A DNA stretch of 49,381 bases from assembly GCA_002343505.1 (NCBI GenBank), contig DDQZ01000006.1, forward strand, positions 1 through 49,381, in the 5' to 3' direction. Under the pieces are notes generated by a model. The model worked only from the letters and a program-made list of their open reading frames with translations, did no database searches and was not told the origin of the DNA. A program made the position numbers and the translations under genes. Positions 1 through 49,381 of this stretch are shown here, piece by piece (within the stretch, counting starts at the first letter, position 1; each line of letters begins with the position of its first letter). The DNA comes from Verrucomicrobiaceae bacterium UBA2429 (lineage in GTDB: Bacteria; Verrucomicrobiota; Verrucomicrobiia; Verrucomicrobiales; Verrucomicrobiaceae).

Positions 1-23
1 CAATCCGCAATCCCAAATCCGCA

Positions 24-803
24 ATGCCCAGCCCCGCCGACCGCAGCCGCGGCGGCACCTCCTGGGAAAAATCCGCCGACTGGTACGACCGCATCCTCGG
101 CGAGCGCGGGTCCGAGCTTTACCAGGCCGTGGTCATCCCCGGCGCGCTGCGGCTTTTGCAGCCGGAGCGCGGGGATCTGATCCTCGACCTTGGCTGCGGC
201 CAGGGCGTCTTCTGCCGCGCCCTGGCCGGGGCCGGCGCGCGCGTCACCGGAGTGGATGCCGCCCCCGCCCTCATCGCCAAGGCGCGCCAATACCCCGGCC
301 GCACCCCGGTCCGCTACTTCGAGCGGGATGCCGCGCAGCTCGCCGGCCTGGGCGAGTTCGACGCCGCCTCCGCCATCCTCAGCCTGCAAAACATGGAGCA
401 CCTGGACGAGGTCATCGCCGCCGCCTCCGGGGTGCTGCGGCTCGGCGGGCGCATGCTCTGGGTGCTGAACCACCCCGCCTTCCGCATCCCGCGCCAGAGC
501 GCCTGGGGCTACGAGGAGGAGAGGAAGATCCAATACCGCCGCGTGGACGCCTACGCCGGCACCCTCGGCATCCCCATCACCATGCATCCGGGCAGGGCGG
601 ACAGCGAGAGCACCGTCAGCTTTCACCGCAGCCTGCACACGCTCACCGCCGCCGGCTTCCGCGCCGGGCTGCGCCTCGGCGGACTGGAGGAATGGTATTC
701 GCACAAAGAAAGCCAGCCCGGGCCCAGAGCGCGCGCCGAGAACCGTGCTAGAAAAGAATTCCCGCTCTTCCTCGCCCTGCTCTGGGTCAAGCCCGACGAA
801 TGA
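24..803 (+). CDS. Class I SAM-dependent methyltransferase (259 aa)
   Basis: A Rossmann-fold methyltransferase that would transfer a methyl group from S-adenosylmethionine to an unknown small molecule. Motif I is LDLGCGQG at residues 54-61, and an acidic residue closing the second strand (GVDAA, D78) would bind the ribose of SAM. The C-terminal half (about 150-259) has no motif that names the substrate. The general layout resembles UbiE/Methyltransf_11-type enzymes. The start is the first ATG in the window, only 23 bases from the edge, so a longer native N-terminus cannot be excluded, although the protein already has a normal length. Its stop codon overlaps the start of the next gene, so the two are probably co-translated. 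The fold call is firm; the substrate is unknown. Confidence 0.85.
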   Translation: MPSPADRSRGGTSWEKSADWYDRILGERGSELYQAVVIPGALRLLQPERGDLILDLGCGQGVFCRALAGAGARVTGVDAAPALIAKARQYPGRTPVRYFERDAAQLAGLGEFDAASAILSLQNMEHLDEVIAAASGVLRLGGRMLWVLNHPAFRIPRQSAWGYEEERKIQYRRVDAYAGTLGIPITMHPGRADSESTVSFHRSLHTLTAAGFRAGLRLGGLEEWYSHKESQPGPRARAENRARKEFPLFLALLWVKPDE

Positions 804-1228
804 TGAAAAACGCATTTTCCACCGCCGCCGCCCTCCTGCTCACCCTGAGCGCCTGCCACACCCGGCCCGAGCCCGAGCACCGGCGCTACTTCCACACCGA
901 AGTGAAGCCCGTGCTGGAAATGCAGTGCCTGCGCTGCCATGCCGGCCCCACTCCGCCCGCTGGCCTCTCCTTGGAGCACCGGGACGGCGGCGCCTACATC
1001 CGCCGCGCGGACGGGCGCGCCTTCATCGTGCCAGGGCGGCCCGCGCAGAGTCTGCTCATCCAGTCCATCTCCCGCGGCGGCACCCACCCCCGGCTCATGC
1101 CCCTGCTGGAGGTCTCCCTCACCGACGACCAGATCGGTGCCCTGACCGAGTGGATCGAAGACGGCGCCTGGTGGCCGCGCGGCCCCGAGGGCCTGCTGCG
1201 CGCCCAGCCGAACCCCGAGAACCCGTGA
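800..1228 (+). CDS. One-haem cytochrome c-like lipoprotein, PSCyt1 type (142 aa)
   Basis: A small exported protein with a lipobox (LSAC, lipidated Cys19) followed by a single CxxCH haem-binding site (C43, C46, H47). Met100 in HPRLMP is a plausible distal haem ligand. The flow from EVKPVLEMQCLRCH to LTDDQIGALTEWIEDG is that of the short planctomycete/verrucomicrobial cytochrome c domain, which is normally fused to larger exported proteins; here it stands alone. It would sit on the outside of a membrane and carry electrons. The ATG overlaps the stop of the methyltransferase (ATGA), and a second ATG follows directly at 803, so the start is uncertain by one codon. The electron partner is not visible in the window. 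Confidence 0.8.
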   Translation: MMKNAFSTAAALLLTLSACHTRPEPEHRRYFHTEVKPVLEMQCLRCHAGPTPPAGLSLEHRDGGAYIRRADGRAFIVPGRPAQSLLIQSISRGGTHPRLMPLLEVSLTDDQIGALTEWIEDGAWWPRGPEGLLRAQPNPENP

Positions 1229-1263
1229 GACGCTCCGCAAGGGCAGCCCTCCAGCTTCCCGGA

Positions 1264-1318
1264 CCAGCGCGCGACGGTTTTTTGGAGGGGTGCGGCGTCT
1301 GCAAGCCAGCGCGCGACG
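1264..1318. repeat. Pair of 13-bp direct repeats in an intergenic gap
   Basis: CCAGCGCGCGACG occurs at 1264-1276 and again at 1306-1318, a 42-base period, each followed by a short run of T. The gap of 122 bases between the cytochrome and the secreted protein has no gene. The repeats may belong to a dispersed extragenic element; nothing in the window proves that. Confidence 0.5.
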
Positions 1319-1350
1319 AGTTTTCGCCGGCCCCTGCGTATTCCTTCCGC

Positions 1351-2247
1351 ATGTCCCGCCGCCACCTGACCGCCCTGCTTTGTCTTGCCTCCCTGGCCGC
1401 CTCGTCCGTCACGGCTAAAGAGCCCTTCCGGCCCAATCTCGGCCCGGACCTGCCCGCCATCACCATCACCTGCGGGCAGGTGCGGCTGCTTTTGCGCCAG
1501 GCCAGCCAGTGGACGCCGGGGCGGCTGGACTTTCGCGGCGCGGCGATGACCACGGAGCGCAGCGCTTACGGCACCGTTTTTTCCTTCCCCGGGGTGGGCT
1601 TCATCGGCACCGCGCACTTGGAGAATGAGCCGGAGGAGCTGCTCTCGCTCGCCTTTTTCCTGGATGACACGCCGCTCGCGCAGCCTGCGGCGGAGCTGGC
1701 GGGGGGCGGCTTCCGCTTCGAGCGGCGCTCGCGCATCCGGGGCTTCGAGCTGGAATGCCGCGTCGAGCTGCGCGGCGACCGCCTTTACGAGACGACCACC
1801 GTCAATGCCGCCGAGGCGGTGCCGCTGCGGCTGGTGTACCACTTCATGCACGCCTGGGCGCCCAGCGTCAGCGCCTTCCTGGCCGGGCGGGATGACGCGC
1901 CGCAGGGCGGTGTGGTGGTCTCCGGCGCGCTGGACGACGGGTCGGAGGGCGCGCGCAAGTTCCACATCAACCAACGGGTGGACTGGATGGCCGTCTTTGA
2001 GCCGGTGAGCGGGCAATATGCCGTCTCCCGCCTGCTGGAGGCCCCGGGTGAGGGCGGTCACATCTCGATGCTCTGGAACGTGCCCGGCAGCTACCGCAAA
2101 TACTACCTGAAGTGCTTCGAAAACGGCACCCTGCCCGCCGGTTTCCAGGGCGCCTGGCGCATGGTGACCGCCTTTGGCAGCGCCAGCGCGGAGGCGTGGC
2201 AGCCCGCCGCGATGAAGCTCGCGGAGGCGCTGCGGAGCGGGGATTAA
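1351..2247 (+). CDS. Secreted protein of unknown function (298 aa)
   Basis: I do not recognise this protein. It begins with a clear signal peptide (MSRRHLTALLCLASLAAS, cleavage likely near VTA-KE, residue 22), so it is exported. The mature part is a soluble, mostly beta-rich sequence with repeated aromatic and Arg/Glu pairs and no transmembrane segment. The start at 1351 is chosen because the signal peptide begins there; the open frame extends much further upstream, but that part is out-of-frame sequence of the two preceding genes. The alternation of short beta-strand-like stretches (for example RLVYHFMHAW and HISMLWNVPG) suggests a galactose-mutarotase-like or other beta-sandwich fold, but this is a guess. 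It is 122 bases after the cytochrome gene and may share its transcript. Confidence 0.7.
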   Translation: MSRRHLTALLCLASLAASSVTAKEPFRPNLGPDLPAITITCGQVRLLLRQASQWTPGRLDFRGAAMTTERSAYGTVFSFPGVGFIGTAHLENEPEELLSLAFFLDDTPLAQPAAELAGGGFRFERRSRIRGFELECRVELRGDRLYETTTVNAAEAVPLRLVYHFMHAWAPSVSAFLAGRDDAPQGGVVVSGALDDGSEGARKFHINQRVDWMAVFEPVSGQYAVSRLLEAPGEGGHISMLWNVPGSYRKYYLKCFENGTLPAGFQGAWRMVTAFGSASAEAWQPAAMKLAEALRSGD

Positions 2248-2598
2248 ACGCGTTCGTTGCTTGCGGATATACGGGGCTGCGCGGGCGGGATTCGAGCGCG
2301 GGCGCGCGCGGCCATGAGAATGGGGCGCGCGCGGCAAGGGGAGCGGGCGGGTTTCAAAAAAATGCGTCCCTGGGAAAAAAGACCTTGCGGATGCTGGCTT
2401 CGCATCCATCATGCGCGCCCTCCCAGGCCCCGGCATCGCTTTGATGCTTGGTGAAAACGCCGCTCACGCGGCCTTCGACCCCATCGGAGCAGTGAACCGG
2501 AAAAGCACTGTGCGACACCTTTCAACAAGGTGGTGGCACTGTCTCCTTCCGATTCCCCGCACGGCGCGGCCAGCGAACCGGAACCCTTCAAACAGATC
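2248..2598 (+). promoter_or_regulatory. Leader region upstream of the str-S10-spc cluster
   Basis: This 351-base stretch has no convincing gene. It should contain the promoter and 5' leader of the ribosomal cluster. The one clear structure is a hairpin at 2389-2407, GGATGC and GCATCC around a 7-base loop, without a T-tract, so it looks like a leader element and not a terminator. No good sigma-70 -35/-10 pair was found by eye, and no strong Shine-Dalgarno precedes rpsL. Confidence 0.4.
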
Positions 2599-3009
2599 AT
2601 GCCCACCATCAATCAACTCGTCAGACACGGCCGCAAGGACAAGACCGTGAAGTCGAAGTCACCCGCGCTCACCAAGTGTCCGCAGCGCCGGGGAGTCTGC
2701 CTTCAGGTCATGACGCGCACGCCGAAGAAGCCGAACTCCGCGCTTCGCAAAGTGGCCAAGGTGCGGCTGACGAACGGTTTCGAGGTCATCGCCTACATCG
2801 GCGGCGAGGGCCACAATCTCCAGGAGCACTCCATCGTCCTGGTGCGCGGCGGGCGCGTGAAGGACTTGCCGGGTGTGCGCTACCACATCGTGCGCGGCAC
2901 GCTGGACTGCCTTGGCGTGGACAAGCGCCGCCGCGGCCGCTCCAAATACGGAGCCAAGCGCCCCAAAGCCGGCGCCGCCGCCGCACCCGCCGGCAAGGGC
3001 AAGAAATAA
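2599..3009 (+). CDS. rpsL: 30S ribosomal protein S12
   Basis: S12 sits at the decoding centre of the small subunit. The signature [11 protein letters not shown] is at residues 41-51 and [12 protein letters not shown] at 84-95. Lys43 and Lys88 are present, which correspond to the residues changed in streptomycin-resistant and -dependent mutants of E. coli, so this allele should be of the sensitive type. Asp89, the residue methylthiolated in E. coli, is also there. At 136 aa it is longer than the usual ~124 aa because of a Lys/Ala-rich tail after AKRPKAG. The start is the ATG at 2599 giving [11 protein letters not shown]; upstream in-frame sequence is not S12. First gene of the cluster, followed by rpsG after 32 bases. 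Confidence 0.98.
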
Positions 3010-3041
3010 TTTTCCATCCAACACTCAACCGACCATCCGAC

Positions 3042-3515
3042 ATGGCCCGCAGAAAACGAGTTTACGACAAGCCCCTCCACAAAGACGCCCGCTATGACAG
3101 CGAGCTGGTGGCCCACCTCATCGCGCGCGTCATGCAGTGCGGCAAGAAGTCCCTGGCCGAGCGCATCGTGTACGCCGCCATTGACCAGCTCAATGAGAAG
3201 GCTGACTCCGTGGATCCGCTGGAGCTTTTCAACCGCGCCATCGAGAACGCCAAGCCCAAGGTCGAGGTCAAGGCCCGCCGTGTCGGCGGCGCCACCTACC
3301 AGGTGCCGCTGGAAGTCGCCCCCGCCCGCTCGGAATCCCTCGCCATGCGCTGGATCGTCGGCTACGCCCGCGGCCGCAAGGGCCAGCCGATGCACCGCGC
3401 GCTGGCCAACGAGCTCAAGGAGGCCTCCCAGGGCCAGGGCAGCGCCGTGCGCAAGCGCGACGACGTCCACAAACAGGCCCAGGCCAACCGCGCCTTCGCC
3501 CACTTCCGCTTCTGA
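3042..3515 (+). CDS. rpsG: 30S ribosomal protein S7
   Basis: S7 is a primary 16S rRNA-binding protein that nucleates the head of the small subunit. The N-terminus MARRKRVYDKPLHKD, the central KPKVEVKARRVGGATYQVP and the following RSESLAMRWIV are diagnostic. Length is 157 aa, as expected for the family. The start at 3042 was chosen because the protein family begins there; an in-frame extension upstream lies in shadow of rpsL. It is second in the str part of the cluster and precedes fusA by 49 bases. Confidence 0.98.
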   Translation: MARRKRVYDKPLHKDARYDSELVAHLIARVMQCGKKSLAERIVYAAIDQLNEKADSVDPLELFNRAIENAKPKVEVKARRVGGATYQVPLEVAPARSESLAMRWIVGYARGRKGQPMHRALANELKEASQGQGSAVRKRDDVHKQAQANRAFAHFRF

Positions 3516-3564
3516 TCCTCCTTTTCCCTGACGGCAATCCCCCCAGCTTCCGCCAAAGTCCCCC

Positions 3565-5715
3565 ATGTCGAACCCCAACTCCCCCAACCGCGAATTCCCA
3601 CTTGAGCGCACCCGGAACATCGGGATCTGCGCCCACATTGACGCGGGCAAGACGACCCTGACCGAGCGCATTCTTTTCTACACCGGCATGATCCACAGGA
3701 TCGGCGAGGTGCATGACGGCGCGGCCACCACGGACTGGATGGAGCAGGAGAAGGAGCGCGGCATCACCATCACCTCCGCCGCCGTCACCGCGAGCTGGAA
3801 GCAGATCAAGGAGGAGGGGGTGTACAAGTCCCGCGAGGGCGAGAACATCCGCGTCAACATCATTGACACCCCCGGCCACGTGGACTTCACCGCCGAGGTG
3901 GAGCGCTCCCTGCGCGTGCTCGACGGCGCCATCTTCGTGCTCTGCGGCGTCGCCGGCGTGCAGCCCCAGTCCGAGACGGTTTACCGCCAGGCCGAGAAAT
4001 ACGGCGTGCCCCGCATCGCCTTCGTCAACAAGATGGACCGCACCGGCGCCAACTTTGAAAACGTGGTCAAGGACGTGCGCACCAAGCTCGGCGCCCCCGC
4101 TTTCCCGATCCTGATCCCCATCGGCGCCGAGGACAGCCTCATCGGCCAGATTGATGTGGTGAACCAGAAGGCCATCATTTACTCCGACGACGAAAAGTTC
4201 GGCTCCAAGTACACCATCCGCGACCTTCAGGGCGACGAGGCGGCCAAAGGCAAGGCCGCCTACGACGAGCTTCTGGACGCTGTGTGCAGCGCCGACGACG
4301 AGCTTGGCATGCTGTTCCTGGAGGAGCAGCCCATCGGCCCCGTCGAGCTTAAAGCCGGTCTGCGCCGCGCCGTCATCGCCAACAAAATCATCCCGATGGC
4401 CGGCGGCTCCGCCTTCAAAAACAAGGGCGTGCAGTACCTCATTGACGCCGTGATTGACTATCTGCCGGGTCCCCTCGACATCGCCCCGCAGAAGGGCAGC
4501 GTGGTTGACGAGCCGGAGAACATCATCGAGGCCATTCCTGACGACAACGGCAAGTTCATCGCCCTCGGCTTCAAGCTGTGGTCCGACAAGTTCGGCCGCC
4601 TGGTCTTCTTCCGCGTGTATTCCGGCAAGGTTTCGAAAGGCGACACCATCTACAACCCGCGCACCCGCAAGTCCGAGCGCGTGGGCCGCCTGATCCAGAT
4701 TCAGGCCTCCGTCCACAAGGACATCGAATGCTGCTATTCGGGCGACATCGCCGCCCTCGTGGGTGTGAAGGATGTGCGCACGGGCGACACCTTCTGCGAC
4801 GAGAGCCTCGAAGTGCAGCTCGAGCCGCCGACCTTCCCCGAGCCGGTCATTTCCATGGCCGTCGAACCAAAGACCAAGGGCGACCAGGAAAAAATGGGCA
4901 ACGCCCTCCAGCGCCTCTCGGAGGAGGACCCGACCTTCTTCGTCAAGACCGACGAGGAGACCGGACAGGTCATCATCGCGGGCATGGGCGAGCTTCACTT
5001 GGAAATTCTGTGCGACCGCCTCAAGCGCGAGCACAAGGTCGAGACCAACACCGGCAAGCCGCAGATCGCCTACCGCGAGACACTCACCAAGGAGGCCGAT
5101 GGCGAAGGCAAGCTGGTGAAGCAGTCCGGCGGGCGCGGCCAATACGGCCACGTCATCATCAAGGTGCGCCCCGGCGAGAAAGGCTCCGGCATCGTCGTCG
5201 AAAACAAAGTCGTCGGCGGCACCATTCCGAAGGAGTTCATCAACCCTGCCAAGGCAGGCTGCGTCGAGGCCGCGCTCAACGGCATCATTGCCGGTTATCC
5301 GGTGATTGACATGCACATTGACCTTGTTGACGGCTCCAGCCACGAGGTGGACTCCAACGAAAACGCCTTCAAGATGGCCGCCATTTTTGCCGTCAAGGAC
5401 GCGCTCAAAAAGGCCAAATGCATCCTGCTCGAGCCGATCATGGCCGTCGAGTGCTCCACGCCCGAGGATTACCAGGGCGACATCATGGGCGACCTCAACC
5501 GCCGCCGCGGCAAGATTCAGGGCATGGACACGCGCGGCACCACCGCCATCCTGCGCGCCGAAGTGCCGCTGGCCGAAATGTTCGGCTATTCCACCGCCAT
5601 CCGCACCCTTTCCTCCGGCCGCGCCTCCTACTCCATGCAGCCCTCCCACTTTGAGCAGGTGCCGCAGCAGATCGTTGACCAGATCGTCGAGCAGCGCGGC
5701 GGTGGCAAAAACTAA
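3565..5715 (+). CDS. fusA: Translation elongation factor G
   Basis: EF-G is the GTPase that drives tRNA-mRNA translocation on the ribosome. The GTPase motifs are all present: P-loop AHIDAGKT at residues 23-30, DTPGH at 101-105 and NKMD at 155-158. The remaining ~430 residues carry domains II-V, including GGRGQYGHV of domain IV and the GYSTAIRTLSSGRASYSMQP stretch of domain V. Length 716 aa is normal. In many bacteria tuf (EF-Tu) follows; here it is absent and rpsJ starts 37 bases later, joining the str and S10 operons into one cluster. Any ORF on the opposite strand here is a shadow. Confidence 0.98.
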   Translation: MSNPNSPNREFPLERTRNIGICAHIDAGKTTLTERILFYTGMIHRIGEVHDGAATTDWMEQEKERGITITSAAVTASWKQIKEEGVYKSREGENIRVNIIDTPGHVDFTAEVERSLRVLDGAIFVLCGVAGVQPQSETVYRQAEKYGVPRIAFVNKMDRTGANFENVVKDVRTKLGAPAFPILIPIGAEDSLIGQIDVVNQKAIIYSDDEKFGSKYTIRDLQGDEAAKGKAAYDELLDAVCSADDELGMLFLEEQPIGPVELKAGLRRAVIANKIIPMAGGSAFKNKGVQYLIDAVIDYLPGPLDIAPQKGSVVDEPENIIEAIPDDNGKFIALGFKLWSDKFGRLVFFRVYSGKVSKGDTIYNPRTRKSERVGRLIQIQASVHKDIECCYSGDIAALVGVKDVRTGDTFCDESLEVQLEPPTFPEPVISMAVEPKTKGDQEKMGNALQRLSEEDPTFFVKTDEETGQVIIAGMGELHLEILCDRLKREHKVETNTGKPQIAYRETLTKEADGEGKLVKQSGGRGQYGHVIIKVRPGEKGSGIVVENKVVGGTIPKEFINPAKAGCVEAALNGIIAGYPVIDMHIDLVDGSSHEVDSNENAFKMAAIFAVKDALKKAKCILLEPIMAVECSTPEDYQGDIMGDLNRRRGKIQGMDTRGTTAILRAEVPLAEMFGYSTAIRTLSSGRASYSMQPSHFEQVPQQIVDQIVEQRGGGKN

Positions 5716-5752
5716 CCCGCCCGCCCCAACCCCTTAACGCCGGAACCCAGTC

Positions 5753-6061
5753 ATGAACAATCAGCGAATCCGAATCCGCCTCCGCGCCTACGACTACCGC
5801 GTGCTCGACAAAAGCACCGCCGACATCGTCGAGACCGCCAAACGCACCGGCGCCCGCGTGGCCGGCCCCATCCCTCTTCCCACCCGCATCGAGAAGTTCA
5901 CCGTGAACCGCTCCCCGCATGTGGACAAGAAGTCCATGGACCAGTTCGAGATTCGCACCCACAAGCGCATGCTCGACATTGTGGACCCCACCTCGCGCAC
6001 CGTGGACGAGCTGAAAAAGCTCAATCTGCCCTCCGGTGTGGACATCACCATCCGCATCTAA
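5753..6061 (+). CDS. rpsJ: 30S ribosomal protein S10
   Basis: S10 belongs to the head of the small subunit and, as NusE, also takes part in transcription antitermination. The sequence [19 protein letters not shown], the loop [20 protein letters not shown] and [15 protein letters not shown] are diagnostic, and the length (102 aa) is typical. It opens the S10 section, directly after fusA because tuf is missing. Confidence 0.98.
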
Positions 6062-6106
6062 CCGCGCCCTCCGCCTGAAACAACGAACCCACAGGAGACA
6101 AACATC

Positions 6107-6760
6107 ATGGCTCTAGGACTGATTGGAAAAAAACTTGGCATGACCAAGGTGTACACAGACAAAGGCGTGGCGGTTTCCGTCACCGTCGTGGATGTCAGCG
6201 GCAACACCGTCATCCAGGTGAAGCAAAGCGCCGGCAAGGACGGCTACACCGCCGTGCAGGTCGGCTACGGCGACCAGAAGGAATTCCGTGTCACCAAGCC
6301 CGCGATGGGGCATTTCAAAAAGCACGGCGTCAGCACGCCCAAGCGCCACATCAAGGAGTTCCGCCTCGCCTCCGACGACCAGCTTCCCGCCGCCGACGCC
6401 AAGCTCGACGCCAGCCTGTTCAGCGCCGGCCAGTGGGTGGATGTCATTGGCACCACCAAGGGCAAGGGTTTCCAGGGTGTCATGAAGCGCTGGAACTTCA
6501 GCGGCCAGCCCGCCACCCACGGTCACATGATGCACCGCCGGCCCGGTTCCATCGGCTGCCGTCTGACCCCCGGCCTTGTCTGGAAGAATCAGAAAATGCC
6601 CGGCCATGACGGCTGCGAGCGCGTCACGACCCAGAATTTGAAGGTCATTCAAAGCCGCCCCGAGGATGGCATCCTGCTCATCAGCGGCGCCGTCCCCGGC
6701 AACAAGGGCAGCATCGTCGTGGTGCGCCCCGCCAAGAAAAAGCCCGCCCCCGCCAAGTGA
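6107..6760 (+). CDS. rplC: 50S ribosomal protein L3
   Basis: L3 is an early-assembly large-subunit protein near the peptidyl transferase centre. MALGLIGKKLGMTKVYTDKG at the N-terminus, GTTKGKGFQGVMKRWNF (116-131) and RRPGSIG (144-150) are characteristic. The residue matching E. coli Gln150, methylated by PrmB there, is Leu153 here (CRLTPG), so this modification is not expected. The C-terminus carries a short Lys/Pro/Ala tail. A good Shine-Dalgarno (ACAGGAGA) precedes the ATG. Length 217 aa is normal. Confidence 0.97.
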   Translation: MALGLIGKKLGMTKVYTDKGVAVSVTVVDVSGNTVIQVKQSAGKDGYTAVQVGYGDQKEFRVTKPAMGHFKKHGVSTPKRHIKEFRLASDDQLPAADAKLDASLFSAGQWVDVIGTTKGKGFQGVMKRWNFSGQPATHGHMMHRRPGSIGCRLTPGLVWKNQKMPGHDGCERVTTQNLKVIQSRPEDGILLISGAVPGNKGSIVVVRPAKKKPAPAK

Positions 6761-6763
6761 ATT

Positions 6764-6769
6764 AGGAGG
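6764..6769 (+). promoter_or_regulatory. Perfect Shine-Dalgarno of rplD
   Basis: AGGAGG lies 9 bases before the rplD ATG at 6779. Most genes in the cluster have weaker ribosome binding sites (rplN has GGAGG at 11952-11956), so this is a useful local reference for a strong site in this genome. Confidence 0.85.
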
Positions 6770-6778
6770 AATTGAACC

Positions 6779-7390
6779 ATGCCAGCAACCGTTCTCACCG
6801 TTGAAGACGCCCGCAAGGCGAGCCTGAACCTCACCGAGGGTCATCAGGGCAAGCAGGCCCTGCACGAGGTCGTCGTCGCCTACCGCGCCAATCGCCGCCA
6901 GGGCAACGCCCATACCAAAAACCGTTCCGAAGTCTCCGGCAGCGGCAAGAAGCTCTGGAAACAAAAAGGCACCGGCAACGCGCGCATGGGCAGCAAGCGC
7001 TCCCCCATCTGGAGCGGCGGCGGTGTCGTCTTCGGCCCCCGCAACACCACCATCTGGGCGAAAAAGACCAACAAGAACGCCCGCAGGCTCGCCTTGCGCG
7101 CGGCTTTGACCGCCCGCATCAATGACGGCGCTGTCTCCACCGTGGACGGCTTCGCCATTGCCGACGGCAAAACCAAAAGCTTTGTCTCCGCCGTCAGCGG
7201 CCTGAGTGACGCCTCCAAAGTTCTCATCATCGGCGGCGCTTTCGACGAACTCACCTTCCGCTCCGCGCGCAATGTCCAAAGCGTGCAGTTGGTCTCCGCC
7301 GAGGAGGTCAACGCCGAGCAAATTCTCAACCACGCGCGGATCATCGTCACCGCTGACGCGCTGCCAACCCTCGCCCGGAGGACCGCCTGA
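6779..7390 (+). CDS. rplD: 50S ribosomal protein L4
   Basis: L4 lines the peptide exit tunnel and in some bacteria represses its own operon. The tunnel-loop motif with GSGKKLWKQKGTGNARMGSKRSP is visible at about residues 53-76, along with GGGVVFGP. Length 203 aa is normal. Order rplC-rplD-rplW is the standard S10 order, and rplW begins one base after the rplD stop. Confidence 0.97.
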   Translation: MPATVLTVEDARKASLNLTEGHQGKQALHEVVVAYRANRRQGNAHTKNRSEVSGSGKKLWKQKGTGNARMGSKRSPIWSGGGVVFGPRNTTIWAKKTNKNARRLALRAALTARINDGAVSTVDGFAIADGKTKSFVSAVSGLSDASKVLIIGGAFDELTFRSARNVQSVQLVSAEEVNAEQILNHARIIVTADALPTLARRTA

Positions 7391-7391
7391 C

Positions 7392-7676
7392 ATGAAAGAC
7401 CCCCATTCCGTCATCCACACCATCCGCCTGAGCGAGAAAGCCACGCGGCTTGGCGACACGAACAACGAGTACGTTTTCCTCGTCAGTCCAGGCGCCAACA
7501 AGCTGGAGATCAAGCGCGCCGTCGAGGCCCACTTCGGCAAGACCGTCACCGGTGTGCGCACCGCCAACTTTTTCGGCAAGGCCCGCCGTCAGCGCCGCGC
7601 CGACGCGGGACGCACCAATCATTGGAAAAAAGCCATCGTCCGCCTGAAGGAAGGCGAGACCCTGGATCTCGTCTGA
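7392..7676 (+). CDS. rplW: 50S ribosomal protein L23
   Basis: L23 sits at the tunnel exit and docks trigger factor and SRP. The family pattern LSEKATRLGDTNNEYVFLV, then KLEIKRAVEAHFGKTVTGVRT and the basic KARRQRRADAGRTNHWKKAIV, is clear. The start at 7392 is taken because it gives a family-length protein of 94 aa; the frame is open further upstream only as a shadow of rplD. Confidence 0.96.
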   Translation: MKDPHSVIHTIRLSEKATRLGDTNNEYVFLVSPGANKLEIKRAVEAHFGKTVTGVRTANFFGKARRQRRADAGRTNHWKKAIVRLKEGETLDLV

Positions 7677-7718
7677 ACCCAGCCAACCAGGAACTTTTAA
7701 CCAGAAGGAACGCAAGCC

Positions 7719-8558
7719 ATGGCGCTTAAAACTTTCAAGCCCACCACGCCCTCCAACCGCTACAAAGAGTGGAACTCGTTCGACGAGGTCACCAAGGACA
7801 GCCCCCAGCGCAGCCTGACCGTCGCGCTGCGCAAATCCGGCGGCCGCAACAACACCGGACGCATCACCTGCCGGCACATCGGCGGCGGCCACGAGCGGCG
7901 CTACCGTCTCATTGACTTCAAGCGCGCCCGCCGTGACGAGGCCGCCAAAGTCATCGGCATCGAATACGATCCCAACCGCTCGGCGCGCATCGCCCTGGTG
8001 GAATACAAGGACGGGGAGCGCTCCTACATCCTCGCCCCCAACGGTCTCAAGGACGGGGCGACGGTGATGGCCGGCGAAAAAGCCGCGCCGGAAATCGGCA
8101 ACTCCCTGCCCCTGCGGAAGATCCCCCTCGGCACCTCGATCCACAATGTCGAACTCGTCCAGGGGCGCGGCGGAGTCGCGGCCCGTGCCGCGGGCCAGGC
8201 CGCCATTCTCTCCAACAGGGAGGGTGACTTCGCCCTTGTGAAAATGCCCTCCGGTGAGATTCGCAAAATCCACGCCGAGTGCTACGCCACCATCGGCCAG
8301 GTCGGCAACACCGAGCACATGAACGTCGTGTCCGGCAAGGCCGGGCGCACCCGCTGGAACGGCACCCGCCCGACCGTGCGCGGCATGTGCATGAACCCGA
8401 TTGACCACCCGAACGGCGGTGGCGAGGGCCGCTCCAAATCCGGCGGCGGCCGCCAGCACCTGCTCAGCCCCTGGGGACACGCCAAGGGACAGAAGACCCG
8501 CAATCCGAAAAAGGCCACCGGCAAGCTGATCGTCCAGGACCGCCGCGCCAAGAAGTGA
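7719..8558 (+). CDS. rplB: 50S ribosomal protein L2
   Basis: L2 is needed for subunit association and peptidyl transfer. The signatures [31 protein letters not shown] and [21 protein letters not shown] are present. The His corresponding to E. coli His229 (the first His of DHPH) is kept, while the second His of that motif is Asn here (DHPN). Length 279 aa is normal. A weak purine-rich site (AGAAGGA) precedes the start. Confidence 0.97.
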
Positions 8559-8588
8559 ACCCGACCCCTGAAACCTGATTTTATCTCC

Positions 8589-8867
8589 ATGGCACGATCC
8601 CTCAAAAAAGGCCCCTACGTCCAGCAGGCCCTCCTTGAAAAGGTGGACAAGCTCAACGACGCCGGACAGAAGCGCCCGGTCAAGACATGGTCGCGCGGCT
8701 CCATGATCACTCCCGACCTCGTCGGCCACACCTTCCTGGTCCACAACGGCAAGGATTTCGTGTCCGTCTATGTCACTGAAAACATGGTGGGCCACCGTCT
8801 TGGCGAATTCTCCCCCACCCGCGTCTTCAAGAGCCACGGCGCGCACACCGTCAAGGCCGCCAAGTAA
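8589..8867 (+). CDS. rpsS: 30S ribosomal protein S19
   Basis: S19 pairs with S13 in the head of the small subunit. [19 protein letters not shown] at the N-terminus, [17 protein letters not shown] and [13 protein letters not shown] near the C-terminus are diagnostic; 92 aa is the usual length. Normally rplV follows at once; here a 786-base gene for an exported coiled-coil protein is placed between them. Confidence 0.98.
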
Positions 8868-8887
8868 TCCGACTTTCCACGAATTTC

Positions 8888-9673
8888 ATGCACCGCCAAG
8901 TCCAGCGCGCCATTCTGTCCGCCCTGCCGATTCTCTCGGCTTGGCTGGCACTGCCGCGCGCGCATGGGCAGCAGTCTTTCGAAATCCAGGAGCTCCACAC
9001 CACGCTCCAGGTCGCCGCCCAGAAAATCCAGGCGCTGGAAGCGCGCCTCGCCGCCGCCGAAAGCCGCAATGAAGCCCTCGCGCAGAGTGCGGCGGCCGCC
9101 AACCAGGAGGCTGGAGAACTCAAAGAGCGGCATGACCGCCTGCGCGGCTTGCTCGAAGGCCTGGGCATTGCGGCTCTGGAGAACAACCAGGACCAGCTCC
9201 AGGAGCGCCTTCTGACCGCGCTTGGCGACCTTCGAGTCTCCGAAGCTTCAAGGCGCGATCTCGCGGACACTTTGATGGAACTGGCCGAGGTGTCCATCGA
9301 GTTCGCCCGCCAGTCGAAAGGCGTCGAATCCGAAGCCTCCGACCGCCTTTCCAAAACCCTCGCCCGCGCGGAGGAAGTGCTGGTGGCGGCATCATCCGCG
9401 CCGCTGGAGGCTGAGCCTGCCAACCTGCAGGACGCCCGGGTTGTCAGCCTCAAACCCGAACTCGGCATAGCCGTCCTGTCCATCGGCTCGAAGGATGGGG
9501 TCAAGCCCGGCATGCCCTTTGAAGTCTTTCGCGAAGACAAACCCATCGCCAAAATTTTAGTCACCGACGTCCGCCGCTCCGTCTGCGGGGCGGTCGTGCA
9601 GGAACTGGCCAGCAAAGCCGATCCTGTCAAAGTCGGAGACAAGGGAAAAGTGGACATCAACCGATCATTCTAA
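8888..9673 (+). CDS. Exported coiled-coil protein inside the S10 operon, unknown function (261 aa)
   Basis: Not a ribosomal protein and not one I recognise. It starts with a signal peptide (RAILSALPILSAWLALPRA, cleavage near AHG-QQ, residue 27). Next comes a long Ala/Glu/Leu/Arg-rich heptad region at about 32-165, predicted by eye to be coiled coil. After a short linker (about 170-178) a compact beta-rich domain follows (about 180-261), with VVSLKPELGIAVLSIGSKDGVKPGMPFEVFR cut here for length into its key features: a G-x-DGVKPGMPF turn and a closing VKVGDKGKVD. That pattern recalls small periplasmic beta-barrel domains such as those in FlgT- or MreC-like proteins, but this is inference. It begins 20 bases after rpsS and ends 3 bases before the rplV ATG, on the same strand, so it must be transcribed and probably translated with the ribosomal genes. 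Confidence 0.85.
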   Translation: MHRQVQRAILSALPILSAWLALPRAHGQQSFEIQELHTTLQVAAQKIQALEARLAAAESRNEALAQSAAAANQEAGELKERHDRLRGLLEGLGIAALENNQDQLQERLLTALGDLRVSEASRRDLADTLMELAEVSIEFARQSKGVESEASDRLSKTLARAEEVLVAASSAPLEAEPANLQDARVVSLKPELGIAVLSIGSKDGVKPGMPFEVFREDKPIAKILVTDVRRSVCGAVVQELASKADPVKVGDKGKVDINRSF

Positions 9674-9676
9674 GTT

Positions 9677-10072
9677 ATGGAAGTGCGTTCGATCTACAAA
9701 CACGCCAGAATCTCCTCGCAGAAGGCACGCCAAGTCACGCGGGCCATCACCGGCCTGCCTGTCTCACAGGCGCTGAGTGTTCTGGACTTCACCCCCAAAA
9801 AAGCCGCCTTCCTGGTTGGCAAGGTTCTGCGCTCGGCGATCGCCAACGCTGAAAACAACCACGAGCTGGCAGCCGACGAACTTGTCGTGCTCAGCGCCGT
9901 CGCCACCCCCGGCCCCACGCTCAAGCGCATCATGCCCCGCGCCCGCGGCTCGGCGGCCCCCATCCTCAAGCGCATGAGCCACATCACCGTCGTCATTGGA
10001 GCCAGGGAGGAAGATGAGCAGAAGGACGAGCCGAAGACCTCCAAAAAACGCAAGGCCGCCGCCGCTGAATAA
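9677..10072 (+). CDS. rplV: 50S ribosomal protein L22
   Basis: L22 lines the exit tunnel with an extended beta-hairpin. The family core ISSQKARQVTRAITGLPV, LDFTPKKAAFLVGKVLRSAIANAENNH and the hairpin PTLKRIMPRARGSAAPILKR are clear. At 131 aa it is longer than the ~110 aa norm because of an acidic/basic tail (EDEQKDEPKTSKKRKAAAAE). The ATG is only 3 bases after the exported coiled-coil gene, so its translation is probably coupled to that gene. Confidence 0.97.
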   Translation: MEVRSIYKHARISSQKARQVTRAITGLPVSQALSVLDFTPKKAAFLVGKVLRSAIANAENNHELAADELVVLSAVATPGPTLKRIMPRARGSAAPILKRMSHITVVIGAREEDEQKDEPKTSKKRKAAAAE

Positions 10073-10092
10073 TCCGCACACACCACAGATTT

Positions 10093-10914
10093 ATGGGACA
10101 GAAAGTCAATCCGATCGGTTTCCGCCTCGCAGTCTCCAAAGACTGGCGCTCCAAATGGTATGCTCCGGAGAAGGAGTACGCGGACGCGCTTCACAGCGAC
10201 CTCGCCATCCGCAAATACCTCAAAGAGACCTACTTTGAGGAGCGTGCTGTCAAGGACAAGCAGGCGCAGCCCATGCAGGCGGCCATTTCCAAAATCGTCA
10301 TCGAGCGCGCCTGGAACCAGGTCCGCGTCACCCTGCACACCGCCCGCCCCGGACTCGTCATCGGACGCAAGGGGGAGGGGATCGAGGTCATGAGCCAGAA
10401 GGTCTCCGAGCTCTGCGGTGGACGCCAGGTCAAGATTGACATCTTCGAAATCAAACAGCCCGAACTCGACGCGCAACTCGTCGCCGAAAGCGTCGCCGTC
10501 CAGCTTGAGCGCCGCATTTCATTTCGCCGGGCCATGAAGCGCTCAGTCCAGACCGCCATGGACATGGGAGCCGACGGCATTCGTATCCGTGTCGCCGGAC
10601 GGCTTGGCGGCGCCGACATCGCCCGCGCCGAGCAGTACCGCCAGGGCAAGGTCCCGCTTCAAACCCTGCGCATCCCGATTGACTACGGTTTCGCCGAGGC
10701 GCGCACTGTCTATGGCATCATCGGAGTCAAAGTCTGGCTCAACCGCGGCAACGCGCCGGAAAACAGCCAGCCTCGCGGCAATGACCGCCGCCGCGAGCGC
10801 TCCGACAGGGGCGGAGATCGTGGAGGCCAGGGACGCCGCGGAGCAGGCGACCGCGCGCCCGCCGCGCAGGCTTCTCAGGCGGCCGAGGCTGTTGTCGAGG
10901 CTGCCGCAGAATAA
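10093..10914 (+). CDS. rpsC: 30S ribosomal protein S3 with extended C-terminus
   Basis: S3 lies at the mRNA entry channel. MGQKVNPIGFRLAVSKDWRS is the family start. The KH motif VIGRKGEGIEVM is at about residues 89-100, and GRLGGADIARAEQYRQGKVPLQTLR followed by DYGFAEARTVYGIIGVKVW marks the C-terminal domain. Length is 273 aa against about 210-235 in most bacteria. The extra ~55 residues are an Arg/Gly/Asp-rich run followed by an Ala-rich end, likely disordered and possibly RNA-contacting. Confidence 0.97.
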   Translation: MGQKVNPIGFRLAVSKDWRSKWYAPEKEYADALHSDLAIRKYLKETYFEERAVKDKQAQPMQAAISKIVIERAWNQVRVTLHTARPGLVIGRKGEGIEVMSQKVSELCGGRQVKIDIFEIKQPELDAQLVAESVAVQLERRISFRRAMKRSVQTAMDMGADGIRIRVAGRLGGADIARAEQYRQGKVPLQTLRIPIDYGFAEARTVYGIIGVKVWLNRGNAPENSQPRGNDRRRERSDRGGDRGGQGRRGAGDRAPAAQASQAAEAVVEAAAE

Positions 10915-10969
10915 GGCGGGCATTCTTCCGCCGCGTTTTTCAAACCGAACTTTTAATTCCTAAATTCTC

Positions 10970-11389
10970 ATGGCCCTTCTTCCCAGCCGAGTAAAACATC
11001 GCAAAACCCAGCGCGGCAGCCGCGCCGGCACAGCCTCCCGTGGCAACAAGCTGGACTTCGGCGAGTTTGGTCTTCAGACTCTCGACCGCGGCTGGCTCAA
11101 GAACAACCAGATCGAGGCTTGCCGTGTCGCCATCAACCGCTTCCTCAAGCGCAAAGGCAAGGTTTTCATCCGCATTTTCCCCCACAAGCCGGTGACCGCG
11201 CGCCCGCCTGAAACCCGAATGGGCAAGGGCAAGGGATCGCCGGAGTTCTGGGTGGCGGTCGTGCTCCCCGGCCACATGCTTTTTGAAATATCCGGCGTCA
11301 ACGAGGCCACCGCGCGCGAGGCATGCCGCCTGGCCGCCAACAAGCTCGGTTTGCGCACCCGTTTCGTCACCCGCGCCATCTCCCACTAA
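10970..11389 (+). CDS. rplP: 50S ribosomal protein L16
   Basis: L16 helps position A-site t[60 protein letters not shown] and the end [11 protein letters not shown] are diagnostic. Length 139 aa is normal. It follows rpsC after 55 bases. Confidence 0.98.
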
Positions 11390-11410
11390 ACTCCAGACCG
11401 ACGCGCATTT

Positions 11411-11614
11411 ATGAAGACCAAAGAACTCCGCGAACTCTCCATTGAGGAGCTCGGCGCCCGCCGCCGCGAGCTGCGCCAGGAAATGCTGAACCTGCGCGTG
11501 CAGCAGCAGATCGGCCAGCTTGAGAACCCCGCGCGCCTGCGCCTGCTCCGCCGCGAGGTGGCCCGCATCGAAACCCTTATCACCCAGCGTTCGACCGCCG
11601 CCAAGGCGGCCTGA
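11411..11614 (+). CDS. rpmC: 50S ribosomal protein L29
   Basis: A small two-helix protein near the tunnel exit. [20 protein letters not shown] and [29 protein letters not shown], both typical, fill the 67 residues. Position between rplP and rpsQ is the standard one. Confidence 0.96.
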
Positions 11615-11649
11615 AACCGCGAGTCCCACCGATTATTTTCACACCCATC

Positions 11650-11931
11650 ATGAGCGAGGCTGCAACAGTAGAATCCCAACCCGTCAGAGCACCGGTGCGC
11701 AAGGAGCGCGTTGGCGTGGTTGTCTCCGACAAAATGTCCAAGACCATCGTGGTCGAGGTCGAGCGCCGCGTGCCCCATCCGCGCTTCAAAAAGATCATCC
11801 GCAAGACCTCCAAGTTTTACGCCCATGACGAGCAGGGGCAGGCCAAGGTGGGCGACCGCGTTCTCATCGTGGAAACGCGCCCGCTGAGCAAGCTCAAGCG
11901 CTGGAACCTGCAGGAAGTCCTCAAGCACTAA
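11650..11931 (+). CDS. rpsQ: 30S ribosomal protein S17
   Basis: S17 is a primary 16S rRNA binder. [39 protein letters not shown] and [18 protein letters not shown] identify it. The 93-residue protein carries about 15 extra residues at the N-terminus relative to the shortest homologues; the start at 11650 is the first ATG after rpmC in frame. Confidence 0.97.
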
Positions 11932-11964
11932 GCCCTTAACCCAGAACAAACGGAGGAACCCGCC

Positions 11965-12333
11965 ATGCTTCAGATGGAATCATCAATCCCGGTGGCCGAC
12001 AACACCGGAGCCCGAGTCGCCAAGATGATCGGCGTGCTCGGCAAAAAGAACACGCGCCACGCTTTCGTCGGCGACATCATCACCGCCCACGTCCGCGTCT
12101 CCACGCCGACCGCCAGCGTCAAAAAGGGGGAGGTCGTGCGCGCCGTCGTCGTGCGCACCGCGCATCCGATCCGCCGCTCGGACGGCTCCACCCTGCGCTT
12201 CGACCGCAACGCCATCGTCATCATTGACAAAGACAACAACCCCAAAGGAACCCGCATCTTTGGTCCCGTGGCCCGCGAGCTGCGCGACAAAAATTTCATG
12301 AAGATCGTCTCCCTTGCCCCGGAAGTCCTATGA
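11965..12333 (+). CDS. rplN: 50S ribosomal protein L14
   Basis: L14 forms an intersubunit bridge. [39 protein letters not shown] and [20 protein letters not shown] are unmistakable, and 122 aa is the exact family length. A GGAGG Shine-Dalgarno at 11952-11956 lies 8 bases before the ATG. Its stop overlaps the rplX start (ATGA). Confidence 0.98.
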
Positions 12334-12620
12334 GCCGCATTAAAACCCACGTCAAAAAGGGCGACAACGTCGTCGTCATCTCCGGCGCGCACAAAGGCGC
12401 GCAGGGCGTCATCATCGAAGTGCAGCCCGGCAAGGGCCGGGTGCTCATCGAAGGCGTGCGCATGATCAAGAAGGCGGTCCGCCCCACTCAGGAGCGCCCG
12501 CAGGGTGGCATCATTGAAAAAGAGGGCCCCGTACACATTTCCAACGTCAAACTCGCCGAGGCGCCGAAACCGAAGGCGGCCAGGAAATCGGCCAAGAAGA
12601 AAGTTGCCAAATCCTCCTGA
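12330..12620 (+). CDS. rplX: 50S ribosomal protein L24
   Basis: L24 starts large-subunit assembly. The KOW motif is visible as [20 protein letters not shown], followed by [20 protein letters not shown] and the family HISNVKL. The C-terminal Lys/Ala tail ([17 protein letters not shown]) is an addition. It overlaps rplN by 4 bases, which indicates translational coupling. Length 96 aa. Confidence 0.97.
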
Positions 12621-12651
12621 CTCCCCAATTTGCCTCCCCCTCCGTTCCCGT

Positions 12652-12666
12652 CCGGCTTCGCCGGAT
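12652..12666 (+). promoter_or_regulatory. Small hairpin between rplX and rplE
   Basis: TCCGGC and GCCGGA form a 6-base stem around a TTC loop in the 82-base gap before rplE, the longest gap among the genes from rplN to rplO. There is no T-tract, so it is more likely an mRNA processing or stability element than a terminator. Confidence 0.3.
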
Positions 12667-12702
12667 CTCCGGTGGACAGGCGGCGCAGCACAAAACTGAT
12701 CC

Positions 12703-13287
12703 ATGGAACCCCAGCTCAAAACCCTCTATTCGGAAAAGCTCCGCGATCTTCTCAAGAAGCAGCTTTCCTTGAAAAACATCCACGAGGTGCCGCGCCTCGA
12801 AAAAATCGTCGTCAACTGCGCCGTCGGCTCCCAGGGCGAGCGCAAGCAGGCCGTTGAGGACGCTGTGAACGAAGTCCAGCTCATCACAGGACAAAAGCCC
12901 GTCGTCACACTCAGCAAAAAGGCGATCGCGAATTTCAAACTCCGTGCCGGTGAGGCTGTCGGCGTGAAAGTCACCCTGCGCGGCCGGCGGATGTATGATT
13001 TCCTCATGCGCCTGCTGAAGACCGCCATCCCGCGCATCCGCGACTTCCGCGGTGTCGCCCCGAAGGCGTTCGACGGCCGCGGCAATTACACCCTTGGCAT
13101 CACCGACCAGTCCATTTTCCCCGAAGTCGAGCTCGACAAGGTCAAGCGCACGCTCGGATTTGACATCACCTTTGTCACCTCCACCGACAATGACGACCAT
13201 GCCCGCGAGCTTCTGCGCGCCCTCGGCATGCCATTCCGCGGCAAGACCTCCGCGCCCAAAGCCGGCGAGCAGACAGCCGCAGCCTGA
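12703..13287 (+). CDS. rplE: 50S ribosomal protein L5
   Basis: L5 binds 5S rRNA in the central protuberance. The pattern EVPRLEKIVVNCAVGSQGE, GQKPVVTLSKKAIANFKLR, GVKVTLRGRRMYDFLMRL and NYTLGITDQSIFPEVELD is typical. Length is 194 aa with a short Ala/Lys tail. rpsN normally follows, but only 29 bases separate rplE from rpsH. Confidence 0.97.
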   Translation: MEPQLKTLYSEKLRDLLKKQLSLKNIHEVPRLEKIVVNCAVGSQGERKQAVEDAVNEVQLITGQKPVVTLSKKAIANFKLRAGEAVGVKVTLRGRRMYDFLMRLLKTAIPRIRDFRGVAPKAFDGRGNYTLGITDQSIFPEVELDKVKRTLGFDITFVTSTDNDDHARELLRALGMPFRGKTSAPKAGEQTAAA

Positions 13288-13316
13288 TCCGAAACACCAC
13301 GACACAGCAGCGAATC

Positions 13317-13706
13317 ATGACCGATCCCATTTCCGACTATCTCACCCGCATCCGCAACGCGGCGGCGGCAGGCCATCAGGAGGTCTTTGTGCCCTTCTCC
13401 AAGATGAAGTCCGAGCTTTCCCGCGTGCTTCAGGAGGAAGGCTACATCTGGAGTTACGAGGTGGACACCAGCGACTCCCACCCCAGGCTCAAGCTCAAGC
13501 TCAAGTATCAGGGCAAGACGCCGGTCATCCGCCATCTCGCCCGCGTCAGCAGGCCCGGACTCCGCAAATATGTCTCCACCGATGAAATCCCCCGCGTTCT
13601 TGGCGGCCTAGGCATTTCCATTCTTTCCACCTCGCGCGGCATCATGACTGGTGCCCGAGCCCGCAAGGCCAAGGTCGGCGGCGAACTGCTCGCCCAGATC
13701 TGGTAA
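13317..13706 (+). CDS. rpsH: 30S ribosomal protein S8
   Basis: S8 is a primary 16S rRNA binder that in E. coli represses the spc operon. MTDPISDYLTRIRNAAAAGH, the central VSRPGLRKYVSTDEIPRVLGG and LGISILSTSRGIMTGARARK are diagnostic. Length 129 aa is normal. It directly follows rplE since rpsN is absent. Confidence 0.98.
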   Translation: MTDPISDYLTRIRNAAAAGHQEVFVPFSKMKSELSRVLQEEGYIWSYEVDTSDSHPRLKLKLKYQGKTPVIRHLARVSRPGLRKYVSTDEIPRVLGGLGISILSTSRGIMTGARARKAKVGGELLAQIW

Positions 13707-13726
13707 CCCACCAACGAACCACCATC

Positions 13727-14266
13727 ATGTCTAGAGTCGGCAAACAACCCATCTCCCTGCCTGAGAAGGTCAGCGTCAAAATTGGCGACGACCGCAGCGT
13801 TCTTGTGGAGGGCCCCAAAGGGAAGCTTTCCTGGACCCTGCCCCCAGGCGTCAAAGTCGAGCCTGAGGGTGCGTCTTTGAAAGTCACCCGTCTGAGCGAG
13901 GAACGCGTCGTGCGCGCCATGCACGGAACCACACAGCGCCTCATTGGAAACATGGTTGAGGGGGTCAGCAAGGGCTTCCGCAAAGATCTCGAAATCCACG
14001 GCGTCGGATTCCGTGCCGCTGTCAAAGGAAGCGTCATTGACCTGAGCCTTGGCCAGTCCCATGACCGCCTGCACCCCATTCCCGCAGGAATCAAGGTCAC
14101 GGTCACGGACAATACCAAGATCGCCATCGAAGGCATAGACAAACAGGCCGTTGGCCAGCTCGCAGCCGACATTCGCGCCTATTATCCGCCGGAGCCCTAC
14201 AAGGCCAAAGGCGTGCGTTACGTCGGCGAGCAAATCCGCCGCAAGGCCGGCAAGAGCGTCAAATAA
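13727..14266 (+). CDS. rplF: 50S ribosomal protein L6
   Basis: L6 lies near the factor-binding site of the large subunit. [53 protein letters not shown] and the end [21 protein letters not shown] are the family signatures. Length 179 aa is normal. Confidence 0.98.
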
Positions 14267-14289
14267 CCTTTTTTGGAGAACCCACTGTC

Positions 14290-14649
14290 ATGGCTGTCAT
14301 CAACCGGAAACTCATTCGCGACCGCGTCCACAAACGCATCCGCAAGAACCTCAGCGGCACGCCCGGAAGGCCGCGCCTCGCTGTTTATTTCTCCAACACA
14401 AATGTCTATGCGCAGGTCATAGACGACGTCGCGGGCCGCACCCTCGTCTCAGCCTCCACCAAGGAGAAGGGCTTCGATGGGGCGTCAAAAGCGAACATCG
14501 CCACCGCTGTCAAAGTCGGCCAGGCCGTCGCCGAGCGCGCGCTCGCCCAAAACATCACCGAAGTCGTCTTCGACCGCGGCGGTTTCATCTATCACGGCAA
14601 GGTCAAAGCCCTCGCTGATGCCGCCCGCGAAAAGGGCCTGAAATTCTAA
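14290..14649 (+). CDS. rplR: 50S ribosomal protein L18
   Basis: L18 binds 5S rRNA with L5. [33 protein letters not shown] and the C-terminal [20 protein letters not shown] identify it. Length 119 aa is normal. Confidence 0.98.
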
Positions 14650-14669
14650 TCCCGCCCCTTTTTCACATT

Positions 14670-15203
14670 ATGGCAGAACCCGCCCACAGCTCCGCTTTCG
14701 CCGAATCCTCCGGCGACTCCCGTCCGGACACCATCGAAAAGGTGGTCCACATCAACCGCTGCGCCAAAGTCGTCAAAGGCGGCCGCCGCTTCAGCTTTTC
14801 CGCCCTTGTCGTCTCAGGCGACCAGCAGGGCAGGGTCGGCTGGGGTTTTGGCAAGGCCAACGAAGTCGCCGACGCCATCAAGAAGGCCACGGAAGCCTCG
14901 CGCAAGAAAATGAACTCCGTCCACCTCGACAACGCCACCATTCCGCACGAGGTGGTTGGCGAGCACGGCGGCGGGCACATCATGCTGAAGCCAGCCGCGC
15001 CCGGAACCGGCATCATCGCCGGAGGCGGAGCGCGCGCCGTCCTTGAGGCTGCCGGCGTCAAGGATGTCATCGGAAAGTCCCTCGGCTCAAGCAACCACGC
15101 CAACGTGGTCAAGGCCACCCTGGCCGCGCTCGCCGCCCTCCGGCCCAAGGATGAGATTCTTCGCTCGCGCGGCAAAACTCCGCGAGAGCGCCAGGCGCTC
15201 TGA
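14670..15203 (+). CDS. rpsE: 30S ribosomal protein S5
   Basis: S5 contributes to decoding fidelity. The dsRNA-binding fold starts [21 protein letters not shown], then [20 protein letters not shown]; the second domain has [19 protein letters not shown] and [16 protein letters not shown]. Length is 177 aa. rpmD (L30) usually follows; here only 38 bases separate it from rplO. Confidence 0.98.
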
Positions 15204-15241
15204 GACGCGCCCGTCACCCAACTTCACAGATACCGATTTCC

Positions 15242-15682
15242 ATGAGACTCCACGATCTTCAACCCCGCCCCGGCGCCACCAAGCGCCGCAAGCGCATTGG
15301 CTGCGGCGAAAGCTCCGGCCACGGCAAGACGAGCTGCAAAGGCCATAAAGGACAAAAGGCCCGCGCCGGCAAAGGCATCCGGCCCGGCTTTGAAGGCGGC
15401 CAGATGCCCCTCCACCGCCGTCTGCCCAAGAAAGGCTTCAGCAACGCCATGTTCAAAACGGCGTTCGAAGTCGTGAATGTGGGCGCCCTGAATGCCTTCG
15501 AGGATGGAGCCACTGTGACGGAGCAGGCGCTGCGTGAGAAAGGCCTCGTCAACCGCGCGTGCGATGCCGTGAAAATCCTCGGCGGCGGGGAGCTGGCACG
15601 CAGCCTGACCGTTCAGGTGGACAAAGTCAGCGCGTCCGCCCGCGAAAAAATCGAAAAAGCCGGCGGCAGCATCGCCGCCTGA
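15242..15682 (+). CDS. rplO: 50S ribosomal protein L15
   Basis: A late-assembly large-subunit protein. The Gly-rich N-terminus (MRLHDLQPRPGATKRRKRIG, then SGHGKTSCKGHKGQKARAG) and FEGGQMPLHRRLPKKGFSN are characteristic. Length 146 aa is normal. Confidence 0.98.
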   Translation: MRLHDLQPRPGATKRRKRIGCGESSGHGKTSCKGHKGQKARAGKGIRPGFEGGQMPLHRRLPKKGFSNAMFKTAFEVVNVGALNAFEDGATVTEQALREKGLVNRACDAVKILGGGELARSLTVQVDKVSASAREKIEKAGGSIAA

Positions 15683-15710
15683 GTCCACGGACCGAATCCT
15701 GTCAAGACAG

Positions 15711-15768
15711 CGGGCCGGCCAGGACGCGACCTTCCAGGTTGCCAGAGGCTCAGGCCCGTTTTCTCTTT
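15711..15768 (+). promoter_or_regulatory. Attenuator-like structure upstream of secY
   Basis: CGGGCC at 15711-15716 can pair with GGCCCG at 15753-15758, enclosing a smaller GGC...GCC arm, and is followed by TTTTCTCTTT. It lies in the 98-base rplO-secY gap, one of the longer gaps of the cluster, and could damp transcription into secY and map. The long loop makes this tentative. Confidence 0.35.
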
Positions 15769-15780
15769 CACACCCCTCCC

Positions 15781-17280
15781 ATGATCTCCGCCTTTGCCAA
15801 CGTATTCAAAGTCCCCGAATTGAGGGCGCGCATTCTTTTCACTCTGGCGATGATCGTCATCGTCCGCGTCGGCGCCACCATCACACTGCCGGGCGTGGAC
15901 GCCACAGTGCTCGACGAATGGATCAGCACACGCACTGCCGACGCCAGTTCCGGTGCCGCCCAGGTTGCCGCTTTGCTCAATGTTTTCAGCGGCGGCGGAC
16001 TCCAAAACTGCGCCATCTTCGCGCTTGGCATCATGCCCTACATCAGCGCCTCCATCATGATGCAGCTCCTTACCGCCGTGGTGCCCCGCCTCAGCAAGCT
16101 GGCGCGCGAGGATGGAGGCCGGCAGAAGATCACCCAATACACCCGCATTGCCACCATCGTGCTTTGTCTTTTCCAGGGCTATCTGCTTGCGCGCTCGCTG
16201 CAAAGCCCCGGCCAGAACATTTTCCTCGGCGGCCTGCAGGAGGTCATTGACCGCCTGCAGCGCCCCCTGGTGCCCAACTTCGGATTCTTCGAGTTTGTGC
16301 TGCCCACCGTCATCACCATCACAGCGGGCACCATGCTCATGATGTGGCTGGGTGAGATGATCACAGAACGCGGCATCGGCAACGGCATTTCCCTGCTCAT
16401 TTGCGTCAATATCGTTTCCGACCTCCCTGGCGCGCTCGTCCAGGTCTGGCAGACCTATGTCGGCAATGTGGGCGGTGACATGACCAAGCCCGCCATGCTC
16501 GTGCTCCTGCTCGGTTTCATGGTCATCGTCATCGCGGGTGTCATCGCCCTCACCCAGGCGACTCGGAGGATCGTCATCCAGTACGCCAAGCGAGTTATCG
16601 GTCGCAAGGTCTATGGCGGACAGACACAGTATCTGCCGCTCAAGATCAACTATTCAGGCGTCATGCCGATCATCTTCGCCCAGGCCATCCTGCTTTTCCC
16701 ATCATCAATCATCTCCTCGATGTTCCCTGATGTGGGCTGGATCCAGCGTTTCTCCCAGACCATCGCCTCCGGCTGGGTGAATTACGCCATCTCTGGGGCG
16801 CTGATCTTCTTCTTCAGCTATTTCTGGGTCGCAACCATGTTCCAGCCCACCCAGATATCCGAGGATCTCAAAAAAAGCGGCGGCTACATTCCGGGCATCA
16901 GACCAGGCAAGCCCACTGCAGATTTCCTCGATTTCACCATGAGCCGGCTCACCTTCGCGGGCGCCATCTTCCTGACAATGCTTTTCATACTGCCGGGCAT
17001 TGTCCAGGCCGCCATGGGCATCGCCCCGCAGACTGCGCAGTTCTTTGGCGGAACCAGCCTGCTCATCCTGGTCGGTGTGGTGCTTGATGTCATGCGCCAG
17101 GTGGAAACCCATCTGCTCCAGAGCCATTACGACGGATTCCTGAAGAAGGGCCGCATCCGTGGACGCTTCGACCGCATTCAGCAGACCGGCAAGGTGGCTG
17201 ACCCGGCCACTCTCGTCAGGCTCTGGATCATTATCGCCATCATCACCCTCGTCGGTGTGGCTTGGTTTGTGAGCAAGTGA
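15781..17280 (+). CDS. secY: Protein translocase subunit SecY
   Basis: SecY is the pore of the Sec translocon in the inner membrane. The protein is strongly hydrophobic with about ten membrane segments; the second begins in CAIFALGIMPYISASIMMQLL (about 78-98), with the family's YTRIATIVLC region next and the later NYSGVMPIIFAQAILLFPSS and YFWVATMFQPTQISEDLKKSGGYIPGIRPG. At 499 aa it is longer than the E. coli protein (443), mainly through a longer first periplasmic loop and the segment after TM3. The start at 15781 is the family start; the upstream frame is a shadow of rplO. Confidence 0.97.
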   Translation: MISAFANVFKVPELRARILFTLAMIVIVRVGATITLPGVDATVLDEWISTRTADASSGAAQVAALLNVFSGGGLQNCAIFALGIMPYISASIMMQLLTAVVPRLSKLAREDGGRQKITQYTRIATIVLCLFQGYLLARSLQSPGQNIFLGGLQEVIDRLQRPLVPNFGFFEFVLPTVITITAGTMLMMWLGEMITERGIGNGISLLICVNIVSDLPGALVQVWQTYVGNVGGDMTKPAMLVLLLGFMVIVIAGVIALTQATRRIVIQYAKRVIGRKVYGGQTQYLPLKINYSGVMPIIFAQAILLFPSSIISSMFPDVGWIQRFSQTIASGWVNYAISGALIFFFSYFWVATMFQPTQISEDLKKSGGYIPGIRPGKPTADFLDFTMSRLTFAGAIFLTMLFILPGIVQAAMGIAPQTAQFFGGTSLLILVGVVLDVMRQVETHLLQSHYDGFLKKGRIRGRFDRIQQTGKVADPATLVRLWIIIAIITLVGVAWFVSK

Positions 17281-17289
17281 GGACCGCGC

Positions 17290-18114
17290 ATGGGTCTCCT
17301 TTCCAGCAAAATTCCGGTTCGTCATGGCGCCCAGCAGCAGGGAATCCGCACGGCGTGCCAGATGGCGCGTGATATTTTGCTGAAAACCGCCGCGCAAGTC
17401 CGGCCCGGCATCACCACTGGCGAGGTGGACCGCTTCGCCGCCGCTGAGATGAGGGCGTACGGCTGCAAGAGCGCCTTTCTCGGCTACCGCAAATTCCCGG
17501 GCCACATCTGCATCTCAGTCAATGAGGAGGTCGTTCATGGCATTGGAGGTCCGCGCGTCATCCAGGATGGCGACGTGGTCAAAATTGATGTCGGCATCGA
17601 ATACCAGGGCTGGATCGGCGACAACGCCCTCACCGTGCCTGTCGGCAATGTCGCCAGAGAAACCCTGCATCTGCTCGCCGCCACCGAGGAGGCTCTTCAT
17701 GTCGCCATCAAACACGCGCGTGACGGATGGATGCTTGGCGACCTTTGCCACTCCGTCGAGGACCACGTCACCCGCTATGGCTACACCGTCGTCCGCGAGT
17801 TCGTCGGCCACGGAGTTGGACGGAAGCTTCACGAGGAGCCGCAGGTTCCGAATTATGGGGTCAAAGGAGCGCGCCCCAGGTTGAAGTCGGGCATGACTCT
17901 GGCCATCGAGCCGATGATCAACTTCGGCACGGAAAAAACGCGTGTCCTGTCGGACAAATGGACCGTCATCACCCTCGACCGCAAGCCCAGCGCCCACTAC
18001 GAGCATGTCGTTCTTATCACGGAAAAAGATCCCGAGGTGCTCACCATGCGCAAACGCATGTTTCCGAAAGGCGTGGAGGATTTGACTCCCCTGCCGGTTG
18101 AGTCCCTCGCCTGA
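17290..18114 (+). CDS. map: Methionine aminopeptidase, type I
   Basis: Removes the initiator Met from nascent proteins. The five metal ligands are all present: Asp100 (KIDVG), Asp111 (IGDNA), His174 (GHGVG), Glu207 (IEPM) and Glu238 (YEHVV); the substrate-contacting His83 (VHGIG) is kept as well. Length 274 aa is normal for type I. It begins 9 bases after secY. It closes the cluster here: adk, infA, rpmJ, rpsM, rpsK, rpsD, rpoA and rplQ are not found downstream. Confidence 0.97.
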   Translation: MGLLSSKIPVRHGAQQQGIRTACQMARDILLKTAAQVRPGITTGEVDRFAAAEMRAYGCKSAFLGYRKFPGHICISVNEEVVHGIGGPRVIQDGDVVKIDVGIEYQGWIGDNALTVPVGNVARETLHLLAATEEALHVAIKHARDGWMLGDLCHSVEDHVTRYGYTVVREFVGHGVGRKLHEEPQVPNYGVKGARPRLKSGMTLAIEPMINFGTEKTRVLSDKWTVITLDRKPSAHYEHVVLITEKDPEVLTMRKRMFPKGVEDLTPLPVESLA

Positions 18115-18442
18115 GGGCCGCGCTTTAATTCGAGCTGAAAAATGCCGGTTCTAAAGATTTCGAACCAATGAACTAAAGAAGTGACAAATTGAACAGCAAA
18201 GAAGACGGAATCCGAGTCCAAGTAGATTTCATGTCACAAAACGAAAAAAATTATCTTTTCGCGCCTCATCCTTTGTGATTGAAATGAAAAAATGACGATT
18301 AAATCGCGAAAATATCAATCCGACCCGCAAAGCCTGAGTCCGCCAATTCAATCGGAATAGGAGGAGCCAACCGATGACGATTCGCTTTTAACGACACACC
18401 ATTTTCCAAAGCATTTTCTAACTACAACCTGCCATTCCAACC
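18115..18442 (+). promoter_or_regulatory. A+T-rich leader of the giant PEP-CTERM gene
   Basis: This 328-base gap is far richer in A+T than everything around it and is the only plausible promoter region for the 12.8-kb gene that follows. It contains an imperfect hairpin at 18147-18166 (GGTTC and GAACC), the sequence ATGACGATT twice (18292-18300 and 18374-18382), and a perfect AGGAGG at 18359-18364. I could not assign a confident sigma-70 -35/-10 pair; TTGAAA at 18279-18284 is the best -35-like hexamer but lacks a well-spaced partner. Confidence 0.55.
18374..18391 (+). CDS. Candidate leader minicistron MTIRF
   Basis: ATG ACG ATT CGC TTT TAA is preceded by AGGAGG (18359-18364) with a 9-base spacer, exactly the arrangement seen before rplD. 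The stop is 51 bases before the giant gene's ATG, which itself has no Shine-Dalgarno. A related 22-codon frame starting with the same ATGACGATT occupies 18292-18360 and ends in the TAG next to this site. Translation of such a short frame is possible but unproven; it could also be a stand-by ribosome site for the large gene. Confidence 0.35.
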   Translation: MTIRF

Positions 18443-21400
18443 ATGAAAGCACGCCAGAAAGCCAGCCGCAGTCTAAAGATTCTCCGAGCGATGGGGCTCA
18501 TTTCACTGCTCCCAGCCGCCGCCAGCGCCCAGTCGCTGTGGCTTCCATTTTCAGGAGGAGTTTATTCTTGGGCGGACACCGCCAATTGGAGCACCGGCTT
18601 GGTCCCGTCCGGCGCGGGTGAGTCGGTTTCCTTTGGCACGATTCATCAGAGCCAGACCATCACTCTCGATGCCAACCGCACGCTCGGTCTCTTGTCATTT
18701 TCCAATAGCTCGCGTGACTTCATGATTTCCGGCAGCCAGTTGATCCTCGACAACAACGGTCTCGGCTCGGTAATAAGCAGCAGCGGCATCGCCACCAACC
18801 TTATCACCTCGGCCGTCGTCCTGGCTGACGATGGTGGCAACACCTTCAACATCACGGATGGACGCGTCGTTGTCACCGGCGTCATCAGCGGTAGTAATGA
18901 ACTCATTAAAACCGGCAACGGAACCCTCGTTCTGAGCCCTTCTGCGTCCAACACTTACACGGGTGTGACGACACTCAATGCCGGCATCACCCTTGCCCTG
19001 CCGCAGGGAAACACGCTCAATATTCTCGGTGCCACAGCCGCAGGCCAGCACACCGTCATCAATGCCGGCGGCACCTTCGCCACAACCAATGATCTCGACA
19101 ATGCCACCGCAGGACTTCAGACCACCGGCGGCTGGGGCACGGTCAGCGAACCCTTCACCATCAATGGCAACGGCCACCTTGGCATGGGCGCTTTGCGCAA
19201 GATGACCGGTCGCGAGCAGGATACCCTTGGCGGCGCCATCACCATGGGCAGCGCCGCCCGCGTGCATGCTGACTACGGTACACTGGCCTTGTCGGGAGCT
19301 TTAAATGTTGCCTTCGATCTCTCGGTCAACGGCGCGGGTTTTGTCAATATCACCGGTGCCATGACAGGCGCCAACGCCATCAACAAAACTGGCATTGGCG
19401 GCATGCAATTGTCCAATATCACTGCGGGCCAGACCTACTCGGGTACAATCAATGTCAATCTGGGGGAATTACGTTCGAATACCGGAGTGGCTGACGCGGC
19501 ATTGAATCCGTATGCGGACATCACCGCTTTGAATCTTCGCAATTCCGCCCTTCGCATGAATTTCGGCAATACTGCGGGAACCGCCAATGACGGGCCGAAC
19601 AGCCGCTTCTCCACCACCGCCCCCATCTCCATGCGTGCCAGCTACATCTATCTGGACAACGCCTCCTTCAGCGGCACCTCCACCACATTCTTCGACTATG
19701 CCGTCGCTCAGGCATTCGGCACCACCACACTTGAGAGCGGCGGCAACAAATTCACCGTTCGCTCCGCGGATGCCGGCACCATCACCCTCACCTTTGCCGA
19801 CCTTGTTCGTTCCAATCCAGGCACCATGCTGGAGTTGCAGATAGACAATCTCGTCGGCGGTGCGACAGCCAACTGGGGCGCGTCCGCCAAGCATCGAATC
19901 ATCAACTCGGCCCTGGAGGCAGGCCCCACGGCGGTGCCATTCGTCGGCGGCTGGGCTTATTACGGCGCGGAGTTCCTTAAATACGTTCCGGTCGCCAGCG
20001 CCGGCCACGGCTACCGTCAGTTGGAAGCCGCCGATCAGGCCGTGGACACCGCTGAGGGCACCTGGGCATCGGGTCAGAACATCCGCATCACGAGCGGCAA
20101 CCGTGCCCTCCCGCTCGGCACCACCACGGTTCAATCCCTCAACATCCCCTCCACCACCGCGCGCACGCTTTCCGGCGCCGCTGGCTCCACTCTTGTCATT
20201 GAGTCGGGCGGCATCATCACGGGAGGGGGCGTGACCCACACCATCAGTGTGCCAAATCTCACTGCCGGCGCGGGTGACAATTATCACCTGAATCTCATCA
20301 CTTGGAACTCGAACACCATTCGTTCCTCCATTGTGGACAATGGAGGCAATCCCGTCTCCCTCGTCAAGGCAGGCGGCAACACCACCTCCTTCCTCTCCAA
20401 CAACACCTACACAGGCAGCACCATCCTCGTCGAGGGCATGTTCCGTGACATCATTGGCGCGCGCAACATCACCGCGCTGGGTGGTGGCAACCTCAACATG
20501 GTGGGCGATGCCGACTCCCAGGGAACCTACGAGACCGACCGTCATTTCACCCGCGCTCTCGGCGCGGGTGTCGGCGAGGTGCAGTTCACGGGCGGCGGCG
20601 GCTTTGGCGGCGGCAGCGTCGGTTTTTCAGCCTATGGCGCGCCTATCAATGTCAACTTTGGCGGTGCTGGAGACGAGATCACCTGGGGGAGCACCCACTT
20701 CAATCCCGGCATTTTCACTCTCAACGGCGGCAACGGCACCCATGTCGTCACCCTCGTCAATGACCTCAACCTCGGTGGAGAGCAGCGTGTCATACGCCTG
20801 GACGGCAGCGCCTCCGGCGGCAACCGCCAGGTGCTTGGGACCATCAGCGGAGACGTCACCAATGGCGGCATCGTCCGGCGTGGTGGTGGCGTGCTTTTCT
20901 TTGATGACGCCAAGAGTTACACCGGCGGCACTGTCATCCAGGAAGGCGAGCTTTGGCTGCGCAATGGCACCGGCACCGCCGGAGCCAACGTCAGCGGCAA
21001 CGACATCATGATCGGTGCCGCTTCCCGCCTGAAGATTGACGATCCCGCCTCCATCGGCTCCCGGCAGTGGATTGTCATGCAAAATCAGGATGACAACAAC
21101 GCCTCCGCCATCGCCTTCGGTCCGGGATACGGTGACGGCTCCAAAATTGCCTTCCACAGCCGTGTTGGAGCCAATAGCGCCAGCGTGCCACAGACCGGAG
21201 CGTATGACATTTTTCTTGCCAACCAGCAGACGGGCAATGACCGCCGCAACCGCGTGGCGGTGCAGATCAGCGGTAATCACGACTTCTCCACGGATGTCCT
21301 CGGCCAGATCAAGACGGTGGCCCCCGATGTCGAGGCATGGCTGGGCGCGGACACCGCCAACGGCACCTACACCGGCACAACCCTCACCGCCACCGGGCGC

Positions 21401-24400
21401 ACCAAGACTGGCGGCAATCAGGCTTTCCGCCTCGGCACGGGGGGCGGCGTGCTTACCATCGCCAACGAAAATGTTTTGAGTGGCGCGTTTCCCCTGATCG
21501 TCGGCGCCGAGGACCAAACCGGACGCGTCAACATTGGCGGCCAGGTTTACTTGCCCAAGGCGCAGAATTACAGCGGCACATTGACCGCCACCATCGGCAC
21601 CGCCGTCACCTACGGCACCCACATCGGCTCCGGCGGTGTCTTGATTGTGGGCCAAAACGGCGCGCTCAACACCGCCAACAACACCATCCTGATCCGGTCT
21701 GCGGAACTGCGGCTCAACATCAGCACGGAGAACTCTTTCCTTGGCGGCGTGGACACGCAGTATGCGGCACGCAATATTGATGTGCGCAGCGGCACGACCA
21801 CCCTGCGCACGATCCCTATCTCCGGCGGCAGCAACAGCGTCCTGAAACTGAACAACTTCACCATGCGCATGGATGACGCCGACCGCACCTTCCAGGCCCT
21901 GACCATCGGCACCCACTATACCGCCACGCACTTTGACGGCACGGCGGAGCTTCAAAACGGAACAACCGCCCGCCAGGCGATCCTAAACGTCGGAGCCGAC
22001 AACAGCTACCAGTCCGGTGTCGGTCTCCTCGTTTTCAATAATGTGATCAGTCAGACGGGCACGGGCGCTGTCCATATTCTCAAACAGCTTGGCGGTCCGC
22101 TGATCCTCAATGCCGACAATACCTACAACGGCGAAACCCGGATCAACCAGGGCCGTCTCGTGCTCGGTCATGAAGGCGCCGCAGGCAACGCCGGCTCCCA
22201 GATTGTGATGCAGAACAATAGCGACCGCCGGGCGGATGTCGAGATCCGCCTCGACGGTGCCGGCCCTTTCACCATCAACAACACCATCAGAACCACTGGG
22301 GGCAACGACAACTCAACAAAAGTCATCACTGTCGGATCTTACGATGGCAGCAGCGTGGACAAGGAAGTTCGCATCACCAGCCTCGTCAGCAATGCGGGGG
22401 GGGCTGCCACGACCGGTAATACCGCCTCGGGTCTCTGGTTCGACGGTTTCGGCGGTTACCGCACCACCATCACGGGCGCCACCACTTTGACCCGCACTCT
22501 GACCGACTTCCGCACCCGCGGCGCGTTGCTGACGCTTGAGGGCGTCGTCGACGGAGCCGGGGCCTTGCACAAACTTGAGCAGGGCACGCTCGTCCTTTCC
22601 AACAACAACACCTATACCGGCGCCACCAACATCTACAACGGCTACGTCGTCGCCGCTCATGACAACGCTTTTGGCGGAGCCGTGAGCGCGATCACATTCA
22701 ACGGTGGCAGCTTCGCCCAGGTGCTCGCCTCGGGCACCCGCACCATCAGCCGGGATTTCACCAACAGCGCCACCGGCAGCACCCAGACCATCGGCGGTCT
22801 GGACGCTGGAGCCAAGACCTTCAGCGGAGCCATGACACTGACCAGGGGCGTTAACGTGTCTTCGACCGGCGGCGATGTCACCTTCAGCGGTGTGCTTAGC
22901 GCGGCGGGTGGTGTCAACAAAGTTGGCACTGGACTCGTGGTTCTTTCAAATGCCAACACCTACGCGGGTGGCACCACCGTCAGCAACGGTACCCTTGCCG
23001 GCATCGCCCAGAGCTCCGGCAGTCCGTTTGGCGCGGGTGCGTTCACCGTCACGGATGGCAATTTGATCGTCCAGGGCATTGCGGGCGCGACCAACACCAC
23101 GACCACGGGCGCACTGACAGTCAATGGCGGCAACGCCACAGTCGCCGTCAACGCGCCGGCGGGTAACACGCAGTTCACCCTTGGCTCGCTGACGCGCTCC
23201 GGCAACAGCACTCTTATCTTCAAAGGCGGCAGCACCAATATCGGCGCGCCAACCAGCGAGATCATCTCTTTCACCTCCGGGCCCGCGCTCACCAATGGCA
23301 TCATCGGCGCATGGGCGGTGATTGGCGGCCCTGGCACGGGTGACAACTCCGCTCATTACGCGGGCTTCTCGGGTGGCAATGTCGTCACCGCCACTTATTC
23401 CGGCACTGGAGACCTGGACGGACTCACTGGCTCCAGCGACGTTTGGGACGCGGGCGCCACGGCCAGCACGTTGACTGCGAACCGCAGCGGTTACGCCTTT
23501 CGTACTGCGGCGAATGTCGCCCTGGGCACCAACACCTTGAGCCTCGGAAATGGCGGCCAGGCTGGCATCATCCTTAATAACGGAGCGGACATCTCCGGGG
23601 GTTCCATCGCCCTCGGCACCAATGCGCTCAGCATTTACACAGACAATGCCGCAGTTTCCAGCATCAGTTCGGCGATCAGCAACTTCCGCGACAATCTTAA
23701 CAACACCCTGGGTTCGGGAGATCCTGTCGCTCCCTCCGCTGCCGCGCTCATCAAATTCGGCCCCGGCACTTTGGAGCTTTCCGGCGCGAACACCTTCCAG
23801 GGCAATGTCCAGGTCAACCAGGGCACTCTCAGCCTCACGGCTCCGAATGTCATCCCCAGCTTCACCAACCTGAGCGCCCAAACAGCCTCCATCGTCACCA
23901 TCCGTCCCGGCGCCACCGTGGCTCTCAATGGCAACGACCAGGAATTTGGCAACCTGACTGGCTCCGTGGTGGTCAGCCCGGTGCTCAACACAGCGGGCGT
24001 GCTCAATCTCGATTCCGCCACGCTCACCGTGGGCCGCCAGGGCAGTAATGCTTTGTTCTCAGGCCAGATCATCGGTGATGCCAGTTCGAAGCTGGTCAAA
24101 ATCGGTGGCGGCCGCCTCACCCTAGACAATTGGGACCCTGCCATGCCGAACTCCCTCGGCACGCTGGAGATTCTCCAGGGCGTCGTCCAGTCCCGCCTCA
24201 ACGACAACTCCTGGGCGCAGCCCATCGGGTTCGCCAACTCCATCCCCAGCTCGACCGAAATCCTCCTGCGCGGCGGTGAGTTTGAGGCCTATGTGAACGG
24301 CGACAACGTCAGCAACTTCCAGTTCATCCCGATGGGCCATAGCTTCACGGCGCGTGACGGCAACTCGGTCCTTGACACCAACCGCTGGCAGGGAGGCGCG

Positions 24401-27400
24401 GCCAACAAGATCATCGGCTTCAACAACCTGACGGTTGACAAGAACATCCTCACCATCACCGGCGGCAATGCCATCTATCCGCGTTTTGACGGCACTTTCA
24501 CCATGACTGCGAACGCACGTCTCCAGGTTGACGCGCCGGTCATGCTTAACGGCACAATCACCGGCCATTACACGCTTACAAAGACGGGCGGCAGCAATTT
24601 GGAAATCGGTGGCGACAACAGTGCCTGGAACGGCGGCACGACCCTACACGATGGCGTGCTGCTTTTCGGCACCCGTACTCCCGAGGTGGCCGAGCGCTAC
24701 ATGGCCGGCACCAACCTCTTCTCCTACAGCGCCACGGCAAACCTCGGAACGGGGGACATTACCGTCAATCGCGGGACTCTCATTCGCATCAACGCGCCTT
24801 CCAACATCCTCAAGGATGACGGGCAGCGGGTTCTGCTCTTCGGCGACGCGCGCAACACGTTGCCGCGCGTGGACATCAGCGTGGACGCGCCTTTGACCGA
24901 CTACTCTCTGCGTTCCACCGGCAACGGTGCCCTGACCATCGGCATGAGGGACGGCATGTACAGCCAGGCGCTGGATCTTTCCCTGATTGGGAACGGCAAG
25001 TGGCTGCTGGGCGCGTGGGAAACGACGTGGTACACACCCGAGACACTTCAAGCCGGTGTTGACAATGCTTTCCGTTTTGGCGGAGCCAATGGCGTCTTCT
25101 CTGTCACCACTTCGGGATCTCTTTCAGGACCGTTCAGCCTTGAAGTTGGCGCGGACATGCTGCCGAATGGATTCGCCATCACAAATGGCAACGGGCAGCT
25201 CCGCCTGTATGGAGATCAAAGCTATACAGGCAACACCATCATTCGCCGCAACCGCGAAGGTGGCTCAGTCCAGAATTTCCTGGACATCTCCGGCTCCAGC
25301 CAGTCGCCAGTGTTTGATGTTTATGGGCGCCTCATGGCCCGTGGAGCCGGTCGTTTCACCAATCCTGACGGAACCCAGAAAAACACCGTCAACCTTTATC
25401 CGGGATCCATTCTGCGCCTGGACTACAGCATGGATGTCGCGGACCATCAGACCATCAACCGCCTGGCCAATTCCAACCTGGGCTTGGCGATTCACGAAAA
25501 CAAATGGGGTGATACCGAGGAAATGCTGCTGAATGGAGCTACACTCAATCTGGTTTCCTCCAGCGGGCGTGTGAATCGTGAAGTTATCGGTGTTCTCGAG
25601 GTCAGGGGCGGGGCTGCGCTACTTCTTGAACGCAACACCACCAATGGCCAGATCATTCTGGAGACTCCCAGTATCACCCGCACCGGACAGGCCACATTCG
25701 ACGTGCGTGAAAATGCCGACGAACTGGGTCGTGTGGACCTGCAAAGCCAGAAGTTCTTCATCAACAACGGCAGCGGCATGGAGGACGCCCAGGGGCTGCT
25801 GCCTGTGTGGATGATCAACCCGACCCGTAACACCTTCCTCACTTACAACGATGATCTTGGGGTGCAAAACGCCGCTTTTACCAGCAGCACCACAGCCGCG
25901 GGCACTGGAGCTACCTTCCTTGGCGGGCTCACCAGCGCCTCGGTGGCCAGCTACGGTGTGGGCGTTGGTGATGCCACTCTGACCGGCACAATTGATGTCC
26001 ATGCGCTTCGCATAAGTCACGAGGCGGCCAGCAACGACACGGTCCTGACCGGTGGTCAGATCAACATCCATAGCGGCGGGCTCATCGTGGACAACCGTGA
26101 CAATGCGCGGGTGAACTTCGACACCACCGCAGTCTATTTCGGCGACGGCGTGACACCGGGGGAAGGCATCATCTACTCCGACCAGAACAACATCACCACC
26201 CGCATGGGCGGAGTGGTCACTGCGGATGACCTGACCATGCATGGCGCGGGCAACCTCCAGCTCACCAACACGGCCAATGTCATCACCGGCAACATCCAGA
26301 TGAACGGTGGACGCCTGTTCCTTGACGGCGTGGGCACGGCCGGAACGAACACAACCATCACCCTCAGCGGCAACTACCTTCAGAACAACGACGGCAACCA
26401 GATGCCGGAACTGTACCTGCGCACGCTCAATGCCACGGCCACCTGGACCAACGGCATCGTCGTGGCGGAGAATGTTCCTTATGTGCGTGTGCTGGGTCAG
26501 TCCCTGGACGGCACTTCCCTGACCACCGTCCGTAACCAGACCATTCCTAGTTTGATGGTCGAGGGCACAAGCACGCTGCAAGGCACGACCTTCATCTTTG
26601 GCACGACCAGCAACTCGAACAACGCCAACAACTACAGCCTCATTGTCAGCGGGGCGACCACGCTGGGCGGCACAGCCCCTATCGGCTTCCGCATTGAGCG
26701 TGGCGGCACCAACGTTCAGGGTGGTGGTGGTTTCATGACGCTTGCGGGAGCCGTGACCGGCACCGCTCCCATCGTCAAATCAGGTGACGGCTACCTTGTG
26801 CTCCAGGCCAGCAACGGAGCCACATTGGGCAGCCCGGTCACATTGAACCGCGGCATTATCCGCGGCCAGGGCAACAACGCCAACAACTTCTTCGGCACGG
26901 GGGATTACACCCTGAACTTCGGCACGATTGAGATCCTGCATGACGGCGCTGGCTCCTATTTCAACTCGACCGGCCAGGACATCTTTGTCAACGGAGCGGT
27001 GAGCATCAACTCCAACCGTAACGGCGGCAGCGCCGCGGCCAACTACACCATCGGCCTCAACAATGGCGGCAACACCCTCGTTACCGCCAACGGCGCGCAT
27101 CTGCGTTTCAGTGCCGCGTCCTTCGGTGACGACTTTATCCTGGAAAGCAGGCTGATCGTCAACGACAGCGCCAGCATCTACCAGGACAACAACGAGATTT
27201 TCCTGAACGACCAGCTTGCGGGTGGTGGCCGCCTGACCCGCACGGGCATCTGGCACATGTACTTCAACAATCCTGCCGCCAACGTGGACTGGACCGGAAC
27301 CCTGGACCTGCAGGCCGGCACCGTGCGTGTCCTTCAGGACGCGGCGACCCTTGGAGGAGTCGGCAGCTCCATCATTCTCAATCCTGCCGCCCAACTCAGC

Positions 27401-30400
27401 GTGCGGTCCGTGGCAAACCTGGGTACTGGTAATGGCATCAGCGAACTGCGCACCACCAGCATCACCAGCATGCCGGTGCTCGGCATCGGACTGGCGGCGA
27501 ACTTCGCCTCCGTCCGCGCACACTACGATGGCTTGACTGCAATAGGCACACGCAACGGGGTTCTGGCACTCGATGGCAGCATCACAGTTGCAGTGGACCC
27601 CGACATGGCCAATTTCCAGAACGGCAATTGGTTCTTTGGTGGTGCCACCGGGAGCGGCACTCTGAGCGCGAACTCTGTCGCTCCCTGGGGGCCTGGAGGG
27701 AACAAGTTCCTCATCGGCGGCGGTAGCGGCACCATCACGCTGAACCCTGCGACCGCTGGAGCGCAGTTTGCCGCCACAGTTGAGGTTGAAACTAGCAATC
27801 AGATGATCATCGGCGCTGCTGACACGGTGTTCGGGCATGGCACCGTCACCTTTGGATCCAACAGCAACAACACCTATGAGGGAGGCACTTTGGTTACTCG
27901 CAGCCGCAACATGGACGGCGGTTACCGCGCCATGTCGGTCAGCATCCAGGCCGGCAGAGCCACGGACACCACCTTCCGCACGCCGCTGGGCAGTGGAACG
28001 GTGGATGTGTTCGGTGAAATCCGCATCGAGCAAGCCAACGGCACCGCGCGCAACGCCGCAGATGCCAACGCCAACACCTGGGTTTTCCATCCCGGCAGCC
28101 GCATCCGTTTTGACAATGACGCGCCTTTCTCCACCGCAGGCACCGAAGGACGCTGGGCGGACAATGTCGCCATCGCGCTGAACGCGACTGTTCTGGAGAT
28201 GTACGGCGATGGAGCCACCCACCCATACAACACCGAAACTGTCGGGGCCATCTCGGTGGAGGGCGGCTCCGAGGTCGTCGTGCGCCGTCGCGGAGCCTTC
28301 CTCGCAGAGATCATCGCCTCCGGCAATCTGACCCGAGTGGGCACAGGCACCCTGATGCTGACCGGCATGGACACCAACACCAACACGGTGACGGGACTGG
28401 GATCAAACGCCGCTACGACAGCCATGCGTTTCAAAGTGGCCAACGGCGCTTCATTGATGAACAACAATATGGTGGATCCCTGGATCACCGATCGTGTGGG
28501 CAATCAATTCCTCAAATACACAGATGACGGCTTCGCGCCTATCACGCTTGGCGGATCTCCGGCAAACTACCTGGACATCGTCAACGCGGCTGCCACCACC
28601 CTGACAGCGGGTGGCAATATCCCGCTGAATGACGGCACGGAAATCCTCAGCGCAACCGGCACCTCCAACTACACCCTGGCCACCGACCTGAACCTCTATG
28701 CGATGCGTTTGGCGCGCGATATCAATGTGGCGGCCAACGGCACGGCCAACAACATCTTCATCCGCAGCGGCGGTCTCATCCAGGTGGCCAACACGCCCAC
28801 CATCAATGCCAGTCTGTTCTTCGGTCCCGACGCCCTCGCGGACGGCACCAACACGGGTGACGCGCTGATCTGGGCCTCCAACAACGTCCTCCAGATCAAC
28901 GGCAAAATCCATGCCACCAATGTCATCAAATCCGGCACCTCCGAGCTCTACATCCGCAGCGCCCAGCCGCAGTTCACTGGCGATTGGGTGGTCAATGGCG
29001 GTCGCATCCGCTTCCTGACACCCGGTGCCCAGGGCGGCGGCGAGGTCATCCTTAACGGCAGCCGAATGAACGACCGCGACAGCACCTACAACATCACAGA
29101 GGTGCTCTACGGCTTCAACAGCGGCAGCCCCGATCTCTTCGACTGGAACGGCGGCAAGATCACTGCCTATGACCATAACCGCGTCTTTGCCAACACCGCC
29201 AGCGACCGCCTGCAGCAGCTCCCCGCCATGGACCTGCGCACCACCAACGCGGTGGCCGGCACGGGCCAGGCCGGTTTGTTGTATTATCAAGTGGACGGGG
29301 CGCGCACAACCGTGCGCACCGGAGTCGTCACCCTCTTTGACCACTATCAGATTCATGTGGAGTCCGGCACATATAGCACTGGTTCTACTGCGGGTGTGCA
29401 GTTTGGTTCCGGCACAGGAGCGGGCGGTTTGAATAATGGCGGCCTGTTTGACCTGCGCAAAGTGGGTGACGGTGTGCTGATCCTTGGTGACAACAGCGCC
29501 AGCTTCACCGGCAACCGCAGCATCATCATCGGCGAGGGCGCGGTGCGCGTGCTGCATGGCGGCGCCTTCGGTGGAGCAGGCAATACGGGCAACATCGAGC
29601 AGGGCGGCGCGTTGGAAATCGCCGTCGCCGGCTGGTCCCCCGCCGCCACTCTTGTGCAACAGCCTGGATCAGCCGAGCGCTGGGCTGTTAATGGCGCGCG
29701 TGCTGGTGATGTCACGATGGCTCCGGGAGTGCATCTCCAAATCATGCACAACCAGACCGGCACTCAGACTGTGACCATGGACGGAGGCTCCATCATGGGC
29801 TACCTGCCGCGTGATTGGGACCATGTGTCTGTCATTCACCGCCTGGGATCCGGTGTCACGATCAACCTGGCTTCCGACTCCTATCTCGGCCAGCCCTACG
29901 TTGCCTCCAACAACTCCTTTTGGGACACGGCGCGCATTTATGACCTCGGCAAATTCAATCAGACCAATCTCAACAACCCGCTCGATCAGGGCCTGCGTGG
30001 CAGCTACCTGCAGATTGACGGTGTCATCACAGGCCCGGGCGGCCTGACCAAGCTGGGACAGGACATGATCGTGCTCAATGGCGCCAATACCTATGAGGGG
30101 GCGACGATCGTTGAAAACGGCATCCTGCAAATCGGCCGGAACAACGCTCTGCCGGTGGGCACCGACCTGAGCACGGAAACCAGCAGCGGCATGTTCGACC
30201 TCAACGGCTACAATCAGACGGTGGCCTCGCTCTCCGGCGACCACGGCAGCGTCAACAACGGCGCCTTTGACTTGAACACCCTCACCCTCAACCAGAGCGC
30301 CAGCACCACCTACGGCGGCCAGATCAACGGCAACGTCAGCGTGGTGAAGGACAACACCGGCAGCCTGACGCTGACCAGCGTCAACGGCATGAGGGGCGAC

Positions 30401-31207
30401 CTCGTCATCAGCAACGGCAGCGTCATTCTCACCGGCGCGGGCTCGGTCAACGAGGCGCGCGGCATCCAGATCGGCGCGGGCAAGGTCTTCGATGTCAGCG
30501 GCGTGACCGGCGGCATGTACAGCTACGACGGCCGGATCAGCGGCGGCGGCGTGGGCGCGTTGAGGGCGGACAACGCCACCCGCGCGCAAATCCTCGGCAA
30601 CATCACCGTCACCGACAACGTGGGCACCATCGCACGGCAGGGCAGCATCAGCCCCGGGAACTCGGCTGGGCACCTGTATGTGAGCGGTGATCTCACACTG
30701 GGCGGCGGTCTCTGGGGCACGAGCACGAAGACCGAGCGCCTGACGCTGGAACTGTCCGCGCCGACCTCCACGCTGGCGGCGCTGGGCTGGGACGGCAGCA
30801 ACGTGGCCGACTGGCTGGAAAACAGCTCCCCGGATGTGCTCAACGGCTTGGCGGGCGACCTCAGCGGGCACGACTATGTGAACGTGGGCGGGGAGTTGAC
30901 GCTCAACGAGCACGGCGGCATCGGCGTGACACTCATCAACGGCTACCAGCCGCAGTATGGGGACGTGTTCAACCTGCTGGACTGGACGAGCGTGAGCGTG
31001 GGCAGTTTTGACGCGGGACCGACACCGCGCAGCGGCGGGGAGCTGGGTTACGACCTGAACCTGCCTGACCTGACGGCCTTCCAGCTCACCTGGCACACGG
31101 ACCTGTTCGCCGACTACGGAGTGATCTTCGTGGTGCCCGAACCCGGGCGCATGATGCTGCTGTTCTTCGGCCTCACGGGACTGCTCTTCCGCCGCAGGCG
31201 CGCCTGA
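18443..31207 (+). CDS. Giant PEP-CTERM protein with autotransporter-associated beta-strand repeats (4254 aa)
   Basis: A very large exported protein, probably a beta-helical surface or matrix component. It has a signal peptide (residues 1-29, ASA-QS). A W-x-NW-plus-P domain opens the mature protein (WADTANWSTGLVPSGAG), as in verrucomicrobial/planctomycete members of this family. About 18-20 copies of the repeat K-x-G-x-G-x-L-x-L...NTYTG-x-T...G-x-L-x-L follow; clear ones are near residues 154, 640, 811, 1213, 1375, 1491, 1769, 2045, 3671 and 3869. The C-terminus is a PEP-CTERM sorting signal (VPEPGRM, LLFFGLTGLLF, RRRR; residues 4230-4254), which an exosortase would process. There is no autotransporter beta-barrel and no exosortase in the window. 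A longer-period architecture repeats three times (see findings). The start has no Shine-Dalgarno. Confidence 0.93.
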   Translation: MKARQKASRSLKILRAMGLISLLPAAASAQSLWLPFSGGVYSWADTANWSTGLVPSGAGESVSFGTIHQSQTITLDANRTLGLLSFSNSSRDFMISGSQLILDNNGLGSVISSSGIATNLITSAVVLADDGGNTFNITDGRVVVTGVISGSNELIKTGNGTLVLSPSASNTYTGVTTLNAGITLALPQGNTLNILGATAAGQHTVINAGGTFATTNDLDNATAGLQTTGGWGTVSEPFTINGNGHLGMGALRKMTGREQDTLGGAITMGSAARVHADYGTLALSGALNVAFDLSVNGAGFVNITGAMTGANAINKTGIGGMQLSNITAGQTYSGTINVNLGELRSNTGVADAALNPYADITALNLRNSALRMNFGNTAGTANDGPNSRFSTTAPISMRASYIYLDNASFSGTSTTFFDYAVAQAFGTTTLESGGNKFTVRSADAGTITLTFADLVRSNPGTMLELQIDNLVGGATANWGASAKHRIINSALEAGPTAVPFVGGWAYYGAEFLKYVPVASAGHGYRQLEAADQAVDTAEGTWASGQNIRITSGNRALPLGTTTVQSLNIPSTTARTLSGAAGSTLVIESGGIITGGGVTHTISVPNLTAGAGDNYHLNLITWNSNTIRSSIVDNGGNPVSLVKAGGNTTSFLSNNTYTGSTILVEGMFRDIIGARNITALGGGNLNMVGDADSQGTYETDRHFTRALGAGVGEVQFTGGGGFGGGSVGFSAYGAPINVNFGGAGDEITWGSTHFNPGIFTLNGGNGTHVVTLVNDLNLGGEQRVIRLDGSASGGNRQVLGTISGDVTNGGIVRRGGGVLFFDDAKSYTGGTVIQEGELWLRNGTGTAGANVSGNDIMIGAASRLKIDDPASIGSRQWIVMQNQDDNNASAIAFGPGYGDGSKIAFHSRVGANSASVPQTGAYDIFLANQQTGNDRRNRVAVQISGNHDFSTDVLGQIKTVAPDVEAWLGADTANGTYTGTTLTATGRTKTGGNQAFRLGTGGGVLTIANENVLSGAFPLIVGAEDQTGRVNIGGQVYLPKAQNYSGTLTATIGTAVTYGTHIGSGGVLIVGQNGALNTANNTILIRSAELRLNISTENSFLGGVDTQYAARNIDVRSGTTTLRTIPISGGSNSVLKLNNFTMRMDDADRTFQALTIGTHYTATHFDGTAELQNGTTARQAILNVGADNSYQSGVGLLVFNNVISQTGTGAVHILKQLGGPLILNADNTYNGETRINQGRLVLGHEGAAGNAGSQIVMQNNSDRRADVEIRLDGAGPFTINNTIRTTGGNDNSTKVITVGSYDGSSVDKEVRITSLVSNAGGAATTGNTASGLWFDGFGGYRTTITGATTLTRTLTDFRTRGALLTLEGVVDGAGALHKLEQGTLVLSNNNTYTGATNIYNGYVVAAHDNAFGGAVSAITFNGGSFAQVLASGTRTISRDFTNSATGSTQTIGGLDAGAKTFSGAMTLTRGVNVSSTGGDVTFSGVLSAAGGVNKVGTGLVVLSNANTYAGGTTVSNGTLAGIAQSSGSPFGAGAFTVTDGNLIVQGIAGATNTTTTGALTVNGGNATVAVNAPAGNTQFTLGSLTRSGNSTLIFKGGSTNIGAPTSEIISFTSGPALTNGIIGAWAVIGGPGTGDNSAHYAGFSGGNVVTATYSGTGDLDGLTGSSDVWDAGATASTLTANRSGYAFRTAANVALGTNTLSLGNGGQAGIILNNGADISGGSIALGTNALSIYTDNAAVSSISSAISNFRDNLNNTLGSGDPVAPSAAALIKFGPGTLELSGANTFQGNVQVNQGTLSLTAPNVIPSFTNLSAQTASIVTIRPGATVALNGNDQEFGNLTGSVVVSPVLNTAGVLNLDSATLTVGRQGSNALFSGQIIGDASSKLVKIGGGRLTLDNWDPAMPNSLGTLEILQGVVQSRLNDNSWAQPIGFANSIPSSTEILLRGGEFEAYVNGDNVSNFQFIPMGHSFTARDGNSVLDTNRWQGGAANKIIGFNNLTVDKNILTITGGNAIYPRFDGTFTMTANARLQVDAPVMLNGTITGHYTLTKTGGSNLEIGGDNSAWNGGTTLHDGVLLFGTRTPEVAERYMAGTNLFSYSATANLGTGDITVNRGTLIRINAPSNILKDDGQRVLLFGDARNTLPRVDISVDAPLTDYSLRSTGNGALTIGMRDGMYSQALDLSLIGNGKWLLGAWETTWYTPETLQAGVDNAFRFGGANGVFSVTTSGSLSGPFSLEVGADMLPNGFAITNGNGQLRLYGDQSYTGNTIIRRNREGGSVQNFLDISGSSQSPVFDVYGRLMARGAGRFTNPDGTQKNTVNLYPGSILRLDYSMDVADHQTINRLANSNLGLAIHENKWGDTEEMLLNGATLNLVSSSGRVNREVIGVLEVRGGAALLLERNTTNGQIILETPSITRTGQATFDVRENADELGRVDLQSQKFFINNGSGMEDAQGLLPVWMINPTRNTFLTYNDDLGVQNAAFTSSTTAAGTGATFLGGLTSASVASYGVGVGDATLTGTIDVHALRISHEAASNDTVLTGGQINIHSGGLIVDNRDNARVNFDTTAVYFGDGVTPGEGIIYSDQNNITTRMGGVVTADDLTMHGAGNLQLTNTANVITGNIQMNGGRLFLDGVGTAGTNTTITLSGNYLQNNDGNQMPELYLRTLNATATWTNGIVVAENVPYVRVLGQSLDGTSLTTVRNQTIPSLMVEGTSTLQGTTFIFGTTSNSNNANNYSLIVSGATTLGGTAPIGFRIERGGTNVQGGGGFMTLAGAVTGTAPIVKSGDGYLVLQASNGATLGSPVTLNRGIIRGQGNNANNFFGTGDYTLNFGTIEILHDGAGSYFNSTGQDIFVNGAVSINSNRNGGSAAANYTIGLNNGGNTLVTANGAHLRFSAASFGDDFILESRLIVNDSASIYQDNNEIFLNDQLAGGGRLTRTGIWHMYFNNPAANVDWTGTLDLQAGTVRVLQDAATLGGVGSSIILNPAAQLSVRSVANLGTGNGISELRTTSITSMPVLGIGLAANFASVRAHYDGLTAIGTRNGVLALDGSITVAVDPDMANFQNGNWFFGGATGSGTLSANSVAPWGPGGNKFLIGGGSGTITLNPATAGAQFAATVEVETSNQMIIGAADTVFGHGTVTFGSNSNNTYEGGTLVTRSRNMDGGYRAMSVSIQAGRATDTTFRTPLGSGTVDVFGEIRIEQANGTARNAADANANTWVFHPGSRIRFDNDAPFSTAGTEGRWADNVAIALNATVLEMYGDGATHPYNTETVGAISVEGGSEVVVRRRGAFLAEIIASGNLTRVGTGTLMLTGMDTNTNTVTGLGSNAATTAMRFKVANGASLMNNNMVDPWITDRVGNQFLKYTDDGFAPITLGGSPANYLDIVNAAATTLTAGGNIPLNDGTEILSATGTSNYTLATDLNLYAMRLARDINVAANGTANNIFIRSGGLIQVANTPTINASLFFGPDALADGTNTGDALIWASNNVLQINGKIHATNVIKSGTSELYIRSAQPQFTGDWVVNGGRIRFLTPGAQGGGEVILNGSRMNDRDSTYNITEVLYGFNSGSPDLFDWNGGKITAYDHNRVFANTASDRLQQLPAMDLRTTNAVAGTGQAGLLYYQVDGARTTVRTGVVTLFDHYQIHVESGTYSTGSTAGVQFGSGTGAGGLNNGGLFDLRKVGDGVLILGDNSASFTGNRSIIIGEGAVRVLHGGAFGGAGNTGNIEQGGALEIAVAGWSPAATLVQQPGSAERWAVNGARAGDVTMAPGVHLQIMHNQTGTQTVTMDGGSIMGYLPRDWDHVSVIHRLGSGVTINLASDSYLGQPYVASNNSFWDTARIYDLGKFNQTNLNNPLDQGLRGSYLQIDGVITGPGGLTKLGQDMIVLNGANTYEGATIVENGILQIGRNNALPVGTDLSTETSSGMFDLNGYNQTVASLSGDHGSVNNGAFDLNTLTLNQSASTTYGGQINGNVSVVKDNTGSLTLTSVNGMRGDLVISNGSVILTGAGSVNEARGIQIGAGKVFDVSGVTGGMYSYDGRISGGGVGALRADNATRAQILGNITVTDNVGTIARQGSISPGNSAGHLYVSGDLTLGGGLWGTSTKTERLTLELSAPTSTLAALGWDGSNVADWLENSSPDVLNGLAGDLSGHDYVNVGGELTLNEHGGIGVTLINGYQPQYGDVFNLLDWTSVSVGSFDAGPTPRSGGELGYDLNLPDLTAFQLTWHTDLFADYGVIFVVPEPGRMMLLFFGLTGLLFRRRRA

Positions 31208-31231
31208 CACCGGCTGTCATTGAAATCCCAC

Positions 31232-31260
31232 GGGCATCCCTGAAAGGGGATGCCCTTTTT
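31232..31260 (+). terminator. Rho-independent terminator of the giant gene
   Basis: GGGCATCCC (31232-31240) pairs perfectly with GGGATGCCC (31247-31255) around a 6-base loop and is followed by TTTTT. It begins 24 bases after the giant gene's stop. The convergent apbE stop codon starts in its T-tract. Confidence 0.92.
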
Positions 31261-32249
31261 CATTCAGTCTCGATCCAGACCGCGTTCAAACCCAGTCTTG
31301 CGGCCGCCCGTCTACCTTCCACCGGTCCTAGGATCATCAAAGCAGTGGCAAATCCGTCAGCCTGGCAGGCGCTTTCATGAATCACGGTGACAGAGGCGAG
31401 TCCTTGGCTCACGGGGCGGCCGGTGCGCGGGTCGAGCAGATGGTGAACGGAAGGCATCCCCTTTTTGAAGTGCCTGTAGATGCCGCTGGTGGCCGCGCAT
31501 TGGTTGAGAAGCGGCAGGGTTTGAATGACATCACCCTCCCTAGAGGCAGGACTTTGCACGCCGATCTTCCAAGGGTCTCCATCCGGCGCCAGGCCGATGC
31601 CGGCAACCTCGCCTCCCACCTCAAGCAGGAAGTGGCGCAGGCCCGCCGCATTCAATTGCATGATCAGTTCATCCATGACGAAGCCCTCCGCCACGCTGGC
31701 GACATTGATTTGAAGTCCGGGAAGGGCCTTTTTCAATGCGGGCGGTTCAAGGCGCCATGACAAATGCCGCCAGCCGCAGCGCGCCATGGCCTTGGCCAGC
31801 TTGTTTTCATCCGGAGGCTCCGCCTCTCGGGTGCGGCCAAACCCCCAGGCGTCCACGAGAGGCGCGCAGGTGATGTCGAGCACATCGCCGGTTATCCGCG
31901 CGATCTCGCGAGCCTCGCTGACGATGCGGACCAGTTCCGCAGGCACAGGAAACCAGTCCGTGCTGGAATGGCTGTTGAATTTGGAAAGCGCGGAGTCCTC
32001 ACGCCAGTGGGAAAAGACCGCCTCGCGCGCATTGAGGTGGGTCTGCACCATGAGCCTGTGCTTTTCATCCGTTTTAACGGCGCGCAGGCGCCAGGTCGTG
32101 CCCATGGTTACGCCGGAAAACTCCACGAGGGGTTCTTTAGCGCCGCCGCCCGGAAGCTCATTGCCGCATGAGGCGAGGATGAGCGCCATCAAGGCGGCGG
32201 GCATGATGGAGGGCGGAGGACGGCGGCGTTCGTCTGGCAGGCGGGGCAC
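31260..32249 (-). CDS. apbE: FAD:protein FMN transferase, lipoprotein
   Basis: ApbE attaches FMN covalently to Thr/Ser residues of exported flavoproteins such as Na+-NQR and RNF subunits. The sequence follows the family: FSGVTMGTTWRL at the start of the domain, W-x-x-x-SALSKFN, DITCAPLVDAWGFG, the SVAEGF loop, HHLLDPRTGRPVS and ACQADGFATALMILG with the metal-binding Asp. The N-terminus has a basic stretch (DERRRPP) and a lipobox (LASC, Cys28), so the protein is a lipoprotein facing the periplasm. An in-frame ATG at 32204 is a possible later start, but it would lose the basic part of the signal. It is the last of four closely spaced minus-strand genes and has no flavoprotein partner nearby. 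Confidence 0.9.
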   Translation of the reverse strand: MPRLPDERRRPPPSIMPAALMALILASCGNELPGGGAKEPLVEFSGVTMGTTWRLRAVKTDEKHRLMVQTHLNAREAVFSHWREDSALSKFNSHSSTDWFPVPAELVRIVSEAREIARITGDVLDITCAPLVDAWGFGRTREAEPPDENKLAKAMARCGWRHLSWRLEPPALKKALPGLQINVASVAEGFVMDELIMQLNAAGLRHFLLEVGGEVAGIGLAPDGDPWKIGVQSPASREGDVIQTLPLLNQCAATSGIYRHFKKGMPSVHHLLDPRTGRPVSQGLASVTVIHESACQADGFATALMILGPVEGRRAAARLGLNAVWIETE

Positions 32250-32278
32250 GGCTCAATAGGCCCGCGGCTGGAAAGCCG

Positions 32279-33124
32279 TCAACCGCCCTTGCCCTGCCGC
32301 TTCAAATGCTTGTCGAAAAAGCCAAGAACCAAAGGGCGCAAGTCCCTCTGCTTCGGCTGGAGGTGGAAGGTGTGCGGCGCGTCCGGGATGATTTCGAGTT
32401 GATGCTCCACGCCGGCTGCTTTCAAGGCGGCGGCCAGCGCCTCGGAGTCGGCCACGGGCACGGTTTTGTCCGCTGTGCCATGCAGGATGAGGATGGGCGG
32501 GACGCCCTTGCTGATGTGAGTGCGCGGGTCGGCCTGCTTGTAGAGTTCCGGGGCCTCGGCGCGGGTCTTGCGGAACATGGCGATGTCCCGCCGCTCAAAG
32601 CAGAGCACAGGCCCGTATAGATCCACCGCGCATTGGACGCGCGTGGAGCCTTCACCTGGCGGGTCAAGCTCCGGGCCGGTGAGCGCGACCATGGCGGCGA
32701 GATGCCCGCCCGCCGAGCCGCCGATGACGCCGATGCGCTCCGGGTCAATGCCCAGCCGCTCCGCGTTGGCGCGCAGCCAGCGCACCGCCGTCTTGCAGTC
32801 GTGCAGATTTTGCGGCCACGTCGGGCCGGGATGCGAGGCGTTGGCCAGCGCGTAGTTGATGCTCATGCCGGCATAGCCGTTTTGCGCCAGCGTGGTGCCG
32901 ATGTTGATCTCCCGCGCCGCGCGCTTGTCGCCGCCGGACCAGCCGCCGCCGTGAATGATGAGCACGGCGGAATGCTTCTCTCCCGGCTTGGGATTCGCCG
33001 GCAGATAGAGGTCCGCCTTTTCAGCGCGTTCGCCGCCGAGGTAGTCCACATCATGCTCAATGCGCACTTCCTGGGCGGAGAGGCTGGCGCAGATGATGAG
33101 GGGGAGGAAAAGCGCGGTTTTCAT
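32279..33124 (-). CDS. Secreted alpha/beta hydrolase, esterase/lipase-like (281 aa)
   Basis: An exported carboxylesterase-like enzyme of the BD-FAE/hormone-sensitive-lipase-like group. The signal peptide is MKTALFLPLIICASLSAQ. The oxyanion motif HGGGW is at 58-62; the nucleophile is Ser137 in GGSAGG, with Asp219 (HGTADK) and His251 (DAPH) completing the triad. Such enzymes are common in Verrucomicrobia and Planctomycetes, often among carbohydrate-degradation genes where they deacylate sugars; that role here is inference. The gene lies 28 bases from the oxidoreductase and 29 from apbE on the same strand. Confidence 0.9.
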   Translation of the reverse strand: MKTALFLPLIICASLSAQEVRIEHDVDYLGGERAEKADLYLPANPKPGEKHSAVLIIHGGGWSGGDKRAAREINIGTTLAQNGYAGMSINYALANASHPGPTWPQNLHDCKTAVRWLRANAERLGIDPERIGVIGGSAGGHLAAMVALTGPELDPPGEGSTRVQCAVDLYGPVLCFERRDIAMFRKTRAEAPELYKQADPRTHISKGVPPILILHGTADKTVPVADSEALAAALKAAGVEHQLEIIPDAPHTFHLQPKQRDLRPLVLGFFDKHLKRQGKGG

Positions 33125-33152
33125 CTCGGAGGGCGGGGCAGGGGAGTCATGC

Positions 33153-34592
33153 TCAGACCTTGTCCGGAACTTCGAAGCCCTTGCGGTATTCGCGTTTCAG
33201 CATGGCGAGCGCCTCCGGCGTGGCGGAGTCGCCGGTGAAGGTCTCGTTGGCGGCGTCAATCTCCAGCAGCTTGCCGACGCGCAGGTCCCCCGGCTTGAGG
33301 GTGACCTCGTTGGCGGCGAGATGGGCGGGCAGGTCCTCGATGACGTGCTGCCAGGGTTCGAAATCCGCGAGCTGTGCCTTCGCCATGTCGAGGTCGCCGT
33401 CTTTGCCGAGACGCCAGGAGAGATTGCCCAGGTGGCACCAGGCGCTGGAATAGTGGATCTGCTCGATCTCAGCGTTGAGGTCTGTCTTGTTGCGGCTGCG
33501 CATGGCTTTGATGAAATTCTCCGCGTGCTGCCCGCCACCGTCGCCTTTGAAGCGCTGGATGACCTTGCCCTCCGGATCATGAGCGGAGCCGCCGCCGCGT
33601 CCGCCGGCATAGTAGCCGCCCTCGCATTCGATGACGAGGAAGGCGCTGGTGCGGCGGCGCAGATAGACATCCCCGGCCTTCATGCCTTTCTGGCGGGGCA
33701 TGTTGTGGATGTCCATGACCACGGGGATGGTGCCCGTGTCTATGTAAAGAAAGTGGGTGTTGGGCGTCTCGCCCGCGTCATCCCAGCCGTAGCGTCCGCC
33801 TCCGGCCAGCACCCGCTTTGGCAGGCTGATCTTGTCGCGGAAGACGATGTTGCGCAGGTCGTCAATGATGTGAGGCCCCCAGTTGCCCAGCTCGCCGTTG
33901 CCGGTGTTCCAGACCCAGTGCCAGTCGTAGTGGAACTTGGGCCGGTAAATGGGCTCGTCCTGCGCCGGGCCGAGCCAGAGGTTGTAGTCCACCGTCGCGG
34001 GCGGTGTGATGGGCTTTTCCTCTTTGCCGATGCTCTGCCTCATGCCGTAGTGGTTGAGGCGGACGTATTTGATTTCGCCGAGGGCGCCGGAGTCGAGATA
34101 GGCCTTGAGCTCGAGATGAAAGGGGTCGCTGCGCTGCTGGGTGCCCCCCTGGACGATGCGGTCGTATTTGCGTGCGGCCTCGACGAGTTTGCGGCCTTCC
34201 CAGACATTGTGGGAGACGGGTTTTTCCACATACACATCCTTGCCCGCCTGGCAGGCCCAGATGGAGGCCAGCACATGCCAGTGGTTGCCCGTGGAGACGA
34301 CCACGGCGTCTGTTTCCGGATCCTCGATCACTTTGCGCAGGTCCTGCGCCGTTTTGGCCTGAGGATATTTCTTTTTCGCGCGCTCGATGACCTCCGTGTC
34401 GGCGTCGCAAAGATACGCGATCTCGACACCGGGGATCTTGGCGAACCAGGCGGCGGATCCCATGCCGCGGCCGCCCAGGCCGATGAAACCAAGGCGGATT
34501 TTTTCATTCGCCCCCAGCACGCGCGAGGCGGAAAGGGCGGTGGCGGCAAAAGCGCTCTGACGGAGGAAGGTGCGGCGGTTGGGCGTGTTCAT
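33153..34592 (-). CDS. Tat-exported Gfo/Idh/MocA-family oxidoreductase (479 aa)
   Basis: An NAD(P)-dependent oxidoreductase of the glucose-fructose oxidoreductase/inositol dehydrogenase family. A twin-arginine signal (NRRTFLRQ, residues 5-12, then a hydrophobic Ala/Ser run) suggests export in folded form with cofactor. The nucleotide-binding loop is GFIGLGGRG at 35-43, and the family EKP is at 123-125. The long C-terminal domain contains GNWGPHIIDDLRN and GDGGGQHAENFIKAMRSRN, common in verrucomicrobial and planctomycete paralogues. I chose the ATG at 34592 because the Tat signal begins there; an upstream in-frame ATG adds eight residues without purpose. The sugar substrate is unknown. Confidence 0.92.
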   Translation of the reverse strand: MNTPNRRTFLRQSAFAATALSASRVLGANEKIRLGFIGLGGRGMGSAAWFAKIPGVEIAYLCDADTEVIERAKKKYPQAKTAQDLRKVIEDPETDAVVVSTGNHWHVLASIWACQAGKDVYVEKPVSHNVWEGRKLVEAARKYDRIVQGGTQQRSDPFHLELKAYLDSGALGEIKYVRLNHYGMRQSIGKEEKPITPPATVDYNLWLGPAQDEPIYRPKFHYDWHWVWNTGNGELGNWGPHIIDDLRNIVFRDKISLPKRVLAGGGRYGWDDAGETPNTHFLYIDTGTIPVVMDIHNMPRQKGMKAGDVYLRRRTSAFLVIECEGGYYAGGRGGGSAHDPEGKVIQRFKGDGGGQHAENFIKAMRSRNKTDLNAEIEQIHYSSAWCHLGNLSWRLGKDGDLDMAKAQLADFEPWQHVIEDLPAHLAANEVTLKPGDLRVGKLLEIDAANETFTGDSATPEALAMLKREYRKGFEVPDKV

Positions 34593-34676
34593 GGCGGTGT
34601 GAAAATGCCAGGGCAACGCGCGGGAGGCAACCCGTGTTTCGCACGGCGGCGCCAGTGGGCGGAAACAAGGCCGCGC

Positions 34677-35354
34677 TCAGTCCTCCACGCCCAGCCGCAC
34701 TTTGAGGCGGTTGATCTGGGATTTCAGCAGCTCGATCTCCAGTTCCATGCGCTGTTTCCAAGCCTGGTCTCCGGCATTGTCAGGCTGCGCCGCGCTCGAA
34801 GGGGAGATGATCTCCTCCTGCGGCGCGATGCCCCCAGGCTCGCCGGTGAGCAGTTGCGCATACTGCGCCACCCGCCGTCCCGGTCCGGCTGGCAGGCAGG
34901 CCGCGACCGGGCCTTCGGGGTAGGCGATGAGACCCGAAAGCTCGGCCTCGACACTTTTCAGATCCGGGAAGGCCTGAAGGCGCTCGCTGCGCAGGCGCAG
35001 CTCTCCCACCGTCTGCGACCCGCGCAGCAGCAGCACGGCCAGCAGGGCGGCCGCAGGCTTCTCCAGACGGGGCAGTTTGCCTTTGAGATTGTGCCGGTAT
35101 TTCTGGACGCGCGCGCCGACCACGGTGACTTGGAAAACCCAGCCTCGGGATTTCATGTTCTCCAGCGCCCGCTGCACCTCGCTCTCGTCCAGGCGCATGA
35201 CGGGCTCGCGGTTGGTGGACTGGTTGCAGGCGCTGACCAGCGCGTTAAGCGTCAAAGGATAGTGGTCAGGCAGGGTCAGCTCTTTTTCGATCAGGCAGCC
35301 CAGGATGCGGGCTTCGACGGCGGTCAGCGGAGGCGGGGCGGTGTCGGTTTCCAT
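34677..35354 (-). CDS. yceH: YceH/DUF480 family protein (UPF0502)
   Basis: A double winged-helix protein of uncertain role. LTAVEARILGCLIEKELTLP, YPLTLNALVSACNQSTNREP and VMRLDESEVQRAL are the family signature, and the second winged helix contains AALLAVLLLRGSQTVGELR. The end is a short predicted coiled coil (LEIELLKSQINRLKVRL). An ATG at 35354 gives the family N-terminus; the frame stays open for 12 more residues upstream. It heads the minus-strand group that ends with apbE and is divergent from the transketolase. Confidence 0.88.
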   Translation of the reverse strand: METDTAPPPLTAVEARILGCLIEKELTLPDHYPLTLNALVSACNQSTNREPVMRLDESEVQRALENMKSRGWVFQVTVVGARVQKYRHNLKGKLPRLEKPAAALLAVLLLRGSQTVGELRLRSERLQAFPDLKSVEAELSGLIAYPEGPVAACLPAGPGRRVAQYAQLLTGEPGGIAPQEEIISPSSAAQPDNAGDQAWKQRMELEIELLKSQINRLKVRLGVED

Positions 35355-35558
35355 CGGGGCGCACCATGCCTGGTGACGCGCGCGCATCAAGGCGGAAGGC
35401 TGGCGCTACCGGGGGAATGATGGAGGCTCCAGCGCGGGGCAGGGGCGTTTTTTTCGCTCTTGAAACCCACCCTCCGGGCGGTAAAGAACGCCCTCCCGCG
35501 CCTGGCTGCCTCTGGCGTTTGAACCCAAAACCCCGCCCCAAGCTCCCAGATACCCCTC

Positions 35559-37535
35559 ATGAACAAAGTCCTCCTCGCCCAAGCCGCCAATGAAGCCCGT
35601 GGCCTCGCCATGGACGCCGTCCACAAATGCTCCTCCGGCCACCTCGGCCTGCCCCTCGGCGCGGCGGACATCGGCGCGGTGCTTTTTGGCGAAAGCCTCC
35701 AGTGCGATCCCGCCGACCCGAAATGGCTGAACCGCGACCGCTTCATCCTTTCCGCCGGCCACGGCAGCATGTTCATCTACGGCTGGCTGCACCTCAGCGG
35801 CTATGACGTGAGCATTGATGACGTCTCCAAGTTCCGCGTGCTGCACAGCATCACCCCCGGCCACCCCGAGTTCCATGAAACCCCCGGCGTCGAATGCACC
35901 ACCGGCCCGCTCGGCCAGGGCATCGGCAACGCTGTCGGTTATGCCCTCAGCGGCAAAATGGCCGCGGCGAAGTTCAACACCGCCGACCACAAGATTATTG
36001 ATAATCACATCATCGCCCTCGCCGGTGACGGCTGCCTCCAGGAAGGCGTGGCCCGCGAAGCTGTGGCCTTCGCCGCCCACAACGGCCTCGACAACCTCAT
36101 CGTCATCTTTGACTCCAACGATGTCACCCTCGACGCCATGGCCAAGGTCACCCAGAGTGAGGACACCCAGGCGCTCTACACCGCCCTCGGCTGGGACGCC
36201 GTCACTATTGACGGCCACGATCTCGACGCCATCAAGGCCGCCATTGACACCGCCAAGGCCGCCGACAACGGCAAGCCCAAGATCATCATCGCCAAGACCG
36301 TCATCGCCAAAGGCATTCCCGAAGTCGCCGGCACCGCGAAGGGTCACGGGGAAGGGGGGGCCAAGTTCATTGACGCCGCCAAAAAAGGCATCGGTCTGCC
36401 CGAAGGCACGCATTTCTACGTCAGCGATGCAGTGAAAGCCTACTTCGCCGACCTCAAAGCCAAACGCGCCGCCGCCCACGCCGAGTGGAACAAGAGCCTC
36501 GAAGCCTGGGCCGCCGCCAATCCTGAGAAAGCCGCCGAGCTTAAAGCCGCCCGCGAAGGCAGCCTGAAGGCCGAAGACCTGCTGAAGCTCATCCCTGAAA
36601 CCTCCGGCGAAGGCAAGGCCGCCACCCGCAACAGCGGCGGCGAGATCCTGAACCACATCGCAAAGGCCGTTCCGCATCTCATCACCGGCAGCGCCGACCT
36701 CTTCGGCTCCACGAAAAACTACATCAAGGACGGCGGCGACTTCTCCGCCGCCAATCCAACCGGACGCAACATCTGGTTCGGCATTCGCGAGCACGCCATG
36801 GGCGCCATCTGCAACGGCATCGCCTACGACGGCCTCTTCCTCGCCAGCGGCGCGACCTTCCTCGTCTTCGCCGACTACTGCCGCCCCAGCATCCGCCTCG
36901 CCGCCCTGGCCAAGCTGCCCGTCACCTACATCTTCACCCACGACAGCGTCGGCGTCGGTGAGGACGGCCCCACCCACCAGCCGGTCGAAACCGTCAGCGG
37001 CTTGCGCGTCATCCCGAACCTCGACGTCATCCGCCCCGCCGACAGCGAGGAAGCCGCCGCAGCCTTCGCCGCCGCCTTCACCCGCACCGACGGCCCCACG
37101 CTCCTCGCCCTCAGCCGCCAGGACCTGCCGCATCAATCTCACGCCAGCGCCACCGCGCGCCGCGAGGGCACGCTCAAAGGCGGTTATGTGCTCGTGAAGG
37201 AAACCGCCCCGCTGGAAGCCATCGTCATCGCCACCGGCAGCGAAGTGCAGTGGGCCGTCGAAGGCGCCAAAGGCAAGCCAGGCGTCCGAGTCGTCAGCCT
37301 GCCGTGCTTCGAGCGCTTCGACCGCCAGAGCGCCGAGTATCGCGAAAGCGTGCTGCCCGCGAGCTGCACCAAGCGCATCGCCATCGAGGCCGGCGTCTCC
37401 GGCCTCTGGTGGAAATACGTCGGCACTCAGGGCCGGATCATCGCCATTGACCGCTTCGGCATGAGCGCCCCCGGCAACCAAGTCTTCAAAGAACTCGGCA
37501 TCACCGCCGAGGCTGTTGCAGCAGCGCTTGGCTGA
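35559..37535 (+). CDS. tkt: Transketolase
   Basis: A thiamine-diphosphate enzyme that moves two-carbon ketol units between sugar phosphates in the non-oxidative pentose phosphate pathway. The N-terminal half has SGHLGLPLG (usually SGHPG), [18 protein letters not shown] and GPLGQG. The ThDP/Mg site begins GDGCLQEG at about residue 156. The Pyr domain contains [14 protein letters not shown], where the Glu activates the cofactor, and the C-terminal domain has [10 protein letters not shown]. Length 658 aa is normal. The SGHLG variant is, from memory, typical of a PVC-type branch. A good terminator follows. Confidence 0.96.
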
Positions 37536-37569
37536 TCCAGCAGCACGCAGGTGCCCCGTTCACTCAACC

Positions 37570-37606
37570 AACCTCTCGTGGCGCGAGTCCGGGAGGTTTT
37601 ATTTTT
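37570..37606 (+). terminator. Rho-independent terminator of tkt
   Basis: AACCTCTCG (37570-37578) pairs with CGGGAGGTT (37590-37598) with one G-U pair, followed by TTATTTTT. It lies 34 bases after the tkt stop. Confidence 0.8.
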
Positions 37607-37788
37607 CCATGGTGGTCGTCACCATGTTGACCGCCTGCTTAAATCTGGGAAATGTCCGCCCGCTTCTTGACCAACTCCTGTGAGAACACGCTGCTCAAAT
37701 AGATCGCGGGCATCTTCAAGCATAACCCGTATATGGAGAGGTTTGATGCGCTGATTGGATAGCTGCGTGGTTCAGAGTCTATCCGGCA
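37607..37788. other. Non-coding stretch, no recognisable gene
   Basis: Between the tkt terminator and the transposase remnants I see no gene on either strand, only short frames broken by stops. It is poorer in G+C than its neighbours and probably is debris of older insertions. Confidence 0.4.
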
Positions 37789-37917
37789 ATAGGTTCGACG
37801 GGTTGTAAAGAGGCGAGTCTCTGGGGCATGAGGCCTATGAAGGCGATGTGGACAAACGCCTTGTAATGGCGCGGGTTCTTCTCGTGCTCGCGTGTGAGGC
37901 GCGCGTTGCTTCACTAG
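37789..37917 (-). pseudogene. C-terminal remnant of an IS5-type transposase
   Basis: The minus-strand frame reads WLVKQRARLTREHEKNPR, then HYKAFVHIAFIGLMPQRLA before a stop. This matches the pattern WL-x-RxRRL-x-x-x-xE-x-x-P-x-x-x-AF-x-x-A-x-I-x-LM-x-RLA at the end of IS5-family (IS427-like) DDE transposases. Everything upstream of it is missing; its 5' side abuts the inverted repeat of the next element, so that element seems to have inserted into or next to it. Confidence 0.55.
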
Positions 37918-37919
37918 CC

Positions 37920-38344
37920 AGGCCGTGTTTGAAAACCTTTCGTTTGGCGGAATTGGAGAGTAGATGCAGGAGGAGACACCGATGGAAACACAACGCTTCG
38001 CATGGTGGGGCCGCTCAAGCAGCGGCTCAAAAAATGCCGCCTTGAAGCCGGGAGGCAGACCCAGGGCAGGATTGGACAGGGTGCTTGATGCCTTGTTCTA
38101 CCGTCTGCGGAATGCGGATCCTTGGCGAGACCTGCCCGGTTCCGAGCAAATCCAACAGCAAGCTCGACAAGAAGCTCTGCCGTCAGCGCTGCCGGGGGTG
38201 GAGAACTTCTTTCGCCGCCTCAAATTCTGGGCCTGCGCCGGCACACGTCGTGCCAGCTCGCCCGCCATTTCCTCTCCCTCATCCACTTCGCCTCCATCAT
38301 CCATTGGCTCCGATATGGCTTTGGAGGGTTTTCAAACACGGCCT
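37920..38344 (+). mobile_element. Internally deleted IS5-family element with 18-bp terminal inverted repeats
   Basis: AGGCCGTGTTTGAAAACC at 37920-37937 is an exact inverted copy of the sequence at 38327-38344. Between them, about 390 bases hold fragments of one plus-strand transposase. The size is roughly half that of a full IS5-family element, so this is a deletion derivative that might still be mobilised in trans. CTAG occurs beside both ends (37914-37917 and 38343-38346), but the spacing to the repeats is unequal, so a target-site duplication is not proven. Confidence 0.75.
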
Positions 38345-38346
38345 AG
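37964..38346 (+). pseudogene. Frameshifted IS5-family transposase remnant
   Basis: The N-terminal part carries the typical GGRPRAGLDRVLDALFYRLR, with PWRDLP after it (to about 38137). The catalytic core is deleted. The C-terminal pieces lie in successive frames: VPSKSNSKLDKKL, GVENFFRRLKF (about 38198-38230) and ARHFLSLIHFASIIHWLRYG (to 38320). Together these follow the order of the family, SKSN, then VENFF-x-RLK, then LARNF-x-x-x-H-x-A-x-x-x-WLR. At least one large deletion and two frameshifts make it non-functional. Confidence 0.75.
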
Positions 38347-40805
38347 CGCTTTGGCTGCCATTTGGGATACTGCTCCTGCAGCAGTTTGCGGAATTCGGCG
38401 GCTTTTTCGGGCTGGCCGGCTTTGTCGAGGGCGCGGGCGGCTTTGTCGAGGGCTTCCGGAGTGAGTTCCTCGTCCACGAGAAACTGGGCGGGGATCATGA
38501 GCTTGCTGGCGGCGGCGCTGTATTTGTTGCGCGCCTCGGCGTCCGCTCCGTCGGCGGCGTATTTGTCGCCGGCAGACATGGCGATGTCGGCCTCCAAAAT
38601 GAGCAGCATGGCCTGGGGCTTGCCGTCTTTGGCAAAGGCGAGCCCGTCCTGCGCGATCTTTTGCGCGTCCTCCAGCCGGCCAAGGGCGAGCAGGGCGCGG
38701 CCCTTGGTGACGAGGGCGCGGGCTTTGACGGCGCTGTCCGGGGTGACGGCCAGATAGTGGTCGCTGGCGGCGATGCTTTTTTCAAAGTCGCCTGTTTCAA
38801 GCAGCGCCATGCCAAGATAGTTCCAGACGCGCGGGTCGGTGTTTTGCGGCTCGTCGGGTGTGGTGGCCAGGACGAGGTATCTGGCGGAGCGGGTGAACTC
38901 GCGCATGTCATAGAGCTTGAGCCCGAGCCAGGTGAGTGTGTTGAGAGGCACGACGGCGCCTGGGCTGGCCTGCAAGTAGGCGTCCACGGCCTTGGCGAGG
39001 GCGTCCACATTCTGCTGCGCGTAGAGGGCCAGGATGATCATCTGGCTGGCGCGGTCGAGATAGGTCTGGCGGTCTTTTTCGACGGCCTTTTCCAAAGCGG
39101 GCACCGCCTTGTCGAACTCCTTCTGGTCGAAGTGCGCCCGGCCGATGCCGAACCAGGCCTGGGCGGCGGCGGGGCTGTTCGGGTATTTTTTGACCAGCAT
39201 CTCGAAGGCGGAGATCATGGCTTTGAAGTCGCGCTGCTCGCCGGCAATGAGGCCGAGCTGGAGATATGAGACTTCGGCGGCGTCGGAGTTGGTGAACTCT
39301 TTGACCACGCGCTGGAAGTCTCCGACAGCCTTGGTGACATCGCGCGCGTCGCGGTAGGCGAGGCCGCGGCGGGCGAGCGCCTTGGCGGTGAGGGTGTGGG
39401 CGGGGTGCTCGGCGAGGAATTGGGAGAATGCGGCCGCGGCGTCCTGGTGGCGTCCGGACTCGGCGTAGGACCAGCCTTTGTTGAAGAGGGCCCCGGCGCG
39501 GAGCTTCTCGGGCAGGGCCTCGTTGAGCACCTCTCCGAAGCTAACGGCGGCCTTGGCGTAGTCGGCTTGGTTGAAATAAAAGTCGGCGCGGATGAGGCGC
39601 GCGAGGTTCATGAACTCGTGATCGCCATGCGCCGCGGAATGACGCTGGATGAAGGCGGTGGCGAAGTCGCCGAGGTCCTTGTCATCCAGGAGGTAAAAGC
39701 AGTAGAGCTTCCAGTAACCGGCTTCGAAGGCCTGCAAGGAGGCGGGGAAATCCTGCTCGACCATGAGATAGACCTCGACCGCGCGGGAGTAGCTTTTCTT
39801 CATCCGGTAGGCGTTGCCCACAAGCAGGAGCATCCTGGGCCGGGTCTCGCCCTCCGGCAGGACGGTGGAGTTGCGGGTGTAGTTGTTGATGACGCCGTCG
39901 TAGTCGCCTTTGGCAAAGAGCGCCTGAACGATGCCGACGAGGGCGATGCCGCGATTGGCGGGCGTCGTCTCGGCGATGAGCAGGGCGCGCTCAAAGAGGG
40001 GGACAGCCTCGTCGGGCTTGCCGGTCCCGGCGAGCAGGACGCCGGCTTTGACACAGGCTTCGGAGATGACGGGGTTGTCCTTGCTCTCTTTGACGAGGTC
40101 CAGGAAAAGCGGCAGGGCGAGTTCCTTTTTGTCCTCCGCGAGATGCACGGTGCCAAGGCTGAGAAGGGCGTTCTCGCGGTAGGGGTTGTCCCCTTTGACG
40201 GCGAGCACGGCCTGGAGGGCGGTGACCTGGCGGCGGGTGTCCCCCAGCTGCTGGTAGGAGCGGGCTTTGTTGAAGGAGGCGGCGAGCCGTACTTGCGGCA
40301 GCGGGCTTTTGGTCTCGCAGAAGGCGAAATGGCGGGCGGACTCGGCGAAGTTGCGCGCGTTGAAGGTGAGGGCTCCTAGCCGGTAGGCGGCGGAGGGAGC
40401 TCCATCGCTGTTCGGAAAGCGGTCCACCACTTCGCGGTAGTAAGTCTCGGCCACCTTGAGGTTGTTCATCTTCAAGTAGCACTCGCCGAGCCGGAACATG
40501 GCCATGGGCACATCGGAGCCGGAGGGGTAGGTTTGAAGATACTGGCCGAAGGATTGCGCGGCGAGCGTGTGCTCTCCGCGCTCGTAAATCATGGTGGCGT
40601 AGTCAAAGAGGTCGGTGTCAGGGCCTTTTCTCCGCGCGGGAGAGGAGGGCGTCGAGGGCGGAGGTCCCACAGGGATGGCCTTTGGGATGGGCCGCTCCCC
40701 CTCCTCGACGGGAATGGCGCGCGGCACCTGCTGGCCGCGCGCGCCGTGACAGGCGAGCGCGGTGAGAACGGCAAGAATGCGGAGCATGTCGGCGCGGCGT
40801 GTCAT
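38343..40805 (-). CDS. Exported TPR-repeat protein next to ExbD/ExbB (820 aa)
   Basis: A large periplasmic scaffold. The N-terminus is a signal peptide (MLRILAVLTALACHGARG inside the first 24 residues) followed by a Pro-rich linker. The rest is made of tetratricopeptide repeats, for example AAQSFGQYLQTYPSGSD, GECYLKMNNLKVAETYYREV, GKPDEAVPLFERAL and GRHQDAAAAFSQFLAEHP, roughly 18-20 units, which resemble those of YbgF/CpoB and BamD-like proteins. The start at 40805 leaves only one base after the exbD stop, so the two are coupled. Its stop codon TAG overlaps the right terminal repeat of the neighbouring insertion element, so the original C-terminus may have been slightly longer. Role in the channel complex is inferred from position. 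Confidence 0.85.
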   Translation of the reverse strand: MTRRADMLRILAVLTALACHGARGQQVPRAIPVEEGERPIPKAIPVGPPPSTPSSPARRKGPDTDLFDYATMIYERGEHTLAAQSFGQYLQTYPSGSDVPMAMFRLGECYLKMNNLKVAETYYREVVDRFPNSDGAPSAAYRLGALTFNARNFAESARHFAFCETKSPLPQVRLAASFNKARSYQQLGDTRRQVTALQAVLAVKGDNPYRENALLSLGTVHLAEDKKELALPLFLDLVKESKDNPVISEACVKAGVLLAGTGKPDEAVPLFERALLIAETTPANRGIALVGIVQALFAKGDYDGVINNYTRNSTVLPEGETRPRMLLLVGNAYRMKKSYSRAVEVYLMVEQDFPASLQAFEAGYWKLYCFYLLDDKDLGDFATAFIQRHSAAHGDHEFMNLARLIRADFYFNQADYAKAAVSFGEVLNEALPEKLRAGALFNKGWSYAESGRHQDAAAAFSQFLAEHPAHTLTAKALARRGLAYRDARDVTKAVGDFQRVVKEFTNSDAAEVSYLQLGLIAGEQRDFKAMISAFEMLVKKYPNSPAAAQAWFGIGRAHFDQKEFDKAVPALEKAVEKDRQTYLDRASQMIILALYAQQNVDALAKAVDAYLQASPGAVVPLNTLTWLGLKLYDMREFTRSARYLVLATTPDEPQNTDPRVWNYLGMALLETGDFEKSIAASDHYLAVTPDSAVKARALVTKGRALLALGRLEDAQKIAQDGLAFAKDGKPQAMLLILEADIAMSAGDKYAADGADAEARNKYSAAASKLMIPAQFLVDEELTPEALDKAARALDKAGQPEKAAEFRKLLQEQYPKWQPKR

Positions 40806-40806
40806 C

Positions 40807-41241
40807 TCAATTCTGCGGGGCTTCCGCATCGGGCTTGCGGGTGGCGAAGGCGATGTTCCAGATGCCGGCCTTCTGGCAGGTGTCCAGCACGCTGACGACA
40901 TTTTGATAAGGCACCTGCTCATCGCCGCGCAGGATGACGGCCTGGTCTTTGTTGACGGCGACGATGTTGGCCAGATTGCGCAGAAGCTGGGAGGCGGTGA
41001 CTTCCTGGCCGTTGACGATGATGACACCGTCCTGTTTGATGTTGACGATGATTTCCCCGACGTTGCGCGCGCGGTCGTCCTTGCCGGTGTCAGCCGCGGG
41101 CACGCTGACGTCCATGATCTGCTCGACGCTGGCGTAGTGGCTGGTGACGGCGAAAAAGATGACCAGCAGCAAAAGCACATCCACCAGCGGGGCGAGCTGC
41201 ATGGGCGTGGGTTCGATGGAGTGCTGCTTGCGGAAGTTCAT
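40807..41241 (-). CDS. exbD: ExbD/TolR-family proton-channel subunit (144 aa)
   Basis: The single N-terminal membrane helix is LAPLVDVLLLLVIFFAVTS, with Asp21 at the position of the proton-carrying Asp of ExbD/TolR. The periplasmic domain ends with VILRGDEQVPYQNVVSVLDTC, the usual ExbD fold ending. With the ExbB-like protein it would convert the proton motive force into work on the periplasmic side. It lies 18 bases from exbB and one base from the TPR gene. The gene symbol denotes the family; ExbD and TolR cannot be separated by eye. Confidence 0.92.
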   Translation of the reverse strand: MNFRKQHSIEPTPMQLAPLVDVLLLLVIFFAVTSHYASVEQIMDVSVPAADTGKDDRARNVGEIIVNIKQDGVIIVNGQEVTASQLLRNLANIVAVNKDQAVILRGDEQVPYQNVVSVLDTCQKAGIWNIAFATRKPDAEAPQN

Positions 41242-41259
41242 GGCCGGTCAGAGAAAAAA

Positions 41260-42105
41260 TCACATCGGCTGGCCGTCCGGGCCGCGTCCGCTGGCGACGG
41301 CGCGGGCGGCGCGCTTGTATTGGACAGCCAGCAGGGCCATGAGGTGGGTGGTGGCGGCCTCCATTTCGGAAATAAGGCGGTTCACCTTGCCGCGGAAGAT
41401 GGCGTAGAAAATGAGGGCGGGGATGCCGATGGCGAGACCGGAGGCGGTGCAGAGCAGCGCCTCGGAGACACCCTGGGCCAAGCCGAGCTGGCTGGAGCCG
41501 CCGTAGTCCTTGGCGGAGATGGCGTGGAAGGTGGTGATCATGCCCAGGGTGGTGCCGAGCAGGCCGAGCATGGGGGCCACGGCGCCCACGTCGCCGAGGT
41601 AGGCGATGCGCGCGAGCAGCAGGCTGGACTGGCGGTTGCCCTCGGCTTCGGTGACTTCTTTGACCTCCTCGAAGCTGGCGGTGGGGTTGCGCGTGGCAAA
41701 GTCGAGCGTCTTGGCGGTGATGCGGGCGATGCATTCGTTGCGCCGGTTGCACACGGCCAGCAGGCCCAGGTAGTCCTGCTTGCGGATGAGGGCGTCGGCG
41801 GAGTTCATGAAGGCGTCGCTGACCACGGTGCCCTGGCGCACGGTGAGGGCGAAGAGCACGATCAAGAACGCGGTGATGATGGAGAGGATGATCAGCGGGT
41901 AGGCCATGGCGCCGGTGCGCTCGATGAAGCCGTCCAGTGTCAGCGCGCCCGCGAAGGGGTTTTCCTCATCCACCGCCGCCGCCGGAGCGGCCAGCGTGAC
42001 CGTTTCTCCAGACGCGGGCGCGGCGTTCTGGGCTTGGAGTCCGGCGCCTGACCAGAAACAAAGAATCGCCGGCAGAACAAGGGCGGAGAGGAGTTTTCGG
42101 GGCAT
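41260..42105 (-). CDS. exbB: MotA/TolQ/ExbB-family channel protein with signal-like N-terminus (281 aa)
   Basis: The three family membrane segments are AMAYPLIILSIITAFLIVLF (about 66-85), APMLGLLGTTLGMITTFHAI (about 176-195) and CTASGLAIGIPALIFYAIF. GLLGTTLGMI and the ASGLAIGIPA stretch are the conserved proton-channel motifs. An extra N-terminal signal-like segment (KLLSALVLPAILCFWSGAG) precedes an Ala/Pro-rich linker, an addition often seen in PVC and delta-proteobacterial homologues. It is encoded directly upstream of exbD. The gene lies 72 bases downstream of argS on the same strand. Confidence 0.92.
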   Translation of the reverse strand: MPRKLLSALVLPAILCFWSGAGLQAQNAAPASGETVTLAAPAAAVDEENPFAGALTLDGFIERTGAMAYPLIILSIITAFLIVLFALTVRQGTVVSDAFMNSADALIRKQDYLGLLAVCNRRNECIARITAKTLDFATRNPTASFEEVKEVTEAEGNRQSSLLLARIAYLGDVGAVAPMLGLLGTTLGMITTFHAISAKDYGGSSQLGLAQGVSEALLCTASGLAIGIPALIFYAIFRGKVNRLISEMEAATTHLMALLAVQYKRAARAVASGRGPDGQPM

Positions 42106-42177
42106 GAGTGAGCGGATTCTAGGCGCGGCGGGTGAGCTTGCAAGGAGCGAGATGGACGCCCGCCGCCGCCTTTGTGT

Positions 42178-43941
42178 TCACATTCTTTCGGTGGTCTGGA
42201 TGCCGAGCAGGCCGAGGCCGGCCTTGAGCACGCGGCTGGCGCCCTCGCACAATGCCAGCCGCGTGGCGCGCGCCGCGCCCTCCGCTTTGAGGACGGGGCA
42301 GGCCTCGTAGAAGCTGTGGTAGGTGTTCGCCAGTTCGAACAAATAGTTCGCCAGCAGGTTCGGGCGGTGGTCTGCCAGGATGTCATGCACGGTCTCGGCG
42401 AACTGGGAGAGCTTCAGCGCCAGCGCGCGCTCGGCGGGCTCGGTGATCGTCAATTTCGCGCCGGCAAGGTCCACTGTGCCGCCCTCCAATTTGCGGAAGA
42501 TGCTGCGCGTGCGCACATAGGCGTTGAGCAGGTAGGGGGCGGTGTTCCCCTGGAGGGAGAGCATTTTGTCCCAACTGAATTTGTAGTCGGTGAGCCGGTT
42601 CTGGCTCAACTCGGCGTATTTGACCGCGGCTGTGCCGATGATGCGGGCGATTTCCTCTTTCTCCTCCGCGCTGTGGCCCTGGTCGCGGCTGTCCACGGCT
42701 TCGCGCGCGCGTTCGATGGATTCCTCGATGACTTCGAGCAGACCCACGGTCTCGCCGCTGCGGGTTTTGAACATTTTGCCGTCCGGACCCAGGATGCTGC
42801 CGAAGGCGATGTGCGTCATCTCCGTGCCCACGCCGCGCCGCTGGGCCGCCGCGAAGACCTGGCGGAAGTGGAGCTGCTGCGGCGCGCCGACGACGTACCA
42901 AATCTCGTCCGCCCGCCACTCGCGTACGCGGTAGTCTATCGTTGCCAGATCCGTGGTGGCGTAAAGAAAGCCGCCGTCGCTCTTGCGGATGATGCAGGGC
43001 GCGGCCTTCCAGGAGTCCTTTTCCTTGATGAGAAAAGGATCGTCCTCAGGCTTCAACGAGCCGTCGCTGAAAACGCAGACCGCGCCCTCGCTCTCGGTGG
43101 CGATGCCCCTGGCGAGCATGTCCTCGACCAGCGGCGCGAGCGCGTCGTTGTAAAAACTCTCGCCGAGGTAGTGGTCAAAGCGGATGTCGAGCGCGGTGTA
43201 AACCTTCTCCAACTGCTCCAAGGTCAGCCGCACGCACTCCTTCCAGATGCCGAGGTTTTCCGCGTCGCCCTGCTGCAGTTTCACGAGCTCGGCTTTGCAG
43301 ACTTCGAGCACGGCATCGTCGGCCTTGGCCTCGGCGTTGACGGTTTTATAGACGCGCACCAGCTCGTGGATGGCGTCTTTTTTCAGCGCCTCCTGGTCCA
43401 GCCGCGTCTTCCAGCCGTGGATGATCATGCCGAACTGCGTGCCCCAGTCGCCGACATGGTTGTCGGTGATGACCTCGTGCCCGAGGAAGCGCGCCACGCG
43501 GGCGAGCGAGTCGCCGATGAAGGTGCTGCGGATGTGGCCCACATGCATGGGCTTGGCGATGTTCGGCGCGGAGAAGTCCACGACGACGCGCTTCGGCCGG
43601 GCCGCCTGCGGCACGCCTGCGTGCGCGTCCCGGATGATGAATGCCAGCCTTTGCGCCAGGGCCGGGGCTCCGAGGGTGAAATTCAGGAAGCCCGGGCCGT
43701 CCACGGTGATCTTTTCACAAAGGTCCGCGCACACGGTTTCGAGTGCGGCCTTGATCTGCTCCGCCAGGGCGCGCGGGTTCGTCTTCATCTGCTTCGCCAG
43801 CACCATGGCGGCGTTGCTTTGGTAGTCGCCGTAGCGTGTGTCCGAGGCGATCACGACGGCGGGGGAAAAGCCCTCCGGCGCGGCGATGCCGGCGGCGGTG
43901 AAGGCGGCTTGAAGTCGGTCGGTGAGGACGGCGCGGAACAT
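42178..43941 (-). CDS. argS: Arginyl-tRNA synthetase
   Basis: Charges tRNA-Arg. The HIGH motif is HVGH at residues 133-136 within PNIAKPMHVGHIRST, and DNHVGDWGTQFG follows as in the family. The KMSKS loop is degenerate (GKMFKTRSG), as is normal for ArgRS. The C-terminal DALR anticodon-binding domain includes NAYVRTRSIFRK and LANTYHSFYEACPVL. The N-terminal domain has GDYQSNAAM. Length 587 aa is normal. It may share a transcript with exbB-exbD-TPR downstream. Confidence 0.97.
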   Translation of the reverse strand: MFRAVLTDRLQAAFTAAGIAAPEGFSPAVVIASDTRYGDYQSNAAMVLAKQMKTNPRALAEQIKAALETVCADLCEKITVDGPGFLNFTLGAPALAQRLAFIIRDAHAGVPQAARPKRVVVDFSAPNIAKPMHVGHIRSTFIGDSLARVARFLGHEVITDNHVGDWGTQFGMIIHGWKTRLDQEALKKDAIHELVRVYKTVNAEAKADDAVLEVCKAELVKLQQGDAENLGIWKECVRLTLEQLEKVYTALDIRFDHYLGESFYNDALAPLVEDMLARGIATESEGAVCVFSDGSLKPEDDPFLIKEKDSWKAAPCIIRKSDGGFLYATTDLATIDYRVREWRADEIWYVVGAPQQLHFRQVFAAAQRRGVGTEMTHIAFGSILGPDGKMFKTRSGETVGLLEVIEESIERAREAVDSRDQGHSAEEKEEIARIIGTAAVKYAELSQNRLTDYKFSWDKMLSLQGNTAPYLLNAYVRTRSIFRKLEGGTVDLAGAKLTITEPAERALALKLSQFAETVHDILADHRPNLLANYLFELANTYHSFYEACPVLKAEGAARATRLALCEGASRVLKAGLGLLGIQTTERM

Positions 43942-44024
43942 GGGGCGCGTTGTTTACTCCCGAAGCTCCCGGCCTTCAACCGGCATTGCTTCCAGGCGGA
44001 GCCGCGACCGCCGCGCGCAGGCAG

Positions 44025-45605
44025 TCAAGCCGCGGGGGAGGCTGCCGGCGCGGGCATGGCGGCAGGCTCCGCGCATGAAGGGGCTTTGCCAAAAAGGGTG
44101 CGCAGCTCGGCCATGAGCCAGAGGCGGATGCCCCAGCGCAAAAAACGCAGTGTGCTGAAGTTCGGGGAAAAGCTCACTTTGAGTGTGAAGTCCATGCCGT
44201 TGTTCCATGCGCCGTAGGTTCCCTTGGCGAGGCGCGTCTTCGCCAGCTTGTTGAGGCGGCGGTTGTAGAGGCTCATGAATTTGGCGAAAAAGGTCCCGGC
44301 AGGCCCGTCATAAGGCAGGCGCGTCCACTCATAGTCCGGGCTGTCATAGACCAGGCGCACGGGTCCGATGAAGTAAGTGGCCAGGTCCATGATGAAGGCG
44401 ATGCGCATCAATTCCGCATCCCCCAGATACTCATATTTGCCTTTGTAGAGCGACTCGAACCACAGCCGGTAGCTGCGTTTGTAAGCGCCCTTGAGGTATT
44501 CCACTGAGGCGCTCACATCTTCGCCCTGGACCTCGCGGCGGATCAGATCGGTCACGGCGCAGACCGTGTGCCCGCAATAGTCAAGACCCTGGCTGTAAAG
44601 CGGGTCTATGAAGCCCGCGGCGTCCCCCACCATGGCCCAGCGGTGGCCAACCATCTGCTCGGTGTGGTAAGGCAGGCCCTTGTAGTAAAAGGTGTCGTCC
44701 TCCACGGCCTCGGCCTCGGCAAACATGAGCCGTCCGATGGGATGCGTCAGGAGGTGGTCCTTCAACCTTTGCGTCAGCGAGGGGCCGGGAGGCAGGGTGA
44801 AAATGGAGCGGTCCCACACAATGCCCGCGCTGTAGTCGCCATTCGACAAAGGGATGAGCCAGACCCACCAGCCGCGCCCGGTGAGGTGGTTGGTGGCTGT
44901 GGCTCGCAGGCCCTTCACACGTTTCATCAAGTCCGGGTGCGCCATGCGGCTGCGGGCGCTGTCGAGGTCGTTGACGTTGCGGAAACGGCACCAAAGAGAC
45001 GAGGTGGGATGCTCATCCCCCAGCGGGCGGTGCAGGCCGAGCTGCTTGGCGAGCAGCGCCGCCTTGCCGGAGGCGTCCACGAGCCAGCGGCAGGAATGCT
45101 CGGTCTCCACGCCGGGGGCGGTGGTCACTCTGACGGTGTGCATTTTCTCATCATCAGCGAGCTGGATGCCGCGCAGGGTGGCCGGGCGCAGCAGAGCGCA
45201 GCCGGCGCGCTCAGCCTCGTCGAGCACATGCTGGTCGAGAATGCCGCGGTCAATCTGGAAGGTGGGCAGGCGGCTTTGAAATCCGGGACCGATCTCCGTG
45301 CAGTCCTCCACCCGGTCATGCGGCGTCCTGCAGAACCACATGCGCAGGCCGTGCTTTTGATAATGCCGTGAGCTGAGGTGCGCGCCCAGATGCAGCACGC
45401 GCGTGAGAAAGCAGGCCCCGACCTCGGACGTGCTCTCACCCACCTTGCGGCTGAACTCGCGCGTGCGCTCCACGATCAGCACACGCAGCCCGGGCAAGGC
45501 GCGCTTCAGCAGCAGCCCGCAGGCCGCCCCGCTGATGCCGCCTCCGATGATGATGACATCGTGCTCGCTGGGGATGGGGGCGGAGGCGGGGGCGGCGGTG
45601 TTCAT
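44025..45605 (-). CDS. Flavin-dependent halogenase-like oxidoreductase (526 aa)
   Basis: A FAD-binding monooxygenase of the tryptophan-halogenase/geranylgeranyl-reductase superfamily. The dinucleotide-binding loop is GGGISG at 21-26. KVGES at 54-58 holds the Lys that is catalytic in true halogenases. The WxWxIP motif is present as WVWLIP, and GDAAGFIDPLYSQG binds the flavin. Many proteins with these motifs are not halogenases but modify polyene or resorcinol lipids, so substrate and reaction are open. The Ala/Pro-rich C-terminal end is probably disordered. It is divergent from the acyltransferase that follows, with 92 bases between starts. Confidence 0.85.
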   Translation of the reverse strand: MNTAAPASAPIPSEHDVIIIGGGISGAACGLLLKRALPGLRVLIVERTREFSRKVGESTSEVGACFLTRVLHLGAHLSSRHYQKHGLRMWFCRTPHDRVEDCTEIGPGFQSRLPTFQIDRGILDQHVLDEAERAGCALLRPATLRGIQLADDEKMHTVRVTTAPGVETEHSCRWLVDASGKAALLAKQLGLHRPLGDEHPTSSLWCRFRNVNDLDSARSRMAHPDLMKRVKGLRATATNHLTGRGWWVWLIPLSNGDYSAGIVWDRSIFTLPPGPSLTQRLKDHLLTHPIGRLMFAEAEAVEDDTFYYKGLPYHTEQMVGHRWAMVGDAAGFIDPLYSQGLDYCGHTVCAVTDLIRREVQGEDVSASVEYLKGAYKRSYRLWFESLYKGKYEYLGDAELMRIAFIMDLATYFIGPVRLVYDSPDYEWTRLPYDGPAGTFFAKFMSLYNRRLNKLAKTRLAKGTYGAWNNGMDFTLKVSFSPNFSTLRFLRWGIRLWLMAELRTLFGKAPSCAEPAAMPAPAASPAA

Positions 45606-45697
45606 GTTTTGACTCGCAGGCGGGGATGCGCAAAGTTTTAAAAAACAGGGAGGGCGCGCCAGACCGGGACCACGGGGGACGGGCGGCGGGCCTGACC

Positions 45698-46705
45698 ATG
45701 ACGCTGATGACCGCCAAACAAACCGCCAAATTGAATCCGCCGCAAGCCTCCAACCAGGGGAACGCGGGGCTGCACGGGGCGTTTTGGACGAAAATCATGC
45801 TTTTCTGGATGCGCTTGCTGCCCGCCTGGCTGTGTCTGGGACTGGCGCGGCCCGCTGCATTTCTCGTCTATCTGCTGGCCGGGCCGCAACGGCGCGCGGT
45901 GATGGCGAACGTCGGCGCTTTGCAGCCCGGCTTCGGACAGCTCAGGCTGTGGTGGGCGGGTTACCAGGTGTTTTTGCAGTTCGCTCTGGCCTACCTCGAC
46001 CGTCTCTGGCACATGCACTTCCGGCAGGAGGTGGCCTGGGACATTCCAGACAAGCCCCATTTCGACGAAATGCGGGGGCATCCAGGCGGCGTGCTCATTT
46101 TCACCATTCACAGCGGCAATTACGACGTGGGCGCGTCCCTGTTCGCGGAAAAATTCGGACGCACCCTGCACATGGTGCGCGTGCCCGAGCAGACCGCCGA
46201 ACTGCAGAAGCTCAGAGAAGCGGAACTGCGCGGTGTGGAGCGCGAGCACCCGCACCTGCGCGTGCATTACAACGAGGCGGACAGCCACCTCGGCCTGGAA
46301 CTGTGCCGGGCGCTCATGGAGGGCGAGGCGGTGGCGGTGCAGGGAGACCGCGTGGTCACCGGGGTCTCCCCGGTGGAGATGCGGCACGGCGGGCTGTGTT
46401 TCCTCATCCCGCGCGGGCCGCTCGTGCTGGCGGAAATTTCCCGCGCGCCCGCATGGCCGATTTTTTTGCAGCGTCTGGGCCGCATGAGGTACCGCATCCT
46501 GGTGGGCAAAGCCTTCAGCGAGGCGGGTGAAAAAGTGCGCGCGGACGAGGTGGGGCGGCGGTGGCTGCCTGTGCTGCACGCGCATGTGCGGCAGCACTGG
46601 GACCAGTGGTTTGTTTTCGAATCACTGGTGGCAAGGCATCCCGGCAAGGCCGTCCCTGACCTCGAACAACCCGGAAAATCTCCTTGCACAAAGTCGTCTT
46701 CGTGA
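45698..46705 (+). CDS. LpxL-like lipid acyltransferase (335 aa)
   Basis: A membrane-associated acyltransferase of the lipid A lauroyl/myristoyl-transferase (LABLAT) family. The catalytic H-x4-D motif is HSGNYD, His138 and Asp143 from this start. AVAVQGDRVV and CFLIPRGPLVLAEISRAPAWP match the later conserved parts. An N-terminal hydrophobic helix (KIMLFWMRLLPAWLCLGLA) anchors it. I chose the ATG at 45698; the frame is open back to an ATG at 45626, and ATG 45707 is also possible. It may acylate lipid A or, given the halogenase-like neighbour, another lipid. Confidence 0.85.
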   Translation: MTLMTAKQTAKLNPPQASNQGNAGLHGAFWTKIMLFWMRLLPAWLCLGLARPAAFLVYLLAGPQRRAVMANVGALQPGFGQLRLWWAGYQVFLQFALAYLDRLWHMHFRQEVAWDIPDKPHFDEMRGHPGGVLIFTIHSGNYDVGASLFAEKFGRTLHMVRVPEQTAELQKLREAELRGVEREHPHLRVHYNEADSHLGLELCRALMEGEAVAVQGDRVVTGVSPVEMRHGGLCFLIPRGPLVLAEISRAPAWPIFLQRLGRMRYRILVGKAFSEAGEKVRADEVGRRWLPVLHAHVRQHWDQWFVFESLVARHPGKAVPDLEQPGKSPCTKSSS

Positions 46706-46744
46706 TTCTTTCCGCCCCTCCTAAACCAAAGACACTAACCCAAT

Positions 46745-46761
46745 GCCCGCAGGACGCGGGC
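46745..46761 (+). promoter_or_regulatory. Leader hairpin upstream of rpsO
   Basis: GCCCGC and GCGGGC form a perfect 6-base stem with an AGGAC loop, ending 14 bases before the rpsO ATG. S15 is known to repress its own translation by binding its leader in several bacteria, with leader structures that differ between phyla; this hairpin is a candidate site. Confidence 0.35.
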
Positions 46762-46775
46762 ACCGACACCAGACC

Positions 46776-47033
46776 ATGAGCGAAGCCACCATCAGCCCCA
46801 GCACTTTCCAACTGCATGAAAAGGACACCGGAAGTTCCGACGTGCAGGTCGCGATCTTGACGGAGCGCATCAACCACCTCACCGAGCACCTCGCGAGCCA
46901 TTCGAAGGATCATTCCTCCCGCCGCGGCCTGCTCAAGCTGGTCGCGCGCCGCCGCAAGCTGCTGGACTACCTCAAGCTGACCGCCAACGAGCGGTATCAG
47001 AAGCTCCTCAAGAGCCTCAGCCTGCGCCGCTGA
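46776..47033 (+). CDS. rpsO: 30S ribosomal protein S15
   Basis: S15 binds 16S rRNA in the platform and bridges the subunits. The family core [40 protein letters not shown] and [16 protein letters not shown] is complete. The start at 46776 gives 85 aa, close to the usual 89; an ATG at 46743 in the same frame would add a segment that reads through the leader hairpin. The rpsO-pnp pair is conserved in many bacteria. Confidence 0.97.
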
Positions 47034-47051
47034 CAGAATGCGTTTTCCGGA

Positions 47052-47084
47052 GGGTGATGCCGCTGGCATCGCCCTTCGAGTTTT
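47052..47084 (+). terminator. Intercistronic hairpin between rpsO and pnp
   Basis: GGGTGATGCC (47052-47061) pairs with GGCATCGCCC (47065-47074) with one G-U pair and a 3-base loop; a weak T-tract (TTCGAGTTTT) follows. It may terminate part of the rpsO transcripts. In E. coli the pnp leader has a comparable stem that PNPase and RNase III use for autoregulation, which this could also serve. Confidence 0.5.
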
Positions 47085-47212
47085 GACGCGCAGCACGGGC
47101 ATTCCACTCCAGGACGCATGATCGTCCTGAGAATTCTTACAAACCGCATTTGACGCGCGCTCCCAATCCGCGCGGCTCATTTTCCCAAACCAAAAACACA
47201 CAAAGCAGCCAT

Positions 47213-49039
47213 ATGGCCATCCACAAACAAACCGTCCAGCTCGGTGCTGGAACCCTCGAAATCGAAACCGGCAAGCTCGCCAAGCTCGCCGACGGAGCCG
47301 TCACCGTGCGGCTCGGCGAAACCATTGTCATCGTCACCGCCGTCTCCGCCACCAAGATCAAGGAAGGTCTCGACTTCTTCCCCCTCTCCGTGGAGTACAA
47401 GGAAAAGGCCTCCGCCGCCGGCAAATTCCCCGGCGGTTACTTCAAGCGCGAAGGCCGCCCCACGGAAAAGGAAATCCTCACCTGCCGCATGACGGACCGG
47501 CCCCTGCGCCCGCTCTTCCCGAAAGGTTACTTCTACGAGACCCAGGTCGTCGCCATCCTGCTCAGCGCGGACGGTGAAAACGACTCCGACATCCTCGCGA
47601 TGAACGGCGCCTCCGCCGCTCTCTGCGTCTCCGACATTCCCTTCGCCGGCCCCATCGGTGCCGTGCGTGTCGGACGCGTGGGCGGCCAGTTCGTCATCAA
47701 CCCCACCCACAGCCAGCGTGAGGAGAGCGATCTTGACCTCGTTTATGTCGGCAGCAAGACCGACGTCATCATGATCGAAGGCGCCGCCAACGAGCTGCCC
47801 GAGGCAGACTTCGTCGCCGCGCTCCGCTTTGCCCAGGAGAGCATCCAGCCCATCATCCAGGCCCAGGAGGCGCTCGCCGCCGCCGCTGGCAAGGAAAAAC
47901 GCGTCGTCCCGCTCATGCTCGCCAAGGAGGACCTCCTGGAAGTCGCCTACGCCGTCGCTGGAGACCGCATCGAAGGCGCCCTCTACCAGCCCTCCAAGGT
48001 CGCTCGCGGCAAAGCCGTCGGCGCCTTGAAAGACGAGGTCGAGGCTGCCATCAAAGCCAAATACCCCGAAGCCACCGCCTTCGAGATCAGCCAGGCATTT
48101 GACTACCTTCAGAAGAAAGCCTTTCGCATCTCCATCCTCGACAAGCTCAGCCGCTGCGACGGCCGCGCCATTGACCAAATCCGCCCGCTCTCCGGCGAGG
48201 TCGCCGTGCTGCCGCGCACGCACGGGTCCGCCATCTTCGCCCGCGGCGAGACCCAGGCGCTCGCCATCGCCACCCTGGCCCCGGCTGACGAGGCCCAGGA
48301 GATGGACACTTACGCCGGCGGCCCGGACAGCAAGCGCTTCATCCTGCATTACAACTTCCCGCCCTTCTCCGTCGGTGAATGCGGACGCTTCGGCGGGCAG
48401 AACCGCCGCGAGATCGGCCACGGCGCGCTCGCCGAGCGCTCCATCGAGCCCGTTATCCCGCCGAAGGAAACCTTCCCCTACGCCATCCGCGTCAGCAGCG
48501 AAGTCATGGAATCCAACGGCTCCACCTCTATGGCTTCCGTCTGCTCCGGCGTCATGGCCCTCATGGACGCAGGAGTGCCCCTGAAACGCCCCGTCGCCGG
48601 CATTTCCGTCGGCCTCGTCACCGAGTTCGAGGGCGAGCAAATGAAGCGCTATCTCACCATGCTCGACATCCTCGGCTCCGAGGACCACTTCGGCGACATG
48701 GACTTCAAACTCTGCGGCACCAGCGAAGGCGTCACCGGCTACCAGCTCGACCTCAAGCTCCCCGGCATCCCGCTCAGCATCCTGGAGGAGGCCGTCACCA
48801 AGGCCAAAAACGGCCGCACTGAAGTCCTCGCCGCCATGGCCCAGGGCATCAGCGAGGTGAAGCCCCTCAGCCCGCACGCCCCGCGCATCGAGATCATCAA
48901 GATCAACCCCGACAAGATCGGCGAGCTCATCGGCCCCGGCGGCAAGAACATCAAGGGCATCCAGGCCGAGACCGGTGCCGATATCAACATCAACGACGAC
49001 GGCACCGTCAACATCTACGCCGCCCACCAGGAGGCGCTC
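47213..49039 (+). CDS. pnp: Polyribonucleotide nucleotidyltransferase, 3' part missing
   Basis: PNPase degrades RNA from the 3' end with phosphate. Two RNase PH-like domains are present: the first begins after [20 protein letters not shown] and has [20 protein letters not shown]; the second has [11 protein letters not shown] and the catalytic stretch [12 protein letters not shown] with its conserved Asp residues. The KH domain follows with GPGGKNIK from residue 574. The S1 domain expected after about residue 620 is absent: near codon 610 the frame passes without a stop into acyl-CoA dehydrogenase sequence. The start at 47213 follows a weak site; the rpsO-pnp gap is 179 bases. The end coordinate is my estimate of the junction, give or take about 20 bases. 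Confidence 0.93.
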
Positions 49040-49381
49040 GACCGCGCCATCGCCTACTCGCTGGAGCGGATTCAGGGCGGCGAACCGCTCAGCCAGAAGC
49101 AGGGCTACACGCACAAGTTGATCGTGCCGCACGCAGTGCGGCTGGAAGCGGCGCGCAGCTACATCGAGCACACGGCCGACCAGATCGACCGCGGGCTGGG
49201 CGCCAACGGCGCGATGAACACCGAAGGCGCGATCGCCAAGTTCATGGCCACCGAGGCCGGCAACGCCGCCGCCGACGCGGCCATCCAGGCGCATGGCGGC
49301 TACGGCTACACCCGCGAGTACGTGGTCGAGAAGGTCAAGCGCGACGTCCGCATCACCACGATCTACGAGGGCACCTCGGAG
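49040..49381 (+). CDS. C-terminal fragment of an acyl-CoA dehydrogenase, joined in frame to pnp
   Basis: From about codon 610 of the open frame the residues read [50 protein letters not shown], then [20 protein letters not shown] and [10 protein letters not shown] to the window edge. The Q-x2-GG-x-GY-x2-E-x4-K-x3-D spacing is the acyl-CoA dehydrogenase C-terminal signature, and EGTSE is the flavin-contacting end of the family. The N-terminal and middle domains and the start codon are missing, and the rest lies beyond the window. A natural PNPase-dehydrogenase fusion is unknown to me; an assembly chimera is much more likely. Confidence 0.85.

Follow-up and report, generated by a model that had tools for sequence, protein, structure and literature searches.

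The adjacency of rpsS and rplV is among the most stable in bacteria, and the protein considered here is encoded between these two genes. Several described proteins are comparable with it in part. TsaP, a LysM protein of the type IV pilus secretin, and FlgT, a flagellar H-ring protein, are envelope proteins, and MreC carries two beta-barrels. Small barrels are also found in RNA-binding proteins, and SecM is known to tune the translation of secA. The present gene, termed X, also invites comparison with the PVC signature protein CT421.2, which is about 53 to more than 80 residues long and which is described as lineage-specific, conserved and of unknown role (PMC3444138). X is similar in these respects and larger, the long proteins having about 172–321 residues and, in one case, 558. 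A description of X was not found in open-licence PMC papers.

In this study, the gene was investigated in a window of 49,381 nucleotides, which is the whole stretch of DNA analysed, from Verrucomicrobiaceae bacterium UBA2429. X is an ATG-initiated open reading frame of 261 residues in the window ORF list (8888–9673, + strand), and its annotation as a gene for a predicted exported coiled-coil and beta-barrel protein is based on the reading frame, homologues, purifying selection and conserved position. The upstream neighbour is rpsS (ribosomal protein S19; 8589–8867, + strand; Pfam PF00203, E 6.8e-36) and the downstream neighbour is rplV (ribosomal protein L22; 9677–10072, + strand; Pfam PF00237, E 4.8e-35). 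Twenty bases lie between the end of rpsS at 8867 and the start of X, and 3 bases between the end of X and the start of rplV at 9677. S19, L22, SecY and an M24 peptidase were identified by family search, and S3, L2 and the other gene names were taken from the operon order. The closest homologue, self excluded, among the best 120 of 287 matches shared 73% identity over the full length. An opposite-strand reading frame (8851–9660) was set aside because selection on the + strand frame of X is clear. Further along the window, a 4254-residue reading frame with five passenger-associated-transport (PATR) repeats (18443–31207, + strand; PF12951, E 1.8e-26) starts 328 bases beyond the map-like M24-peptidase gene located after secY, and it may encode a giant autotransporter-like protein beside the ribosomal cluster.

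The predicted protein, with all segments on the + strand, begins with a signal-peptide-like segment (residues 1–28, 8888–8971), which is called by a hydropathy rule, evolves fast and is modelled by AlphaFold2 with low confidence (pLDDT 55–59). The first coiled-coil helix (residues 29–91, 8972–9160) is followed by a hinge (residues 92–100, 9161–9187), which breaks the modelled helix and opens with the nearly invariant L92-G93 of alignment A1, and by a second helical region (9188–9394) modelled as helices 101–142 and 148–169, in which R107 and L108 are nearly invariant in the same alignment. The best hydrophobicity period was 3.50 residues in both 29–91 and 101–142, where hydrophobic residues filled 83% and 67% of the a and d positions, respectively, against 43% overall (best of seven registers). 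Heptad support is moderate, as 81 and 130 of 2000 shuffles were equally strong in the two helices, and the third helix (148–169) showed no heptad period (742 of 2000 shuffles equally strong). The C-terminal domain (residues 178–261, 9419–9670), recorded as beta-rich in the initial annotation, is predicted to be a six-stranded beta-barrel with its strands within residues 183–255 and pLDDT mostly above 90. The AlphaFold2 model had a mean pLDDT of 86.2 and a pTM of 0.42, and the relative placement of coil and barrel is therefore unreliable. Short forms included, 74 of 77 X proteins carry a signal-peptide-like N-terminus by the hydropathy rule alone; starts were assigned mechanically, and those of the three other proteins may be misassigned. 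By the same rule, X is predicted to be exported by Sec. The reading frame, structure models and periodicity thus agree with the frame length, signal peptide, heptad region, beta-rich C-terminus and 20- and 3-base spacing first read from the letters.

Searches with X alone against Pfam, NCBIfam, Rfam and PDB sequences yielded only coil-type or sub-cut-off matches; the best NCBIfam row, SMC, matched through the coil (E 9.7e-4) and scored 17 bits where the cut-off is 567. The barrel resembles the C-terminal domain of FlgT, and F1-ATPase barrels match about equally well. The match of this barrel to Pfam FlgT_C (PF16538) was weak, with hits for 7 of 31 members and a best E of 0.053, and Pfam detected no further FlgT domain in the window X (E 1). 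X has a coiled coil where FlgT has its N-terminal and middle domains, and in the loci that hold X it lies among ribosomal rather than flagellar genes. The barrel profile also aligns over 40 positions with the C-terminal part of TsaP (3jc8; E 5.5e-5), whereas architecture and gene context differ and Pfam gave no LysM match in the window X. We attribute the fold matches to F1-ATPase to a widespread small-barrel arrangement rather than to kinship. That the best fold matches include barrels of the cytoplasmic-side F1/V1 type would, together with the operon context, suit a cytoplasmic ribosome-associated or assembly factor in which the N-terminal hydrophobic stretch is no signal peptide. Such a factor appears highly improbable to us in view of the hydrophobic N-terminus shared by nearly all rows and the N-terminal membrane anchor of the paralogues that were read. 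Identity with a ribosomal or assembly factor, which the initial annotation had considered, received no match in Pfam, NCBIfam, PDB sequences, Foldseek or the barrel profile.

The overall layout of X, an N-terminal hydrophobic segment, a coiled coil and a beta-barrel, is also that of MreC, and Foldseek matched X to MreC structures (2j5u, E 8.2e-4; 6zm0, E 7.9e-3). The NCBIfam MreC model reached E 0.065, although its 12.4 bits fall below the cut-off of 385, and one X homologue among the best 120 of 287 matches is named MreC by a source. These likenesses would favour a role in which X substitutes for an absent envelope factor that is already known, namely MreC or the periplasmic chaperone Skp. 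The three genomes of the class without an MreC match (G042, L145; G130, L146; and G111, L172, which is 80% complete) all hold X. However, X has one barrel against the two of MreC, gave no Pfam match (E 1; window protein) to MreC (PF04085) or Skp/OmpH (PF03938), and lies between rpsS and rplV rather than next to mreB. The genome of the window has a canonical MreC on another contig, beside a reading frame that is MreB-like by eye. Among 72 class genomes, some with X and some without, MreC was present in 69 and Skp/OmpH in 71; the only class genome without OmpH (G107) has no X. Replacement was judged unlikely from this co-occurrence, and we allow it a very slight chance.

Paralogues with a coiled coil and the same C-terminal barrel are encoded elsewhere in the genomes (hhalign probability 99.1, E 1.7e-18 against X). 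Unlike X, they begin with a membrane anchor in which no cleavage site was evident on visual inspection. Two anchored coiled-coil barrel proteins are encoded in tandem on contig C79 of genome G000 (L003, 289–1074 and 1117–2187, − strand), and similar single or tandem genes occur in other Verrucomicrobiota (L272, L273, L274, L278, L279 and L282). A barrel match elsewhere was found in 27 of the 31 class genomes with an empty rpsS–rplV slot, and five of the 27 were read and aligned. The shared barrel and similar coil of these paralogues favour the main rival explanation, in which the protein matters and its location does not. X would then be a useful envelope protein whose place in the S10 operon is a frozen accident without regulatory meaning, a duplicate from the family of membrane-anchored paralogues that arrived there once and stayed, since the operon rarely rearranges. 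We regard this as unlikely, with an appreciable chance nevertheless.

Among close relatives, X orthologues were present in 51 of 55 genomes, with the own genome excluded, and an X-type match was found in 54 of 56 with it included. The four relatives without an orthologue are 74–81% complete; two (G006 and G031) gave weak paralogue-type matches only and two (G014 and G016) gave none. All 43 good-quality genomes, own included, had a match. The order S19, X, L22 was kept in 29 of 29 genus loci (L004–L032), and the order rpsS–X–rplV in 18 of 19 other genomes fetched from the order Verrucomicrobiales. At L114, X is followed by L22, and the 491 bases of contig upstream of X gave no S19 match. The order-level genomes with X between rpsS and rplV span six families. 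The GC3 of X (0.750) is close to the mean of 251 background reading frames of the same genome (0.755), and its codon adaptation lies at the 74th percentile for that genome. A recent insertion, which the initial annotation had proposed to look for in gene order and composition, is ruled out by the conservation in the order and the native GC3.

A wider comparison was made with the best 80 of 588 named rpsS loci, in 74 of which both genes were measurable; some of the named loci and genomes are apparently the same organism (e.g. L030/L033, L014/L034 and L035/L126). A gap between rpsS and rplV of at least 300 bases was found in 19 of 24 Verrucomicrobiota among these loci, and all 19 hold X or its short form. 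The long form occurred in Akkermansia (L041, L044, L045, L053 and L054), Akkermansiaceae and Roseibacillus, and the short form in L051, L057 and L065. Within the same best 80, which by title include no Planctomycetota or Chlamydiota, none of the 50 loci from other phyla (one of them, L080, titled only 'bacterium') had such a gap, and the largest was 101 bases.

L22 was matched in 138 of 141 genomes of the class, and the slot was read in 91 of the 141, one to several per family. Long X was present in 51 and short X in 7, together 58 of the 91 genomes read; 31 had no insert between rpsS and rplV (gap of at most 148 bases). The slots of two further genomes, G104 (552-base gap, L143/L253) and G079 (313-base gap, L324), were each compared with the proteins of six relatives; no trace of X was found (every E exceeded 0.06), nor any barrel match anywhere in either genome. 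The two genomes were counted as being without X, and their slots are possibly eroded copies. A hand tally of the 47 families, most of which rest on few genomes, gave 23 with long X, 6 with short X, 17 without and 1 unclear, one family (f17) being mixed between short and none and another (f19) between long and none. The losses leave the operon intact, which is in keeping with a frozen accident. Individual genomes also departed from the common form. Genome G178 encodes a 558-residue X in the slot (L254, 983–2656, − strand; gap of 2082 bases), in which the coil is preceded by a long extension with many Pro, Ala, Ser and Lys residues. Two genomes of 0.9 Mb, G071 (L189) and G079, are symbiont-like by size and lack X, although the 2.5 Mb genome G137, which has the same genus code, encodes long X.

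The short form is a protein of 105–130 residues with a signal-peptide-like segment and the barrel, without the coil. Its barrel aligned to that of long X with an hhalign probability of 98.5 (E 2.3e-15, 78 columns), and the structure models have the same six strands in the same order. Named holders among the best 120 of 305 matches include Ruficoccus and Opitutaceae; one partial protein among them is labelled Pseudomonadota, possibly from a mislabelled genome. The class short-form rows all fall in one supported clade of 23 rows in the ribosomal protein tree, the mixed family f17 included, and another short X was found in a different class (L245).

Thirty of 76 genomes from other classes of the phylum were inspected, and the holders of the other-class form named in protein searches include Kiritimatiellia. 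X lies directly before rplV in 17 of the 30. An X-like gene lies between rpsS and rplV in 6, rpsS adjoins rplV without X in 10, and in 14 the piece read contains no rplV after rpsS, owing in 2 of the 14 to a contig end. In 11 of these 14, the first gene upstream of rplV is X-like and lies 12 to 117 bases from it, as called by a hydrophobic start, a coil by eye and a barrel by profile; no X-like gene is next upstream of rplV at L317, L319 and L320. At L310–L323, the S10 operon is split between rpsS and X/rplV, with X–rplV–rpsC apart from rpsS. With the two contig ends removed, 12 genuine breaks after rpsS remained, and X was still beside rplV in 9 of them. This retention speaks against a frozen accident, although rearrangement is rare and the breaks represent perhaps one or a few events, because all broken genomes fall within a clade that holds all 33 other-class rows.

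Distances among X proteins correlated with those among ribosomal proteins (r = 0.75, 66 rows), and none of 1000 permutations was as high. A FastTree-only tree of 153 rows, 17 of which had fewer than half of the columns filled, required 9 changes in the presence or absence of X among the 126 rows for which a state was assigned. This count was made without a shuffle control and does not distinguish gains from losses. A single origin with several losses is favoured by the shared slot, the shared domain and the occurrence of X in all five deep ingroup branches. X is an old member of the S10 operon in Verrucomicrobiota that was probably present in the ancestor of the phylum and later lost or shortened in some lineages. 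For this ancestry and the predicted anatomy taken jointly, our confidence is high.

Selection was estimated in 30 members of the genus, among them that of the window, and in one further member of the family, after removal of synonymous-saturated pairs. The median dN/dS of X was 0.116 (155 usable of 465 pairs), near that of L22 (0.101) and above that of S19 (0.062). The coil (0.064, 81 pairs) and the barrel (0.107, 216 pairs) were strongly conserved, and the signal segment was the least conserved part (0.73, 282 pairs); therefore, selection acts on the mature protein. This bears on an idea of the initial annotation, that the signal peptide brings S10 transcripts to the membrane, where ribosomal proteins or SecY would be synthesised. 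The near-universal signal-peptide-like segment and the location of secY further downstream on the same strand would suit this idea. However, targeting by a signal peptide alone leaves the conserved coil and barrel unexplained, many genomes do without X, and the part that would do the targeting evolves fastest. We consider the idea extremely doubtful.

The spacing is tight in the wider set as well, with medians of 19 bases between rpsS and X and 18 bases between X and rplV (77 rows), and X lies within 50 bases of rplV in 66 of the 77 rows (range 0 to 97). Because tight spacing is conserved on both sides, there is good reason to expect that X is co-expressed with the ribosomal proteins. In the window, no promoter-like site was detected on the + strand in 7600–11500 by a weak test, and two + strand terminator-like sites (10915 and 11257) both lie outside X. 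From the spacing and the lack of promoter-like sites, we infer that X is co-transcribed with rpsS and rplV. Tight spacing kept over the phylum also weighs against a frozen accident, though neither this nor the retention beside rplV is decisive. The proximity of the stop codon of X to the start of rplV, here and in most rows, would further suit a translational regulator in cis, in which the export of X, or its stop beside the rplV start, tunes rplV translation. X also directly precedes rplV in the majority of lineages whose operon is broken, which points the same way. However, the spacing is variable, both in the rows above and in the broken operons, many class genomes do without X, and conservation lies in the coil and barrel. 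The C-terminal tail, where arrest-peptide motifs are sited, varies in sequence and length in alignment A1. No conserved C-terminal stalling motif was found in that alignment, and a SecM-like arrest peptide was rejected. Regulation in cis is accordingly improbable in our judgement.

A periplasmic rod with a small-barrel head, considered with the TsaP- and FlgT-type sequence ties, most readily suggests a scaffold or assembly factor of the envelope. X would be translated from the ribosomal-protein mRNA and exported by Sec to the periplasm, where its coiled coil would form a long rod headed by a small barrel of six strands and may mediate oligomerisation. It would act there as a cell-envelope scaffold or assembly factor in an amount that follows ribosome production. 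On the features predicted from sequence, we tentatively favour such a periplasmic factor co-expressed with ribosomal proteins, at somewhat below even chances; the envelope-scaffold role taken by itself is plausible and a shade less secure. The initial annotation had further suggested that X ties envelope growth to growth rate, and it conceivably could. A stricter version, in which X is a dedicated link to growth rate, a periplasmic scaffold made in fixed ratio with ribosomal proteins and selected in its position before rplV since the ancestor of the phylum, seems to us rather improbable.

The presence of a predicted exported protein between rpsS and rplV over a phylum makes X an unexpected candidate for the coupling of envelope and ribosome synthesis, which is an open question in growth physiology. 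The gene lends itself to experiment, as the gut microbe Akkermansia carries it. For Verrucomicrobium spinosum, a saturated transposon library and targeted deletion are reported (PMC12283558), and these tools would be useful if the strain carries X. X may also serve as a gene-order marker of Verrucomicrobiota, and if its location is only a frozen accident, it would still show clearly how durable an accident of this kind can be.
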